From: Burkholderia sp. USMB20
GTDB lineage: Bacteria; Pseudomonadota; Gammaproteobacteria; Burkholderiales; Burkholderiaceae
DNA length: 64,000 bases
Direction of reading: 5' to 3'
Assembly: GCF_000949135.2 (NCBI RefSeq)
Contig: NZ_JTAN02000019.1
Coordinates: 1 to 64,000, forward strand
In this document: positions 1-64,000 of the stretch, in pieces
Position numbering within the stretch: position 1 is the first letter of the stretch
How the letters are laid out: each line of letters starts with the position of its first letter
The notes under the pieces: model-generated
Told to the model about the DNA's origin: nothing
The model's database searches: none
Seen by the model: only the letters and a program-made list of their open reading frames with translations
Program-made: the position numbers and the translations under genes

Positions 1-2
1 GG

Positions 3-37
3 ACCCCGCACCCCGCACCCCGCACCCCGCACCCCGC
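3..37. repeat. 7-bp tandem repeat, five copies
   Basis: Five head-to-tail copies of ACCCCGC start the window. The unit is not a multiple of three and no gene is recognised over it. It may be a simple-sequence tract in the flank of a gene to the left. Confidence 0.85.
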
Positions 38-382
38 GGCTGGCGCGGCAATCCGCATCCGCGCACCACCGGCTCATGCGCGTGCCGACACCCGGCGAAA
101 TGCATCTCCACTCACTGTAGACGCAACCCCACCTTGATTCCGGATCGTATGAATTAAGATGCAGCCGGCACTTCGGGGTGTCCGGTGCTGGGCGACAGAG
201 GCAGTACGCAAGCCGTCGTCCGTACCGGAAGCAAAGGCCGTCCGCGCGATCGAACCGGGCGAGGCTCGACGAAAGCGCGGCATTCCATATCCATTGAATG
301 GCACTGCTTATCAATATGCGCGGCAGGTTCGACCTGCTGCACGGGCAAGCACATGCCGTCAATCCAGAACAAGAGGATTGTG
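38..382. other. Non-coding stretch before the first lipoprotein gene
   Basis: No convincing gene is seen. Open frames here look like GC-rich shadow frames. The last 100 bases are less GC-rich (around 285-320) and may hold the promoter of the lipoprotein gene at 383. Confidence 0.5.
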
Positions 383-1900
383 ATGAAACCCGTTACCTGG
401 ACGGCCATGGCCGTCGTTCTCGCGTTGACCGCATGCGGCGGCGACGACGTCTCGACCAAGAGCGGTGCGTCGCAGTCGACACCGACCTCTCCCGGATCAC
501 CTTCAGGCACGACATCGCCCGGCGGCGGCTCGAACGGCGGCTCGAATGGCGGGCCGACCGGCGGCGGAACCACGCAGCCGCAGGCCGGCTGGTCGACGGC
601 CGTCGCGGTGGACGGCAAGGGGCCGGAAGGCGACCCCAGCGTGACGATCGACGCGAGCGGCAATGCGCTCGCCACCTGGATGACCGTCGACCCGGCCAGT
701 CCGTACGGCAACAAAATGTGGGGCGCGCGCTATGTCCCCGGTTCGGGCTGGCAAAGCGCGACGCGGCTCGACACGAGCGACGGTACGCATTCGATGAACG
801 GGTTGACCGGCGTTCCGCCGCAGCTGGTCGGCAATGCGAGCGGCCAGGCGGTCGCGTTCTGGACCGAATGGATGCCGGGCCCCAACACGTACGCATTGTG
901 GGCGCGCCCGTACAGCCCGGGCGCCGGCTGGGGCACGGCGTCCGAACTGGCAGCGGACATGAGTGGGTCGTCCTATACGGCCGGGATCGACAGCCAGGGC
1001 AACGCGCTCGTCGCCTGGACGCAGTCGATCAGCCTGCTCGATACGCGCATCGCCTGGACGCGCTATGCGCAGGCGGGACAGTGGTCGCCCACGGCGCTGA
1101 TCCAGATGCCGGTGCAGACCGGGCCGGGTGCGGTGACCGGCGATACGGACAACGTGAGGCCGATGATGTCGGTCCTGTCGTCCGGCCGCGCGGTGCTCGC
1201 GTGGCGGCAGACCAACCATACGCATTCGGCGCTGTGGACGGCCACGTACGACCCGACCAACGGCTGGACCGACGTCAACCAGGCCGTGTCGAACACGAGC
1301 TTGTTTACGACGATCATCTCGCCGGCGGCCGGCATGGACGCGAAGGGCAACATCACGCTGGTGTGGGGGCAGCTCGACGTGACCGGCGGGCATCTCGAGA
1401 CGACCACGATGGCGCAACGCTTCGTCGCCGGCACCGGGTGGCAGCCGGCCGCGCCGGTGGCGCCGGCGATCACTGAGCCGACCGGCTTCATCGCGACGCC
1501 GATGCTGACCGTCAACGACAACGGCATCGCGGCCGTGATGTGGGCGGAGGGCGGCGCGGTGCTGCAGGCGAGCGTGTCCGATGCCGGCGGAAACTGGGGG
1601 CCGCTGCAGCGGCTGACGGAACACCTGAACGGGGCGGCCGCCCAGTACCCGCCGCTGGTGATCGACGCGGCGGGCCACGTGACGGTCGCATGGCAGGACA
1701 CGGGCTTGCCGGGCGCGTCGGCCGTCATCGCGGCCCGCTACCGGGACGGGGCGTGGAGCGCGTCGACGGTGGCGGCACAGAGCGCATCGTGGCCGGCGCT
1801 GGCCGTCAACGCGACGGGGTCGATGGCACTCCTCTGGCAATCGTACGTCGCGAGTATCGGCAGCCAGCTGCAGTCCAGTTTCTATACCCCGGGCTCGTGA
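383..1900 (+). CDS. Lipoprotein with sialidase-like beta-propeller repeats
   Basis: A 505-residue exported protein of unknown function. The start at 383 has an AAGAGG ribosome site 6-10 bases upstream; the frame is open further upstream but the signal peptide begins here. Residues 1-18 form a lipoprotein signal with lipobox LTAC and Cys18, followed by a Ser/Gly/Pro-rich linker to about residue 65. The rest holds eight copies of a G-x4-x-W strand motif (GNALATW, GQAVAFW, GNALVAW, GRAVLAW, GNITLVW, GIAAVMW, GHVTVAW, GSMALLW), spaced 40-70 residues, which suggests a beta-propeller. Domain and surface location are inferred. A second lipoprotein gene follows 31 bases downstream, so they may be co-transcribed. 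Confidence 0.85.
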   Translation: MKPVTWTAMAVVLALTACGGDDVSTKSGASQSTPTSPGSPSGTTSPGGGSNGGSNGGPTGGGTTQPQAGWSTAVAVDGKGPEGDPSVTIDASGNALATWMTVDPASPYGNKMWGARYVPGSGWQSATRLDTSDGTHSMNGLTGVPPQLVGNASGQAVAFWTEWMPGPNTYALWARPYSPGAGWGTASELAADMSGSSYTAGIDSQGNALVAWTQSISLLDTRIAWTRYAQAGQWSPTALIQMPVQTGPGAVTGDTDNVRPMMSVLSSGRAVLAWRQTNHTHSALWTATYDPTNGWTDVNQAVSNTSLFTTIISPAAGMDAKGNITLVWGQLDVTGGHLETTTMAQRFVAGTGWQPAAPVAPAITEPTGFIATPMLTVNDNGIAAVMWAEGGAVLQASVSDAGGNWGPLQRLTEHLNGAAAQYPPLVIDAAGHVTVAWQDTGLPGASAVIAARYRDGAWSASTVAAQSASWPALAVNATGSMALLWQSYVASIGSQLQSSFYTPGS

Positions 1901-1931
1901 TCGCGTTGCGCGGGAAACCGAAGGAGAAGCC

Positions 1932-2258
1932 ATGAAGAAGACCTTGCTTTGCACCGTACGGACCGCGCTGGGCGCCGCGGCCGCCGGCCTCGCGCTGGCC
2001 GGTTGCGGCACGACGCAGATGAACATGACCGACGTGCAGACATCGACCGCGAAGACGATCGGCCTTGCGTCGTCGGACGAAATCACGATCGCCAACGTGC
2101 AGTACGGGAAGAAGAACGGGCTCGGCGGCCAGCAGGTGAGTTACGACGCGACCACCGGCAAGGGGCGGCGCTTCACCTGCACCGTGTTCATGATTCCCGG
2201 CCTCACGCCGATCGACCGGCCGACGTACAACGACTGGGAATGCCATCCGCGTCGCTGA
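1932..2258 (+). CDS. Small lipoprotein of unknown function
   Basis: A 108-residue protein with a lipoprotein signal peptide: KK start, hydrophobic stretch, lipobox LAGC with Cys25. The mature part, about 84 residues, has no family I recognise. AAGGAG sits about 6 bases before the ATG. It lies 31 bases after the propeller lipoprotein, in the same direction, so a two-gene unit of envelope proteins is likely. Confidence 0.8.
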   Translation: MKKTLLCTVRTALGAAAAGLALAGCGTTQMNMTDVQTSTAKTIGLASSDEITIANVQYGKKNGLGGQQVSYDATTGKGRRFTCTVFMIPGLTPIDRPTYNDWECHPRR

Positions 2259-2385
2259 CGCCCGCGCTGCCCGCCGCGCGCATGTCGATCGACGGCGCGG
2301 CGGGCACTGCGACGAACCCGCTGTCCACCGCCGCATTTTGGTCCGATAATCGACGAACCGATCCCTTCCTTTCCTGTCGGCTCGA

Positions 2386-3453
2386 ATGAAAACTGCCATG
2401 GATCAAGCGGATGCCATCCCCGTCTTCAAGTTTCGTACCACCGACTATCCGGTGCGGGACCGATTCCACGTGTGGGTCAAGGACATGCTCTGCGACTACC
2501 GGCTGGACGACCTCGGCGACTACGGCGCGTTCAACGCGGAAGCGACCGGCGCGGCGCTCGGCCCGCTGATCTTCTCGAGCCGATGCTGGCGGTCGCGCGC
2601 GCCGACCTACTCGGTGCACCGCACGACGCGGCGGATCCGGCTCGACGGCCAGGATTCGGTCCGCTTCACGCTGCTGCTGGGCGGGCATCTTACGTGCCGC
2701 ACAGGCGGGCCGGAACTGGTCAAGCGCGCGGGCGACCTGTTCGTCTATGACGTCGCGCAGGTCAACGATTGCCGGGTCGAGGCCGGCGACGTGATCAGCC
2801 TCGTGGTGCCGCGCTATCTGCTGCCGCCCCATGCGGCGAACGCGCACGGGCAGACGCTGGCGAGCGGTGTCGGGCGGCTGCTCGGCGACCAGATGCTGTC
2901 GCTGCACCGCAACCTGCCGAACCTGCGCACGCACGAATTGCCGAGCGTCGTGCAATCGTTGCTGCTGCTCATGAGCGCGGCCGTCGCCCCGAGCGCACAG
3001 GCGTTCGACGAGGCGCGCGGCCCGATCGACACCGCGCTGATCGAGCGCGTGCGGCGCTATATCGACGCGCACCTGCTGGAGCCCGACCTCGCACCCGAGC
3101 GGATCTGCCGGGACATCGGCGTGTCGCGGGCGCGGCTTTATCAGCTGTTCAAGGAAGAGGGCGGCGTGATGCGGCAGATCACGCGCAGGCGGCTGCGTCA
3201 CGCGTACCACGTGCTCGGCGATCCGCAGCGCCGGCACCAGCGCATCGCGGAGATTGCATGGGCGCACGGCTTTCCGGACGAGAAGTACTTCCATCGGCTG
3301 TTCAAGGCCGAGTTCGGCCATACGCCGAAGGAAACGCCGGCATGCGCGGCGGCGCCGGTTCTGCTGCCGTTCGGCGCGGACGATGACAGCCGCTGGGGAG
3401 ACGGCGGGCGACTGAAGGGGTGGACGCTACCGTTCGGGGTACTCAACAACTGA
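2386..3453 (+). CDS. AraC-family transcriptional regulator
   Basis: A 355-residue regulator. The N-terminal ~200 residues resemble the AraC-binding-2 cupin-like domain. The C-terminal ~100 residues hold the double helix-turn-helix of the family: ICRDIGVSRARLYQLFKEE, then IAEIAWAHGFPDEKYFHRLF, with the usual F-x-x-x-FG-x-TP-K tail. An in-frame ATG at 2398 is an equally plausible start; neither has a clear ribosome site. The effector and targets are unknown. The neighbouring lipoprotein genes upstream and a nuclease-like gene on the other strand give no obvious hint. Confidence 0.9.
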   Translation: MKTAMDQADAIPVFKFRTTDYPVRDRFHVWVKDMLCDYRLDDLGDYGAFNAEATGAALGPLIFSSRCWRSRAPTYSVHRTTRRIRLDGQDSVRFTLLLGGHLTCRTGGPELVKRAGDLFVYDVAQVNDCRVEAGDVISLVVPRYLLPPHAANAHGQTLASGVGRLLGDQMLSLHRNLPNLRTHELPSVVQSLLLLMSAAVAPSAQAFDEARGPIDTALIERVRRYIDAHLLEPDLAPERICRDIGVSRARLYQLFKEEGGVMRQITRRRLRHAYHVLGDPQRRHQRIAEIAWAHGFPDEKYFHRLFKAEFGHTPKETPACAAAPVLLPFGADDDSRWGDGGRLKGWTLPFGVLNN

Positions 3454-3515
3454 GCGGATCACGCGTGACGATTCAACGCGGAAGTCGCGCCATTCGTGCC
3501 ATTCGCGCTCGCACG

Positions 3516-4922
3516 TCACGCCTCGTTCGCAGCGCTGTCGCCCATGTCGCCTTCGATCGCGGCCATCAGATCGTCGACGCCCACCATCAGCGCCCGAACC
3601 TGCCGCAGCGATTCGTACTGGTGCAGCACCGTGCGCCATGACGGCAGTTCCAGCAGCGCTTGCCAGACGGCGCCGAGGCCGTGGTGATCGGCATCCGTGC
3701 ATTGCGCGAGCGCGCTCGCGTATTCGAGGCTCGCCGGCGCCGACAGCAACTGCATCCGGCTTGCGGCACCCAGCAGGCGCGGCGCCGGGTCTGCCGACGC
3801 ATCGCAGCAGTACAGCACTTCGCGCTGCAATGCCGCGTCGTCGATCGTCAGCGCGCGCAGCGACGCGCCGTGCAGGCGTACCGTGCCTTCGCGCGTGTCG
3901 AACGCATAGACGGTGTCCGGATCGGCTTGCGCGAGCAGGCTCAGGCCGCGCAGCAGGCGCGGCAGATCGGTCGTCGCGGCATCCGCGGACGCTTTCGCTT
4001 CGACGAGAAACACGACGTGCCACGCGGCCGACGGATCGTCGCCGCGCGCGCGAGCGAGCAGCACCGCATCCCACTCGGTTTTCGCGCGGTCGTGCTTGGC
4101 CGGTATCGAGGCCGGCACGCGCATCGACGTGACCACGCGATACGTGCGCTGCGCATCGCTCGCGTCGAGCTGCGCGGCCAGGGCGTCGAGCGCCTGCGCG
4201 GCCAGCGCCTCGACGGCCGCGCCCCGCTGTTGCGACGTGACACCTTGCGCGACGGCGAGCGCGCTGCCTTCGAGCGGACCCTGGCGGCTCCACAGCGTGC
4301 GGTACAGCCGGACGTCCGGATCCGGCGCCAGCGCATCGAGACGCCGCAGCCGCCCGAGCGCGGCGCTGTCCTTCAGTCTGGCGACGTCCTGTTCGAACGC
4401 GGTGTCGGTCGCCATCTCCGGCCGCGCGAGCAGCTGCCGCAGCGCGGCGTCGAGATCATCCCACGACGCGCCGGCCGCGGCCGCATGCAGCCGCGCGAGC
4501 GGCTCGCGTTGCCATGCCTGCGCATGCCGTTCGAGCCGGGCCGGATGCGCGATCGTGTTGACGGCCGAGCGCAGCGCGCGCCGGTCCTGCTCGGCATGCG
4601 CGGCGAGCGAAGCGTATTCGCGCACGGCCGCCGCGCGATGCCGAAGCACCGCGGCCTGGAAGGCGGGGTCGCCGGATTGCGGGTCCATCGCGTCGCCGAT
4701 CATCCGCGCGAGCGCATCGATGAAGCGGCGTTGCAATGCGGGGTCGGGCGTGCGGCCGTCGGCCTGCATCCGGCGCGCTTCCTCGATCGCGACGGCGATG
4801 ACGACGGCCGGGTTCGCGGCGTCGGCCAGCGACGGCGCATGCACGAGCGGCGGCAACCGGTAGCGGCGATCGACGGTGCGCAGGACTTCGTCCAGCAGGG
4901 CGGGCAACGGTGTCGGCGGCAT
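3516..4922 (-). CDS. Unrecognised protein with PD-(D/E)XK nuclease-like core
   Basis: A 468-residue soluble protein that I cannot assign to a named family. The first ~240 residues are alpha-helical, rich in Ala, Arg and Leu. Residues 240-320 contain the order expected for a PD-(D/E)XK nuclease fold: Glu248 in a helix (AAVEALAAQAL), Asp285 in EWDAVLL, then E308-A-K310 in VVFLVEAKAS after a hydrophobic strand. That spacing matches the Glu-Asp-ExK active site of restriction-endonuclease-like enzymes. The C-terminal part is again helical. No signal peptide or membrane segment. It stands alone, convergent with the AraC gene, and no partner methyltransferase or helicase is nearby. The nuclease call is inference from motif spacing only. 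Confidence 0.6.
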   Translation of the reverse strand: MPPTPLPALLDEVLRTVDRRYRLPPLVHAPSLADAANPAVVIAVAIEEARRMQADGRTPDPALQRRFIDALARMIGDAMDPQSGDPAFQAAVLRHRAAAVREYASLAAHAEQDRRALRSAVNTIAHPARLERHAQAWQREPLARLHAAAAGASWDDLDAALRQLLARPEMATDTAFEQDVARLKDSAALGRLRRLDALAPDPDVRLYRTLWSRQGPLEGSALAVAQGVTSQQRGAAVEALAAQALDALAAQLDASDAQRTYRVVTSMRVPASIPAKHDRAKTEWDAVLLARARGDDPSAAWHVVFLVEAKASADAATTDLPRLLRGLSLLAQADPDTVYAFDTREGTVRLHGASLRALTIDDAALQREVLYCCDASADPAPRLLGAASRMQLLSAPASLEYASALAQCTDADHHGLGAVWQALLELPSWRTVLHQYESLRQVRALMVGVDDLMAAIEGDMGDSAANEA

Positions 4923-5056
4923 GGCGAATGACGGAAAGGCACGCGGTTCAAGCGTGACGGGCGTTGTGCAACGGTATCACGCAGCGTCGGCAGGCGGGGC
5001 GGGCGCCGCGTTCGTCGCGAGCCGCGCCCGCCGCTGAACGTCAGGCCGTCAGCCCG

Positions 5057-5818
5057 TCAAGCCGTCAGCGTCACCGACAGGCTGCCGAGTTCACCGAAGC
5101 GCACCGTCAGCGCATCGCCGAGCGGCACGTCGATCGCACCCGCATACGAACCGGTCGTCACGATCTGGCCGGCCCGCGCGCCGTCGCCGCGCGATGCGAG
5201 GAAATTGACCAGCCATACCAGCGGCTTGAGCGGATCGCCGTCCGGATGACGGCCGTCGATCGTGCGATTCAGCGCACCCTCGAACGACAGCGCGAGCGTC
5301 TCGAGCGGCACGTTCAATCCGTCGGGCACGACGGGACCCACGCACAATCCCTGGTTGAACTGCCCGTCGGCGAGCAGTTCGAACTTCGATGCGCGCGCGG
5401 GCTCCGCATAGCGGCAACCCAGCACCTCGAGCACGATGCGCACTTCGCGGATCGCGCCGCGCACGTCGTGCTCGTCGTACGGCTGCGCGCGGGCGGGCAG
5501 GTCGCGATCGAGCACGAACGCGATTTCCGGCTCGATCCGCACGATCGGGCCGCCGACGACGCGGTACGGCGCATCGGCTGCGCGGATCGTCGACGCGAAG
5601 ATCGGCGCGACGATCACGCGGTCGGGCGGCGGCAGCGCGCATTTCCATCCGCCGATGGATTCGCCGAGCAGGTCGGCGACGCGATGCTGGATCGCGAGTG
5701 CGGTATCGACGTTCTCGGGGCGCAAGGCGTCGGGCAGCAGCGGGCCGGGCACGCCGGCATGGCGGGCGGCGACGAGATGCTGGGCGGCGCCGTCCACGCG
5801 TTCGGTAGTCGTTGTCAT
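5057..5818 (-). CDS. 2-keto-4-pentenoate hydratase family protein (MhpD/HpcG type)
   Basis: A 253-residue enzyme of the fumarylacetoacetate-hydrolase-like hydratase/decarboxylase family, which adds water to 2-hydroxy-dienoates in meta-cleavage pathways of aromatic degradation. Recognisable family segments are the W-K-C-A region near residue 48, EPEIAFVLDRDLP near 95, and the C-terminal VLVTTGSYAGA-like stretch (IVTTGSYAGA). Start set at 5818 because the sequence upstream is not family-like. No other meta-cleavage genes are adjacent, so the true substrate is uncertain. Confidence 0.8.
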   Translation of the reverse strand: MTTTTERVDGAAQHLVAARHAGVPGPLLPDALRPENVDTALAIQHRVADLLGESIGGWKCALPPPDRVIVAPIFASTIRAADAPYRVVGGPIVRIEPEIAFVLDRDLPARAQPYDEHDVRGAIREVRIVLEVLGCRYAEPARASKFELLADGQFNQGLCVGPVVPDGLNVPLETLALSFEGALNRTIDGRHPDGDPLKPLVWLVNFLASRGDGARAGQIVTTGSYAGAIDVPLGDALTVRFGELGSLSVTLTA

Positions 5819-6084
5819 GTCGGTTGAGCGAGTTGAAAGTGAGCCGGCAAAAAAGGGCCGGACGAAGGTCGTAACGTCGATGATAGCGCCTTCGGCGGCA
5901 TGGCCGCTCGGCAGCCCGGTTCGGCCACCGGGACGGCGCCCCGGCTGCTCCGCGTGGCGCTTTGCCGCACGACCCGCTGTCGGGGGAATCTTGATCGCCG
6001 TCAACCTTCGAACCGGCCGTCCGCCGATGATGGGCACATGGCCGCGCGCGACCGCGCCCGGCAACTCACCCCAGCGAGGTTCGC

Positions 6085-6564
6085 ATGTACAAGAAGATCA
6101 TGGTGGCCGTCGACGGCAGCGCTTCGTCGAAACAGGCGCTTGCCGAGGCAGTGAAGGTGGCACTGGCGGGCGACACGCACGTCAGCGCCGTCTATGTGGT
6201 CGACAAGTCGGTGCTGTTCACGTACGCGGGCCGTTTCGACCCGCACGCGCTCATCGAGGAAATCCGCGACGACGGGCGCAAGGTGCTGCGTGAAGCCGAA
6301 CAGATCATCGCACTGGCCGGCGCGAAGGGCGAGGCCGAGCTCGTCGAAACCGAGAGCATCGGCGAGGACGTCGCGGAACGCCTGCAGCGTTACGTGACGG
6401 AGCGCGGGATCGACCTCGCGGTGGTCGGCACGCACGGGCGGCGCGGCATCCGGCGCGTGCTGCTCGGGAGCGTCGCCGAACGCTTCGTGCGCGGTGCGAA
6501 GTGCCCGGTGCTGCTGATTCGCGGCGATGATGCCGGCGAGCCGGCGTCCGCCGCGGCAGCCTGA
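6085..6564 (+). CDS. Universal stress protein, UspA family
   Basis: A 159-residue single-domain Usp protein. It begins with the standard strand MYKKIMVAVDGSASSKQAL and ends with the nucleotide-binding signature G-x2-G-x9-G-S (GTHGRRGIRRVLLGSVAE) followed by CPVLLIR, which places it among ATP-binding Usps. An AGCGAGG-type ribosome site precedes the ATG. A tiny membrane-protein gene follows 12 bases later and is probably co-transcribed. Confidence 0.92.
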   Translation: MYKKIMVAVDGSASSKQALAEAVKVALAGDTHVSAVYVVDKSVLFTYAGRFDPHALIEEIRDDGRKVLREAEQIIALAGAKGEAELVETESIGEDVAERLQRYVTERGIDLAVVGTHGRRGIRRVLLGSVAERFVRGAKCPVLLIRGDDAGEPASAAAA

Positions 6565-6576
6565 CGCGAGCGCGCG

Positions 6577-6768
6577 ATGATACGTCGCCAGTACCGGATC
6601 GTCGTCGCGGCGATCGCCGTGTTCGTGTCGCTCGCGGGGATGATGGCCGTCGTGACCGGGCTGCTGTTCGACGCGACGATCGCGCTGCGCGGCGGCGCGA
6701 TCGCGTTGATCGTCGGCGTGGCCTGCTTTGTCGTGATGCTCAACCCGGGGCCGAAGGGCGAGGGGTGA
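6577..6768 (+). CDS. Small membrane protein, 63 residues
   Basis: Two hydrophobic segments (about residues 9-30 and 38-56) joined by a short acidic/aliphatic loop and ending in a charged tail GPKGEG. It starts 12 bases after the usp stop codon. Function unknown. The membrane pattern and position support a real gene, but the upstream spacing gives only a weak ribosome site. Confidence 0.55.
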   Translation: MIRRQYRIVVAAIAVFVSLAGMMAVVTGLLFDATIALRGGAIALIVGVACFVVMLNPGPKGEG

Positions 6769-6917
6769 CGCGCGGCCGGCGTCGGTTCTGTCCATGCGGC
6801 GCATGCCTGTGACAGGCTGACCGTTGCCGCGCGAAGCCGCAGACCCCGGCATCGCGCGCGTGTCTCGCAGCGCTCGAGGCGTTTTCGAGCGTCGGCGGTT
6901 CTGTCAAACTGGCGCCC

Positions 6918-8654
6918 ATGACACCGCGCCTCGCCTCACCGCCTTCCTCCGATTCCGCGCCTGCGCCCGCAGGTTTTCCCGACGCCGACGAACTGGCCGC
7001 GCTGCGAGCGTGGTATGCGGGCATGACCGTGCGTCAGGCCGTCGAGCGCTATCTGCCCGATCGTCTCGGCGAAGGGCGCTCGGCGCGCGGCGTGATCGGC
7101 GGGATTCGCCGCCGCCTCGTGCGCGTCGCGCGGCAGGTCGGGCGACCCGACCTCGCGGAGCAGCTCGGTCATGCCGACAGCGCGCGCATCCAGATGGCGA
7201 AGGCCGCGACCGATGCGATCGGCGTGCTGCGCCATGCGCGCGCGCCGGTGCCGCAGATCAGCGACGACGTCGGCTTGTGGCTGCCGGCGCGCGCCGTCGT
7301 CGCACTGCGTGCGCACGGGATTGCGACGCTGGCCGACCTGACCGTGCGGATTCCGCGACGGCGTCAGTGGTGGCGCGCGATCGCGGGGCTCGGCATGGCG
7401 AGCGCGCGGCATATCGAGGCGTTCTTTTCCGCGCATCCCGACCTGACCGAGCGGGCGCGCGCGCTGATCGCGGCCACGCCGCGCAGCGGCATCGTGCCGT
7501 GGGAGCAGCTGAAGCTGCCGCACGAAGTCGACGGATCGAACGGCACGTTCCGCGCGCCGCGCGCAACCAGCACGCTCGACGCGGACAACGATTACGCGGC
7601 CGTGCACGCGTGGCTGTCGCTGCACGAATCGGCCGCGACGCGCCGCGCGTACCGGAAGGAAGCCGAGCGGCTGATCCTGTGGGCGATCGTCGAGCGCGGG
7701 CGCGCGCTGTCGTCGCTGACCACCGAGGATGCGGTCGCGTATCGCGCGTTCCTGCGCAACCCGGCGCCGCACGAGCGCTGGGTCGGGCCGGTGCGGCCGC
7801 GCGGCGCGCCGGACTGGCGGCCGTTTTCGGGCGGGCTGTCCGCGCGCTCGGCCGCGTACACGCTGTCGGTGCTCGGCGCGCTGTTCCGCTGGCTGATCGA
7901 GCAGCGCTACCTGCTCGCGAATCCGTTCGCGGGCGTCAAGGTGCGCGACACGCGCGGCGCGAATGCGCTCGACACGTCGCATGCGTTCACCGAAGGCGAG
8001 TGGCTGCTCGTGCGCACGATCGCGGACGGGCTCGAGTTTCGCAAGGACAAACCGTCCGGCGCGCCGCAGTCCGGCTGGACGCCGGCCGCCGCGCAACGGC
8101 TGCGCTTCATCCTCGACTTCGGCTATGCGACCGGGCTGCGTGCGAGCGAGCTGGTCGGCGCGACGCTCGGCGACATCGAAACGGACGCGCACGGCGATGC
8201 ATGGCTGAAGGTGATCGGCAAAGGCAGCAAGGCCGCGCGTGTCGCGCTGCCGCCGCTCGCGCGCACGGCGCTCGACCGGCATCTGGTCGCGCGGCGGCTG
8301 CCGGTGACGCCGGTGCGCTGGCGCCCGGATACGCCGCTGATTCCGAGCCTCGCGGAAGACGGCGCGGCCGGCATCACGAGCGTGCGGCTGTGGAAGGTGA
8401 TGCAGCGGTTCTTCGCGCAGACGGCCGCGCTCGTCGATGACGACAATCCTGCGCTCGCGCAGAAGCTGCGGCAGGCCAGCCCGCACTGGATGCGCCATAC
8501 GCACGCGACGCATGCGCTCGCGCGCGGCGCGGAGCTGACGACGGTGCGCGACAACCTGCGGCATGCGTCGATCTCGACGACGTCGATTTATCTGCATGGG
8601 GACGACGTGAAGCGGGCGCGGCAGATGTCGAGTGCGTTTTCGGCTGACAAATGA
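6918..8654 (+). CDS. Tyrosine recombinase with extra N-terminal domain
   Basis: A 578-residue site-specific recombinase. Residues 1-~190 look like the phage-integrase-associated DUF3701 domain (AWYAGMTVRQAVERYLPDRL start). A SAM-like core-binding domain follows at about 220-330, and a C-terminal catalytic domain at about 350-570. Catalytic signatures: Arg in GYATGLRASELVGATL, the H-x-x-R box HWMRHTHATH, the second His in RDNLRHASISTTSIYLH, and the Tyr nucleophile in that last segment. No phage genes, attachment repeats or tRNA lie next to it, so it is probably a resident recombinase rather than a prophage integrase. Confidence 0.88.
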   Translation: MTPRLASPPSSDSAPAPAGFPDADELAALRAWYAGMTVRQAVERYLPDRLGEGRSARGVIGGIRRRLVRVARQVGRPDLAEQLGHADSARIQMAKAATDAIGVLRHARAPVPQISDDVGLWLPARAVVALRAHGIATLADLTVRIPRRRQWWRAIAGLGMASARHIEAFFSAHPDLTERARALIAATPRSGIVPWEQLKLPHEVDGSNGTFRAPRATSTLDADNDYAAVHAWLSLHESAATRRAYRKEAERLILWAIVERGRALSSLTTEDAVAYRAFLRNPAPHERWVGPVRPRGAPDWRPFSGGLSARSAAYTLSVLGALFRWLIEQRYLLANPFAGVKVRDTRGANALDTSHAFTEGEWLLVRTIADGLEFRKDKPSGAPQSGWTPAAAQRLRFILDFGYATGLRASELVGATLGDIETDAHGDAWLKVIGKGSKAARVALPPLARTALDRHLVARRLPVTPVRWRPDTPLIPSLAEDGAAGITSVRLWKVMQRFFAQTAALVDDDNPALAQKLRQASPHWMRHTHATHALARGAELTTVRDNLRHASISTTSIYLHGDDVKRARQMSSAFSADK

Positions 8655-8761
8655 GCTGGGGAGCAGGGGGAGCACGGTGCACGAGCGATTGCGCGACGAT
8701 TGAACGGAACGACACCGCATCGGTGACGGTCAGAACGGTTATTCGATCACGGAGCGCATGA

Positions 8762-9085
8762 ATGGCATCGAGTCAGGGAACCGTCGATTTCATCGTTGAG
8801 CAGATGGCTGCGGCGGGCGCCGTGTCGGCCCGCAAGATGTTCGGCGAATATGGCATCTACTGCGACGGCAAGATGGTCGCGCTGGTGTGCGACGACCGGT
8901 TGTTCGTCAAGCCGACGCCCGACGGGCGTGCGTTTCTCGGTGCGTGCGAGGAAGGTCCGCCGTATCCGTCGGCGAAGCCACATCTTGTCATCGGAGGAGA
9001 GCGCTGGGACGACCGCGAATGGCTGTCGACGCTGATCCGGATCACGGCCGCGCAACTGCCGGTGCCGGTGAAGCGGAGCCGATAG
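8762..9085 (+). CDS. TfoX N-terminal domain protein
   Basis: A 107-residue protein consisting only of the TfoX/Sxy N-terminal domain (ARKMFGEYGIYCDGKMVALV, then RLFVKPT and a YP-x-A-KPH segment). Full-length TfoX/Sxy activates competence genes, but single-domain members are common in proteobacteria and their role is unclear. Start chosen at the ATG at 8762, matching the family's N-terminus. Neighbours are not competence genes. Confidence 0.85.
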   Translation: MASSQGTVDFIVEQMAAAGAVSARKMFGEYGIYCDGKMVALVCDDRLFVKPTPDGRAFLGACEEGPPYPSAKPHLVIGGERWDDREWLSTLIRITAAQLPVPVKRSR

Positions 9086-9144
9086 CGGTCGGCGTATTCT
9101 GTGAACCATGCGCGCTTCCCCCGCGCCCCCGCTGGAGCACAAGA

Positions 9145-10065
9145 ATGGAGACATCCACATACCCGCAAGCCCCGCGCTACGCCCGCCGCGCCTGGCACGC
9201 GCTCGTCGCGGCGCTATGCGTCGGCTGGAGCGCGCTGTCGTTCGGCGCGGACGGCGCCGACGGCGCGGTGGCCCTGCTCGACCGTTACCACAGCCTCGGC
9301 GAGCAACTGAAGAACAACCCGTTCCACCGCCCGCTGTACCTCGAATCGTCCGAGGCATCTTCATCGCTGAAGGGCGATATCTACGCGGTCGTCGACTATC
9401 CGTTCGCCGTCGTGAACGGCAAGCTGAACGATCCCGCACAAGGCCCCGCGAACTGGTGCGCGGTGCTGATCCTGCACCTGAACACGAAGTACTGTCACGC
9501 GTCGACAGGCGGCAACGGCCCGGTGCTCGACGTGAACCTCGGCCGCAAGATCGAGCAGAAGCTGTCGGACACCTACCGCGTGCAGTTCCGCTACCGCGTG
9601 GCCGCCGCGACGCCCGACTACTTCCAGGTCGACCTGACCGCCGACAGCGGCCCGATGGGCACGAAGGATTACCGGATCGCGCTGGAGGCCGTGCCGGTCG
9701 GCGCGTCGCGCACGTTCCTGCACCTCACGTATTCGTACGGCTTCGGCACGGTCGGCCGCATGGCGATGAAGACCTACCTCGCGACGGTCGGCAGCGACAA
9801 GGTCGGGTTCACGGCCGCGAGCGGCGCATCGGCTGCGCAGCCGCAATACATCGGCGGCGTGCGCGGCTTGCTGGAGCGCAACACGATGCGCTACTACCTC
9901 GCGATCGACACGTATCTCGCGACGCTCGACAAGCCGCTCGACCAGCGCCTCGCGCGCTGGTTCGACGCGACCGAGCAGTATCCGCAGCAACTGCACGAAG
10001 TCGAGCGCGGCGCGTATCTGCAGATGAAGGCGCAGGAGGTGCAGCGGCAGCAGACGGCGCGATGA
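9145..10065 (+). CDS. Exported protein of unknown function
   Basis: A 306-residue protein. Residues 12-35 form a probable Sec signal peptide (RRAWHALVAALCVGWSALSFGA). The mature part has alternating strands and helices; the segment with FRYRVAAATPDYFQVDL to LHLTYSYGFG resembles a START/SRPBCC-like hydrophobic-ligand fold, but this is only an impression. The frame is open upstream to 8887, but the ATG at 9145 gives the clean signal peptide. Periplasmic location is inferred. Confidence 0.75.
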   Translation: METSTYPQAPRYARRAWHALVAALCVGWSALSFGADGADGAVALLDRYHSLGEQLKNNPFHRPLYLESSEASSSLKGDIYAVVDYPFAVVNGKLNDPAQGPANWCAVLILHLNTKYCHASTGGNGPVLDVNLGRKIEQKLSDTYRVQFRYRVAAATPDYFQVDLTADSGPMGTKDYRIALEAVPVGASRTFLHLTYSYGFGTVGRMAMKTYLATVGSDKVGFTAASGASAAQPQYIGGVRGLLERNTMRYYLAIDTYLATLDKPLDQRLARWFDATEQYPQQLHEVERGAYLQMKAQEVQRQQTAR

Positions 10066-10093
10066 CGCCGGCTGCCGCGCGCTGCTCGGCGTC
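10064..10093. terminator. Possible bidirectional hairpin terminator
   Basis: Inverted repeat GACGCCG ... CGGCGTC (7-bp arms, 16-base loop) between convergent genes ending at 10065 and 10096. No T-run, so only a weak candidate. Confidence 0.3.
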
Positions 10094-10095
10094 GA

Positions 10096-11247
10096 TCAGT
10101 TCGACGCGCCGCCGACCGTGCGAATGCTGTGCCACTGCCCCTGTTCGACGCGGAACAGCGTGTAGGGCGGCTTGATCAGGTCGCCGCGCTCGTCGAACGA
10201 GATCTTCCCGGTCACGCCCGTGACCGACACGCCCGGCAGGCTCGCGACGATCTTGCTGCGGTCGAGCGAATCGGCCTTGCGGATCGCCGCGATCATCGCG
10301 AGCGCCGCGTCATACGCAAACGGCGCATACAGCTCGACGTCCTGGTTGAAGCGCGCCTTGTAGCGCTGCGCGAACGCGATCGCCGACGGCAGCTTGTCGA
10401 GCGCCGGCCCCGGCTCGAGATCCTGCGTACCTTCGCCCGCATTGCCGGCGATCTTCAGGAACGCATTGCTTTTCAGCGCGCCGGCGCCGAACAGCTGCGC
10501 GCGGATGCCGAGCGAGCGCATCTGCTTGACGAGCATCGCGCCCTGTTCGTCGAGGCCGCCGAAGAACAGCAGGTCGATGTTGTTGCTCTTCATCGTGGTC
10601 AGGATGCCGCGGAAATCGACCGCCTTGTCGTTCGTGTATTCGCGGCCGACGATGGTGCCGTGCGCGTCCTTCACACCTTTCTCGAATGCGTCCGCGAGCC
10701 CCTGGCCGAATGCGGTGCGGTCGTCGATGATGCCGATCCGCCTGGCCTTCAGCTGCTCGACCGCGAAGCGTCCGGCGACCACGCCGCCGACGCCGTCGTG
10801 CCCCATCGTGCGGAACACGTTCTTGAAGCCCTGCATCGTCAGTTGCGGATTGGTCGAGCCGGGCGTGATCATCGCGACGTTCGCCTGCTTGTAGACGGCC
10901 GACGCGGGGATGCTGCAGCCCGAGTTGTAGTGGCCGACCACGCCGACCACGCCGTCGTCGACGAGCTTCTGGCCGACCTGGATCGCGATGCGCGGATCGG
11001 CCTGGTCGTCCTGCACGTCGAGCACGAAGCGCACGGGCTTGCCGCCGATGGTCGGGTGTTTCGCGTTCTCCTCGTCGAGCGCGAGCTGCGCGCCGTATTG
11101 CAGGTCCTTGCCGACGCGCGCGACCGGGCCCGTCAGCGGGCCGGCGAAGCCGATCTTGACGGTTTCCGGGTCCGCGGCCTGCGCGGACGCGGTGACCGTG
11201 CCGATCGAGCAGACGGCCAGCCATGCCAGCCAGTTACGACGATTCAT
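10096..11247 (-). CDS. Branched-chain amino-acid type ABC transporter binding protein
   Basis: A 383-residue periplasmic binding protein of the LivK/LivJ family. A signal peptide ending ASAQA-A is followed by VKIGFAGPLTGPVARVGKDL, the family's first strand, and by GVVGHYNSGCSIPAS and MITPGSTNPQLT in the hinge region. It lies 36 bases downstream of the FAD oxidase gene in the same direction, with a GGAGG ribosome site, so the two form an operon divergent from the MocR regulator at 12745. The transporter's permease and ATPase genes are not in this window, so this protein may feed a shared Liv system. Confidence 0.9.
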   Translation of the reverse strand: MNRRNWLAWLAVCSIGTVTASAQAADPETVKIGFAGPLTGPVARVGKDLQYGAQLALDEENAKHPTIGGKPVRFVLDVQDDQADPRIAIQVGQKLVDDGVVGVVGHYNSGCSIPASAVYKQANVAMITPGSTNPQLTMQGFKNVFRTMGHDGVGGVVAGRFAVEQLKARRIGIIDDRTAFGQGLADAFEKGVKDAHGTIVGREYTNDKAVDFRGILTTMKSNNIDLLFFGGLDEQGAMLVKQMRSLGIRAQLFGAGALKSNAFLKIAGNAGEGTQDLEPGPALDKLPSAIAFAQRYKARFNQDVELYAPFAYDAALAMIAAIRKADSLDRSKIVASLPGVSVTGVTGKISFDERGDLIKPPYTLFRVEQGQWHSIRTVGGASN

Positions 11248-11283
11248 GATGCCTCCTTGCAGTGGTGGAAGTGGCGGCGCGCG

Positions 11284-12513
11284 TCAGAATCGCGCGGCCC
11301 GGTAGGGGGTGAGATCCAGCGGCGGCGCACGTTGCGCGACGAGATCGGCGACGATCCGCCCGGTGATGCCGGCGAGCGTGACGCCGAGATGCTGGTGGCC
11401 GAACGCGTGGATCACGCGCTCGCTGCGCCGCGCGCGGCCGATCACGGGTACGCCGTCCGGCAGCGTGGGCCGAAAGCCGAGCCAGCTGCGCGTCGGCGCG
11501 CCGAGCGATGGCAGTGCCTCGCGCGCGGAGCGGGTGAGCAGCGCGACCAGCGAGCGGTTCATGCCGGCGTCGAAGCCGCCGAGTTCGACGGTGCCGGCCG
11601 CGCGCAATCCTTCGTCGAGCGGCGTCATGTAGAACCCGCGCTCGGCCCAGCCGACCGGCCGCGTGACGATCTGCTCGTGCGCGGCGAACTGCACGTGGTA
11701 GCCGCGCTCGGTGTCGAGCGGCACGGTGTCGCCGCACGCGGCGGCGAATGCGCGCGAGCGGGCGCCGGCGGCAATCACCACATGATCGAAGCGGCGCACG
11801 GTGCCGCCCGCATGCAGGCTCACGCCGTCGCCGACGGGCTCGATCCGTTCGACCTGCGCGCGTTCGAGCGTCGCGCCGCCGGTTGCCAGGTGCGCGAACA
11901 GTTCGCCGAGGAACCCGCAGGGATCGGAGAAATGCCAGCTCCCGTGGAACAGCACGCCGCGCGTGAAGATCGGCGCGAGCGCGGGCTCGAGCCGGCGGAT
12001 CGCGTCCGCGTCGAGCGTGTCGAACGGCACGCCGAGCCGGCGCCGCAGCGCGAGCGACGGCTGCGCGGCGTCGAACGACGCCTGCCGTGCGTACAGATAC
12101 AGGCATTCGCGCGGCCGCACGAATGCCGCGAGCCGCGACGGCGCGAGCAACGGCGCATAGCCGTCGGCGGCGCGCGTCAGCAGCGCGGCCAGCGCGCTCG
12201 CGCTGCGCGCGTGATGCGCGGGCGTCGACGCGACGAGGAACCGTGCGAGCCACGGCGCGCCGCGCAGCAGGTAAGGCCAGCGGATGCGCAGCGGGCTGTC
12301 GGCGCCGAACAGGAAGTGCGGCATGTCGCGGAACACGGACGGGCCGTTGACGGGCACGCAGCCATACGGCGCGAACGTCGCGGCGTTGCCGAACGACGCG
12401 CCATGGCCGACGCCGGCCGGATCGAACAGCGTGACGCGGTGCCCGTCGCGCTGCAGCCAGGCCGCCGCGCCGAGTCCGATGAAACCTGCACCCACGATGG
12501 CGATGTTCGCCAT
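11284..12513 (-). CDS. FAD-dependent D-amino-acid dehydrogenase-like oxidase
   Basis: A 409-residue flavoprotein of the DAO/DadA family, which oxidises D-amino acids or imino acids to oxo acids. The N-terminal Rossmann motif IVGAGFIGLGAA and the DGHRVTLFD strand mark the FAD site. The C-terminal region GFRPTLPDGVPVIGRA and HAFGHQHLGVTLA fits DadA. Start at 12513 places the FAD motif at residue 4, as usual for the family, with an AGGAGAGG ribosome site. First gene of an operon with the binding protein downstream. Substrate unknown; a D-amino acid or hydroxyproline derivative fits the transporter and MocR neighbours. Confidence 0.85.
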   Translation of the reverse strand: MANIAIVGAGFIGLGAAAWLQRDGHRVTLFDPAGVGHGASFGNAATFAPYGCVPVNGPSVFRDMPHFLFGADSPLRIRWPYLLRGAPWLARFLVASTPAHHARSASALAALLTRAADGYAPLLAPSRLAAFVRPRECLYLYARQASFDAAQPSLALRRRLGVPFDTLDADAIRRLEPALAPIFTRGVLFHGSWHFSDPCGFLGELFAHLATGGATLERAQVERIEPVGDGVSLHAGGTVRRFDHVVIAAGARSRAFAAACGDTVPLDTERGYHVQFAAHEQIVTRPVGWAERGFYMTPLDEGLRAAGTVELGGFDAGMNRSLVALLTRSAREALPSLGAPTRSWLGFRPTLPDGVPVIGRARRSERVIHAFGHQHLGVTLAGITGRIVADLVAQRAPPLDLTPYRAARF

Positions 12514-12563
12514 GTCGCCTCTCCTCCGGCACGCGTGATTCACACAAAGATGGGATAAAGAAT

Positions 12564-12584
12564 CACACAGTAATTTTTTGTGTG
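12564..12584. promoter_or_regulatory. Palindromic element CACACA-N9-TGTGTG
   Basis: Inverted repeat with 6-base arms between the divergent oxidase and MocR genes. The half site TTTTGTGTG recurs at 12722-12730, and its complement CACACAAAG at 12541-12549. Three related half-sites in one divergent promoter suggest a repressor or MocR binding array. Confidence 0.5.
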
Positions 12585-12593
12585 CAATCAAAA

Positions 12594-12693
12594 AGCGATT
12601 GTATGGCGCTAGCGTTTACCCGATTTCAACTGGCTGTTTTGACTGACCTTTCGGCTGACGTTTGACCGGAAGGGGATGTCATATACAATCGCT
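12594..12693. promoter_or_regulatory. 11-bp inverted repeat in the divergent promoter
   Basis: AGCGATTGTAT (12594-12604) and its exact reverse complement ATACAATCGCT (12683-12693) are 78 bases apart between the oxidase operon and the MocR gene at 12745. An exact match this long in a short AT-rich intergenic stretch suggests paired operators for the MocR dimer acting on both promoters. Confidence 0.55.
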
Positions 12694-12744
12694 GAGCAGC
12701 CTTGAACGGCAGACAAACGCTTTTTGTGTGGATACAGGCGACGA

Positions 12745-14157
12745 ATGGCAGCAGACAAATTTTCCGGTGAGCGCGACGGCGACGCGCCGGCGCAGGCGAA
12801 GCGGCCGACCTATGTCGAGGTATCGAGTTCGATCGAGGCGGAAATCCGCAACGGCATGTACCCCCCGGGCAGCCGCCTGCCGCCGCAGCGCCAGCTCGCG
12901 ACCGAGCTCGGCATCAACGTGTCGACCGTGTCGCGCGCGTACAAGGAGCTGCAGCTGCGCGGCCTCGTGATCGGCAGCAAGCGGCGCGGGTCGCTCGTCA
13001 CCGGCGGCGCGATGCCGAGCATCGAGCCGGCCCGCGCGTCGCTCGCGGCGGGCAACGGGGTGATCGACCTGACGGTGAACCGGCCGGCGACCGGCGAGTT
13101 TCTGGCGTGCCTCGCGCAGACGTTCGGCACGCTGCCGGCCGATCCGCGGTTCGCGTCGCTGCAGGAATACCAGCCGCCGCAGGGCCCCGACTGGGCGCGC
13201 GCCGCGGGCGCGCAGTGGCTGGCCGCGCCGGGCTTCACGCCGTCGCGCGACCAGGTGGTCGTCACGAGCGGCGCGCAGCACGGGCTTTATGCGGTGCTGA
13301 ACAGCCTGATCGGCACCGACGGCGTGATCGTCGCCGACCGGCTCACGTATTACGGCCTGAAGGCGCTCGCGCCGGTGTTCCAGTTCGAGATCGTCAGCGC
13401 GCCGGCCGACGACGACGGCCTGCTGCCCGACGAGATCGAGCGGATCTGCCAGCGCATGCCGGTCAAGGCGATCTTCGTCGTGCCGAACCTGCAGAACCCG
13501 ACCGTGACGACGATGAGCCTCGCGCGCCGCATGGCGCTCGTCGACGTCGCGCGCCGCCATCACGTGACGATCATCGAGGACGACGTGTACGGGCCGCTCG
13601 TGCGCGACCGGCTGCCGGCGATCGCGGGCTTGTGTCCCGAGCTCACGTTCCATATCGGCGCGACGTCGAAGATCCTCGCGCCCGGGCTGCGCCTCGGCTA
13701 CCTGAGCTGCCCGCGCGACAGCGTCGCGCTGTGCGCGGAAGCGGTGCGCACCACCGCGTGGATGCCCGCGCCGACGTCGATGCTGATCGCGACGGTGTGG
13801 ATCGAGAACGGCACCGCCGAGCGGATCATGAGCGCGCAGCTGGCGGAGATCCGCGCGCGCGTCGATCTTGCGCGGGAACTGCTGCCGGCCGGGCACCTGA
13901 AGTCGGATCCCGCATGCATGTTCGTGTGGCTGCGGCTGCCGCCACCGTGGCGGGCCGACGACTTCGCCGCGAACGCGAAGGCCCGCGGCGTGATCGTGAT
14001 GCCGTCGTCGACGTTCGCGGTGGATCGCGCGGAAATCGAGCACGGCGTGCGCATCAATCTCGCGTGTCCGGCGACCCGCGACGAGCTCGTGAACGGGCTG
14101 CGGATTCTTGCCGGCACGCTGAAGGACCGGCCGCGCGCGCTGTTCGGGTCGATCTGA
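12745..14157 (+). CDS. MocR-type regulator (GntR HTH plus aminotransferase domain)
   Basis: A 470-residue protein. A GntR winged helix occupies residues 25-95 (IRNGMYPPGSRLPPQRQLA, then ELGINVSTVSRAYKELQLRG). A fold-type I aminotransferase domain follows from about 120, with the PLP lysine in HIGATSKILAPGLRLGYL. Proteins of this class bind PLP and sense amino acids or related amines, usually controlling the gene divergent to them. Here that is the FAD oxidase and binding-protein operon, and the intergenic region carries matching inverted repeats. Start at ATG 12745. Confidence 0.9.
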   Translation: MAADKFSGERDGDAPAQAKRPTYVEVSSSIEAEIRNGMYPPGSRLPPQRQLATELGINVSTVSRAYKELQLRGLVIGSKRRGSLVTGGAMPSIEPARASLAAGNGVIDLTVNRPATGEFLACLAQTFGTLPADPRFASLQEYQPPQGPDWARAAGAQWLAAPGFTPSRDQVVVTSGAQHGLYAVLNSLIGTDGVIVADRLTYYGLKALAPVFQFEIVSAPADDDGLLPDEIERICQRMPVKAIFVVPNLQNPTVTTMSLARRMALVDVARRHHVTIIEDDVYGPLVRDRLPAIAGLCPELTFHIGATSKILAPGLRLGYLSCPRDSVALCAEAVRTTAWMPAPTSMLIATVWIENGTAERIMSAQLAEIRARVDLARELLPAGHLKSDPACMFVWLRLPPPWRADDFAANAKARGVIVMPSSTFAVDRAEIEHGVRINLACPATRDELVNGLRILAGTLKDRPRALFGSI

Positions 14158-14893
14158 CGCGCGCCGTTCGCGCCGAGCCAACCCGCAACAACTTCGACGA
14201 TCCGCCGCGGCAGCGGCGCTGTGCCGTCACGCAGGCGTGACATCGCGTGCAGCGGTGGCGGCTGGCGGTTCGCCGCCTGTATCGGGCCGGCCGATGGTGA
14301 TCCTCACGCCGGGCGTCGGCGAACGGCCCGCATGCCTTGTTTTCACCGGAGCGCGGCCGCATCTCGTCCGGGCCCGATTCCCCGACCATCGAGACACGCG
14401 CTGGCGCGCGTGCCAATCGCCGCGGCGTTCTGGCGTGATTTTCACGGCTGCACGATCGCGGGTCGGCGCAACCCATCCCTGCCGGGCCTGTACTGCATTG
14501 CCGGATGCCGCGGACGCAACCGCGAACTGCGCGATCACCCGGTACCCCCTCGAATCCCCAGCCGCCGCCTCCCCAGCCGCTGCGTCAATTCATAAGACGT
14601 ACAGTTCGCCCGAAATCGCAAATTCGCGCCGAACTGTACTCTTGTGTGCGTATCCGATGTGTGTACTCCGCGCCAACTGTTCTGCTTTTAAGATTCGATC
14701 ATCAAGTGCACAGTGCCGCAAGCCCAGACGTCACGGGCCGCCCGGCGCATCTTCAAAAGCGAGCCACGGCGATGGAAAAGGCAAAACCGGAGGGAGCAAT
14801 CAGGCATCACGACAGCCCGGTCGGCGGGCAGAACACGCGCGTATTGGACGCGCGCGGAGGGGCGCGCATGCGCGCGCCGGCAGGGAGCATGCG
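14158..14893. other. Long intergenic region between two MocR genes
   Basis: No gene is supported in these 736 bases. The left half is ordinary GC-rich sequence. The right part (14590-14710) is clearly AT-richer and carries an inverted repeat and promoter-like sequence for the MocR gene at 14894; the 5' leader could be up to about 200 bases. Confidence 0.5.
14599..14639. promoter_or_regulatory. 10-bp inverted repeat, probable operator
   Basis: GTACAGTTCG (14599-14608) and exact reverse complement CGAACTGTAC (14630-14639), centre-to-centre 31 bases, about three helical turns. A partial third copy, CAACTGTTC, lies near 14680. Helical phasing and position upstream of the MocR gene suggest an autoregulatory site. 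Confidence 0.55.
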
Positions 14894-16318
14894 ATGAAGC
14901 TCTACGAAAAACTCGCGGACGACATCGAACGCCTGATCCGCCAGGGCGTGTACCGGCACGGCGACCGGATTCCGTCGGTGCGGCAGGCAAGCCAGCAGCA
15001 CCGGATCAGCATCACGACCGTGCTGCACGCGTACCTGCTGCTCGAAAGCCGCGGGCTGCTGGAAAGCCGTCCGCAGTCGGGGTACTTCGTGAACCTGCGG
15101 CGCGACGACAACCATGCACCGGTGCGCGAACTGCGCCCGTCGAAGCCGATCGCGATCTCGTCGTCGGTAGACATGAGCCGGCTCGTGCTGTCGACGCTGC
15201 GCTCGATCGGCACCGACGACGCGGTGCCGCTCGGCTCGCCGTACCCCGACCCGAGCCTGTTCCCGTTCGAGAAGCTGAACCGCTACGCGTATGCGGCCGG
15301 CCGCGACAAGTCGCTGTGGGGCGTGACCGACGGGCTGCCGCCCGGCCATCCGCGCCTGATCCGGCAGATCGCACGGCGCTACCTGGAAAACGGGATGTCG
15401 GTCGACCCGAACGAGATCATCGTGACGGTCGGCGCGACCGAGGCGATCAACCTGTGCCTGCAGGCGGTCGCGAAACCGGGCGACACGATCGCGGTGGAAT
15501 CGCCGACGTTCTACGCGATGCTGCACGCGATCGAACGGATGGGGATGAAGGCGATCGAGGTGGCGACGCATCCGGAATACGGAATCGACATCGCGGCACT
15601 GGCGGCGATCGCGAAGTCGCAGCCGATCGCCGCATGCATGGTGATGCCGAACTTCCAGAATCCGCTCGGTTTCCAGATGCCCGATGAGCGCAAGCGCGAA
15701 CTGGTTGAGTTCGCAACTAAAATCGACATGCCGATCATCGAGAACGGTGTGTATAACGAACTGTATTTCGGCGAGTCGCATCCGAGCACGCTGAAGTCCT
15801 ACGACCGCAGTGGAATCGTGCTGCACTGCGCGTCGTTCTCGAAGAGCCTGACGGCCGCGTACCGGATCGGCTGGGCGTTGCCGGGCCGGTATCGCGATCA
15901 GGTCGAGAAGCTGAAGTTCCTGAACACACTGGCGACGCCGTCGCTGCCGCAGCTGGCGATCGCCGAGTTTCTCGAACGCGACGGCTACGAGCATCACCTG
16001 CGGCGCCTGCGCAAGGCGTATGCGCAACAGGCGAACCTGATGCGCGCGATGGTGTCGCGGTTCTTCCCGGAAGGCACGCGCATCTCGAGCCCGGCGGGCG
16101 GCTACGTGCTGTGGGTCGAGTTGCCGGCGCAGGTCGATGCGATGCGGCTGTACCAGCTCGCGCTGGAGCAGGGAATCACGATCGGTCCGGGCTACATGTT
16201 CTCGATCACCGACAACTACCGCAATTTCATCCGGCTGAACTACAGCAGCCCGTGGTCGCCCGAGATCGAGCAGGCGGTGATCGCGGTCGGCAAGCTCGCG
16301 GCGTCGTGCATGCGGTGA
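14894..16318 (+). CDS. MocR-type regulator, copy 1
   Basis: A 474-residue GntR/aminotransferase regulator. The winged helix covers residues 1-75 (KLYEKLADDIERLIRQGVY, SVRQASQQHRISITTVLHAY). The PLP domain begins about 110, with the Schiff-base lysine in HCASFSKSLTAAYRIGW and TVGATEAINLCL in the cofactor pocket. Although the frame is open from 14237, the ATG at 14894 begins exactly at the family's N-terminus and has GGGAG upstream. A second gene at 51230 encodes almost the same protein. The regulated genes are unknown; nothing related to amino-acid metabolism lies immediately downstream except the LysE exporter on the other strand. Confidence 0.9.
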   Translation: MKLYEKLADDIERLIRQGVYRHGDRIPSVRQASQQHRISITTVLHAYLLLESRGLLESRPQSGYFVNLRRDDNHAPVRELRPSKPIAISSSVDMSRLVLSTLRSIGTDDAVPLGSPYPDPSLFPFEKLNRYAYAAGRDKSLWGVTDGLPPGHPRLIRQIARRYLENGMSVDPNEIIVTVGATEAINLCLQAVAKPGDTIAVESPTFYAMLHAIERMGMKAIEVATHPEYGIDIAALAAIAKSQPIAACMVMPNFQNPLGFQMPDERKRELVEFATKIDMPIIENGVYNELYFGESHPSTLKSYDRSGIVLHCASFSKSLTAAYRIGWALPGRYRDQVEKLKFLNTLATPSLPQLAIAEFLERDGYEHHLRRLRKAYAQQANLMRAMVSRFFPEGTRISSPAGGYVLWVELPAQVDAMRLYQLALEQGITIGPGYMFSITDNYRNFIRLNYSSPWSPEIEQAVIAVGKLAASCMR

Positions 16319-16323
16319 GGCGA

Positions 16324-16352
16324 AGGCCGGTGCGCGTCGCGTGCGCCGGCCT
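16324..16352 (+). terminator. GC hairpin after MocR copy 1
   Basis: Stem AGGCCGG/CCGGCCT (7 bp) directly after the stop codon at 16318. There is no T-run, so it may act as a Rho-linked or convergent terminator. Confidence 0.35.
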
Positions 16353-16406
16353 GCTCGATGCCGATATGCGGGCTGAACCGCGCGCCCGGGCGTCGATGTG
16401 CGGCGA

Positions 16407-17024
16407 TCAGCGACTGCCGCGCGCAATGGCCAGCATCACGCCGAAGCCGACGAGCAACACGCCAAACGTGCGATCGATCCAGTGACGCAAGGACAGCAGG
16501 CGATCGCGGACGGCGTCGGCGGAGAAACAGAGCGCCACGAGACTGAACCAGCCCGCGTGCGCCAGCGCGATGAACAGGCCGTAGCCGATCTGCACCGGTA
16601 ATGGCGTGTCGGGGCGGACCGCCTGCATGAACAGGCTGACGATGAACACGGTGGTTTTCGGATTCAGCGCGTTCGTCAGAAAGCCGGTGCGCAGCGCCGC
16701 CAGATCCGACAGGGGCGCGGCCTGCGTCGCGGGGCGGCCGTCCACGGGTTTGGCCGCGAGCATCTTCGCGCCGAGGTAGATCAGGTAGAGCGCGCCGACG
16801 AGCTTCACGGCATTGAATAGCCACAGCGACTGGCGGATCAGGAGGCCGACGCCGAGCAGCGTGTAGCTCACATGAACCGTCACGCCCAGCCCGATTCCCC
16901 ACGCGGTGAGCAGGCCCGAGCGGCGCGACAGCATCAGGCTGTTGCGCGTGACCATCGCGAAATCCGGCCCGGGGCTGACGACGGCCAGCAGCGTGATGGT
17001 GACTACGACTATCCATTCCGTCAT
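16407..17024 (-). CDS. LysE/RhtB-family amino-acid exporter
   Basis: A 205-residue inner-membrane protein with about six hydrophobic segments. The N-terminus TLLAVVSPGPDFAMVTRNSL is the signature of the LysE/RhtB (homoserine/threonine) exporter family. It is divergent from a LysR-type gene at 17092, the standard arrangement in which the regulator controls the exporter in response to the amino acid. The exported substrate cannot be told from sequence. Confidence 0.9.
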   Translation of the reverse strand: MTEWIVVVTITLLAVVSPGPDFAMVTRNSLMLSRRSGLLTAWGIGLGVTVHVSYTLLGVGLLIRQSLWLFNAVKLVGALYLIYLGAKMLAAKPVDGRPATQAAPLSDLAALRTGFLTNALNPKTTVFIVSLFMQAVRPDTPLPVQIGYGLFIALAHAGWFSLVALCFSADAVRDRLLSLRHWIDRTFGVLLVGFGVMLAIARGSR

Positions 17025-17091
17025 TGCATCGTCCTTTTGAAATTCATCGTGATGAGCGAATATTAGGGATCACGATTCGCGAGGAAAAGCG

Positions 17092-18015
17092 ATGTTTTCT
17101 GACCAGGATGGTGAGCCTGACTCACATGAGGTTCGTACCAATCTGCCGTCGTTGATGGCCCTGCGCTGCTTCGAGGCGGCGGCGCGCCATGAGCATTTCA
17201 GCCGCGCCGCCGATGAACTGCATCTGACGCACGGCGCCGTCAGTCGCGCGGTGCGTCTGCTCGAGGACGATCTCGGTGTGGCGTTGTTCGAGCGGCGCAG
17301 TCGTCGGGTCTTCCTGACCGACGCGGGCCGCAAGCTGGCGCAGGCCGTTCATGACGGCCTGCATCTGATGAAACAGGCCGCGCACGAATTGCGGACCGAG
17401 GCGGCCCGCGCGCAGCGTTGGGTGCTGTCGTGCGAACCGACGCTGCTGATGCGCTGGCTGATTCCGCGCTGGCCGGATTTCCAGGCAGCTTACGCGGGCG
17501 TCGATATCCATCTCGCCGCGGCGGGCGGCCCGTTCTCGTTCGACAACGGCATCGACATGGCGATCCGCCGCAATGACTTTGCGTGGCCCGCCGGCTATCA
17601 CGCGGAGCGACTGTTCGCGGAGAAGGTCGGTCCGGTGTGCCGGCCCGACAAGGTCGATGCGTGGTTTTCAGGCAGTCGGCATGACCGCGCGTTGAAGCGG
17701 GGCGCGCCGCGACTGCATACCCGGACGCGGCCGGACGCATGGAAGGAATGGGCGGCGGCCGCGCATCAGCCGGCGGGAAGCGGACGCGGGCAGATGTTCG
17801 ACCATTTCTATTTCAGCCTTCAGGCGGCCGTCGCGGGGCTGGGTGTCGCGATCGGGCCGTGGCATCTCGTTCGCGACGACCTCGAAAGCGGCGTGCTGGT
17901 CGCGCCGATGGGTTTCGTCGAAGACGGCTCGCACTATTGCCTGCTGACGCCGGAGCCCGTGAAGGACGGAAGCGCACAAGCGGATCTGCTCGGCTGGCTG
18001 AAGGCGATGGCCTGA
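17092..18015 (+). CDS. LysR-family regulator, GcvA-like
   Basis: A 307-residue regulator. The winged HTH lies at residues 20-80: LPSLMALRCFEAAARHEHFS, AADELHLTHGAVSRAVRLLE, LFERRSRRVFLTDAGRKLA. This form, with LTHGAVS, is typical of the GcvA/AmpR subgroup. A co-inducer domain follows. AGGAA lies just before ATG 17092. The 67-base gap to the divergent lysE-type gene makes that exporter the likely target. Confidence 0.9.
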   Translation: MFSDQDGEPDSHEVRTNLPSLMALRCFEAAARHEHFSRAADELHLTHGAVSRAVRLLEDDLGVALFERRSRRVFLTDAGRKLAQAVHDGLHLMKQAAHELRTEAARAQRWVLSCEPTLLMRWLIPRWPDFQAAYAGVDIHLAAAGGPFSFDNGIDMAIRRNDFAWPAGYHAERLFAEKVGPVCRPDKVDAWFSGSRHDRALKRGAPRLHTRTRPDAWKEWAAAAHQPAGSGRGQMFDHFYFSLQAAVAGLGVAIGPWHLVRDDLESGVLVAPMGFVEDGSHYCLLTPEPVKDGSAQADLLGWLKAMA

Positions 18016-18061
18016 CGTGTGAGCCGGACCGTCTTATAGCGCCAGCGACATCCAAAAATCC

Positions 18062-18100
18062 AAAAAAATGGCGCCGCGGCCATTCAGCCCGCGGCGCCAT
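18062..18100 (-). terminator. Strong intrinsic terminator of acnB
   Basis: Perfect 12-bp stem ATGGCGCCGCGG/CCGCGGCGCCAT with a 9-base loop. On the minus strand the stem is followed by a run of seven T. It ends the aconitase transcript and may also stop reads from the convergent LysR gene. Confidence 0.9.
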
Positions 18101-18147
18101 TGCGTATCGCCACGACGGGCATCACCCGCCGTAGCGCGACAGCATGC

Positions 18148-20733
18148 TTAGATCTGCACGGTGTCGGCGACTTCCTTGAAGTCTTCGATCTGGTCGAAGT
18201 TCATGTACTGGTAGATCTTGTCGCCGTTTGCCGTGAGCACGCCCATGTCGGCCATGTACTCTTCCTTGGTCGGGATCTTGCCCAGACGCGAGCAGATCGC
18301 CGCCAGTTCTGCCGAGCCGAGGTACACGTTCGTGTTCTTGCCGAGACGGTTCGGGAAGTTGCGGGTCGACGTCGACATCACCGTCGCGCCTTCGCGCACC
18401 TGCGCCTGGTTGCCCATGCACAGCGAGCAGCCCGGCATTTCGGTGCGCGCGCCGGCCGTGCCGAACACGCCGTAGTGGCCTTCTTCCGTCAGCTGCTTCT
18501 GGTCCATCTTGGTCGGCGGCGCGACCCACAGCTTGACCGGAATGTCGCGCTTGCCTTCCAGCAGCTTCGACGCCGCACGGAAGTGACCGATGTTGGTCAT
18601 GCACGAGCCGATGAACACTTCGTCGATCTTGGCGCCGGCCACGTCGGACAGCGTCTTCACGTCGTCCGGGTCGTTCGGGCATGCGACGATCGGCTCGTGG
18701 ATGTCGGCGAGGTCGATCTCGATGACGGCCGCGTATTCGGCGTCGGCATCCGGCGCGAGCAGTTGCGGGTCGGCCAGCCACTGCTCCATCGCCGCGATAC
18801 GGCGCTGCAGGCTGCGCGGATCCTGGTAGCCCTGCGCAATCATCCACTTCAGCAGCGTGATGTTGCTGTTCAGGTACTCGATGATAGGTTCCTTGTTCAG
18901 GTGCACCGTGCAACCGGCTGCCGAACGCTCGGCCGACGCATCCGACAGTTCGAACGCTTGCTCGACCTTCAGGTCGGGCAGGCCTTCGATTTCGAGGATG
19001 CGGCCCGAGAAGATGTTCTTCTTGCCTTGCTTCGCGACCGTCAGCATGCCTTGCTTGATCGCGTACAGCGGAATCGCGTTGACGAGGTCACGCAGCGTGA
19101 CGCCCGGCTGCATCTTGCCCTTGAAGCGGACCAGCACCGATTCCGGCATGTCCAGCGGCATCGTGCCGGTGGCGGCCGCGAACGCGACCAGGCCCGAGCC
19201 TGCCGGGAAGCTGATGCCGATCGGGAAGCGCGTGTGCGAGTCGCCGCCGGTGCCGACGGTGTCGGGCAGCAGCATGCGGTTCAGCCACGAGTGGATCACG
19301 CCGTCGCCCGGACGCAGCGCGATGCCGCCACGCGTGCTGATGAAGTTCGGCAGCGTCTGGTGCGTCTTCACGTCGACGGGCTTCGGATAAGCGGCGGTGT
19401 GGCAGAACGACTGCATCACGAGGTCGGCCGAGAAGCCGAGGCACGCCAGATCCTTCAGTTCGTCGCGGGTCATCGGGCCCGTGGTGTCCTGCGAGCCGAC
19501 CGAGGTCATCTTCGGTTCGCAGTACGTGCCCGGGCGCACGCCCTGGCCTTCCGGCAAACCGCATGCGCGGCCGACCATCTTCTGCGCGAGCGAGAAGCCC
19601 TTGCCGCTGTCGGCCGGCTGGTGCGGCAGGCGGAACAGCGTCGACGGTGCGAGGCCCAGCGCTTCACGCGCCTTCGCGGTCAGGCCGCGGCCGATGATCA
19701 GCGGAATGCGGCCGCCGGCGCGCACTTCGTCGAACAGCACGTCGGACTTGACCTGGAATTCGGCGATCACGTTGCCGTCCTTCAGCGCCTTGCCTTCGTA
19801 CGGGCGCAGTTCGACCACGTCGCCCATGTTCATCTGCGACACGTCGAGTTCGATCGGCAGCGCGCCGGCGTCTTCCATCGTGTTGTAGAAGATCGGGGCG
19901 ATCTTGCCGCCGAGGCACACGCCGCCGAAGCGCTTGTTCGGCACGAACGGGATGTCTTCGCCGGTGAACCACAGCACCGAGTTGGTGGCCGACTTGCGCG
20001 AGGAGCCGGTGCCGACCACGTCGCCGACGTAGGCGACCAGGTGACCCTTTTCCTTCAGCGATTCGATGAACTTGACCGGGCCGCGCTTGCCGTCTTCTTC
20101 CGGCGTGATTCCGGGGCGCGCGTTCTTCAGCATCGCCAGCGCGTGCATCGGGATGTCCGGGCGGGTGGTGGCGTCCGGGGCCGGCGACAGGTCGTCGGTG
20201 TTGGTTTCGCCCGTGACCTTGAACACGGTGATGGTCAGGCTTTCCGGCACTTCCGGACGGCTCGTGAACCATTCGGCGTCGGCCCAGCTCTGCAGCACGG
20301 CCTTCGCGTGCGCGTTGCCCTGGTCGGCGAGTTCCTTCACGTCATGGAACTGGTCGAACATCAGCAGGGTTTTCTTCAGCGCGTCGGCAGCGACGGCCGC
20401 GACCGCTTCGTCGGACAGCAGCTCGATCAGCGGCTGGATGTTGTAGCCGCCGAGCATCGTGCCGAGCAGCTCGGTCGCGCGCTCGCGCGAGATCAGCGGG
20501 CAGGCCGTCTCGCCCTTCGCGACGGCGGCCAGGAAGCCGGCCTTCACGCGCGCGGCTTCGTCGACGCCGGCGGGCACGCGGTGGGTGATCAGGTCGAGCA
20601 GCGTCTGCTCTTCGCCTGCGGGCGGGTGCGCCAGCAGTTCCACCAGTTCGGCGGTTTGCTGGGCCGTCAGCGGCAGGGGGGGAATACCGAGCGCGGCGCG
20701 GGCGGCCACGTGAGCACGAAAGTTTTCAAGCAT
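18148..20733 (-). CDS. acnB: Aconitate hydratase B / 2-methylisocitrate dehydratase
   Basis: An 861-residue enzyme that isomerises citrate and isocitrate through cis-aconitate in the TCA cycle; AcnB also dehydrates 2-methylcitrate intermediates. Domain order fits AcnB: N-terminal HEAT-like domain (start [20 protein letters not shown]), swivel domain ([10 protein letters not shown] onwards), then the three iron-sulfur domains. Cluster cysteines are seen in [14 protein letters not shown] and [12 protein letters not shown], with the active-site loop [12 protein letters not shown]. Length matches the family. Start 20733 taken from the conserved N-terminus. It is followed by a strong terminator and preceded by a palindromic site, so it appears monocistronic. 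Confidence 0.97.
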
Positions 20734-21216
20734 GGGGGACCTGCTGAGATTGCGTTTCAGGGGAAGGGCTTTCCAGGCACGCCGAGGCTGCTGTTCCGGA
20801 CACTGCTTCACTGCTTGGACGGGATTCTAGTCGCAATATGGTCAGGCGTCAAATGTCTTATGTCTTATATAAGAGTTGCGGCGCGTGGCGGCTGAGCCGT
20901 CTTGCCGGGTATCCGGCGGGGGCGCATCGAAGCTGGATGCGAAGCGGGCGGAAAATCGCGAACTGCGTGGGCCGGAGCGGGACGGTTCGACGCAGGGGCG
21001 TGATCGTGAATTTGGGCCGTCGCTACGATGCCCTGACGGCGGGACGGCATTTCGCTTGCCCTTGGTGCGACGCTTGCCGGGGCAGCTTCCAGCTCCTATA
21101 TCATTCGGGTCTGTCCATGCGGGGGAGCTGTACTCGCAGGCCGAAGGGCGGATTTCTCATGCCCGCATGCCGTCGAAGGCATCGATAGATTTTGGATATG
21201 CACCGGGAGTCGCTAC
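20734..21216. other. Intergenic region upstream of acnB and of the MazG-like gene
   Basis: Divergent promoter region of 483 bases without a supported gene. It includes an operator-like palindrome at 20854-20874. The right half (21100-21216) is less GC-rich, matching the atypical composition of the MazG-like gene. Confidence 0.5.
20854..20874. promoter_or_regulatory. Palindromic site upstream of acnB
   Basis: Two tandem TGTCTTA heptamers (20854-20867) run into the perfect palindrome TCTTATATAAGA (20863-20874), about 120 bases upstream of the acnB start. Such a TATAAGA palindrome is typical of GntR-family operators and also includes a plausible minus-10 element. The regulator is not encoded nearby. 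Confidence 0.5.
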
Positions 21217-21597
21217 GTGGAAAAGTCTGAGTTGCGGAATGATCTAGTGGAGTTGCGCGAACTCGTCCGCCAGTTCGTCGACGAGCGCGACTGGGACAAA
21301 TTCCACACGCCGAAGAACCTGGCGACAGCGCTCAGCATCGAAGCGAGTGAATTGCTGGAGCCGTTTCAATGGCTCGTTTCGGGCGACAAGAGCGAACTTG
21401 GCGAAGCCAACCTGACGGCCGTCCGTCACGAGATGGCCGACGTATTGGTGTATCTGGTTCGCCTCGCGGACAAGATGGATGTCGATCTTTTTCAGGCGGT
21501 GCTTGAGAAGATGGAGCTCAACCGGGCAAAGTATCCGGCTGACAGAGTGAGGGGCGACTCGCGAAAATACTCTGAATATAAAAATCAGGAGAAATGA
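21217..21597 (+). CDS. MazG-like nucleotide pyrophosphohydrolase (dCTPase type)
   Basis: A 126-residue all-alpha NTP pyrophosphatase of the RS21-C6/MazG family, which hydrolyses dCTP or related non-canonical nucleotides. Metal-binding acidic pairs are seen in IEASELLEPFQWL and HEMADVLVYLVRLADKM (E-x-x-E ... E-x-x-D). The start is GTG at 21217 with GGGAG about 9 bases upstream. Composition is noticeably less GC-rich than neighbours and the gene is followed by debris of other genes, so it may be acquired. Confidence 0.88.
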   Translation: MEKSELRNDLVELRELVRQFVDERDWDKFHTPKNLATALSIEASELLEPFQWLVSGDKSELGEANLTAVRHEMADVLVYLVRLADKMDVDLFQAVLEKMELNRAKYPADRVRGDSRKYSEYKNQEK

Positions 21598-21723
21598 GGC
21601 TGGATGCAGGTCACGGCAAGTCGCGTGGCTTGATGATCCATTTGCCTGTTTCGTTGGCGGGGTTCATGACAACTTCGTTGCGACCGGAGATGTAGTCGAC
21701 CCCAATTTGGGGGCTGGATGCAG
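21598..21723. repeat. 12-bp direct repeat flanking a gene fragment
   Basis: GGCTGGATGCAG occurs at 21598-21609 and 21712-21723, bracketing about 100 bases of atypical sequence. It may mark a recombination or duplication junction. Confidence 0.5.
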
Positions 21724-21742
21724 CCTTTTCGTACGCGCGCAT
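21611..21742 (-). pseudogene. C-terminal fragment of an unrecognised protein
   Basis: The minus strand reads MRAYEKAASSPQIG, then VDYISGRNEVVMNPANETG and KWIIKPRDLP, then a stop, 43 residues in all. It looks like a natural protein end (ordered, low in Arg/Ala bias) rather than a GC shadow, but no ribosome site precedes the ATG and the frame is closed just upstream by a TAG. It is probably the 3' remnant of a longer gene lost from this site. The parent family is not recognised. Confidence 0.4.
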
Positions 21743-21988
21743 CGCGTTCTACATGACGCCGTTGTTCGGCACGCGCAAAGGCGCGCCGACGACGGCCGAA
21801 ACCCCGAACCTGCTCGCCCGGCGCGAACGGATGCCCGCGCGTCCGGCCGTGCGGAAAGCGGCCGGCGCGCCGGCCGGCTACCCGACGTCGATCGACTACC
21901 CGTCCCGGATTTTCTTCGCGAGCTCGTCTAGCCGCCAGTCAGGCATCGGGCAGCCTAAGCCCGCCGGTCGCCGCCCGATGCGAACGGA
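21743..21988. other. Gene debris between the fragment and moaD
   Basis: No intact gene. On the minus strand a short stretch reads MPDWRLDELAKKIRDG and stops, and resembles the end of another lost gene. The region looks degraded. Confidence 0.35.
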
Positions 21989-22246
21989 TCACCCGCCCGT
22001 CACCGGCGGGAAAAACGCCACCTCGCTATCCTCCCGCACGACGAATCCCCCGGTCACCATCTCGAGATTCACGGCCGCCCGCACGGGCCGGTCCATCCGC
22101 AACGCTTCGCCGCTGCGCGCGTCGCGTGCGGCGAGCGTGCCGCGCAGCGCGTCGACGGTGACCTCGTGCGCATCGATCTCGACGACTTCCTGATCGATAT
22201 GCAGCTGTTCGCGAATGCTCGCAAAGTATTTGATCGTCAGCTTCAT
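21989..22246 (-). CDS. moaD: Molybdopterin synthase sulfur-carrier subunit
   Basis: An 85-residue ubiquitin-like protein that carries a thiocarboxylate on its C-terminal glycine for molybdopterin synthesis. It starts MKLTIKYFASIREQL and ends PPVTGG, the obligatory Gly-Gly. The frame is open far upstream, but the ATG at 22246 gives the family's exact length. It lies 70 bases downstream of moaE in the same direction. Confidence 0.95.
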   Translation of the reverse strand: MKLTIKYFASIREQLHIDQEVVEIDAHEVTVDALRGTLAARDARSGEALRMDRPVRAAVNLEMVTGGFVVREDSEVAFFPPVTGG

Positions 22247-22316
22247 TGAAATGTCCCGGGCGAAATCGGCGGAATGGGCGAAACGGGCGGAATCGGCAAC
22301 GCATCGACCGGCACGC

Positions 22317-22880
22317 TCAACCCCATCGCCGCATCGCCTGATCGTCGTGCGCCTTCGGCTCGACCCAGCCGGCCACGCCGTCGTGCCGGATCTCCTTCTT
22401 CCAGAACGGCGCATGCGTCTTCAGGAAGTCCATGATGAATTCACACGCATCGAATGCCGACGCACGATGCGCGGCGGCCACCACGACGATCACGACCGGC
22501 TGGCCGAGCGGAATGCGCCCGACGCGATGCACGATCCTGACCGCTTCGAGCCGCCAGCGCGCGCTGGCTTCCTCGACGATGCTCCAGAGCGCCTGCTCGG
22601 TCATCGTCGGATAGTGCTCGACTTCGAGTGCGATCACGTCGTCGACGTCGCCTTCGTTGCGCACGACACCGATGAAATTCACGACCGCGCCGACATTCGG
22701 ATTCCGAACGATCGGCGCGATCTCGGTTCCAGCGTCGATCGCCGCGTACTGCACACGCACCTCGAAGCCGGCGGCAATCGCCGGCGGCGGCTCGGCGTGC
22801 GGCTCGGCGGGTTCGGCATGGGTGGCGTCACGCGACGGATCGTCGGGTGACGCGGCACGGGATTCGGTGAAACTCGTCAT
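22317..22880 (-). CDS. moaE: Molybdopterin synthase catalytic subunit
   Basis: A 187-residue large subunit that, with MoaD, inserts the two dithiolene sulfurs into precursor Z. Family motifs: VGAVVNFIGVVRNEG, ALEVEHYPTMTE, RIVHRVGRIPLGQPVVIV and the catalytic-lysine segment THAPFWKKEI. An extra Pro/Glu/Ala-rich N-terminal tail of about 38 residues is not typical; a later start may be used, although no in-frame ATG with a good ribosome site is obvious. Sits between moaA and moaD. Confidence 0.95.
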   Translation of the reverse strand: MTSFTESRAASPDDPSRDATHAEPAEPHAEPPPAIAAGFEVRVQYAAIDAGTEIAPIVRNPNVGAVVNFIGVVRNEGDVDDVIALEVEHYPTMTEQALWSIVEEASARWRLEAVRIVHRVGRIPLGQPVVIVVVAAAHRASAFDACEFIMDFLKTHAPFWKKEIRHDGVAGWVEPKAHDDQAMRRWG

Positions 22881-22925
22881 GACGGTTCTCCAGTAAGCGG
22901 TGCGCGCCGCCGAGCGCGGCAGCCG

Positions 22926-24044
22926 TCAGCCGCCGACGAGCGACATGCGCACGGTCGGATAGGTCTTGCCCGACGGCCGGGCCGCACGCGTGGCGCGCCG
23001 CTCGGAATAGCGGTCGTCACGCCGCGTCCAGCGCGCGCGCACGGCGTCGGCGAGGTGGTCGACCGATGCGCCGTCGTCGAGCCACGGCCGCAGGTCGGTG
23101 CCCTGCATCGCGAACAGGCATGTATAGAGCTGGCCGTCGGCCGACACGCGGGCGCGCGAGCACGTGCCGCAGAACGGATGCGACACGCTCGCGATGAAGC
23201 CGACCTCGCCCGCGCCGTCGATGTGCCGGCAGCGGATGGCGGTGGCGTCGTGGCCGGGTTCGCCGACGAGCACGAGCGGATAGCTCGCGTCGATGCGTTC
23301 GCGCATCCGCGCGGCCGGCACGACCTTGTCGCCGGACCACGCGCTCGCGCCGCCGACGTCCATGTATTCGATGAAGCGCACGGCCACGCCGCTATGACGG
23401 AAGTGGCGCACGAGCGGCAGGATCTGGTCGTCGTTCGCACCGCGCTCGATCACGGCGTTGACCTTCACGGGCGCGAGCCCGGCCGCCTGCGCAGCCTCGA
23501 TGCCGGCCAGCACGCGCGCGACCGGCACGTCGGTGTCGGTCATCCGGCGGAACACGGCATCGTCGATCGCGTCGAGGCTCACGGTCACGCGCGACAGGCC
23601 CGCATCGCGCAGCGTGCGTGCCTTCGCGGCGAGCAGCGAACCGTTGGTCGTCAGCGCGATTTCGACGGGCTTGCCGTCGACGGTCGTCAGCGTCGCGAGC
23701 CGTTCGATCAGCGCTTCGAGATTGCGGCGCAGCAGCGGCTCTCCGCCGGTGAGGCGGATCTTCTCGACGCCGAGCGAGACGAACGCGCGCGCGATCTTCT
23801 CCAGTTGCGCGAACGACAGCCGCTCGGACGACGGCATGAACGCATAGTCGGGCCCGAAGCTGTCGCGCGGCATGCAATAGCCGCAGCGGAAGTTGCACTG
23901 GTCGATGACGGACAGCCGCAGATCGCGCAGCGGCCGCGCGAGCGTGTCGAGCGGGCGGGAGAAGGCGCCGGGCGATGCGCCGCCGGATGCAATGGCGGCC
24001 GGAGCGGAAGCGATGGCATTCACGATCGGTTTTTCGACCTGCAT
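22926..24044 (-). CDS. moaA: GTP 3',8-cyclase
   Basis: A 372-residue radical-SAM enzyme for the first step of molybdenum cofactor synthesis. The N-terminal cluster motif is CNFRCGYC (C-x3-C-x2-C). The second cluster is carried by FCGTCSRARVSADGQLYTC. The C-terminus MSLVGG has the conserved Gly-Gly that inserts into the active site. SAM-binding GGEPLLR is also present. An N-terminal tail of about 35 residues precedes the core. Start at 24044 chosen because sequence further upstream is Arg-rich shadow coding. It heads a moaA-moaE-moaD unit with 45- and 70-base gaps. Confidence 0.96.
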   Translation of the reverse strand: MQVEKPIVNAIASAPAAIASGGASPGAFSRPLDTLARPLRDLRLSVIDQCNFRCGYCMPRDSFGPDYAFMPSSERLSFAQLEKIARAFVSLGVEKIRLTGGEPLLRRNLEALIERLATLTTVDGKPVEIALTTNGSLLAAKARTLRDAGLSRVTVSLDAIDDAVFRRMTDTDVPVARVLAGIEAAQAAGLAPVKVNAVIERGANDDQILPLVRHFRHSGVAVRFIEYMDVGGASAWSGDKVVPAARMRERIDASYPLVLVGEPGHDATAIRCRHIDGAGEVGFIASVSHPFCGTCSRARVSADGQLYTCLFAMQGTDLRPWLDDGASVDHLADAVRARWTRRDDRYSERRATRAARPSGKTYPTVRMSLVGG

Positions 24045-24234
24045 GAAGTGAGCGGAGCGGCGTCGCCGATCGGCCGCCTGTGTGCCGACGTGTCGGCGCA
24101 CGGGTCGTGACGAGCCTCTTCGTGAGGATAGTCCGCCGGATTTTCCCGACAGGGACACAATCCCGCCCGAAATGCAGGAATACAGTTCGTGATCCTGCCT
24201 GCACGCAAGGCGGACATGACGCTCATCGGCATGC

Positions 24235-25449
24235 TCACGCAAGCCAGTGCGCGAAATCGTAATACGGCACCGCGTCGCCGCGCGCGATGCGTCGGCCGGC
24301 CGGCAGCCGCGCGAGCCCGCTCGCCTGAACGAGCGATTGCAGCGTGCCGGCGCCTTGTTGCCGCAGCGTATCGAGTACGGGCGCGCCATTGGCGTCGAGG
24401 GTGCGGCGCACGCGGACGACGCGCTCGCGCTGCGCATCGGGTTCGACGTCGATGTCGATCGGCAGCGACGGCACGGCCGGCAGGCAGTCGTCGCGCCCCT
24501 GCAGGCAGCGGATCAGCGGCGCGACGAACAGCGCGAACGCGGTCATCGCGGCGCCCGGATTGCCGGGCAGCAGCACCACGGGCCGTTCGTCGAGCCGCGC
24601 GAGCGCGACCGGCTTGCCGGGTTTCATCCGCACGCCCGACACCACGAACGCGGCGCCGAGCGCGGTCAGCGCGGGACGCAGCAGGTCCTTGTCGCCGACC
24701 GATGCACCGCCGACGCAGACGACCAGGTCGCAGCGCGCGGCCATGCCGCGCAGCGCCTGATCGACGGCGGCCGGCGTGTCGGCGGCGTGCTCGCTCGCCG
24801 CGACGCCGGCACCGGTTCCCGACACCAGCGCGGCGAGCATCGGCGCGTTGCTGTTGTAGATCTGCTGCGGCGCGCGCGGCTGGCCGCACGGGACGAGCTC
24901 GTCGCCGGTCGTCAGGATGCCGACCCGCAGCGGCGGCCGCACGTCGATGCGCGCGCAACCCTGCGCGGCGGCGACGCCGACGTGCATCGCGCCGAGCCGC
25001 ATGCCGGCCGGCATCAGCAGGGCGCCCGCGCGCACTTCCTCGCCGCGGCGGCGGATATGCGATCCGCTGCGCTGCGGTGTGTCGAACGCAACCCAGCCAT
25101 CCTGTTCGTGCGCGTGCTCCTGCATCACGACGGTGTCGGCGCCCGGCGGAATCAGGCTGCCGGTAAAGATGCGCGCGGCGGTGCGCGGCGCGAGCGGCGC
25201 CGGCGCGTCGCCCGCATAGCAGCGCTGCGCGACGCGCAGCGGCTCGCCGTGTTCGAGGTCCGCGTGACGGACCGCGTAGCCGTCCATCGCGCTCTGGTCG
25301 GCGGGCGGCTGGTCGAGCACGGCGGTGAGCGGCGTGGCGAGCACGTGGCCGGCCGCCTGCGCGACCGGGATGGAGACGGCCGCATGCGACGGCGCGAATA
25401 CGCCGGCGAACTGCCGTTGGGCGGTGTCGAAATCGGTCAGGGGTTTCAT
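24235..25449 (-). CDS. moeA: Molybdopterin molybdenumtransferase
   Basis: A 404-residue MoeA, which inserts molybdate into adenylylated molybdopterin. Family motifs: DQSAMDGYAVRHADL, RIFTGSLIPPGADTVVMQE, VGILTTGDELVPCGQP, and PLLRPALTALGAAF near the MPT pocket, with LLPGNPGAAMTAFALFVAP. The start codon overlaps the stop of the frameshifted fdhD by one base (TGATG), which implies translational coupling. Start 25449. Confidence 0.95.
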   Translation of the reverse strand: MKPLTDFDTAQRQFAGVFAPSHAAVSIPVAQAAGHVLATPLTAVLDQPPADQSAMDGYAVRHADLEHGEPLRVAQRCYAGDAPAPLAPRTAARIFTGSLIPPGADTVVMQEHAHEQDGWVAFDTPQRSGSHIRRRGEEVRAGALLMPAGMRLGAMHVGVAAAQGCARIDVRPPLRVGILTTGDELVPCGQPRAPQQIYNSNAPMLAALVSGTGAGVAASEHAADTPAAVDQALRGMAARCDLVVCVGGASVGDKDLLRPALTALGAAFVVSGVRMKPGKPVALARLDERPVVLLPGNPGAAMTAFALFVAPLIRCLQGRDDCLPAVPSLPIDIDVEPDAQRERVVRVRRTLDANGAPVLDTLRQQGAGTLQSLVQASGLARLPAGRRIARGDAVPYYDFAHWLA

Positions 25450-26312
25450 CAAGCGGTGAGCGCCTGCGCTTGCGCAGGCGTCGGTTCGGGTAACGGGAGC
25501 GGGTCGGGCGACACGTATTCGACGAAGCCGTCGTTGCGGCAGAAGCCGAGCAGCCGCACGCCGGCTTCGCGGGCGACGTCGATCGCGAGCGAGGTCGGCG
25601 CCGAGATCGTCGCGATCATCGGGATGCCGACGCGTGCCGCCTTGCGCACGAGCTCGTAGCTCGCCGCGGCTGGACAGGAACACGAAGCCCGCGCCCAGGT
25701 CGGCGCGGCGCCGCGCGAGCCGGCCGATCAGCTTGTCGAGCGCGTTGTGGCGGCCGACGTCCTCGACGACTTCCAGCAACGTGCCGTCGCGCTCGCACCA
25801 CGCGGCCGCGTGGATGCCGCCGGTCGCGTGCATCAGCGGCTGCGCTGCGGCAGGCGCGGCGCGCGCGCGACGGCGTCGGCGCCGATGCCGGCCGCCGCGC
25901 CCGCGCCGCGAGGCGCGGCGGATGCAGGTCGAGCTGCGCGATGCTTCGATCCCGCAGACGCCGCAGCCGGTGCGGCCGGCCAGCGCGCGCCGGTGCGCTT
26001 CAGCGCCATGAACGCCTGCTGCGCCACGGTGAGCCGCACTTCGGCGCTGCCGGGCCGGCATTCGCTTTCGATATCGAAGACGTCCGACGCGCGCTCGACG
26101 ATCCCTTCGCTCAGCGCGAAGCCGAGGCCGAACGCGTCGAGGTCGATCGGCGTCGCCATCATCACCGTGTGCGCGATGCCGTTGAATACGAGTGCAACCG
26201 GCGTTTCGTCGACGACGCGATCGACGGTGTCCCGCGCGTCGCCGGCACGATGACGCGTCACATGACACGCGCGGGTGCCGGCCGGATCGTCGGGGCGGTC
26301 GCTGGGCTCCAT
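25449..26312 (-). pseudogene. fdhD: Formate dehydrogenase accessory sulfurtransferase, frameshifted
   Basis: FdhD moves sulfur from IscS to the molybdenum cofactor of formate dehydrogenase. The gene begins at 26312 (MEPSDRPDD) and is read well to about 25995 (DETPVALVFNGIAHTVMMAT, SECRPGSAEVRLT). The conserved GRTGCGVCGIEA follows in another frame near 25965. HATGGIHAAAWC and DVGRHNALDKLIGR (25700-25835) are in that second frame after an intervening shift and return, and the C-terminal SAPTSLAIDVAREAG is in a third frame up to the stop at 25449. The last shift looks like one extra base near 25665 (CGCGGCGAGC for CGCGCGAGC). Either a real pseudogene or several base-call errors in a GC-rich stretch. 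All recognisable motifs, including C-G-V-C, survive. Confidence 0.75.
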
Positions 26313-26719
26313 GCGGGTTTCTCCAGGGGGATCGGCCGGCGCGGGCGCCGGGCGATCGAAACGGATTCTGCAGGGGCGGTGCGCGGGGTCGCGCTCGCTC
26401 GCCACGGGCAGGCCAGGAGCCGATGGTACGGGCGTTCGGCGGTGCCGCGGATGCACAGCGTTGCAGAGCGGAAAGCAGTACAGCTGAGGGCCTCGCGGCG
26501 CCGAAACGGGTTTTCCGTACACACATCTTCGGCCCCGGGGAAAGCACAGTTTCAGCGCACGTCCGCGCGATTGCGAGTATCGTCTGAAACGCGATATCGT
26601 CATTCACGCTTCGTTGCCGTGCACTGCGATCCGTCGTTGTGTGCACGTGCCGTCGCGAAGCCGTCGCGCGATTTCCTGCTTCGAGCTGACGTCCTCACAA
26701 CCACGAGCAAATTACGGTC
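26313..26719. other. Divergent promoter region of fdhD-moeA and cydAB
   Basis: No gene. It contains an inverted repeat GTTTCAG (26549-26555) / CTGAAAC (26584-26590) and a long leader before cydA. I saw no clear FNR/ANR-type box. Confidence 0.45.
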
Positions 26720-28120
26720 ATGGAAATCTTCGATGCGTTCCATCTCGCCCGATTGCAATTCGCGTTCACGGTGTCGTTCCACATCGTGTTTCCGGCGATC
26801 AGCATCGGCATGGCGAGCTTCCTGGCGGTGCTGGAGTGGCGTTATCTCGTCACCGGCGACGCCGCCTACAAATCCATGTTCCAGTTCTGGTCGAAGATCT
26901 TCGCGATCGGCTTCGGGATGGGCGTCGTCTCCGGCGTCGTGATGGCCTACGAGTTCGGCACGAACTGGGCGGGCTTCTCGCGCGTCGCGGGCAACATCAC
27001 CGGCCCGCTGCTCACGTACGAAGTCCTGACGGCCTTCTTCCTCGAAGCCGGCTTCCTCGGCGTGATGCTGTTCGGCTGGCAGCGCGTCAGCCCGCGCGCG
27101 CACTTCTTCGCGACGCTGATGGTCGCGGTCGGCACGCTGATCTCGACGTTCTGGATCCTCGCGTCGAACAGCTTCATGCAGACGCCGCAGGGCTACAAGA
27201 TCGAGAACGGGCTCGTCGTGCCGGTCGACTGGTTCAAGATTATCTTCAACCCGTCGTTCCCGTATCGCCTCGTGCACATGACGATCGCCGCGTTCATCGT
27301 CGCGGGCTTCATCGTCGCCGCGTGCGGCGCGTGGCACCTGCTGAAGGGGCGCCGCGACGAGCCGGTCAAGCGCAGCTTCTCGATGGCGCTTTGGATGCTG
27401 CTGCTGCTCGCGCCGATCCAGATCGTCGTCGGCGACGCGCACGGGCTGAACACGCGCGAATACCAGCCGGCGAAGATCGCGGCGATCGAGGGGCTGTGGG
27501 AAACCGAGAAGGGCGGCACCGCGCTGAACCTCGTCGGGCTGCCCGACATGCAGGCCGAGACGACGCGCTATGCGATCCAGGTGCCGCACCTCGGCAGCCT
27601 GATCCTCACGCACAGCTGGAGCGGCGAGATTCGCGGGCTGAAGGAATTCCCGGCGCAGGACCGTCCGTATTCGCCGATCGTGTTCTGGACCTTCCGGATC
27701 ATGGCCGGCCTCGGGATGCTGATGCTGCTCACCGCGCTGCTCGGCCTGCTGCTGAGAAAGGGCGGACGCCTGTATGAAACGCGCTGGTTCCAGTGGTTCG
27801 TCGTGTGCATGGGGCCGTCGGGCATCGTCGCGCTGCTGGCCGGCTGGATCACGACCGAGGTCGGGCGGCAGCCGTGGACCGTCTACGGCGTGCTGCGCAC
27901 CGTCGATTCGGTCGCGCCGCTCAGCGCGCAGCAGGTCGGCGTGTCGCTGCTGATCTTCGTGGTCGTGTATTTCCTGGTGTTCGGAACGGGTATCTACTAC
28001 ATGCTGAACCTGATGAAGCGCGGACCGGCTGCCCACGCCGGATACATCGAGCTGCACCGGCATCCGGGGCTGCGCAAGAGCGCGCTGTCCACGCCGCTGA
28101 ACGTCACCGAAGCGGAGTAA
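26720..28120 (+). CDS. cydA: Cytochrome bd ubiquinol oxidase subunit I, CIO type
   Basis: A 466-residue multi-pass membrane subunit carrying the quinol site and haems. His21 in FTVSFHIVFPAISIG is the haem ligand region. GWQRVSPRAHFFATLMVAVG and the Glu/Met motifs of the family are present. The loop after the GGTALNLVGLPDMQAE segment is short, which is typical of the cyanide-insensitive (CioA) branch. It reduces oxygen at low tension or in the presence of cyanide. cydB follows 3 bases later. Confidence 0.95.
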   Translation: MEIFDAFHLARLQFAFTVSFHIVFPAISIGMASFLAVLEWRYLVTGDAAYKSMFQFWSKIFAIGFGMGVVSGVVMAYEFGTNWAGFSRVAGNITGPLLTYEVLTAFFLEAGFLGVMLFGWQRVSPRAHFFATLMVAVGTLISTFWILASNSFMQTPQGYKIENGLVVPVDWFKIIFNPSFPYRLVHMTIAAFIVAGFIVAACGAWHLLKGRRDEPVKRSFSMALWMLLLLAPIQIVVGDAHGLNTREYQPAKIAAIEGLWETEKGGTALNLVGLPDMQAETTRYAIQVPHLGSLILTHSWSGEIRGLKEFPAQDRPYSPIVFWTFRIMAGLGMLMLLTALLGLLLRKGGRLYETRWFQWFVVCMGPSGIVALLAGWITTEVGRQPWTVYGVLRTVDSVAPLSAQQVGVSLLIFVVVYFLVFGTGIYYMLNLMKRGPAAHAGYIELHRHPGLRKSALSTPLNVTEAE

Positions 28121-28123
28121 GCC

Positions 28124-29131
28124 ATGCAGATCGATCTTCCTGTCGTGTGGGCCGCGATCATCGGCCTCGGCGTGTTCCTCTACGTGATGCTGGACGGCTT
28201 CGACCTCGGCATCGGCCTGCTGTTTCCGTTCTTCGACGCCAAGGTCGAACGCGAAGTCATGCTGAATACCGTCGCGCCGGTGTGGGACGGCAACGAGACC
28301 TTTCTGGTGCTCGGCGGCGCGGGCCTGTACGGCGCATTCCCGGTCGTCTACTCGACGCTGTTGCCGGCGAACTACCTGCCGCTGATCCTGATGGTGGTCG
28401 GGCTGATCTTCCGCGGCGCGGCGTTCGAGTTGCGCGCGAAGGCGAACCGCACGCAACACCTGTGGGATCTCGCGTTCATCGGCGGCTCCGCGCTGGCCGC
28501 GTTCTGCCAGGGCGTCACGCTGGGTTCGCTGTTGCAGGGCATCCGGATCGTGAACAACCAGTTCGCGGGCGGGCCGTTCGACTGGCTGTCGCCGTTCAGC
28601 CTGTTCTGCGGGATCGGCGTGCTCGTCACCTATGCGACGCTCGGCTGCGGCTGGCTGATCCTGAAGGTCGACGGTGAATTGCAGCGCAAGATGCGCGTGC
28701 TGATGAAGCCGCTCGCGGGCGTGCTGCTCGCCGTGATGGGCGTGGTCAGCCTGTGGACCGTGATCGGGCTGCCGGCCGTCGCGCACCGCTGGTTCGGCAG
28801 CGGCAACCTCGGCTGGTTCCTGCCGGTGCCGGTCCTCGTCGTCGCATGCGTGTGGGGCATCTTCCATACGCTGAAGCGCCGGCACGAGGCAACGCCGTTC
28901 CTGCTGACGCTCGCGCTCGTGTTCCTCGGCTATACCGGCCTCGTGATCAGCATCTGGCCGAACATCGTGCCGCCGTCGCTGACGATCTGGGATGCGTCGT
29001 CGAGCCATTCGAGCCAGCTGTTCGCGCTCGTCGGCACCGTGATCGTGCTGCCGATCATCCTCGTGTACAACGCGTTGCAGTACCGCGTGTTCCGCGGCAA
29101 GGTGCGCGAGGGCGACGCCGGCTATCACTGA
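28124..29131 (+). CDS. cydB: Cytochrome bd ubiquinol oxidase subunit II
   Basis: A 335-residue membrane subunit that pairs with CydA. The start IDLPVVWAAIIGLGVFLYVM then DGFDLGIGLLFPF is the family signature, and WDGNETFLVLGGAGLYGAFP is conserved in CydB/CioB. Eight hydrophobic segments are visible. No small CydX-like frame follows, as usual for the CIO branch. The operon's assembly exporter (cydCD) is not in this window. Confidence 0.95.
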   Translation: MQIDLPVVWAAIIGLGVFLYVMLDGFDLGIGLLFPFFDAKVEREVMLNTVAPVWDGNETFLVLGGAGLYGAFPVVYSTLLPANYLPLILMVVGLIFRGAAFELRAKANRTQHLWDLAFIGGSALAAFCQGVTLGSLLQGIRIVNNQFAGGPFDWLSPFSLFCGIGVLVTYATLGCGWLILKVDGELQRKMRVLMKPLAGVLLAVMGVVSLWTVIGLPAVAHRWFGSGNLGWFLPVPVLVVACVWGIFHTLKRRHEATPFLLTLALVFLGYTGLVISIWPNIVPPSLTIWDASSSHSSQLFALVGTVIVLPIILVYNALQYRVFRGKVREGDAGYH

Positions 29132-29145
29132 CCGGCGCGGCCGGT
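29131..29145 (+). terminator. Short hairpin after cydB
   Basis: ACCGGC-GCG-GCCGGT overlaps the end of cydB. No T-run follows. Weak candidate. Confidence 0.3.
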
Positions 29146-29313
29146 GACGGCGCGCGGTGTGCGGCGTGCGCGGGCGTATCATCTCGCGCAGCCGCCGTGC
29201 GGCTCGTCACCCGGCCCGGTAGCGATCGGACAGCGGCCCGCCACGCGCGGGCCGTCGCACATCGGGCGGCGGCGCTCCGCATTGCGTATTTCCTTGGCAG
29301 TCGAGACAACACC

Positions 29314-30234
29314 ATGATCGTCAGACCACGACAAAACTGGCTCAGGATGCTGTTCGTATGGAACGGCTCCGTGCTGCAGTCGATCATTCCGCAACTCGGG
29401 TTCATGGCGGTCGTCAGCACGCTGGCGGTCTTCACGAACGGGCGCATCTTCGGCGAGAAGATTCCGCTGAACACCGCGCCGTTCACGCTGTTCGGGCTCG
29501 CGCTCGCGATCTTTCTCGCGTTTCGCAACAACGCGAGCTTCGAGCGCTTCAAGGAGGCGCGGCTTCTGTGGGGCAACCTGCTGATCGCCGCGCGCACCGT
29601 CACGTCGCAACTGCGGCGCTACCTGCCCGACAGCGTCGGCGACGCGGAGTGCAACCGGCTCGCCGATCTGCTGATCGCGTTCACGTATGCGCTGAAGCAT
29701 CAGCTGCGTCATACCGATCCGGCGCAAGACCTGCAGCGGATTCTCGGCGCCGAGCGCGCCGCCGCGTTCGCGCACAAGTGCTACCAGCCCGTCGCGATTC
29801 TCGACGAACTGCGCGGCGGGATCGTCCGCGCGCTGGGCCGCGCGCCCGGCAGCGACGCGACGTGCTGGATGTTCGATGCGCAGCTGGTCGAACTCGGCAA
29901 GGCGGTGGGCGGCTGCGAGCGGATCCTGACGACGCCGATTCCGTTCTCGTACAGCGTGCTGCTGCATCGCACCGTCTATGCTTATTGCGTGCTGCTGCCG
30001 TTCGGCCTCGTCGATTCGACGGAGTTTTTCACGCCGCTGATTTGCGTGTTCATTTCGTACACGCTGATCGCGCTCGAAGCGATCGCGAACGAGGTCGCGG
30101 AGCCGTTCGGCCTCGCGCCGAACGCGCTCGCGCTCGATGCGATGGCGCGCACGATCGAACGGTCGGTGCTCGAGCTGGGCGATCGCGCGATGCCGGAGGA
30201 ATTCGTGCCGGCATCGACGTATCAGATCACGTGA
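29314..30234 (+). CDS. Bestrophin-family ion channel protein
   Basis: A 306-residue membrane protein of the bacterial bestrophin (UPF0187/YneE) family, pentameric channels for small ions. N-terminal NWLRMLFVWNGSVLQSIIPQ, then AFRNNASFERFKEARLLWG with the family's R-x-W-G region, and C-terminal EVAEPFGLAPNALALDAMA. About four hydrophobic helices. The frame is open upstream, but the ATG at 29314 begins the family's N-terminus. It is 182 bases after cydB. Confidence 0.9.
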   Translation: MIVRPRQNWLRMLFVWNGSVLQSIIPQLGFMAVVSTLAVFTNGRIFGEKIPLNTAPFTLFGLALAIFLAFRNNASFERFKEARLLWGNLLIAARTVTSQLRRYLPDSVGDAECNRLADLLIAFTYALKHQLRHTDPAQDLQRILGAERAAAFAHKCYQPVAILDELRGGIVRALGRAPGSDATCWMFDAQLVELGKAVGGCERILTTPIPFSYSVLLHRTVYAYCVLLPFGLVDSTEFFTPLICVFISYTLIALEAIANEVAEPFGLAPNALALDAMARTIERSVLELGDRAMPEEFVPASTYQIT

Positions 30235-30285
30235 GCGGCACGGCGACGACGCGCGCGGCGGCACGCGTGATTCGGAGAACATCAC

Positions 30286-30672
30286 ATGCGCATCTACGTG
30301 ACGAGCATCTTTGTCGACGATCAGGACAAGGCACTCGCGTTCTATACCGACACCCTCGGCTTCCGGTTGAAGAACAACGTGCCGGTGGGCGAGTACCGCT
30401 GGCTGACGGTCGTGTCGAAGGACCAGCCTGACGGCACCGAGCTGATGCTCGAGCCGAGCCATCATCGCGCGGTCGGGCCTTATCGTCAGGCGCTCTACGA
30501 GGACGGCATTCCGGCGGCGTCGTTCCAGGTCGACGATCTCGACGCGGAGTTCGCGCGGCTCGACGCGCTCGGCGTGCGCTTCACGCTGGCGCCGATGGAC
30601 GCGGGGCCCGTGCGCGTCGCGGTGCTCGACGATACGTGTGGCAACCTCGTGCAGCTGATGCAGATGAAGTGA
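30286..30672 (+). CDS. VOC-family (glyoxalase-like) protein
   Basis: A 128-residue single VOC domain of two beta-alpha-beta3 modules: IYVTSIFVDDQDKALAFYTD at the start and VAVLDDTCGNLVQLMQ at the end, with a metal-site Glu in GTELMLEPSHH. Enzymes of this fold include glyoxalase I, dioxygenases and drug-resistance proteins, so activity cannot be named. It starts 51 bases after the bestrophin gene. Confidence 0.88.
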   Translation: MRIYVTSIFVDDQDKALAFYTDTLGFRLKNNVPVGEYRWLTVVSKDQPDGTELMLEPSHHRAVGPYRQALYEDGIPAASFQVDDLDAEFARLDALGVRFTLAPMDAGPVRVAVLDDTCGNLVQLMQMK

Positions 30673-30731
30673 CGCGTGGCGCGCGCGGTGTTCGACGCGC
30701 CGATCAAAGCGTCGGTGACGCTGCGTGAGGT

Positions 30732-31085
30732 TCAGTTCCTGATCGCATCCGCGTCCCACGCACCCAGCGCGATGGCTTTGCCCAGCATGCCGACGGTCAA
30801 CGCGTCTCGATCGAACGTATGGGGCTTCCTGAGAATGAACTTGCGAACCAGGTGATACAGGAGCCCTTCACCCTCCATCAGGAAGTAACGCCCGAAATCG
30901 CAGTCGCCGCGATCCACACCGAATCGCGCGAAGAAGCGCTCCATGAAGATGTCCGCGTCGTCTCCGGTTTGTCCGAGATCGTCGGCGATCGAGGTCTCCG
31001 CGGTAATCCGCTGTTTGCTCGATACTGCCGCCTCCTCGCGAACGAATGCTTCCAGTGCTTCCCAAATGTGGCGGTCGTCCGTCAT
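30732..31085 (-). CDS. DUF1493 family protein, acyl-carrier-like
   Basis: A 117-residue soluble protein of the DUF1493 family. Helical start (HIWEALEAFVREEAA), then SIADDLGQTGDDADIFMERF, which resembles the helix-2 D-[LF]-G-x-x-G-D-D-A segment of acyl-carrier-like folds; there is no phosphopantetheine serine (D-S-L). FGRYFLMEGEGLLYH is conserved in the family. Function unknown. Confidence 0.8.
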   Translation of the reverse strand: MTDDRHIWEALEAFVREEAAVSSKQRITAETSIADDLGQTGDDADIFMERFFARFGVDRGDCDFGRYFLMEGEGLLYHLVRKFILRKPHTFDRDALTVGMLGKAIALGAWDADAIRN

Positions 31086-31183
31086 GGAATCCTGTCCTCC
31101 GGTTTTGCGATCTGGTTGTACCGGTAGCCGGTTCGAAGTGACATGTTTGTGTAGACTCGTGCTCGTTCAACGGAGCCAATCCC

Positions 31184-31597
31184 ATGCAACTTCTCGACCA
31201 CGTGTCCATCGGCGTTCCTGATATCGACCGGGCACGCCCCTTCTACGACGGTGTCATGGCCGCACTAGGCGCGGCCAAGGTTTACGACCGGCCCAACGCA
31301 CTCGGCTATGGCGAACGCTGCAATGCAAACGACACCGCCTCGACTTTCCTGGCCGTGTATCTCGATCCCGCCGAAGTCGGAACGAGCAAGCGGCACTGGT
31401 GCTTCAAGGCCGCTTCTCGCGAGCAGGTACATGCATTTTTCGAGGCAGGGCTCTGCGCGGGCGGGCAGTCCGACGGCGATCCCGGATTGAGGCCGCATTA
31501 TCACGCCGACTACTACGCGGCGTTTCTCGTCGACCCTGCCGGCAACCGGATCGAGGCCGTGTGCCACGCAGCGCCGTCGGCGCACGAGCGGTCGTGA
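31184..31597 (+). CDS. VOC-family (glyoxalase-like) protein
   Basis: A 137-residue VOC protein: LDHVSIGVPDIDRARPFYDG at the N-terminus and YYAAFLVDPAGNRIEAVCH at the C-terminus. It resembles the glyoxalase/bleomycin-resistance family with His near position 6 and Glu near 126 as metal ligands. It is divergent from the DUF1493 gene and unrelated in detail to the VOC protein at 30286. Confidence 0.88.
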   Translation: MQLLDHVSIGVPDIDRARPFYDGVMAALGAAKVYDRPNALGYGERCNANDTASTFLAVYLDPAEVGTSKRHWCFKAASREQVHAFFEAGLCAGGQSDGDPGLRPHYHADYYAAFLVDPAGNRIEAVCHAAPSAHERS

Positions 31598-31711
31598 CGG
31601 TGCTTGCGGACGACTGACCGCGGCTTCGCGGTGTGCCGGTGGACATCGGGGTAAGCGCGGCGCCGGCATCGTGCCACGCCACGCCGCCCGGCCGCGTTTG
31701 CCGCGCACGGC

Positions 31712-32806
<1,095 letters not shown>

Positions 32807-32935
32807 TCACGTTCGGGACATGCAAAAGGAAACGGGCCGCCTGGGTCAGGCGCGCCACCAGCGATGCACGTTCGGCGAGGCAGGTTTGGTTTCCATTGCG
32901 CGAGTATAGCGTAGTGCGGGGATGGGCGTGCTGCG

Positions 32936-33091
32936 TCAGCGTATGACCGACTCCATCGCGAGGTAGGCGGTTTCGGCCGACGGCCACAGCAGGTACAGCA
33001 AGCCGGCCATCAACAGCAGCGCGCCGGCGCGTACCAGCGGCGTGCGGTCGATCTCGCCCAAGGTGCGGATGTGCTGCTTGAGTTTCTTCAT
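32936..33091 (-). CDS. Small single-pass membrane protein, 51 residues
   Basis: Basic N-terminus (MKKLKQHIRTLG), then one hydrophobic helix around residues 21-38 (LVRAGALLLMAGLLYLLWPS), then a short tail. It lies about 210 bases upstream of trpS in the same direction. Function unknown. Conserved length cannot be checked here. Confidence 0.5.
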   Translation of the reverse strand: MKKLKQHIRTLGEIDRTPLVRAGALLLMAGLLYLLWPSAETAYLAMESVIR

Positions 33092-33509
33092 GCTTGCAGG
33101 CGCAACGTGCGCTACTCCAACGGTTGCTGCAACGGGTCGGGTGGGGCCGACGCCGGGGTGTTGCGGGGTTCGACGGGGGGCTGAGCCGGTGGCTCGGCGC
33201 GGCAAGGGATCGCGTGCGGGAGATCGAAAAGGGGAACGATCAGGTGCGCCGGATGCGTCTCGCCTAGTGATGCGCATCCTACCAGTTCGACGGCGTGCGC
33301 ATAGTCAAGAATTGTGGGGTGGGGGACAGGTTAAAGGGACGCAACGTAAAATCAGCGGCATATGAACGGAGATGCTGTCCCGACTGCGGACCATTGCCGA
33401 CGGCCCATGAAATTGCCGGATGAGGGCCTTGTCAGCAGGCCGTTTGTGCCGTTCCATACTGCGCACGTGACCGTGCATTCATTTCTTGTCGTGCAAGGTA
33501 TTCGATATC
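33092..33509. other. Intergenic region before the Sel1 lipoprotein
   Basis: No supported gene. The stretch shifts from GC-rich to AT-richer at about 33300 and includes purine-rich sequence (33310-33340). It may contain the junction of an acquired segment and the promoter of the gene at 33510. Confidence 0.4.
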
Positions 33510-34571
33510 GTGCGAATTCGATTGCGTCTGATTACCGCGGACCGTGGCCGGCAGATCCGATTGGCTTCCGTTCTTCTGATCGTTGGATGTGCCGCCTGTT
33601 CAAGGAACGATTCGCTTCCTCGCAACATGTCGCTGACTGCGTTCAATCCGCACCGCGAAGCGTTCGAATGCAAGCATGAAGCCGACGTTGTTCCTCGGAT
33701 CGATCCAGAGGCAGATCGTTGGAATACGCGAGCGATCGCGCTCACCAGTTCGTTGCTGTGGCCGGATCAGCGCGACTATAGGGGGGCCGTCGAGTTATGG
33801 GCGAAGGCCGCCGAGCGCAAACACTGGAAGGCGATGCTGAATCTGGCGAATGCGTATGCTCGCGGCGAAGGCGTGGATGGTGATTCCGAACATGCTGTTC
33901 AAATCGCTGAACAGGCGATGAAACTCGGCATTCCGGCGGCCTACGATCTGATGGGCACGTATTACATGGACGGGATGGGGGTGAAGCAGGATGCGAGCAG
34001 AGCCTATGCATTCTGGCAACTGGCTGCGGATATGGGGAGTCCGAATGCGATGGCATATCTTGGGGGCAAGATGGACGCGATTTATGACGATCCCAAAGCA
34101 GGCTTTTGGGGTAATCGCAAGATTGCGCTTCAAATGCTGGAATGCGGTGTCGCGCAGGGTAACGGGCGTGCAGCATATGAACTGGGGACGACGATCATCG
34201 GTGATCGCCCAGAATTGGGCGAGAACAACCAACGTGCACTCAAAACCTTGCATGCGGGTGTGAAATTTGGGAGCGCCGAAAGTGCCGGATGGTTGAGCGC
34301 TTCATTTGGCAAGGGTGATCCGTTGGTCGGCCATGTCAAGGACGAGGCACGCGCCGAACGCTACGGAATTCTCGCCGACCGCCTCGAGCGCGATCCGGAC
34401 CTTCGTCTGCCAAACCTTGACAAGGTCGTGCCGCTGCCGCCGGCCAAACTGCCCAAGTGGGACGGCAACAAAGCGACATTGATCGATGCGGCGAAACCGG
34501 CGCTGCCGGTTTCGGACACGCTTCCCGTTTCCGCCGGGCATCGCATCGACCGTGCACATACGCAGGAATAG
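33510..34571 (+). CDS. Sel1-repeat lipoprotein (DUF6396-like)
   Basis: A 353-residue lipoprotein. A basic N-terminus precedes a hydrophobic stretch (LASVLLIVG) and cysteines in CAAC that fit a lipobox. Sel1-like repeats follow: AMLNLANAYARGEGVDGD, AYDLMGTYYMDGMGVKQD, then AMAYLGGKM and AAYELGTTII. The C-terminal GSAESAGWLSASFG part is typical of a Burkholderia family often found beside type VI effector genes as immunity-like lipoproteins; no effector gene is here. The GTG at 33510 has AAGG upstream; a TTG at 33486 is the alternative. Base composition is distinctly less GC-rich than its neighbours, which suggests transfer. Confidence 0.75.
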   Translation: MRIRLRLITADRGRQIRLASVLLIVGCAACSRNDSLPRNMSLTAFNPHREAFECKHEADVVPRIDPEADRWNTRAIALTSSLLWPDQRDYRGAVELWAKAAERKHWKAMLNLANAYARGEGVDGDSEHAVQIAEQAMKLGIPAAYDLMGTYYMDGMGVKQDASRAYAFWQLAADMGSPNAMAYLGGKMDAIYDDPKAGFWGNRKIALQMLECGVAQGNGRAAYELGTTIIGDRPELGENNQRALKTLHAGVKFGSAESAGWLSASFGKGDPLVGHVKDEARAERYGILADRLERDPDLRLPNLDKVVPLPPAKLPKWDGNKATLIDAAKPALPVSDTLPVSAGHRIDRAHTQE

Positions 34572-34764
34572 CGTTGGGCAGTCTGGGCCGAACGCGGTGC
34601 TCTATGCCCGTTCCGCCAGCCGTGCTCGATCGCCCCAGCTTTTTTCTCGTCAACAACCACAAAAATGATCGTTTCGCCCTAGCGAGCCTGTCAGCAGAAT
34701 GTCTCCATTCCCCCTCGCGCGACGACACGAGCATCGCCGCGAGCCGCACTTCAAGGAGACAGCC

Positions 34765-36111
34765 GTGGCAGTGGAAACAACCTCAATCGATACGCTGGTC
34801 GTCGGGGCCGGCCAGGCCGGCGTGGCCATGAGCGAGCACCTGGGCAAGCTCGGCGTGCCGCATCTCGTGCTGGAACGCGACCGCATCGCCGAGCGCTGGC
34901 GCACCGGGCGTTGGGATTCGCTGGTCGCGAACGGCCCCGCGTGGCACGACCGCTTTCCGGGCCTCGAATTCGACGGCCTCGATCCCGATGCGTTCGCCAC
35001 GAAGGACCAGGTCGCCGACTATTTCGAAGCCTATGCGCGCAAGTTCGACGCGCCGATCCGCACCGGCGTCGAAGTGAAGAACGTCGTGCGCAACACGGGC
35101 AAGCCGGGGTTCATCGTCGAAACCTCGGAGGGCACGATCGAGGCGAACCGCGTGGTCGTCGCGACGGGCCCGTTCCAGCGTCCGGTCATCCCGCCGATCG
35201 CGCCGGACGACGCCAGCCTCGTGCAGATCCACTCCGCCGACTATCGCAATCCGGCGCAATTGCCGGACGGTGCGGTGCTGGTGGTCGGCGCGGGTTCGTC
35301 GGGCGTGCAGATCGCCGACGAGCTGCAGCGCGCGGGCCGGCAGGTCTACCTGTCGGTCGGCCCGCATGACCGCCCGCCGCGCGCGTATCGCGGCCGCGAT
35401 TTCTGCTGGTGGCTCGGCGTGCTCGGCGAATGGGACAAGGAAGTCGCGACGCCCGGACGCGAACACGTGACGATCGCGGTGAGCGGTGCGCGCGGCGGCC
35501 ACACGGTCGATTTCCGCGCACTCGCGCACCAGGGCGTGACGCTCGTGGGGCTGACGAAATCGTTCGACGGCGGCGTCGCGGTGTTCGAACGCGATCTCGC
35601 GGTCAATCTCGCCCGCGGCGACGAGAACTACCTGTCGCTGCTCGACGCGGCCGACGCATACGCGGCACGCAACGGCCTCGACCTGCCCGAGGAACCAGAA
35701 GCGCGCCGCATCCTGCCGGATCCGGATTGCGTCGCGCAGCCGATCCTCGCGCTCGACCTGGCCGGCGCCGGCGTCACGTCGATCGTCTGGGCGACGGGCT
35801 ACGCGGTCGACTACGGCTGGCTGAACGTCGACGCGTTCGCCGCGAATGGCAAACCGCAGCATCAGCGCGGCGTGTCGAAAGAGCCGGGCATCTATTTCCT
35901 CGGACTGCCGTGGCTGTCGCGACGCGGCTCCAGCTTCATCTGGGGCGTGTGGCACGATGCAAAACATATCGCTGACCACATCGTCACGCAGCGCAAGTAC
36001 CTCGACTATCACGACGCGTCGCGACGCCGCGCCGAGACGCGCACCGCGCACGACGACACGGCGCACACGGCGCAGGTCGATGCCTGCCCGCTCGTCGACG
36101 CGATCGACTGA
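34765..36111 (+). CDS. FAD/NAD(P)-dependent monooxygenase-like protein
   Basis: A 448-residue flavoprotein of the flavin-containing/Baeyer-Villiger-like monooxygenase group. FAD motif VVGAGQAGVAMS at the N-terminus and a second Rossmann motif VVGAGSSGVQIA near residue 175 for NAD(P)H. VVATGPFQRPVIP and IVWATGYAVDYGW are the usual ATG strands. The GTG at 34765 has a strong AAGGAG 6 bases upstream, and is preferred over the ATG at 34699. It begins a run of co-directional catabolic genes, so it may oxidise a nitrogen- or carbonyl-containing substrate. Confidence 0.88.
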   Translation: MAVETTSIDTLVVGAGQAGVAMSEHLGKLGVPHLVLERDRIAERWRTGRWDSLVANGPAWHDRFPGLEFDGLDPDAFATKDQVADYFEAYARKFDAPIRTGVEVKNVVRNTGKPGFIVETSEGTIEANRVVVATGPFQRPVIPPIAPDDASLVQIHSADYRNPAQLPDGAVLVVGAGSSGVQIADELQRAGRQVYLSVGPHDRPPRAYRGRDFCWWLGVLGEWDKEVATPGREHVTIAVSGARGGHTVDFRALAHQGVTLVGLTKSFDGGVAVFERDLAVNLARGDENYLSLLDAADAYAARNGLDLPEEPEARRILPDPDCVAQPILALDLAGAGVTSIVWATGYAVDYGWLNVDAFAANGKPQHQRGVSKEPGIYFLGLPWLSRRGSSFIWGVWHDAKHIADHIVTQRKYLDYHDASRRRAETRTAHDDTAHTAQVDACPLVDAID

Positions 36112-36235
36112 TACGCGCTCACGCCACGGCCCGCGCGCGGCAAGCAGCCCGGACGCGGCGCCCTCGCTACAACCCGAACCCGCCGCGACAGCTTCCGCTG
36201 CGGCGGGCGCACCCACCGTCAATCGAAGGACCTCG

Positions 36236-36673
36236 ATGAGCCAGCCTACCCACACCCGTATCCGCATGTTCAACACGAAGGATACCTACCCGAACCAGAC
36301 GCTCGACAACGACCTGTGCCAGGCCGTGCGCGCCGGCAATACCGTGTACGTGCGCGGTCAGGTCGGTACCGATTTCGACGGCAACCTGATCGGCCTCGGC
36401 GATCCGCGCGCGCAGGCCGGGCAGGCGATGAAGAACGTGAAGCAGCTGCTGGAGGAAGCCGGCAGCGACATCACGCACATCGTGAAGACGACGACCTACC
36501 TGATCGACCCGCGCTATCGCGAGCCGGTGTACCAGGAAGTCGGCAAGTGGCTGAAGGGCGTCTATCCGATCTCGACGGGGCTCGTCGTGTCGGCGCTCGG
36601 CCAGCCGCAGTGGTTGATGGAGATCGACGTGATCGCCGTGATCCCGGACAACTGGCAGCCGAACCGCGCATAG
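36236..36673 (+). CDS. RidA/YjgF-family protein
   Basis: A 145-residue member of the Rid family, which hydrolyses reactive enamine/imine intermediates or acts in pyrimidine and amine breakdown. Conserved parts: QAVRAGNTVYVRGQVGTDFD, VKQLLEEAGSDITHIVK, and TTTYLIDPRYREPVY. The terminal strand is IDVIAVIPD. GAAGGA precedes the ATG at 36236. It is followed 8 bases later by the DUF1028 gene, so they are probably co-translated. Confidence 0.92.
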   Translation: MSQPTHTRIRMFNTKDTYPNQTLDNDLCQAVRAGNTVYVRGQVGTDFDGNLIGLGDPRAQAGQAMKNVKQLLEEAGSDITHIVKTTTYLIDPRYREPVYQEVGKWLKGVYPISTGLVVSALGQPQWLMEIDVIAVIPDNWQPNRA

Positions 36674-36681
36674 GAGCCGAC

Positions 36682-37359
36682 ATGACTTTCTCCATCGTCG
36701 GGCGCTGCCCGGAAACGGGCCAGCTCGGGATCGCGATCAGCTCGTCGAGCATCGCGGTGGGCGCACGCTGCCCTTGGGTGCGCGCGGGCGTCGGCGCGGT
36801 CGCGACGCAGAACATCACGCTGCCGGCGCTGGGCCCGCAGATCCTCGATCTGATCGAGCATCGGCAACTCGCGCCGGCCGCCGCGCTCGACCACGCGCTC
36901 AGCGCGAACGGCTGGAGCCAGTACCGGCAGGTCACGGTGATCGACGGGCAGGGGCAGACCGCGTGCTTCACCGGCAAGGAAGCGCTCGGCACGCACCATG
37001 CGGTGCAGGGCGAGCAATGCGTGGCGGCCGGCAACCTGCTGGCCGCGCCGGCCGTGATCGATGCGATGGCGCGCGCGTTCGAGCAGGCGCCCGGGCTGCT
37101 GGCCGATCGCCTGCTGGCCGCGATGCACGCGGCGATCGCGGCGGGCGGCGAGGCCGGGCCCGTGCATTCGGCCGCGCTGAAGGTGGCCGGCGACGTGACC
37201 TGGCCGATCGTCGACCTGCGCGTCGACTGGGCCGATGCCGATCCGATCGGGCAGCTCGATGCGCTGTGGCACGCGTATCGCCCGCAGATGCAGGATTACC
37301 AGACGCGCGCGCTGAACCCGACCGCCGCGCCGAGCTACGGAGTGCCGGGCGATGAGTGA
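36682..37359 (+). CDS. DUF1028 protein, Ntn-hydrolase superfamily
   Basis: A 225-residue protein of the DUF1028 family. It begins MTFSIVGRCPETGQLG, and Thr2 would be the N-terminal nucleophile after Met removal, as in other Ntn hydrolases. SIAVGARCPWVRAGVGAVAT and QNITLPALG are conserved. The family is often linked to RidA and amidohydrolase genes, as here, and is likely an amide-bond hydrolase of unknown substrate. The stop overlaps the start of the next gene by 8 bases. Confidence 0.9.
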   Translation: MTFSIVGRCPETGQLGIAISSSSIAVGARCPWVRAGVGAVATQNITLPALGPQILDLIEHRQLAPAAALDHALSANGWSQYRQVTVIDGQGQTACFTGKEALGTHHAVQGEQCVAAGNLLAAPAVIDAMARAFEQAPGLLADRLLAAMHAAIAAGGEAGPVHSAALKVAGDVTWPIVDLRVDWADADPIGQLDALWHAYRPQMQDYQTRALNPTAAPSYGVPGDE

Positions 37360-38515
37360 CACGTCGAGCCGCGCACTGCTCGAGCGGCTGATCGGCTTCG
37401 CGACGGTCAGCCGCGATTCGAACCTCGCGATGATCGAATTCATCCGCGATTATCTCGGCGGCTTCGGCGTCGAGAGCGAGCTGTTCTACAACGCGGAACG
37501 CACGAAGGCGAGCCTGTACGCGACGATCGGGCCGCGCGATCGCGGCGGCATCGCGCTGTCGGGCCATACCGACGTGGTGCCGGTCGACGGGCAGGCGTGG
37601 ACGGTCGAGCCGTTCCGGCTGACCGAACGCGACGGCCGGCTGTACGGGCGCGGCACGGCCGACATGAAGGGCTTCATCGCGTCGGTGCTCGCGGCGGTGC
37701 CGGCGTTCGTCGCGCGGGCATCGAGCCTGCCGGTGCATCTCGCGTTTTCCTACGACGAGGAAGTCGGCTGTCTCGGCGTGCGGCCGATGCTCGACGCGCT
37801 GGCCGCGCGCGCGCACCGGCCGCGCCTGTGCCTGATCGGCGAGCCGACCGAACTGAAGCCGGTGCTCGGTCACAAGGGCAAGCTCGCGATGCGTTGCCAC
37901 GTGAAGGGCGCGGCGTGCCACTCGGCGTACGCGCCGCTCGGCGTCAACGCGATCGACTACGCGGCGAAGCTGATCGGCCGGCTCGGCGAGATCGGCGCGG
38001 CGCTCGCGCGGCCCGAGCATCGCGACAACCGTTTCGATCCGCCGTTCTCGACCGTGCAGGCGGGACTGATCAAGGGCGGCCGCGCGCTGAACATCGTGCC
38101 GGCCGAATGCGAGTTCGACTTCGAGGTGCGGGCGCTGCCGGCGTTCGATGCGAACGACGTGCCAAGGAAGCTGCAGGATTATGCGGAATCCGAACTGTTG
38201 CCGAAGATGCACGCGGTGCAGCCCGATACCGACATTCGCCTGGAGCCGCTCGGCGCGTATCCGGGGCTCACTACGTCGCCGGACAGCGAAGCCGCGCGGC
38301 TGCTCGCGATGCTGAGCGGCTCCGACGCGTTCGGCACGGTCGCGTTCGGCACCGAGGGCGGGCTGTTCGGGCAGGCCGGCATTCCGACCGTCGTGTGCGG
38401 GCCGGGCAGCATGGACCAGGGGCACAAGCCCGACGAGTTCGTCACGGTCGAACAGCTGCACGGATGCGACGCGATGCTCGCCCGGCTTGCGGCGTATCTC
38501 GCTGAAGCGGGTTGA
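37352..38515 (+). CDS. M20 deacylase, acetylornithine deacetylase (ArgE) family
   Basis: A 387-residue zinc-dependent M20 hydrolase. Metal motifs: SGHTDVVPVDGQAW, GRGTADMKGF, and FSYDEEVGCLGVRP; dimerisation-domain sequence CHVKGAACHSAYAPLG; C-terminal GFG-like TEGGLFGQAGIPTVVCGPG. Sequence fits ArgE, but the overlap with the DUF1028 gene and link to RidA and a permease suggest a catabolic N-acyl amino acid or carbamoyl substrate rather than arginine biosynthesis. Confidence 0.92.
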   Translation: MSDTSSRALLERLIGFATVSRDSNLAMIEFIRDYLGGFGVESELFYNAERTKASLYATIGPRDRGGIALSGHTDVVPVDGQAWTVEPFRLTERDGRLYGRGTADMKGFIASVLAAVPAFVARASSLPVHLAFSYDEEVGCLGVRPMLDALAARAHRPRLCLIGEPTELKPVLGHKGKLAMRCHVKGAACHSAYAPLGVNAIDYAAKLIGRLGEIGAALARPEHRDNRFDPPFSTVQAGLIKGGRALNIVPAECEFDFEVRALPAFDANDVPRKLQDYAESELLPKMHAVQPDTDIRLEPLGAYPGLTTSPDSEAARLLAMLSGSDAFGTVAFGTEGGLFGQAGIPTVVCGPGSMDQGHKPDEFVTVEQLHGCDAMLARLAAYLAEAG

Positions 38516-38641
38516 TTCGATCGATCCGCACGACTCAGCCGACTCAGCGGATTCAGTCGACTGAGTCGGTCGGGTAGTCCTGCCGCTAACTGCACACCGC
38601 ACGCTGCGCGCCCCCCGGCGCGTGCGTCTTTCCCCGTCGTT

Positions 38642-39565
38642 CTACCGCACCGATTCCGTGACGATCTGCGCAAGTCGCTCGCGGCAGAACTCGACGAACG
38701 ACTGCGCCTGCTTCGTCAGTTGCCCGCGTTTGAGCCGTGCGCTCACGAGCCCCGACGGGCTGACCGTTTCGCTGAGGGCGATCGTCACGACGCGCCGGCC
38801 GTCGTACGTGTATTCGGAATGCGGCCGCGTGACGAGCAGCGAGAAGCCGAACCCCTGGCCGACCATCCCGCGCACCATCTCGATCGACGGCGAAGCGAAC
38901 ACGATGTTCGGCGTGAGCCCGAGTTCGTGAAACAGGCTGACGAAGTATGTTCGGCTCGGCAGCACGTCGAGCAGGATCATCGGCTCGACGCAGAGGTCGC
39001 GCAGCGAGACGTGCGACTGGCCCGCGAACCGGTGGTTCTCCGGCAGCAGCACGTACGGCTGCTGCGCCGGCATCAGCGGCTCGGTTTCGATCGTGCCGTC
39101 GAGATCGTGATCGTAGAGGAACGCGAGATCGAAGGTGCCGGCCGTGAGGCCCTGCACGAGCTCCTGCTGGTCGCCGTCGCGCAGCCGGATGTTGACGCCC
39201 GGGTAGCGCTCGCGAAAGCCCGCGATCAGTTGCGGCAGGTAGAGCGGGGCGACGGTCTCGAAGCAGCCGATATCGATCTGGCCGGTGACCACGTCGTTGT
39301 CGGCGAGCGCATTCTGTTCGAATTCGTGCGCGATGCGCAGCAGTTCCTGCGCCTTCCGGTAGAAACGCGTGCCGCTCGGCGTCAACGACACGCCCTGCGC
39401 GTGATGGCGGATGAACAGCTTCACGCCGAAACTCTCCTCGAGCCCCTTGATCGCGCTGGAGATCGACGGCTGCGCGATGAAGAGCTGGCGCGACGCCTCG
39501 GCGACGCTGCCGGATTCCACCGTCGTCACGAAATATTTCAGTTGCCGCAAAGTGTAGTGAGCCAC
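38642..39565 (-). CDS. LysR-family transcriptional regulator
   Basis: A 307-residue regulator. The HTH is at residues 4-64: HYTLRQLKYFVTTVESGSVA, ASRQLFIAQPSISSAIKGLE, then LFIRHHAQGVSLTPSGTRFY. A co-inducer domain follows. The GTG at 39565 places the HTH at the usual distance; another GTG at 39571 is possible. It is divergent from the permease at 39971 and convergent with the ArgE-like gene, so it probably controls the cluster. A 9-bp tandem repeat precedes the start. Confidence 0.93.
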   Translation of the reverse strand: MAHYTLRQLKYFVTTVESGSVAEASRQLFIAQPSISSAIKGLEESFGVKLFIRHHAQGVSLTPSGTRFYRKAQELLRIAHEFEQNALADNDVVTGQIDIGCFETVAPLYLPQLIAGFRERYPGVNIRLRDGDQQELVQGLTAGTFDLAFLYDHDLDGTIETEPLMPAQQPYVLLPENHRFAGQSHVSLRDLCVEPMILLDVLPSRTYFVSLFHELGLTPNIVFASPSIEMVRGMVGQGFGFSLLVTRPHSEYTYDGRRVVTIALSETVSPSGLVSARLKRGQLTKQAQSFVEFCRERLAQIVTESVR

Positions 39566-39573
39566 GAGCACCT

Positions 39574-39609
39574 CTGTTACCGCTGTTACCCCTGATACCC
39601 CTGTTACTC
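39574..39609. repeat. Four 9-bp tandem repeats
   Basis: Units CTGTTACCG, CTGTTACCC, CTGATACCC, CTGTTACTC are placed head to tail immediately upstream of the LysR start. The unit length is a multiple of three, so an upstream start would read through it, but family length places it in the leader. Could alter leader spacing by slippage. Confidence 0.8.
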
Positions 39610-39722
39610 GGCTCCGGCGCGTACGCGTCGCCGGCGCGCGCAACCGGGCCATCGTTTCGGGTAGCACCTTAACCGAAGAAAATCGGCGCCGCCGCTTCCG
39701 CTGCAGAGCTTTTTCGTATGTC

Positions 39723-39748
39723 CCGGAAATATTTTTAGTATTTTCCGG
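39723..39748. promoter_or_regulatory. AT-rich palindrome, probable LysR operator
   Basis: CCGGAAA (39723-39729) and TTTCCGG (39742-39748) flank an AT-rich 12-base core. Placed between the divergent LysR and permease genes, about 160 bases from the LysR start and 220 from the permease start. Resembles a T-N11-A type LysR binding site. Confidence 0.55.
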
Positions 39749-39970
39749 TCGCCGCATGCGTGGCGCACCATCGTCTCCAATCCGGATCGCGACAAAAGCG
39801 CGCACGCACCGGCGGGGCATGTCATCCGTCCACGCGCGTAGTGGCGTAGTGGGTGCCGGCGCGCCGATCGGCGTCGCCCGCGTGTCCGGACCCGATTGCA
39901 GGCGCGCGCACGGTCGCGCGCCGGCTGAAACGGCACGCGCGCATCGCCGCGCAGCACAGGAGACTTCGCC

Positions 39971-41392
39971 ATGACGACCGCGGACCGCAACGCGTCCCCC
40001 ATGATAGAGAAACACACGATCGGCTACGTGCCGCCCGCAGAACGCCACGGCAAGGTGCGCGACCTGTTCACGCTCTGGTTCGGCGGCAACATCGCGCCGC
40101 TGCCGATCGTGACCGGCGCGCTCGGCGTGCAGCTCTTTCACCTGAACCTGATGTGGGCGATCGTCGCGATCGTCGTCGGCCAGGCGGTCGGCGGCGTGCT
40201 GATGGCGCTGCATTCGGCGCAGGGGCCGCAGATGGGCATCCCGCAGATGATCCAGAGCCGCGCGCAGTTCGGCTCGTGGGGCGCGCTGCTCGTCACGGTG
40301 ATCGCGGCGGTGATGTACGTCGGCTTCTTCGCGTCGAACATCGTGCTGGCCGGCAAGTCGGTGCACGGCATCGCGTCGTCGGTGCCGGTGCCCGTCGGCA
40401 TCGTGATCGGCGCGGTGGGGTCCGGGCTGATCGGGATCGTCGGCTACCGGTTCATCCACATCCTGAACCGGATCGGCACATGGGTGCTCGGCATCGGCAT
40501 CGTGGTCGGCTTCTGGATGATCCTGTCGCACGTGAGCACCGCCGATTTCCTCACGCGCGGCGGCTTCGATTTCGCCGGGTGGCTGGCAACGGTGTCGCTG
40601 TCCGCGCTGTGGCAGATCGCGTTCGCACCGTACGTGTCGGACTATTCGCGCTACCTGCCGGAAGACGCCGGCGTCGCGTCGACGTTCTGGGCGACCTATC
40701 TCGGCTGCACGATCGGCTCGACGCTCGCGTTCATCTTCGGCGCGGTCGCGGTGCTCGCGGTGCCGGCCGGCGCGGACACGATGGACGCGGTCAAGCAGGC
40801 GACGGGCCCGCTCGGCCCGCTGATGCTGGTGCTGTTCCTGCTGAGCGTGATCAGCCACAACGCGCTGAACCTGTACGGCGCGGTGCTCGCCGTCATCACG
40901 TCGGTGCAGACCTTCGCGTACAAGTGGATTCCGACCGCGAAGACGCGCGCGGTGGTGTCGGTGGTGATCTTCATCGCGTGCTGCTACGCGGCGATCGGCG
41001 CGTCGACCAACTTCGTCGGCAATCTCGTCGATCTCGTGCTCGCGCTGCTCGTCGTGCTGGTGCCGTGGACGGCGATCAACCTGATCGACTTCTACGTGAT
41101 CCACAAGGGCAAGTACGACATCCAGTCGATCTTCATGGCGGACGGCGGCGTGTACGGCCGCTTCAATCCGCAGGCGCTGCTCGCGTATGCGATCGGGATC
41201 GTCGTGCAGATCCCGTTCATGAACACGCCGATGTATGCGGGCCCGATTCCCGCGCATCTCGGCGGCGCCGACCTGTCCTGGCTCGTCGGGCTCGCGCTGA
41301 CGTCGCCGCTGTACTACTGGCTCGCGACGCGCGACAGCGCATACCGTCGCCGGCAGACGGGCGCGGCTCTGCCGCCGTCGGCGGCGCGGTAA
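39971..41392 (+). CDS. NCS1-family nucleobase/hydantoin-type permease
   Basis: A 473-residue, twelve-helix transporter of the nucleobase:cation symporter-1 family (cytosine, allantoin, hydantoin, thiamine-type substrates). N-terminal LFTLWFGGNIAPLPIVTGAL and AQGPQMGIPQMIQSRAQFG are family signatures, and FAPYVSDYSRYLP is the conserved mid-protein motif. The RidA, DUF1028 and M20 deacylase genes nearby fit uptake and breakdown of a ureide, hydantoin or pyrimidine-like compound. Confidence 0.93.
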   Translation: MTTADRNASPMIEKHTIGYVPPAERHGKVRDLFTLWFGGNIAPLPIVTGALGVQLFHLNLMWAIVAIVVGQAVGGVLMALHSAQGPQMGIPQMIQSRAQFGSWGALLVTVIAAVMYVGFFASNIVLAGKSVHGIASSVPVPVGIVIGAVGSGLIGIVGYRFIHILNRIGTWVLGIGIVVGFWMILSHVSTADFLTRGGFDFAGWLATVSLSALWQIAFAPYVSDYSRYLPEDAGVASTFWATYLGCTIGSTLAFIFGAVAVLAVPAGADTMDAVKQATGPLGPLMLVLFLLSVISHNALNLYGAVLAVITSVQTFAYKWIPTAKTRAVVSVVIFIACCYAAIGASTNFVGNLVDLVLALLVVLVPWTAINLIDFYVIHKGKYDIQSIFMADGGVYGRFNPQALLAYAIGIVVQIPFMNTPMYAGPIPAHLGGADLSWLVGLALTSPLYYWLATRDSAYRRRQTGAALPPSAAR

Positions 41393-41426
41393 GGCGCGTG
41401 CCGTTCGCCACGTGAAAACGAAGCGG

Positions 41427-41455
41427 CCGCCGCATCGGAGGCGATGCAGCGGCGG
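41427..41455. terminator. Hairpin between convergent genes
   Basis: CCGCCGCATCG pairs with CGATGC-AG-CGGCGG (2-base bulge) between the permease and the molybdenum oxidoreductase gene. No T-run. Confidence 0.35.
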
Positions 41456-41534
41456 GGAGGCGGGGCGGCAGGCAGGTTCGGCGTCACGGCATGTCGCATG
41501 CGTGCCGGACGTCGCGAACCTGCCCGCCCGCGGA

Positions 41535-43814
41535 TCACACGACCGCGGAACGCGCGACCCTCACCGGCACCGACTTGTACGACGGCGTGCCGCTTTCCTT
41601 GTCGATGTAATCGAGCGGCACGAGCACGTTCGCCTCCGGATAGTACGCGCCGACCGACCCTGGCGCGATGTCGTACTCGATCGCGGTGATCTTCTCGAGG
41701 CGCAGCGTGCGGCCCGAGGCGGTGATCGTCTCGATGTCGACGAGGTCGCCGTGTTCGAGCCCGTACTTCGCGAGATCCGCCGCGTTCATGAACAGCACGT
41801 CGCGCCGCCCGAACACGCCGCGATAGCGGTCGTCGAGCCCGTAGATCGTCGTGTTGTACTGGTCGTGGCTGCGCAGCGTGATCAGCCGCAGCACCTGCTC
41901 GGCGCCGAGCACGTCCGCGTCTTCCTTCACGCCCGTGTAGACCGAGAACATCGCCTTGCCGGTCGGCGTGGGCCACACGCGCTCGGTGGGCGGCAGCGGC
42001 AGGCGGAAGCCGCCCGGCGTGCGGATCCGTTCGTTGAACGCCTCGAAGCCGGGCACCGTCTTGTCGATCAGGTCGCGGATGCGGTCGTAGTCGGCGATCA
42101 GGTCGAGCCACGCGACCTTGCTGTTCGGCAGCGTCGCATGCGCGATCCCTGCGACGATCGCGGGCTCCGAGCGCAACGCGTCGGACGCCGGCTTGAGCTT
42201 GCCGGCCGACGCGTGGACCATCGACATCGAATCCTCGACGGTGATCGATTGCCGGCCGCTCGCCTGCATGTCGAGCTCGGTGCGGCCGAGCACGGGCAGG
42301 ATGTAGGTTTCCTTCGCAACCAGCAGATGCGAGCGGTTCAGCTTCGTGCCGAGATGCACGCTGAGATCGAGCTTCGCCATCGCGGGGAACGACAGCTCGG
42401 GATCGGGCAGCGCGACCGCGAAGTTGCCGCCGAGGCACAGCAGCGCCTTGGCCTGGCCGTCGACCATCGCCTGCATGGCCTGCACGGCGTCGTGCCCGTG
42501 ATGCGCGGGCGGCTTGAAGCCGCACACGTCCTCGATCTTCTGCAGGAACTCGGCCGACGGCTTCTCGGTGATGCCGACCGTGCGGTTGCCCTGCACGTTC
42601 GAGTGGCCGCGCAGCGGGCACACGCCCGCGCCGGGCTTGCCGAAGTTGCCGCGCATCAGCAGCAGGTCGGCGATCAGGCGCACGGTCGCGGTGCCCTTGT
42701 TGTGCTGCGTGACGCCCATCCCGTACGTGACGATCGTCGCGTTCGATTTCGCATAGGCGAGCGCGACCTGCTCGAGCTGCGCCTGGCTCAGGCCGCTCGC
42801 GCGCTCGATGTCGTCCCACGACGTGGCCTGCAGGTCGGTGGAGAACGCGTCGAAGCCGCTGGTGTGCTGCGCGATGAAGTCGCGGTCGAGCACGTCGCCG
42901 CGCTCGGCCTCGAGCTGCAGCAGCGCCTTCATGATGCCCTTCAGCGCGGCCGCGTCGCCGCCCGCGTCGACCTGGTAGTACGTCGACGCGATGCGCGTCG
43001 AACCGAACGACGCCATCTCGATCATGTCCTGCGGATCGGCGAAGCGTTCGAGCGCGCGCTCGCGCAACGGGTTGAACACGATGATCGGCACGTTGCGGCG
43101 CGAGCACTCGTGCAGCGTGCCCATCATCCGCGGATGGTTCGTGCCGGGGTTGTGGCCGATCGAGATGATCAGCTCGCAGTGGTCGAAATCCTCCAGCGAG
43201 ACGGTGCCCTTGCCGATCCCGATCGACTGCGGCAGGCCGACGCTGGTCGGCTCGTGGCACATGTTCGAGCAGTCGGGGAAGTTGTTGGTGCCGAGCTCGC
43301 GCGCGAACAGCTGATACAGGTACGCGGCTTCGTTCGACGCGCGCCCCGACGTATAGAACTCGACCTGCTCGGGCGGCAGCGCGCGCAGCACTTCGCCGAT
43401 CCGCGCGAACGCGTCGTCCCATTCGACCGCGCGGAACGTGTCGGTCGCGCGATCGTAGACGAGCGGATGCGTGAGCCGGCCCATGTTCTCCAGCTCGTAG
43501 TCGGACATCCGCAGCAGCGACGACACGGTGTTCGCCGCGAAGAACTCGGGCGTCACGCGCTTGGTCGTGGCCTCCCACGTGACGGCCTTCGCGCCGTTCT
43601 CGCAGAACTGGAACGTCGACTTGTGTTCCTTGTCGGGCCACGCGCAGCCGGGACAGTCGAAACCGTCGGGCTGGTTGGTCCGCATCAGCACGATCGGCGC
43701 CTCGATGGTTTCCATCTGCGTGCGCACGGCCTCGGCTGTCGCGCGAAGCGCGCCCCAACCGCCGGCGGGCCCATCGTACTTCCTGATGCCTGGCACTTCG
43801 CGTCGATTTGTCAT
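41535..43814 (-). CDS. FdhF/YdeP-family molybdopterin oxidoreductase
   Basis: A 759-residue molybdenum oxidoreductase related to formate dehydrogenase alpha subunits. Iron-sulfur cysteines occur in DCPGCAWPDKEHKSTFQFC near residue 52; the cofactor-binding region NNFPDCSNMCHEP contains the putative metal cysteine; ADLLLMRGNFGKPGAGVCPL and the C-terminal molydopterin-dinucleotide domain (LGTKLNRSHLL to SAVV) follow. YdeP-type proteins are linked to acid and stress survival, and their substrate is not settled. GGAG precedes ATG 43814. No NAD- or quinone-linked partner subunits are adjacent. Confidence 0.9.
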   Translation of the reverse strand: MTNRREVPGIRKYDGPAGGWGALRATAEAVRTQMETIEAPIVLMRTNQPDGFDCPGCAWPDKEHKSTFQFCENGAKAVTWEATTKRVTPEFFAANTVSSLLRMSDYELENMGRLTHPLVYDRATDTFRAVEWDDAFARIGEVLRALPPEQVEFYTSGRASNEAAYLYQLFARELGTNNFPDCSNMCHEPTSVGLPQSIGIGKGTVSLEDFDHCELIISIGHNPGTNHPRMMGTLHECSRRNVPIIVFNPLRERALERFADPQDMIEMASFGSTRIASTYYQVDAGGDAAALKGIMKALLQLEAERGDVLDRDFIAQHTSGFDAFSTDLQATSWDDIERASGLSQAQLEQVALAYAKSNATIVTYGMGVTQHNKGTATVRLIADLLLMRGNFGKPGAGVCPLRGHSNVQGNRTVGITEKPSAEFLQKIEDVCGFKPPAHHGHDAVQAMQAMVDGQAKALLCLGGNFAVALPDPELSFPAMAKLDLSVHLGTKLNRSHLLVAKETYILPVLGRTELDMQASGRQSITVEDSMSMVHASAGKLKPASDALRSEPAIVAGIAHATLPNSKVAWLDLIADYDRIRDLIDKTVPGFEAFNERIRTPGGFRLPLPPTERVWPTPTGKAMFSVYTGVKEDADVLGAEQVLRLITLRSHDQYNTTIYGLDDRYRGVFGRRDVLFMNAADLAKYGLEHGDLVDIETITASGRTLRLEKITAIEYDIAPGSVGAYYPEANVLVPLDYIDKESGTPSYKSVPVRVARSAVV

Positions 43815-43879
43815 GTGAATCTCCATGAGCCGGGCCCGCTGCGGGGTGGCTCGGGTTGCGCCGCGTCGCGGCGTGGGGC

Positions 43880-43902
43880 GGCGCCGTCCGGCGGACGGCG
43901 CC
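43880..43902 (-). terminator. Perfect hairpin downstream of the ClpG-type gene
   Basis: GGCGCCGTCC-GGC-GGACGGCGCC, a 10-bp perfect stem with a 3-base loop, 37 bases after the disaggregase stop. No T-run; probably a Rho-type or attenuating hairpin. Confidence 0.45.
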
Positions 43903-43938
43903 GGTCATGCGGGCCCAGGCATCCGGGCCCGCGTGGTA

Positions 43939-46770
<2,832 letters not shown>

Positions 46771-47377
46771 GGTGGTCTGGCTCCTGTCAATGAACGTGAA
46801 TCGAAACGGAAGTCCCGATGCGCGAGGGCACCGGGACGTGCCTGCCGCTCGACGCGACCGGCGGCGCGCGCGCCATGCCGGCGCCGTCGCGCCGCGCGCG
46901 CCGGCATGGCGACCGGCCGTGCTCGACGCCGGCAATACCGCTGCTTCGCGGCGCCTGCGCCATCACTTCGACTGCGTTCAAAATAGCGAATCGGCCCGGG
47001 GCCTCCAAGACACAGTTCCGCATCGGCCCGGCCGGGAATTGCACCCTCACAAGCGTGCGAGCATGAGACGCAAGGAGTACAGACGAGCGCGCATGCGGGT
47101 GCGGCGCGCGGGCTGCGCAAACGTGGCGGCGTGCGACGCGCGCGAAGCGCGGTGCGACATCGGCGCGCAGGGCGCCGGCAGCGAGCCAACGGGAAGGGGG
47201 ACGCGCGACGCAATGCGGCGCGCGCGCATCGGCGCGAGCGCGCAGCGCGGCAGCGTGCGCGGACGGGTCAGGCCGGGCCGCGCGCGAACCGCAACCGGTG
47301 CGTGGCGCGAGGCCGCTGGCGAAGCGGGCGGGTTGCACGGTGCGGGCCGGACATGGCCCAACCGTGACGAGGCGGCG
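46771..47377. other. Long leader/intergenic region upstream of the disaggregase
   Basis: About 600 bases with no supported gene; the central part (47050-47330) is simple GC-rich sequence whose open frames are Arg-rich shadows. A possible heat-shock promoter is listed separately. Confidence 0.45.
46981..47009 (-). promoter_or_regulatory. Possible sigma-32-like promoter
   Basis: On the minus strand CTTGGAG (47009-47003), 14-base spacer, then CGCTATTT (46988-46981), partly matching the sigma-32 pattern CTTGAAA / CCCCATNT. It lies about 210 bases upstream of the disaggregase start. Weak match. Confidence 0.25.
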
Positions 47378-47647
47378 TCAGTCGGAGAGCGTCATCGCAA
47401 GTTTCTGCCGTGCGATCTGCTTCACGTCGATTGACAGTGCCGCATTCTGCAGACCATTGGCCCAGACGGAGAACGAATCCTCGATCAGGTTGCGGGAGTC
47501 GGGCGGCAGTTCGGCCAGCATCAGCGCCACCACGGTGAACAATACGGCGGTGTCGCCGGCCTGGCGGCTCGCGTTCGCGTCGACGGCCTGCTTCAGGCTG
47601 TCGATCGACGCTTGCAGTGCCTGTAGTGCTTCATTCGATTCGCTCAT
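47378..47647 (-). CDS. Small helical protein of unknown function
   Basis: An 89-residue soluble protein, mainly alpha-helical: an amphipathic first helix (SESNEALQALQASIDSLKQA), a hydrophobic middle (TAVLFTVVALMLAELPPDS), and a charged C-terminal helix. The ATG at 47647 follows GGAGCGAG. Downstream of, and co-directional with, the encapsulin gene (98 bases gap), so it could be a third member of the nanocompartment unit, though it has no obvious encapsulation tail. Confidence 0.6.
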   Translation of the reverse strand: MSESNEALQALQASIDSLKQAVDANASRQAGDTAVLFTVVALMLAELPPDSRNLIEDSFSVWANGLQNAALSIDVKQIARQKLAMTLSD

Positions 47648-47745
47648 TTCTCGCTCCATGCAGGATGGTTCGATCAGCGACGAACGTGCGGCCGGCCATG
47701 CGGCCGGTGGGCGCGATGCCGGTCGGGCATCGCGCGGGCGGAACG

Positions 47746-48561
47746 TCAGGTCGCCGGGTTGCCCTGCGGCGCCACGGCCACCGATGCCTCGCTCGTCAGC
47801 ATCAGGAACGTGAACGTTTCGCGCAGGTAAAGGCGAACGACCTTGTCGGTATGGCTCGTGTAGCCGATCGACACGTCTTCGCCGAGGTGCAGTTCATAGT
47901 CGCCGCCGCGGGTCGACAGCACGCAGCCGCCGCTGATCGCCGGCGCCCAGATGATCTCGCCGCTGACGATGCGCTTGATGTGGCCGAGGACCGGATAGCC
48001 CTGGTCGCGCGCTTCGCTGAGCGCCGTGTAGGCGTCCGAGCCGAGCACGACCGAGTACGGGCCGTCGACGCCGGCGAGCCGCAGCGCTTCCAGCGCGTCG
48101 CTGATCGCGTCCGGATACGCGCTGACGTCGGCCGGCAGCGTGAGCTTGCGGTTCGACGTGCCTTCACGGATGCCGACGATGTCCGCGGCCAGATAGCCGT
48201 CGAAGATCGCGCCGTCTTCCGCGAACGCGAGGCGTTGCGCGGCGTCCTTCGCCGGCTGCCAGTCGGCATCGCGCGCGCCGCGCTCGACGCTGTCGATCGC
48301 ATCGCGGCTCAGCTCGAACGGCACCGTCAGCTCGACGATCGTGCGGACTTCGCGCAGCCGTGCGCCGACCAGCTCGCGCGGCGCGGCGACCTCGCGCAGA
48401 TGCCCGGTGCCGACGGCCGACAGCTCGGGGCCGGCCGGGCCCTCGACGTCGACCACGCGGCGCCCGGCCACCGAGCGCTTGAAGGTGCGTGCGACTTCTT
48501 CCTCGATCTGCTCCCAGGCGGACGAGGAAATCGGCGCGAGTTCGCGGTGCAGGTTATTCAT
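47746..48561 (-). CDS. Family 1 encapsulin shell protein
   Basis: A 271-residue HK97-fold protein that assembles a hollow icosahedral shell. N-terminal NNLHRELAPISSSAWEQIEE forms the helix that binds cargo, and ELTVPFELSRDAIDSVERGA, GIREGTSNRKLTLPAD and YTSHTDKVVRLYLRETFTF are family-conserved. Its start overlaps the DyP peroxidase stop by 8 bases, so the cargo and shell are co-translated. Size fits a T=1 shell of 60 subunits. Confidence 0.95.
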   Translation of the reverse strand: MNNLHRELAPISSSAWEQIEEEVARTFKRSVAGRRVVDVEGPAGPELSAVGTGHLREVAAPRELVGARLREVRTIVELTVPFELSRDAIDSVERGARDADWQPAKDAAQRLAFAEDGAIFDGYLAADIVGIREGTSNRKLTLPADVSAYPDAISDALEALRLAGVDGPYSVVLGSDAYTALSEARDQGYPVLGHIKRIVSGEIIWAPAISGGCVLSTRGGDYELHLGEDVSIGYTSHTDKVVRLYLRETFTFLMLTSEASVAVAPQGNPAT

Positions 48562-49633
48562 AGGCTTTGGCTCCTTTCAGCGATCCGATGTTCAGCGAGC
48601 CGTCACGACGCGACTCGGGCGATGCGGGGGCCGGCTGCGCGGCGGTGGCGGTGGCTTCGGCGCCCGGTGCGGGGCGATCGGCGAGCGCCTCGAGCAGGTC
48701 GGCCGACGGCACGAAGAACAGCGAGCCGGTGACCGCGCGGCTGTAGTCGAGCAGCCGGTCGTAGTTGCCGGGCGGGCGGCCGACGAACATGTTCTCGAGC
48801 ATCTGCTCGATCGGCGCCGGCGAGCGCGCGTAGCCGATGAAGTAGGTGCCGAATTCGCCGGAGCCGGGGCGCCCGAACGGCATGTTGTCGCGCAGGATCT
48901 TCACTTCCCGGCCGTTCTCGTCGAGCGTGGTCAGCGAGCTGTGCGAGCACGACGGCTTCACGTCCGGCGCCAGCTCGATGTCGGACAATTTGGTGCGCCC
49001 GATGATGCGCTCCTGCGTCTCGACCGCGAGCGCGTTCCAGCCGGCCATGTCGTGCAGGTACTTCTGCACGATCACGTAGCTGCCGCCCGCGAATTCGGCG
49101 TCTTCGTCGCCGATCACCGTGAAGTCGACCGCGTCGCGGCCTTCCGGGTTCTCGGTGCCGTCGACGAAGCCGATCATCGCGCGCTGGTCGAAGTTGCGGA
49201 AGCCGTGCACCTCGTCGACGACCGTGACCGCGTCGCCGAGCGCGCCGAGCAATTGGGTCGCGAGTTCGAAGCACAGGTCCATCGCGTCGGCGCGGATGTG
49301 CAGCAGGATGTCGCCGGGCGTCGCGATCGCGACGCGCTGGCCGGCGCCGAATTCGCGGAACGGATGCAGCGACGCGGGGCGCGGATCGCCGAACAGCGCA
49401 TCCCAGGCGTCGGCGCCGAAGGCGCATACGCAGGACAGGTTGCCGTCCGGCACGCGCTTGCCGACCGAGCGCACGAGCGCGGCGATGTCGCCGCACCACG
49501 CGCGGATCGTGTCGGCGCGCTCGGCGCCGGGGTTGACGGTGGCAACGAGGAAGATCGCGCTGCGTGTGACCGGGCTGTGAACGGCCTGGGAAAGCGGGGG
49601 ACGGGTTTGCATCGCGGCCTGCCGGTCAGTCAT
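48554..49633 (-). CDS. DyP-type peroxidase, encapsulin cargo
   Basis: A 359-residue haem peroxidase. Active-site residues: Asp158 in GFVDGTENP, the proximal His231 in SCSHSSL, and catalytic Arg248 in KILRDNMPFG. A Pro/Ala linker at ~320-345 leads to the C-terminal tail DGSLNIGSLKGAKAYE, which matches the known encapsulin-targeting peptide (D-G-S-L-x-I-G-S-L). The enzyme is therefore packed inside the shell encoded by the overlapping downstream gene. Likely an oxidative-stress nanocompartment. Confidence 0.95.
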   Translation of the reverse strand: MTDRQAAMQTRPPLSQAVHSPVTRSAIFLVATVNPGAERADTIRAWCGDIAALVRSVGKRVPDGNLSCVCAFGADAWDALFGDPRPASLHPFREFGAGQRVAIATPGDILLHIRADAMDLCFELATQLLGALGDAVTVVDEVHGFRNFDQRAMIGFVDGTENPEGRDAVDFTVIGDEDAEFAGGSYVIVQKYLHDMAGWNALAVETQERIIGRTKLSDIELAPDVKPSCSHSSLTTLDENGREVKILRDNMPFGRPGSGEFGTYFIGYARSPAPIEQMLENMFVGRPPGNYDRLLDYSRAVTGSLFFVPSADLLEALADRPAPGAEATATAAQPAPASPESRRDGSLNIGSLKGAKAYE

Positions 49634-50050
49634 GTCGGGACGGACGGGCCGCGGATGCCGCGGCGCGCGAAGACGAACGGTTGGACTGTGTCATGCGACT
49701 GTTCTCTTTGTGACATGCGGATGAAGGACGTTGCGCGGGCATCGCGCAACGGGCCGCAGCGGCGGCGGCCTGCCGCCCGGGCGCGCAAGGGGGAGGCAGG
49801 CTCGGTGGCCGCGCGTTCGCCCGGCGCGCGACCTCGCCGCACCGCGTAACGTCGTCGAGCATGCAATCTAGCAGCTTCGGCGGGTCTTTGGAACACGTAT
49901 CGCCAATCTGTCATTCGAATGGGTTGATCGGGGTCCGATTCTGCGTCGCGGGCCTGCAGCTGTACTCCTGAAACCCGCGGCGCTGTGCTCTTGAGCGGGC
50001 GTGGCGCGTGCAGTAGATTAGGTTCGCTCCGCCCGCCGACGAGGACCATC
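49634..50050. other. Divergent promoter region of DyP-encapsulin and the short LysR gene
   Basis: 417 bases with no supported gene. AT-rich patches near 49700 and 49890 could be promoters. No clear OxyR-type site was found by eye. Confidence 0.45.
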
Positions 50051-50425
50051 ATGATGAACCTGCTGGAAGCGATGCGTATTTATGTCGCGGTGGTCGAGCA
50101 TGGCGGGGTGTCCGCCGCGGCGTCCGAACTGAAGCTCGGCCGCGCGCAAGTCAGCGAGCGGCTGGACCGCCTCGAACGGTATCTCGGCTGCCGGCTGTTG
50201 CTGGCGCGTGCGGGCGGCGACGTGGCGTGTACCGATGCGGGCGTCGCGTTCCACCAGTGCTGCCGGCGCACGCTGTCCGCGGTCGCGCAGGCCACCAACG
50301 CGGCCGGTGCGTGCGCAACCTTTCCCGATGCGCGCGTCGCGGGCTTTCCGCCGCCCGAAACCATCCGCCGTGTCGACCCAGCGTCGATCGCGGCACAACC
50401 CTCATTGCACCGGTCATCGCCTTGA
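50051..50425 (+). CDS. LysR-type HTH protein lacking effector domain
   Basis: A 124-residue protein. Residues 1-60 are a LysR winged helix (MNLLEAMRIYVAVVEHGGVS, ASELKLGRAQVSERLDRLE). After about residue 95 the sequence becomes Pro/Arg-rich and stops, so the ~200-residue co-inducer domain is absent. Its stop overlaps the probable TTG start of psiE by 3 bases. It could be a decayed LysR gene or a working short DNA-binding protein that regulates the divergent DyP operon. Confidence 0.65.
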   Translation: MMNLLEAMRIYVAVVEHGGVSAAASELKLGRAQVSERLDRLERYLGCRLLLARAGGDVACTDAGVAFHQCCRRTLSAVAQATNAAGACATFPDARVAGFPPPETIRRVDPASIAAQPSLHRSSP

Positions 50426-50874
50426 ATACGTCCACTGTTTCCGCCGATACGGCCGCCGAGCGCATCCGCCGCCGCTTCGGACACTTCCTTCACGCGGCCG
50501 AGCTGGCCGGGCTGATCGTGATCGGTCTCGCGACCGCGTTCGCGATGACGCAGGAAGCGTGGAAGGTCGTGCTCGCGGGCGAGGTATCGCTGACCGACCT
50601 GCTGCTGATGTTCCTCTATCTCGAAGTGCTCGCGATGAACGTGCGTTACCTGCGGCTCGGCCGGCTGCCGGTGCGCTTTCCGCTGTTCATTGCGATGACG
50701 TCGCTCGCGCGCGACCTGATCCTGCGCGGCGCAACCGACAGCCCCGAGCGGATGCTGATGACCACGTTCGGAATCGTGCTGCTCGCGGTAGGCGTGCTGA
50801 TCCTCAGCTTCGGCCAGCATCGCTTTCCGGCAGAGGTCGACGACGTCGAGGACGATGTGCATGCGCGTCGGTGA
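50422..50874 (+). CDS. PsiE-family membrane protein
   Basis: A 150-residue protein with four hydrophobic segments, resembling the phosphate-starvation-inducible PsiE family: HAAELAGLIVIGLATAFAM, TDLLLMFLYLEVLAMNVRYL, then SLARDLILRG and a last helix FGIVLLAVGVLILSFGQHRF. The likely start is TTG 50422, which overlaps the LysR-type stop (TTGA), suggesting coupling. A 5' extension in this frame to 50227 lies over the LysR-type gene and is not family-like. Confidence 0.8.
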   Translation: MNTSTVSADTAAERIRRRFGHFLHAAELAGLIVIGLATAFAMTQEAWKVVLAGEVSLTDLLLMFLYLEVLAMNVRYLRLGRLPVRFPLFIAMTSLARDLILRGATDSPERMLMTTFGIVLLAVGVLILSFGQHRFPAEVDDVEDDVHARR

Positions 50875-51229
50875 TGCGTGTGCGCGCGGGGCCGATCGAT
50901 GGGGGTGTCGGTTCGGTAGTTCATTTCGTTATACCGAGATTGATTCGGTGCGGCGCCGACTCGCGGCTGCCGCGTTTCCATCTGTTCACCACACGCTTGC
51001 GATTTGAGGTTTGATCGCCAAACTGTCACTTACATTCGCCGAAATGACGCAGTAGGATGCCGATCCTTCTCATGATGGATTTCGCATTGCTATCCGCCTT
51101 CAATTTCGGTAATGGACGTGGCTCGCACCGGAACGCCCGCGGCCGGACACGGCTATCCGGCTTCGTGCAGCGGCACGGCACGCGCACCTGTGCGTCGCAA
51201 GCTGGTTCACCGCTGGCGGGGCGAGGCGG
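50875..51229. other. Region before MocR copy 2
   Basis: No gene. A short hairpin ACCGA/TCGGT (50933-50949) may end the psiE transcript. The sequence upstream of this MocR start shares nothing obvious with that upstream of copy 1, apart from a lone AACTGT near 51024. Confidence 0.4.
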
Positions 51230-52642
51230 ATGAAGCTCTACGAGAAATTCGCGAACGACATAGAGAGACTCATCCGGCAACGCGTGTATCGACATGGCGA
51301 TCGTGTGCCGTCGGTGCGGCAGGCAAGCCAGCAGCACCGGATCAGCATCACGACCGTGCTGCACGCGTACCTGCTGCTCGAAAGCCGCGGGCTGCTGGAG
51401 AGCCGCCCGCAGTCGGGGTACTTCGTGAACCTGCGCAACGACGACGGGCACGCGCCGGTGCGCGAGCTGCGGCCGTCGAAGCCGATCGCGATCTCGTCGT
51501 CGGTGGACATGAGCCGGCTCGTGCTGTCCACGCTGCGCGCGATCGGCACCGACGACGCGGTGCCGCTCGGCTCGCCGTACCCGGACCCGAGCCTGTTCCC
51601 GTTCGAGAAGCTGAACCGCTACGCGTACGCGGCCGGCCGCGACAAGTCGCTGTGGGGCGTGACCGACGGGCTGCCGCCGGGCCATCCGCGCCTGATCCGG
51701 CAGATCGCACGGCGCTACCTGGAAAACGGGATGTCGGTCGACCCGAACGAGATCATCGTAACGGTCGGCGCGACGGAGGCGATCAACCTGTGCCTGCAGG
51801 CGGTCGCGAAACCAGGCGACACGATCGCGGTGGAGTCGCCGACGTTCTACGCGATGCTGCACGCGATCGAACGGATGGGGATGAAGGCGATCGAGGTCGC
51901 TACACACCCGGAATACGGAATCGACATTGCGGCGCTGGCGGCGATCGCGAAGTCTCAGCCGATCGCCGCGTGCATGGTGATGCCGAACTTCCAGAATCCG
52001 CTCGGCTTCCAGATGCCCGACGAGCGCAAGCGCGAACTGGTTGAGTTCGCAACTAAAATCGACATGCCGATCATCGAGAACGGCGTGTACAACGAACTGT
52101 ATTTCGGCAATGCGCACCCGAGTGCGCTGAAGGCGTTCGACCACAACGGGATCGTGCTGCACTGCGCGTCGTTCTCGAAAAGCCTGACGGCCGCGTACCG
52201 GATCGGCTGGGCGTTGCCGGGCCGTTATCGCGAACAGGTCGAGAAGCTGAAGTTCCTGAACACGCTGGCGACGCCGTCGCTGCCGCAGCTGGCGATCGCC
52301 GAGTTCCTCGAACGCGACGGTTACGAGCATCACCTGCGGCGGATTCGCAAGGCGTATGCGCAGCAGGCGAACCTGATGCGCGCGATGGTGTCGCGGTTCT
52401 TCCCGGAAGGCACGCGCATCTCGAGCCCGGCGGGCGGCTACGTGCTGTGGGTCGAGTTGCCGGCGCAGGTCGATGCGATGCGCCTGTACCAGCTCGCGCT
52501 GGAGCAGGGCATCACGATCGGGCCCGGCTACATGTTCTCGATCGCGGACACCTACCGCAATTTCATCCGGCTCAACTACAGCAGCCCGTGGTCGCCGGAC
52601 ATCGAACGCGCGATCGTCACGGTCGGCAAGCTCGCGTTATGA
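51230..52642 (+). CDS. MocR-type regulator, copy 2
   Basis: A 470-residue GntR/aminotransferase regulator, by eye about 95% identical to the protein at 14894, with the PLP lysine in HCASFSKSLTAAYRIGW. Differences cluster at the N-terminus (Phe7, Asn9, Arg18), around residue 300 (GNAHPSALKAFDHNG instead of GESHPSTLKSYDRSG) and at the end, which is GKLAL here and GKLAASCMR in copy 1. The ATG at 51230 follows GGCGAGGCGG. The gene ends inside the remains of a formate dehydrogenase gene on the other strand. Confidence 0.92.
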   Translation: MKLYEKFANDIERLIRQRVYRHGDRVPSVRQASQQHRISITTVLHAYLLLESRGLLESRPQSGYFVNLRNDDGHAPVRELRPSKPIAISSSVDMSRLVLSTLRAIGTDDAVPLGSPYPDPSLFPFEKLNRYAYAAGRDKSLWGVTDGLPPGHPRLIRQIARRYLENGMSVDPNEIIVTVGATEAINLCLQAVAKPGDTIAVESPTFYAMLHAIERMGMKAIEVATHPEYGIDIAALAAIAKSQPIAACMVMPNFQNPLGFQMPDERKRELVEFATKIDMPIIENGVYNELYFGNAHPSALKAFDHNGIVLHCASFSKSLTAAYRIGWALPGRYREQVEKLKFLNTLATPSLPQLAIAEFLERDGYEHHLRRIRKAYAQQANLMRAMVSRFFPEGTRISSPAGGYVLWVELPAQVDAMRLYQLALEQGITIGPGYMFSIADTYRNFIRLNYSSPWSPDIERAIVTVGKLAL

Positions 52643-52721
52643 CCTGAATCGCGTCGCGCACGTCATGCGGCGGATAGCCGTCGACCGGGTCGGGATAGAG
52701 CACGCACAGAACGGTCGCCAT
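52617..52721 (-). pseudogene. N-terminal stub of NAD-dependent formate dehydrogenase
   Basis: From ATG 52721, with a good GAGGAG ribosome site, the minus strand reads MATVLCVLYPDPVDGYPP, then HDVRDAIQVITR, before hitting the 3' end of MocR copy 2 and stopping at 52617. The first part matches the N-terminus of NAD-dependent formate dehydrogenases (AKVLCVLYDDPVDGYP in the Pseudomonas enzyme). The remaining ~360 residues are absent. A deletion or recombination joined this stub to the MocR gene. Confidence 0.6.
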
Positions 52722-52960
52722 CGGGTCGCTCCTCGTGACGGGATGAAGGCCGGGCGGTACGCGGATTGCTCGGCTCGCCGGCCCCCCGCGCACGCGCATC
52801 CGGCGTGTTGCGCCGCAACGTCGATGACGTTCCACGCCGGTCGCGGATCGCGTACAAGCCACAGTCCGTGTTTGCGTGCGCTGCGGGGTCGTCCGTACCT
52901 GTTCTTTTCGGCAAGGACGCCGATAATGGGATCGTTACCCCACACTCCGGGAGCCACGCC

Positions 52961-54496
52961 ATGTCCGGAAGCGACGCCTCGTCTTCACGTCCCGATCTCG
53001 CGCAGGGGATCGCGCTCGATGACCTCGCCGACGGCGCGATGATCGAGGGCCAGGTCGGCGACGCCACGGTGCTGCTGGTGCGCCGCGCCGACGAACTGTT
53101 TGCCGTGGGCGCGCAATGCCCGCACTACGGCGCGCCGCTCGCCGACGGGCTGCTGGTCGGCGATACGATCCGCTGTCCGTGGCATCACGCGGCGTTCTGC
53201 TTGCGCACCGGCGAGCTGTTGCGCACGCCGGCGCTCGACGGCCTGACATGCTGGCGCGTCGAGCGGCGCGACGGCCGCGCGGTCGTGCTCGATGCGCGGC
53301 CAGCCGCATCGCCGCCCGCGCTGAATGCGGCGGGGCTGCCCGCATCGGTGGTGATCGTCGGCGGCGGTGCGGCCGCGATCGCGGCGGCCGTGACGCTGCG
53401 CCAGGAAGGCTATCCGCATGCGATCACGCTGCTGAGCGCGGACAGCGAGCCGCCGTACGACCGGCCGAACCTGTCGAAGGACTATCTGGCCGGCACGGCC
53501 GAAGCCGACTGGCTGCCGCTGCGCGGCGCGTCGTTCTATACCGACCAGCGCATCGACGTGCGCTGCGGCACGCGCGTCACGCGGATCGATCCCGCGCAGC
53601 ACGCGGTCGAGCTCGCGGACGGCAGCCGCGTCGGCTACGGCGCGCTGCTGCTGGCCACCGGCACCGAGCCGAACCGGCTGACCGTGCCGGGTGCGGATCT
53701 GCCGCACGTGTGCGTGCTGCGTTCGCGGGCCGATTGCGATGCGCTGATCGGCAAGCTGAAGACGGCGCGGCGCTGCGTCGTGGTCGGCGCGAGCTTCATC
53801 GGCCTCGAAGCGGCCGCCGCGCTGCGCACGCGCGGGCTCGACGTGCAGGTGGTCGCGCCCGACGCGCATCCGATGGCGCGCGTGCTCGGCGAAGCGCTCG
53901 GCGACACGATCCGCGCGCTGCACGAAGCGCACGGCGTGGTGTTCCATCTCGGCGCGACGCCCACGCAGATCGCGCCGGAGCGCGTGACGCTGTCGAACGG
54001 CGACGCGCTGCCGGCCGATGTGGTGGTGGTCGGCATCGGCGTGCGTCCGGACCTCGCGCTCGCGCAGGAGGCGGGGCTCGCCGTCGATCGCGGCGTGACG
54101 GTCGACCGTTTCCTGCGGACGAGCGCACCGGACATCTACGCGGCCGGCGACATCGCGCGCTGGCCCGATCCGTTGACGGGCGAACGCATACGCGTCGAGC
54201 ACTGGGTCGTTGCTGAGCGGCAGGGCATCGCCGCGGCGCGCAACATGCTCGGCCAGCAGCGGCCGTTCGACGCGGTGCCGTTCTTCTGGAGCCAGCACTA
54301 CGACCTGACGGTCCGTTATGTCGGACATGCAGAGCAATGGGACCGCGTCGAGATCGACGGCGACCTGCGCGCGCATGACGCGTCGGTCGCGTTCTGGCGC
54401 GGCAACGCACGGCTCGCGGTCGCGACGATCGGCCGCGATCTCGACTGCCTGCGCGCGGAAGCGGCGCTCGAGCAGCAGGGGACGACGCGCGCGTGA
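52961..54496 (+). CDS. Rieske-FAD pyridine nucleotide-disulfide oxidoreductase
   Basis: A 511-residue fusion: a Rieske [2Fe-2S] domain at residues 10-105 with ligands in AQCPHYGAPL and IRCPWHHAAFC, then a reductase with VVIVGGGAAAIAAA (FAD) and VVVGASFIGLEAA (NAD), YAAGDIARWP and a C-terminal domain. This is the AIFM3/AIF-like layout also used by ferredoxin reductases of oxygenase systems. Start at 52961 matches the Rieske domain; upstream is the regulatory region of the lost formate dehydrogenase. No oxygenase is adjacent. Confidence 0.9.
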   Translation: MSGSDASSSRPDLAQGIALDDLADGAMIEGQVGDATVLLVRRADELFAVGAQCPHYGAPLADGLLVGDTIRCPWHHAAFCLRTGELLRTPALDGLTCWRVERRDGRAVVLDARPAASPPALNAAGLPASVVIVGGGAAAIAAAVTLRQEGYPHAITLLSADSEPPYDRPNLSKDYLAGTAEADWLPLRGASFYTDQRIDVRCGTRVTRIDPAQHAVELADGSRVGYGALLLATGTEPNRLTVPGADLPHVCVLRSRADCDALIGKLKTARRCVVVGASFIGLEAAAALRTRGLDVQVVAPDAHPMARVLGEALGDTIRALHEAHGVVFHLGATPTQIAPERVTLSNGDALPADVVVVGIGVRPDLALAQEAGLAVDRGVTVDRFLRTSAPDIYAAGDIARWPDPLTGERIRVEHWVVAERQGIAAARNMLGQQRPFDAVPFFWSQHYDLTVRYVGHAEQWDRVEIDGDLRAHDASVAFWRGNARLAVATIGRDLDCLRAEAALEQQGTTRA

Positions 54497-54892
54497 ACGG
54501 GCTGCCGACTGTGCGCTGACCGGTACACGCTCTGGAAAAATAGTTGCGCACACAACTGTAATCGAATCGTCGTGACTTGCACAGAGACCGCCGAACCTGA
54601 CAGGCGCCCGTGACTTTCGACGGCGGTTGCTCGACCGAGGTGATCGCGGCGCCGTTCGCGATCATGAACCCGAGCGCGAACAATCCGGCATTTCCGGTGC
54701 CGACATGGAGGCGCAGTCGACACGATGCGCCGCACGGCCGCGCTGGCCGCCGCAATCGGCGTGTCGATCGACGACGACGCACCGGCCGGCTGACCACGCA
54801 CCGCACCCACCCCTGCGCGCACGGGCGCGCGCCTTGCTCGAACAGTGTGACGGTACTTGCACCGTTACCGCTTTCGACAAGGAGGGCCTGAC
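54497..54892. other. Intergenic region with possible gene debris
   Basis: No gene I can support. Part of the minus strand (about 54610-54670) reads GLFALGFMIANGAAITSVEQ, which looks protein-like but is not framed by a start. Otherwise shadow coding. Promoter of the dehydrogenase probably lies at the right end. Confidence 0.35.
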
Positions 54893-56098
54893 ATGAAAGC
54901 AGTCGTATTTCACGGCATCGGCGACATTCGCATCGATACGGTACCCGACCCGCAAGTCGTCGACGTGACCGATGCGGTCGTGCGCCTGACGGCCAGCGCG
55001 ATCTGCGGCACCGACCTGCACATGGTGCGCGGCACGCTCGGCGGGATGAAGCCGGGCACGATCCTCGGCCATGAGGGTGTCGGCATCGTCGAGACGGTCG
55101 GGCGCGACGTGCGCAACCTGAAGCGCGGCGATCGCGTGCTGATTCCGTCGACGATCGCGTGCGGCAGCTGCGTGTACTGCCGCGCGGGCTACACCGCGCA
55201 ATGCGACGTCGCGAACCCGGGCGGGCCGCGCGCGGGCACCGCGTTCTACGGCGGCCCGGCCGACACGGGGCCGTTCGACGGGCTGCAGGCCGAATACGCG
55301 CGCACGCCGCTCGCGAACGCGAGCCTGATCCGGTTGCCGGACGCGATCGACGACGACCGGGCGATCCTGATGTCCGATATTTTTCCGACCGGCTACTTCG
55401 GCGCGCAGCTCGCGGAAGTGAAGCCGGGCGACACGGTGGCCGTGTTCGGCGCCGGGCCGGTCGGCCAGTTCGCGATCGCGAGCGCGAAGCTGATGGGCGC
55501 CGGGCGCGTGATCGCGATCGACCGCATCGCGTCGCGGCTCGAGATGGCCTGCGCGCAAGGCGCCGAGACCATCGACTTCTCCGAGGAAGACCCCGTCGAC
55601 ACGGTGCTGCGGCTCACCGGCGGGATCGGGGTGGATCGTGCGATCGATGCGGTGGGCGTCGACGCGATGCGCGCGACGCATGGGCCGGCCGCCGCCGACC
55701 ACGACGCGGCGCGTGCGTTCGATGCGGAAGTCGATGCCGTCGCGCCGCGCCGCAAGCCCGACGGCCGCTACTGGACGCCCGGCGACGGGCCCTCGCAGGT
55801 ACTGCAATGGGCGGTACGTGCGGTCGCGAAGGCGGGCACGGTCGCGGTGATCGGCGTGTATCCGCCGCAGGCGCGCGTGTTTCCGGTCGGCGAGGCGATG
55901 AACCGGAACCTCACGATCAAGATGGGCAACTGCAATCACCGGACCGTCACGCCGCACCTGATCGAGCTCGTGCGCAGCGGTGCGTTCGACCCGGCGTCCG
56001 TGCTGACGCGCTGCGAGCCGCTGACGAACGCGATCGACGCGTATCGCGCGTTCGACGTGCGCGAGCCGGGCTGGCTGAAAGTGAAGCTGACGCCATGA
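54893..56098 (+). CDS. Zinc alcohol dehydrogenase, formaldehyde dehydrogenase-like
   Basis: A 401-residue medium-chain dehydrogenase. Catalytic zinc: Cys41 in ASAICGTDLHM and the GHEGVGIVE motif. Structural zinc cysteines in STIACGSCVYCRAGYTAQC. NAD motif VFGAGPVGQFAIASAKLMGA. The insert around residues 265-305 is typical of glutathione-independent formaldehyde dehydrogenase relatives. Start at ATG 54893 with AGGAGGG upstream. Followed 29 bases later by the cysteine-rich protein gene. Confidence 0.9.
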   Translation: MKAVVFHGIGDIRIDTVPDPQVVDVTDAVVRLTASAICGTDLHMVRGTLGGMKPGTILGHEGVGIVETVGRDVRNLKRGDRVLIPSTIACGSCVYCRAGYTAQCDVANPGGPRAGTAFYGGPADTGPFDGLQAEYARTPLANASLIRLPDAIDDDRAILMSDIFPTGYFGAQLAEVKPGDTVAVFGAGPVGQFAIASAKLMGAGRVIAIDRIASRLEMACAQGAETIDFSEEDPVDTVLRLTGGIGVDRAIDAVGVDAMRATHGPAAADHDAARAFDAEVDAVAPRRKPDGRYWTPGDGPSQVLQWAVRAVAKAGTVAVIGVYPPQARVFPVGEAMNRNLTIKMGNCNHRTVTPHLIELVRSGAFDPASVLTRCEPLTNAIDAYRAFDVREPGWLKVKLTP

Positions 56099-56127
56099 CG
56101 CTGCGAACCGCAACGAGGAGTGCTGCC

Positions 56128-56460
56128 ATGAACGGGTTCCATGATCTCTACGACAACTGCATGGCCGCGTGTGACGCGTGCGCGCATGCATGCGACGCGT
56201 GTACGGCGGGGTGCCTGGCGGACCCCGACACGCACGCGCTGGCCGCTTGCATCGCGCTCGACATCGAGTGCGCGCAGCTGTGCCGCCTTGCCTCGGCCGC
56301 GATGGCGCGCGACAGCGTGCTCGCGCCGCAGGTGTGCGCCCTGTGCGCGCGTGCGTGCGAGGTGTGCGCGGCCGAATGCCTGCTGCATGCGCACGACCAT
56401 TGCCGGCGCTGCGCGCTGGCATGCGATGCGTGCGCGGCGATGTGCCGCGCGATGGCATGA
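56128..56460 (+). CDS. Cysteine-rich four-helix copper-binding protein
   Basis: A 110-residue protein with 19 cysteines, most in C-x2-C/C-x3-C spacing along helices (CMAACDACAHACDACTAGC; CALCARACEVCAAEC; CRRCALACDACAAMC). This is the DUF326/copper storage (Csp) pattern, where Cys-lined four-helix bundles hold many Cu(I) ions. No signal peptide, so cytosolic. GAGGAG precedes the ATG. Co-directional with the dehydrogenase upstream and convergent with the hybrid kinase. Confidence 0.9.
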   Translation: MNGFHDLYDNCMAACDACAHACDACTAGCLADPDTHALAACIALDIECAQLCRLASAAMARDSVLAPQVCALCARACEVCAAECLLHAHDHCRRCALACDACAAMCRAMA

Positions 56461-56464
56461 GCGG

Positions 56465-58063
56465 CTACGGCGCGCCGTGGACCTTGCGCGCGACGCGCTC
56501 CAGCAGCGCGTCGAGCACCGCCATCTCGACGGGCTTCACGAGGTGATCGTCGAAGCCCTCGCTCGCGGTGCGCGCGAGATCGGCCGGGCTCGCATGGCCG
56601 GACAACGCGACGCAGGTCGTGCCGGCCAGCGCATCGATCGCGCGCAGTTCGCGCAGCAGCGTGAAGCCGTCGACGTCGGGCATCGACAGGTCGACGAGCA
56701 TCAGGTGCGGAACGATGTCGCGCGCGAGCGCCAGCGCGTCGTCCGCGTGGTACGCGACGCGCGGCGCGTGGCCCTTGATCCGCAGCAGCACGGCGAGCGT
56801 GTCGGCGGAGTCGCGGTTGTCGTCGACGATGACGATGCGCAGCGGCGCGCCGGCCGGCGGCTCGGTCGTGCGCGGCGCCGGCGCCGGCGCGTCGTCACCG
56901 GGCGTCGGGCGCATCGCGCGCTCGAGCGGCAGCCGCACCGTGAACGTCGCGCCATGGCCGGGGCCGGCGCTTTCCGCGGCGATCCTCCCGCCATGCAGCT
57001 CGACGAATGACCGGCAGATCGCGAGGCCGAGCCCGAAGCCGTCCGACGCGCGCCGGCCCGGCACGCTTTCCTGTTCGAACAGGTCGAAGATCGATTCGAG
57101 CGAACCCGGCGCGATGCCGACGCCGTGATCGGTGATGCGAATCGCGACGACCGATCCTTCGGCGCTCGCGCTGACGTCGATGCGCCCGCCCTGCGGCGAG
57201 AATTTCGACGCGTTGTCGAGCAGGTTGTGCAGCACCTGCACGAGCCGCGCGGCGTCGCCGCGCACCACCAGCGGATCGGCCGACAGGTCGACGCGAATGT
57301 TCTGCTCGCGTGCGGCCAGCTTCGGCTGGATGCTTTCCACGCCGCGGCAGACCACGTCGCGCACGGTCACCGGCGCGTGGTCGAGTTGGACCTTGCCGGC
57401 GGTGATGCGCCCGACGTCGAGCAGGTCGTCGACCAGCCGCGTCAGCTGTCCGACCTGGCGATGCACGGCGTCGCGGCATTGCGCGAGCGCGGGCGCCGGA
57501 TCGGGCAGGCTCTGCAGCACGCCGACCGAATTGCGCAGCGGCGCGAGATGGTTGCGCAGCTCGTGCGCGAGCATCGCGATGAACACGCTGAGCCGGTGCG
57601 TCGACACCTCGAGTTCGGCGAGCCGCTTGCGCTCGGTCATGTCGCGCGTGATCTTGATGAAGCCGGCCAGCTGGCCCGCATGGTCGTGCACGGCCGTGAT
57701 CGTCACGCTGGCCCAGAACAGCGAACCGTCCTTGCGCACGCGCCAGCCTTCGTCCTCGAAGCGGCCGTGCACGACGGCTTCGCGGAGCCCGAATGCGGGC
57801 CGCCCGGCGACGATCGCATCGGGCGGATAGAAACGCGAGAAATGGTGGCCGACGATCTCGGCCGTCCGATAGCCCTTGATGCGCTCCGCGCCCGCGTTCC
57901 ACGTCGCGACGTTACCGTGCGCGTCGAGCATGAACACCGCATAGTCGGTGATCGCACCGACGACGGTCTCGAAACGGAACTCGGCGAAGCGGTGCAGCAG
58001 GTCGCGTGCATCGGCGGGCCCGAGCGGCGGGTGGAGATCGGAAATGGCGTCGTCTTTCTTCAT
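56465..58063 (-). CDS. PAS-histidine kinase-receiver hybrid
   Basis: A 532-residue soluble sensor kinase: PAS domain at residues ~30-145 (ITDYAVFMLDAHGNVATWNA, RKDGSLFWASVTI, GFIKITRDMTERK), phospho-acceptor His167 in FIAMLAHELRNHLAPL, ATPase domain to about 390 (NLLDNASKFSP, DHGVGIAPGSLESIFDLFEQ, GFGLGLAICRSFVELHGG), then a C-terminal receiver with Asp in LMLVDLSMPDVDGF and Lys in DHLVKPVE. No membrane helices. No separate response regulator is next to it, but a receiver domain fused to an ABC exporter is encoded 2 kb away. Confidence 0.93.
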   Translation of the reverse strand: MKKDDAISDLHPPLGPADARDLLHRFAEFRFETVVGAITDYAVFMLDAHGNVATWNAGAERIKGYRTAEIVGHHFSRFYPPDAIVAGRPAFGLREAVVHGRFEDEGWRVRKDGSLFWASVTITAVHDHAGQLAGFIKITRDMTERKRLAELEVSTHRLSVFIAMLAHELRNHLAPLRNSVGVLQSLPDPAPALAQCRDAVHRQVGQLTRLVDDLLDVGRITAGKVQLDHAPVTVRDVVCRGVESIQPKLAAREQNIRVDLSADPLVVRGDAARLVQVLHNLLDNASKFSPQGGRIDVSASAEGSVVAIRITDHGVGIAPGSLESIFDLFEQESVPGRRASDGFGLGLAICRSFVELHGGRIAAESAGPGHGATFTVRLPLERAMRPTPGDDAPAPAPRTTEPPAGAPLRIVIVDDNRDSADTLAVLLRIKGHAPRVAYHADDALALARDIVPHLMLVDLSMPDVDGFTLLRELRAIDALAGTTCVALSGHASPADLARTASEGFDDHLVKPVEMAVLDALLERVARKVHGAP

Positions 58064-58368
58064 CGGAACGGCAAGTCGGATGCGGGCGGAGGAACGCCGC
58101 CCCGCCGCGGCCGGACGAGCCGGCTGCGGCCATTCAAATCGGATTGACACCCCGAAAGCATAAGGGAGGTCGAATCGCCTGATCAATGGGGGCGCATGGC
58201 CTGTGCCGCGTCGCGCCCGCAGTGCGAAATCCTGCCGGTGGCGGCCCGGCGACGGCGGCGCGGCATGCCGATTGCGTCGCCCTCCGGTCCGCACGCCGCG
58301 GCCGGCCCGGCGCGAAAGCCGGCCTCCGGCGGCGGCGCGCCGCTTCACGGCTACCCGAGGGCATCGAC
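58064..58368. other. Divergent promoter region
   Basis: 305 bases between the kinase and the acidic-protein gene. No coding signal. AT-rich patch at 58140-58185 may hold the kinase promoter. Confidence 0.4.
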
Positions 58369-58734
58369 ATGAACAGCACCCTGAACCCCGACAACGAACC
58401 GGCCGGCCCGGACGACGACAACTTACGGCGCGGCCGCGACGGCCGCGCGCTGGGTCCGAGCGATTCGTCCGACAGCGGCAGCGACACGGCCGGCGCGCGG
58501 CGCCATCCGTTCGACGTCGATTCGCCGCTCGACGAGCACGCGCTGGAGCGCGGCGACGCGGCCCTCGACAGCGATACGGACCGCGCGGGCACCGGCGAGC
58601 GCGCGTCGGCGGACGGCGACGCGGGGCTCGAGGAAGGCGCCGATATCGAGCCGGATCGCACGGAACGGCTGAGCGAGCCCGGCAGCGTCGAGGATCCGGA
58701 TGCGCCGGACGAACCGGGTGCGGGTGGCGCATAG
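58369..58734 (+). CDS. Acidic, disordered protein
   Basis: A 121-residue protein dominated by Asp, Glu, Gly, Ser, Ala and Pro, with no hydrophobic core, beginning MNSTLNPDNEPAG. It includes HPFDVDSPLDEHALERGDAA. It probably lacks a fixed fold. GAGGG precedes the ATG at 58369; the frame is open earlier, but that part is basic and shadow-like. Function unknown; it sits in a block of stress-type genes. Confidence 0.6.
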   Translation: MNSTLNPDNEPAGPDDDNLRRGRDGRALGPSDSSDSGSDTAGARRHPFDVDSPLDEHALERGDAALDSDTDRAGTGERASADGDAGLEEGADIEPDRTERLSEPGSVEDPDAPDEPGAGGA

Positions 58735-59088
58735 GGTCGCTGCACGGCGACCATTCGCGCAAAAACTGCAATTGCGTTGCAGATAGGGGCGTCCGGCCAC
58801 GGGCGCCGGGCAAAGGGTGCCCGGCCAGGTGCGCCCTGCCAGGGCCCCCTGCCGAAGCGCGACGATCCGCATTGCCCCCGTCAGCGCTGCGTGGCGATCG
58901 CGACGTGGACCGCGATCGTCGGCGCGGTCGTGCCGCCCTGGGGTCCGCCGCGCCGCCGCGGTGTGCTGGCCAACGGGCGGCACGCGACTTGCATCAACCT
59001 GACCGACGTGCGCCGCGACGCGACATGGGTCCCGGTCCGCACGCGGCACAGGCGCGATCAGGCACAGGCGCGATCAAGGAGGGACACG
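58735..59088. other. Intergenic region before the BON gene
   Basis: 354 bases without a supported gene. Long open frames here are GC shadow. The strong ribosome site AAGGAGG at 59077-59083 belongs to the BON gene. Confidence 0.5.
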
Positions 59089-59979
59089 ATGCAACGACGA
59101 TCTCCCGGACGGCAAGCCGAACGGAGCGGCCCGCCCGACTGGCAGGAGCGCGGCGAACGCGCGTACCGGGACACCGGCGAGCGCGATTTTCGCGGCGACG
59201 AATCCCGGCGCCACGATGCCGACTACGAATCCGCGTACCGGCGCTTCGCGAGCGAGGACGTCGGCCCGGAAGACTGGGGCAGCGAATGGAGCGAGCGCTC
59301 GGCCCGCTCGTCGGCCGAACAGCGCGGCGCAGACGCCGGCGCCGACTGGCGCGGTGCGCCGGGCGGGCCGGGCGGTTCGCGCGATCCGGCGTGGGAGTCC
59401 GGGCGCGGCGACGGCAACCGCGGCCGCACAGCGGAAGGCGGCCAGGGACGTGAAGGCGCCCATGCCGACCAGCCGCGGTTCCGCGGCCAGCACCGGACGG
59501 GCTGGCATGGCGGCGAGGGCGACTACGACGCCTACAACGGGCGCGACCAGCGCCGTGCCGATGCGTCCGGCCTGTCGCGCTTCGGCGACGCCGCGCAACG
59601 CGAGGCCATGCGGCATCGGCGCGGCCCGAAAGGCTATACGCGTTCGGACGAGCGGATTCGCGAGGACGTCTGCGAGCGGCTCGCGCATGCGCTCGACATC
59701 GACGTGAGCGATGTCTCCGTGCAGGTGCGCGACGGCCGCGTCGAACTCGACGGTACCGTGCCGCAGCGCTGGATGAAGCACGACATCGAGGACATCGCCG
59801 ACGGCTGCATGGGCGTGCGCGACGTCGAGAACCGCGTGCGCGTGCGCCGCGACGGCGAACAACCCGATACGGGCATGGTGCTGCATCCGTCCCAACGCAC
59901 GGTTACGCCGACGCAGCCTGCGGCGCGCGATCCCGAACCGGGTAGCGGCGCCGGCCGCGAGCGCGATCCGCGCCGTTGA
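59089..59979 (+). CDS. BON-domain protein with long disordered N-terminus
   Basis: A 296-residue protein. Residues 1-180 are rich in Arg, Gly, Asp, Glu and Gln without hydrophobic stretches. Residues ~185-252 form one BON domain: SDERIREDVCERLAHALDID, VSVQVRDGRVELDGTV, DIADGCMGVRDVENRVRVR. BON domains usually bind membranes or lipids and occur in periplasmic OsmY-like proteins, but no signal peptide is present. AAGGAGG lies 6 bases before the ATG. Its stop overlaps a possible TTG start of the ABC fusion, suggesting an operon. Confidence 0.85.
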   Translation: MQRRSPGRQAERSGPPDWQERGERAYRDTGERDFRGDESRRHDADYESAYRRFASEDVGPEDWGSEWSERSARSSAEQRGADAGADWRGAPGGPGGSRDPAWESGRGDGNRGRTAEGGQGREGAHADQPRFRGQHRTGWHGGEGDYDAYNGRDQRRADASGLSRFGDAAQREAMRHRRGPKGYTRSDERIREDVCERLAHALDIDVSDVSVQVRDGRVELDGTVPQRWMKHDIEDIADGCMGVRDVENRVRVRRDGEQPDTGMVLHPSQRTVTPTQPAARDPEPGSGAGRERDPRR

Positions 59980-62864
59980 CGGCCGATGCGCGGGACGACC
60001 CGGCCAAGGCCGCGGACACAGCCAATGCGCGCATGACGACCGGCTCTGACGACGGACCGCGTGACGACGGCGACATTCGCGACGATCGCGACTCGAGCGC
60101 CAGCGCGCCGCGCGACGGTCGTGGCCGCGACGCACGTGGCCTGCGCGCGCGCATCGCGGTCGAGCTGTGGCGCGCGATCCGGCATTACCGCGCGCGCGTG
60201 CTGGCCGCGCTGGCGCTGCTGCTGCTCGCGAAGGCGGCGGCCGTTTCGGTGCCGCTGCTGCTGAAGGACATCGTCGACGGGCTGGGCCGCGCGGCCGGCC
60301 AGCCGGTCGCGCTGCCGGTTCTGCTGCTGTTCGCGTATGCGGTCGTGCGCTTCGCGGCGAACGCGCTGAACGAAGTGCGCGACATGACGTTCGTGCAGGT
60401 CACGCAGCACGCGGTCGCGTCGTTTACGGTCCGCACGTTCGGTCATCTGCACCGGCTCGGCGCGCGCTTTCATTCGCAGCGCGAAACCGGCGCCGTCGTG
60501 CGCGACCTCGAGAAAGGCACGGCCGGGATCGGCTACCTGCTCGGCGTCGCGGTGTTTACCGTCGTGCCGACCGCGATCGAGATCGGCTCGGTGCTGGTGA
60601 TCGTGATCGGCAAGTACGGCGGCGGCTTCACCGCGATCATCCTCGTCACGTTCGCCGTCTATGCGGGCTACACGACCGTCTTCACGCGCCGGCGGATGCG
60701 CTACCAGCGTCGCGTGAACGTGCTCGAGGCCGAATCGAACGCGCGCGTGGTCGACAGCCTGCTCAACGTCGATACCGTCAAGTACTTCGCGCGCGAGGAC
60801 GTCGAGCGCAGCCGGCTCGAACGCGTGCTCGACGCATGGCGCGAGGCCGGCGTCGACAACCAGTACGCGCTGTCGACGCTGCATATCGGGCAGAGCGCAT
60901 GCATCGGCGCGGGCATCGCGGCGGTGATGCTGCTCGCCGGCCAGCATGTCGCGCGCGGCACGATGACGGTCGGCGATCTGGTGCTGATCAACGCGTACAT
61001 CATCCAGATCAGCCTGCCGCTGAATGCGCTCGGCTTCGTGTTCCGCGAGGCGCACGACGCGATGACGAACATCGAACGATTGTTCGGCCTGCTCGACGCC
61101 CGCGGCAAGCCCGGCGAGGAGGGCGACGCGCCGGGCGCGCAGCCGCTCGCGGTGCGCGGCGGCGCGATCGAGTTCGAGCACGTCGACTTCGGCTACGAGC
61201 CGAGCCGGCAGATTCTGTGGGACGTGTCGTTTCGGGTCGAGCCGGGACAGTCGGTCGCGGTGGTCGGCGGGAGCGGCTCGGGGAAGTCGACGCTCGCGCG
61301 GCTGCTGTTCCGGCTGTACCAGCCCGATGCGGGGACGATCCGGATCGACGGCCAGGACCTGCGCCTCGTGACCGAGCGCAGCCTGCGCGATGCGCTCGGC
61401 ATCGTGCCGCAGGACACGATCCTGTTCAACGACACGCTGGCCTACAACATCGCATACGGCAAGCGCGACGCGACGCGCGGCGAAGTGATCGCGGCCGCGC
61501 GCGGCGCGCAACTCGACGCGTTCATCGAACGGCTGCCCGATGCGTACGACACGCGTGTCGGCGAGCGCGGCGTGCGGCTGTCCGGCGGCGAGCGGCAGCG
61601 TGTCGCGATCGCGCGCGCGCTGCTGAAGGCGCCGCCGATCGTCGTGTTCGACGAGGCGACGTCGGCGCTCGATACGCGCTCGGAGCGCGCGATCCAGCAG
61701 GAACTGATGCGCGTCGCGCGGCACCGCACGAGTCTCGTCATCGCGCACCGGCTGTCGACGATCGTCGATGCGGACCGGATCCTCGTGATGGAGCATGGCC
61801 GGCTCGTCGAGCAGGGCACCCACGACGAACTGCTGGCGAGCGACGGCGTGTATGCGCAGATGTGGTCGCTGCAGGCGAAGCAGCGCGAACTGGAGCGCAC
61901 CGAGGCGAAGTTCGCGCTGCAGCCGGTGCGGATCAACCCGCTGGTGGCGCAGGTGCTCGATGCGCTGGCGGAAGCCGCCGCGCGCCGCGGCGTGCCGGTG
62001 TTCCGCGAGCTGTCGAACGAGGATCTGGTCGTCAAGGCCGATCCGGCCGCACTGCGGCGCTTCGTGTGGGAGCTGTGCCGCGGCGGGATCGACACGAGCG
62101 GCGGCGGGCGGGTCGAGGTGCGGACCGCGCGGCACGACCCCGACGCGCGGATCACGATCACGTGCACCGGCGTCGACGCGCCGGAGCTGTCGCTGGCCGA
62201 TCTCGAACGGCTGCAGGGCGCGATCGAGGACGCGGGCGGCTACGTCGTTCGCGAGCGCGACGACGTCGGCGTGACGTTGCACCTGTCGCTACCGCTGTGC
62301 GCGGTCGCGCCGGCGTCGCTGCAACCGGCCGACGCGGCCGCACCGAATTCCGGGCCGGGCGCCGTTGCGGCCGCGGACGCGAAACCGCTCGACGGCGTGC
62401 GCATCGCGTGCGTCGACGATCACGACGAGGCGCGCGAAGCGCTTGCCGCGCTGCTGCAGGTCGCCGGTGCGGAGGTGCGCGTGTTCGCGTCCGGCCACGC
62501 GCTGCTCGACGAGATGCGGAACACGCGCCGCGCGGACTGGCCGGCGCTCCTGGTATGCGACATCGACCTCGGCGCCGACGAGGAAGACGGCTACACGGTG
62601 ATGCGCCGCGTGCGCCAGCTCGACGCCGAGCGTGCGCGCGACGGCCGGGCGCCGCTCGAAGCGCTCGCGTTGTCGGGCCATGCCCGCGAGCGCGACCGCA
62701 CGCGCGCGGTCGAAGCGGGTTTCCACGCCTATCTGACCAAGCCCGCGGCAGCGGCCGACCTGATCGCGACGCTGCGGGCGCTCGCGCTTTCCTCCGGAGA
62801 TATCCATGCCGAACCTTTCGAATCCGACGCCCCCCGAAGTCCTGACCGAGCGCCGCGCCGGTAG
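59976..62864 (+). CDS. ABC exporter fused to kinase-ATPase-like and receiver domains
   Basis: A 962-residue protein with an unusual architecture (residues counted from TTG 59976; ATG 60033 is another possible start). Residues ~60-365 are an Atm1/MsbA-type membrane domain (RETGAVVRDLEKGTAGIGYL, NVDTVKYFAREDVE). Residues ~395-630 are a complete ABC ATPase: Walker A GGSGSGKST at 431, signature LSGGERQ at 535, Walker B IVVFDEATSAL at 555, and the switch His in IAHRLST. Residues ~650-775 look like a degenerate histidine-kinase ATPase domain (AALRRFVWELCRGGID as N-box-like; no clear G boxes). Residues ~805-935 are a receiver: Asp814/815, Asp862 in LLVCDIDLG, Ser900, Lys922. The ABC half resembles exporters of glutathione- or sulfur-linked metal species. 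TTGA overlap ties it to the BON gene. Confidence 0.92.
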   Translation: MTADARDDPAKAADTANARMTTGSDDGPRDDGDIRDDRDSSASAPRDGRGRDARGLRARIAVELWRAIRHYRARVLAALALLLLAKAAAVSVPLLLKDIVDGLGRAAGQPVALPVLLLFAYAVVRFAANALNEVRDMTFVQVTQHAVASFTVRTFGHLHRLGARFHSQRETGAVVRDLEKGTAGIGYLLGVAVFTVVPTAIEIGSVLVIVIGKYGGGFTAIILVTFAVYAGYTTVFTRRRMRYQRRVNVLEAESNARVVDSLLNVDTVKYFAREDVERSRLERVLDAWREAGVDNQYALSTLHIGQSACIGAGIAAVMLLAGQHVARGTMTVGDLVLINAYIIQISLPLNALGFVFREAHDAMTNIERLFGLLDARGKPGEEGDAPGAQPLAVRGGAIEFEHVDFGYEPSRQILWDVSFRVEPGQSVAVVGGSGSGKSTLARLLFRLYQPDAGTIRIDGQDLRLVTERSLRDALGIVPQDTILFNDTLAYNIAYGKRDATRGEVIAAARGAQLDAFIERLPDAYDTRVGERGVRLSGGERQRVAIARALLKAPPIVVFDEATSALDTRSERAIQQELMRVARHRTSLVIAHRLSTIVDADRILVMEHGRLVEQGTHDELLASDGVYAQMWSLQAKQRELERTEAKFALQPVRINPLVAQVLDALAEAAARRGVPVFRELSNEDLVVKADPAALRRFVWELCRGGIDTSGGGRVEVRTARHDPDARITITCTGVDAPELSLADLERLQGAIEDAGGYVVRERDDVGVTLHLSLPLCAVAPASLQPADAAAPNSGPGAVAAADAKPLDGVRIACVDDHDEAREALAALLQVAGAEVRVFASGHALLDEMRNTRRADWPALLVCDIDLGADEEDGYTVMRRVRQLDAERARDGRAPLEALALSGHARERDRTRAVEAGFHAYLTKPAAAADLIATLRALALSSGDIHAEPFESDAPRSPDRAPRR

Positions 62865-63333
62865 CGCGTTTGCCGACCGCCAGGCCGCGGTCGCCGCCGT
62901 CGAGCTGCTGTTGCCGACGTTGTCGGCCGCGTTGCAGAGCGACTTCGTCGGCGACAGCGGCTGCCTGCACGTCGTGATCATGGATCCGGCGCTCGGGCCG
63001 CGCGACGCGGCGTTCGAGGATGCGATCCTGTACGAGTTCTCGCTGCCCGATCCGAAGGACTGGGATGCCGATTATCGTGCGTACGCGCGCGCGAAGGCGC
63101 GGCTGTCATGGGAAACCGGCCGCGACGGCCACGTCGTGCAGGCGCTCGAGCCGTACCGGCTGCGCGCGGGCGACACGAACCTGTGGGGCGGCGTCGCGCA
63201 GCACGGCATCGTGGTCGGCGTGTCGGGCGCGCAGCCCTGGTTCGACGAGGCGTTCGCGGGCTGCATCGCGCACTGCCTGCGTGCGCTCGCGAAGCACCGC
63301 GCGCAGGCGACGCCGGACGCGCTCGCGATCTGA
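62806..63333 (+). CDS. Unrecognised protein downstream of the ABC fusion
   Basis: A 175-residue soluble protein of no family I can name. It begins inside the last 59 bases of the ABC fusion, with GGAG 7 bases before the ATG, so it is translationally linked. The N-terminus is helical (AAVAAVELLLPTLSAALQSD), the middle is a mixed region (CLHVVIMDPALGP, ILYEFSLPDPKDWDADYRAY) and the C-terminus ends with GGVAQHGIVVGVSGAQPWFD followed by a helix with two Cys (AGCIAHCLRALAKH). The QPWFDE motif looks conserved. Confidence 0.75.
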   Translation: MPNLSNPTPPEVLTERRAGSAFADRQAAVAAVELLLPTLSAALQSDFVGDSGCLHVVIMDPALGPRDAAFEDAILYEFSLPDPKDWDADYRAYARAKARLSWETGRDGHVVQALEPYRLRAGDTNLWGGVAQHGIVVGVSGAQPWFDEAFAGCIAHCLRALAKHRAQATPDALAI

Positions 63334-63455
63334 GCGCAGGCGAGCGGGCCCGTTTTTACAGCCGGTTATAAAAAAGCCAGCGCGCGCGCGGGGCAGCGCG
63401 ATGTGGCGCGGGCGTTCGCGCAATGGCACGGTTTTCGCTGTACCTCTGTACGACG

Positions 63456-63469
63456 TTTGTCACGACAAA
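63456..63469. promoter_or_regulatory. Short palindrome upstream of the SDR gene
   Basis: TTTGT-CACG-ACAAA, 40 bases before the SDR start. Operator-like but short. Confidence 0.35.
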
Positions 63470-63508
63470 TGTCATCGCCGCGATCTTTCGGACGCTTGCA
63501 GGAGGTGC

Positions 63509-64000
63509 ATGTTGAACCCGACTCACGATCCAGCCCGACCGTTGTTGGCCGGTCGCACCGCGCTCGTGACGGGCGGCGGTCGCGGCCTGGGCGAGGCCAT
63601 CTGCGAGGAACTGGCGCAACACGGCGCACACGTGATCGTTGCCGATCTCGACGGCGATCGCGCGGCGGCCGTCGCGCAGCGCCTCGAGCGGCATGGCGGC
63701 CGCGCGGTCGGACGGCCGCTCGACGTGCGCGACGAGGCGTCGGTGCTGCAGGTCATGCACGACGCGCGCGAGGCGCTCGGCGACGTCGACGTGATCGTCA
63801 ACAACGCGGCGATCGACGTGACCGCGCCGATCGACGACGTCAGCGTCGCCGCCTGGCAGCAGGTGATGATGACCAACCTGTTCGGCCCGTACCTGATGTG
63901 CCACGCGGCCGTGCCGATGATGAAGGCCCGCGGCAGCGGCCACATCGTCAACATCGCGTCGACCGCATCGAAGCGCGCATGGCCGAATGCGTCCGCGTAT
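63509..64000 (+). CDS. SDR-family oxidoreductase, 3' end cut by window
   Basis: The first 164 residues of a short-chain dehydrogenase/reductase. TGxxxGxG appears as TGGGRGLGEAICEEL, NNAA motif as VDVIVNNAAIDVT, and the active-site Ser region HIVNIASTASKRAWPNAS. The window ends at the residue where the catalytic Tyr is expected (SAY). GGAGG overlaps the start region; ATG at 63509 or TTG at 63512 could be used. Confidence 0.92.
   Translation, partial: MLNPTHDPARPLLAGRTALVTGGGRGLGEAICEELAQHGAHVIVADLDGDRAAAVAQRLERHGGRAVGRPLDVRDEASVLQVMHDAREALGDVDVIVNNAAIDVTAPIDDVSVAAWQQVMMTNLFGPYLMCHAAVPMMKARGSGHIVNIASTASKRAWPNASAY

Follow-up and report, generated by a model that had tools for sequence, protein, structure and literature searches.

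Two-component signalling acts mostly via transcription. In a 64,000-nucleotide stretch of Burkholderia sp. USMB20 (contig NZ_JTAN02000019.1, positions 1 to 64,000; hereafter the window), one gene joins an ABC exporter to parts of such a system, raising the question of whether transport could be controlled directly by phosphorylation of the pump itself. The frame described in the original prediction was found at 59976-62864 on the forward strand, with the exporter, a kinase CA (HATPase) remnant and a receiver (REC) in succession. The gene, its parts and its neighbours are as follows.

59976..62864, + strand: fusion gene, from the TTG start given in the original prediction (ATG at 60033 likelier)
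60201..61019, + strand: ABC exporter transmembrane domain, residues 76-348 (PF00664 ABC_membrane, 6.7e-34)
61221..61883, + strand: ABC nucleotide-binding domain, residues 416-636 (PF00005 ABC_tran, 2.7e-33, the Pfam match covering residues 416-563)
61887..62330, + strand: dead kinase CA (HATPase) remnant, residues 638-785 (hhalign; N and G boxes lost)
62331..62390, + strand: variable linker, residues 786-805 (median dN/dS 0.692)
62403..62774, + strand: receiver domain (REC), residues 810-933 (PF00072 Response_reg, 2.5e-15)
62559-62561, + strand: phospho-acceptor Asp862, within the receiver
62739-62741, + strand: Lys922, within the receiver
56468..58063, - strand: PAS-HisKA-HATPase-REC hybrid kinase (Pfam matches on 56468-57997)
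62806..63333, + strand: 175-aa protein with no Pfam or NCBIfam match, downstream of the fusion gene and overlapping its 3′ end
63512..64000, + strand: SDR gene, first of a glycan cluster, truncated where the window ends

A start at the ATG at 60033, giving 943 aa, is likelier than the TTG at 59976 because the annotated B. multivorans orthologue starts there in the alignment; residue numbers throughout are counted from the TTG. A frameshift joining two genes, which would have undone the prediction, was not seen. At 116 of the 119 loci examined, the CA remnant was read in the same frame as the ABC signature, ruling out a frameshift or assembly artefact, and exporter, CA remnant and REC lay in a single frame at 12 Burkholderia loci. 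Loci L099-L103, L105 and L184 appear broken or shifted and L112 is truncated by a contig end; they are described unaltered. A survey across relatives, which had been proposed with the prediction, revealed that the fusion is conserved (107/398 Burkholderiaceae genomes) and that the fused sequences form one clade; no split form was found in the views taken. With a threshold of at least 180 bits for wider occurrence, the fusion was found in 1 of 369 genomes of a class sample (G001 itself) and in 3 of 398 of a phylum sample (G001, G289 and G318, each of which the Burkholderiaceae sample also contains), and since these surveys are samples of genomes, rare occurrences may escape them. G957 (69.5 bits) proved from its motifs to be a hybrid kinase.

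The exporter had been called Atm1/MsbA-like, and only the Atm1 half of that description held. The best PDB match was NaAtm1 (4mrn), spanning the transmembrane and nucleotide-binding domains (residues 41-637, E 9.8e-151). The MsbA lipid A exporter gave the top NCBIfam model, yet TIGR02203 reached only 413.1 bits against a cut-off of 602 and was rejected. Walker A, the LSGGE signature, DEA and the H-loop were all found in the nucleotide-binding domain of the window protein, and among 111 unique fused cores DEA and the H-loop were intact in all and the Walker A Lys in 110. The protein presumably works as a homodimer. We then considered its cargo pocket. PMC9000953 names eight glutathione-pocket residues of Atm1-type exporters, six of which are kept in the fusions. 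The other two, Arg to Gln and Asn to His (Gln244 and His303 in the transmembrane domain of the window protein), were changed in 110/110 readable fusions and in 0/10 unfused relatives. By sequence the fusion protein is a member of the Atm1 superfamily branch, and because two of the eight pocket residues are changed we do not file it as a glutathione exporter.

The gene neighbourhood suggests a different cargo. The fusion gene adjoins heptosyltransferase/carbamoyltransferase glycan genes, of which the window holds the first, the SDR; this shares 88% identity with its B. multivorans counterpart (L017), and the genes after that SDR are HAD, GT9, carbamoyltransferase, GT, GT9 and GT4. Counted with kinship ignored, a carbamoyltransferase was in view at 92 of 100 fusion loci and at least two kinds of glycan gene at 95. 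A close carbamoyltransferase was present in 7/7 fusion genomes versus 4/392 others (Fisher p 1.1e-12, kinship ignored). The four genomes that have the carbamoyltransferase and lack the fusion belong to the order sample (L193-L196), and no ABC-signature frame was found within the 20 kb viewed, L196 beginning at a contig end. The cluster is thus indicated as the likely cargo source: something made by this pathway, either an end product or an intermediate, would be exported in place of plain glutathione. Alternatively, the protein could be an ordinary Atm1 exporter that moves glutathione species or adducts of glutathione with metals, its tail being regulatory and its glycan linkage only incidental; this would fit the six retained pocket residues as well as the stress-type neighbours seen in Burkholderia (BON, a Cu-binding protein and Zn-ADH). 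We consider this very improbable: both pocket substitutions are universal among the readable fusions, BON and Zn-ADH were in view at only 17/100 and 23/100 loci versus about 90 for glycan genes, and each of the four Burkholderia genomes searched has a separate unfused relative, 52-54% identical, with a standard pocket in 4/4.

The segment after the pump had been described as a degenerate HATPase without nucleotide boxes, and both parts of this description were borne out. HATPase_c itself stayed under the Pfam cut-off (E 0.098 for the whole protein and 0.005 for the excised segment), and profile-profile comparison with five true kinase CA domains using hhalign confirmed the assignment (99.6% probability, E 7.8e-25, 135 columns). 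The active-site motifs were lost. The two N-box Asn were retained in 0/105 and 24/105 CA remnants, a G2-like box in 0/105, and a DxGxG string, counted regardless of position, occurred in 2/105; by these counts the remnant is not the active CA (N box, G1, G2) of a histidine kinase. An AlphaFold model of residues 624-940 was weak (mean pLDDT 55.3), with the CA mostly below 50 and no confident CA fold. Nonetheless, the remnant was under purifying selection, with a median dN/dS of 0.263 versus 0.692 for the linker (78 pairs), a pattern compatible with the docking-module role that had been suggested for it. No HisKA/DHp domain was found in the fusion protein by Pfam at E up to 1, and kinase alignments of the tail begin at the CA without a DHp part. 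BLASTP matches to the hybrid kinases L081 and L082 spanned CA and REC in one piece in 10/10 fusion tails tried; judged by these alignments, the C-terminus corresponds to the CA and REC portion of a hybrid histidine kinase.

In contrast to the CA remnant, the receiver has kept its phosphorylation site. It proved intact as originally predicted, with Asp862 and Lys922 correctly numbered, and the residues that mark a response regulator (acidic pair, phospho-Asp, Ser/Thr and Lys) were all present as D814, D815, D862, S900 and K922. Asp was found at 814, 815 and 862 in 103/103 readable unique receivers each, and Ser/Thr900 and Lys922 in 102/103 each. REC was also under purifying selection (median dN/dS 0.226 against the linker value, in the same 78 pairs). 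It was lost in five genomes of one clade, which kept the exporter, the CA remnant and the pocket change, and the glycan cluster was still present at L104 and L109, the two receiver-less loci with neighbourhoods shown. Because this clade retains exporter and CA remnant, the receiver is not indispensable. These findings bear on the idea that CA and REC are structural relics serving only dimer stability, folding or placing, with phosphorylation uninvolved. The constraint on a catalytically dead CA and the clade that does without REC would suit such a role, whereas the near-invariance of the Asp pair, phospho-Asp, Ser/Thr and Lys is unexpected for a purely structural receiver, and we regard the idea as unlikely.

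Since the same protein carries a dead CA and an intact REC, phosphorylation may act as a direct switch for pumping, and direct gating of export is the most likely reading. We deduce phosphorylation, gating and cargo each from sequence. A kinase acting in trans would, we infer, phosphorylate Asp862, since a DHp histidine domain is missing from the tail and nucleotide boxes from its CA. The CA remnant would serve as a connector or kinase-docking surface that sets REC against the paired nucleotide-binding domains; phosphorylation would alter the contacts of REC and so help or hinder closure of these domains, thereby gating transport. Overall, the protein would be a response regulator with an exporter as its output domain. 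In favour of this explanation as a whole, cargo included, we count the phosphorylation site kept while the CA motifs were lost, the selection, the joint alignment of CA and REC to hybrid kinases, the single clade, the pocket change and the glycan linkage; against it stand the receiver-less clade, the inconsistent kinase neighbours, the weak CA model and the four carbamoyltransferase-only genomes. On balance, the reading that the pump exports an end product or intermediate made by the adjoining glycan pathway, and is gated in cis by Asp phosphorylation, is about evenly poised between right and wrong. The broader proposal, of a widespread clade of exporter-output response regulators in which in-cis phosphorylation directly controls the release of a carbamoylated glycan with heptose, or of an intermediate of it, and the dead CA provides coupling, is plausible and somewhat less probable.

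A possible phosphodonor is the neighbouring hybrid kinase (56468..58063), which shares 77% identity over 533 aa with the B. multivorans kinase at the corresponding position. A consistent kinase neighbour was not found across the clade, intact kinase frames being present at 24 of 100 fusion loci. This inconsistency also weighs on another arrangement, in which cargo or transport is sensed by the exporter, and REC serves a kinase controlling glycan-gene expression as allosteric partner or as a sink for its phosphate, modelled on transporter-kinase pairs such as BceAB-BceS. An intact receiver could drain phosphate as well as gate, and the conserved CA remnant could touch a kinase; sensing, however, needs no receiver in cis, and we think such flux sensing has a small chance of being correct.

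The pump class of the fusion is related to human ABCB7 and ABCB6. Like Atm1/ABCB7-type exporters such as NaAtm1, the fusion has by sequence a half-exporter fold, nucleotide-binding-domain motifs and most of the pocket, and differs from them in its CA-REC tail, the two substitutions and the adjoining glycan genes. With hybrid histidine kinases (PAS-HisKA-HATPase-REC, for example L081) it shares a CA followed by REC; unlike them it lacks a sensor and DHp, has lost the CA motifs and is joined to an exporter. In Myxococcus, as reported in PMC12802240, the stand-alone receiver EpsW activates the glycan-pathway transferase EpsZ post-translationally, and we count this as support for the main reading. 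As with EpsW and enzymatic-output response regulators, the receiver would work directly, within a glycan pathway, on something other than DNA; here, however, it is C-terminal and in cis, and its target is an ABC exporter. The SLC5/STAC kinases CbrA and CrbS likewise join a transporter domain to two-component signalling domains, but their signalling part is described as a kinase acting via a gene regulator, while the fusion has a dead CA, no DHp and a pump with its ATPase motifs kept. Among the matches listed from the open-licence PMC literature, no description of an exporter-receiver fusion was found. If gating is correct, an exporter with its own receiver would allow transport to be controlled rapidly and directly, in pumps distributed across a bacterial family; the receiver-less clade and the unfused Atm1 relative found alongside the fusion offer natural comparisons for the roles of REC and the CA remnant.

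Two smaller observations concern the neighbouring genes. A glycosyltransferase of the cluster, near a PIG-L deacetylase, resembled MshA, hinting at a thiol-sugar; at 292.8 bits versus a cut-off of 462.5 the match was too weak and the idea was dropped. In addition, kin of the 175-aa downstream protein were in view at 49/100 fusion loci.

The predicted single-frame fusion of an ABC exporter with HATPase-like and receiver domains was found by sequence and profile analysis as follows:

59976-62864, + strand: fusion gene, a single frame coding for an ABC half-exporter followed by a HATPase-like segment and then a receiver

The TTG at 59976 is a less likely start than the ATG at 60033, judging from an alignment and from where the B. 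multivorans orthologue is annotated to begin; residues are numbered here from the TTG. The best solved relative of the exporter was NaAtm1 (4mrn; residues 41-637, E 9.8e-151). A tree of 35 exporter cores placed the window exporter nearest to G289 and B. territorii, and the fused protein was 92% identical to that of locus L001. A profile search recovered the receiver (PF00072, 2.5e-15). Pfam HATPase_c fell below cut-off in the window protein and was matched at E up to 1 by six of nine family members. When the HATPase part was aligned with five kinase ATPase (CA) domains using hhalign, the match (99.6%, E 7.8e-25) agreed with the degenerate HATPase fold of the original prediction, with a gap at the expected place of the ATP lid and G2 box. 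AlphaFold modelled residues 624-940 with a mean pLDDT of 55.3. Ten-residue blocks of the receiver scored 64-90 over its first hundred residues and then 42-65, and most blocks of the CA remnant were below 50; the CA fold assignment therefore rests on profile comparison and not on the model. The CA remnant scored at least 70 bits in 118 of the 119 loci examined, and its presence in the same frame as the ABC signature in 116 of them argues against a frameshift joining two genes.

We then compared 105 unique C-termini, the set left after removal of five receiver-less proteins, three broken ones (L100, L102 and L103) and five duplicates. Two had no letters at the phosphorylation site (L112 ends with its contig and L184 leaves the frame), giving 103 readable receivers. 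All 103 had Asp at 814, 815 and 862, and 102 had Ser or Thr at 900 and Lys at 922, the sole exception at both positions being L105, whose frame is broken off within the receiver. The original prediction saw no obvious nucleotide G-boxes in the HATPase part, and across the 105 C-termini no GLGL/GTGL-type box was found, the first N-box Asn was never retained, the second was retained in 24, and a DxGxG string occurred in two. Median dN/dS over 78 pairs from 13 Burkholderia sequences was 0.136 for the ABC part, 0.263 for CA, 0.226 for the receiver, 0.692 for the linker and 0.693 for the C-terminal tail. At the sequence level, the CA value together with the lost boxes indicates that the remnant is constrained despite the loss of its kinase active site.

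As sampled here, the fusion is a trait of the Burkholderiales. A peptide-pattern scan returned twelve Burkholderia loci, and eight records of the plasmid collection matched over 80% or more of the query, three from Burkholderia, one from Cupriavidus and two each from Paraburkholderia and Caballeronia. Of 398 Burkholderiaceae genomes, 107 matched the CA-remnant profile at 90 bits or more, with 108 matches in all since one of them has two, and the next score was 64.7; at least 180 bits was reached in 1 of 369 genomes of the class sample and 3 of 398 of the phylum sample. An earlier nine-row profile gave at least 74 bits in 7 of 399 genomes of the order sample (next score 56.7). Eleven lower-scoring loci, inspected by eye, all resembled ordinary kinases in their motifs.

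The 35-core tree joined the 25 fused exporters in a single long-stemmed clade (support 100/100), within a group holding ordinary Burkholderiales Atm1 relatives. A quick tree of 121 cores (midpoint root, SH-aLRT only) split 111 fused from 10 unfused sequences with support 100. The receiver-less proteins (L104, L109, L177, L178 and L188) formed a single clade within the fused group, also with support 100, and the absence of their receiver reads as one secondary loss. These five end 23-38 residues past the CA remnant, a natural receiver deletion. BLASTP against two hybrid kinases (L081, of PAS-HisKA-HATPase-REC type, and L082) aligned CA and receiver as one piece in 10 of 10 fusion tails tried, including the window tail (32% over 303 aa with L081, 2.7e-28) and that of L051 (3.8e-48), suggesting that both parts of the tail probably derived together from a hybrid kinase, minus its histidine (DHp) domain.

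The cargo pocket was examined by mapping eight residues, described in passages of PMC9000953 as conserved across AtAtm3, NaAtm1, ScAtm1, ABCB7 and ABCB6, via the NaAtm1 alignment with an inferred constant numbering offset of 118. Six were invariant in fused and unfused proteins. R328/R210 was replaced by Gln and N387/N269 by His in all 110 fused sequences readable at these positions (the remaining one of the 111 was gapped), and all 10 unfused sequences, a small control, had the standard Arg and Asn. The receiver-less clade shares both replacements, so the pocket change tracks the clade and not the receiver.

Neighbouring genes were surveyed in 100 fusion loci of at least 16 kb, counted apart from the window and with duplicate records included. 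Of these, 92 had a carbamoyltransferase in view, 93 a GT9 of the heptosyltransferase family and 89 a GmhB-like HAD, and 95 had at least two kinds of glycan gene. Among the five remaining loci, L197 (G392) had cluster genes at a distance of about 10 kb and L199 (G654) at about 24 kb; for L198 (G625) none was seen when the view was extended by 15 kb to one side, and the second fusion gene of that genome (L111) adjoins the cluster. In the order sample a close carbamoyltransferase (at least 63% identity) was present in 7 of 7 fusion genomes versus 4 of 392 others (Fisher p 1.1e-12, phylogeny not corrected). The B. multivorans cluster was assigned to SDR, HAD, GT9 (two), carbamoyltransferase and GT2 families, its matches to GmhB and heptosyltransferase equivalog models falling below cut-offs. 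Because an excerpt of PMC8005017 ties the putative Pseudomonas carbamoyltransferase WapO to carbamoylated LPS-core heptose, one may reasonably guess that the cluster product is a carbamoylated glycan built on heptose. Four further loci (L193, L194, L195 and L196) carry the glycan cluster or parts of it, and the 20 kb inspected there contained no frame bearing the ABC signature. The cluster of Paraburkholderia locus L015 has a glycosyltransferase like mycothiol MshA (5156-6460, - strand; 292.8 bits against a cut-off of 462.5) and an annotated PIG-L deacetylase (10549-11253, - strand). Pairing of an MshA-like glycosyltransferase with a PIG-L deacetylase is a feature of thiol-sugar pathways, and this pair flanking an Atm1-type exporter is a suggestive but weak hint of a thiol-sugar.

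The simplest reading is that the fusion is a response regulator with the exporter as its output. Asp862 would be phosphorylated by a kinase encoded elsewhere. Lying immediately after the nucleotide-binding domain (NBD), the CA remnant may relay the change to the NBD pair. A local phosphodonor might be considered, as the same hybrid kinase adjoins the fusion in several Burkholderia loci (56468-58063 in the window); an intact kinase frame was in view in 24 of the 100 fusion loci, which counts against it. The receiver-less clade counts against the receiver being necessary. No paper describing an exporter-receiver fusion was found in open-licence PMC literature, surveyed by listings, and annotated records call the protein just ABC or ATP-binding cassette protein. 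The parts belong to known families; as far as we searched, their combination, upkeep pattern and pocket change are undescribed.

A 175-aa protein (62806-63333, + strand) overlaps the 3' end of the fusion gene by 59 bases; it had no Pfam or NCBIfam match, and its best PDB hit (E 0.19) was unconvincing. In L013 and L050 its kin precedes SDR-HAD-GT9 genes, away from the fusion. Also adjoining the fusion within the window, at 54857-56409 (+ strand) and 59089-59952 (+ strand), are genes for a BON-domain protein and, under the names used in the annotation of B. multivorans, a Zn-dependent alcohol dehydrogenase and a four-helix copper-binding protein; the order of these genes in B. multivorans is identical to that in the window.
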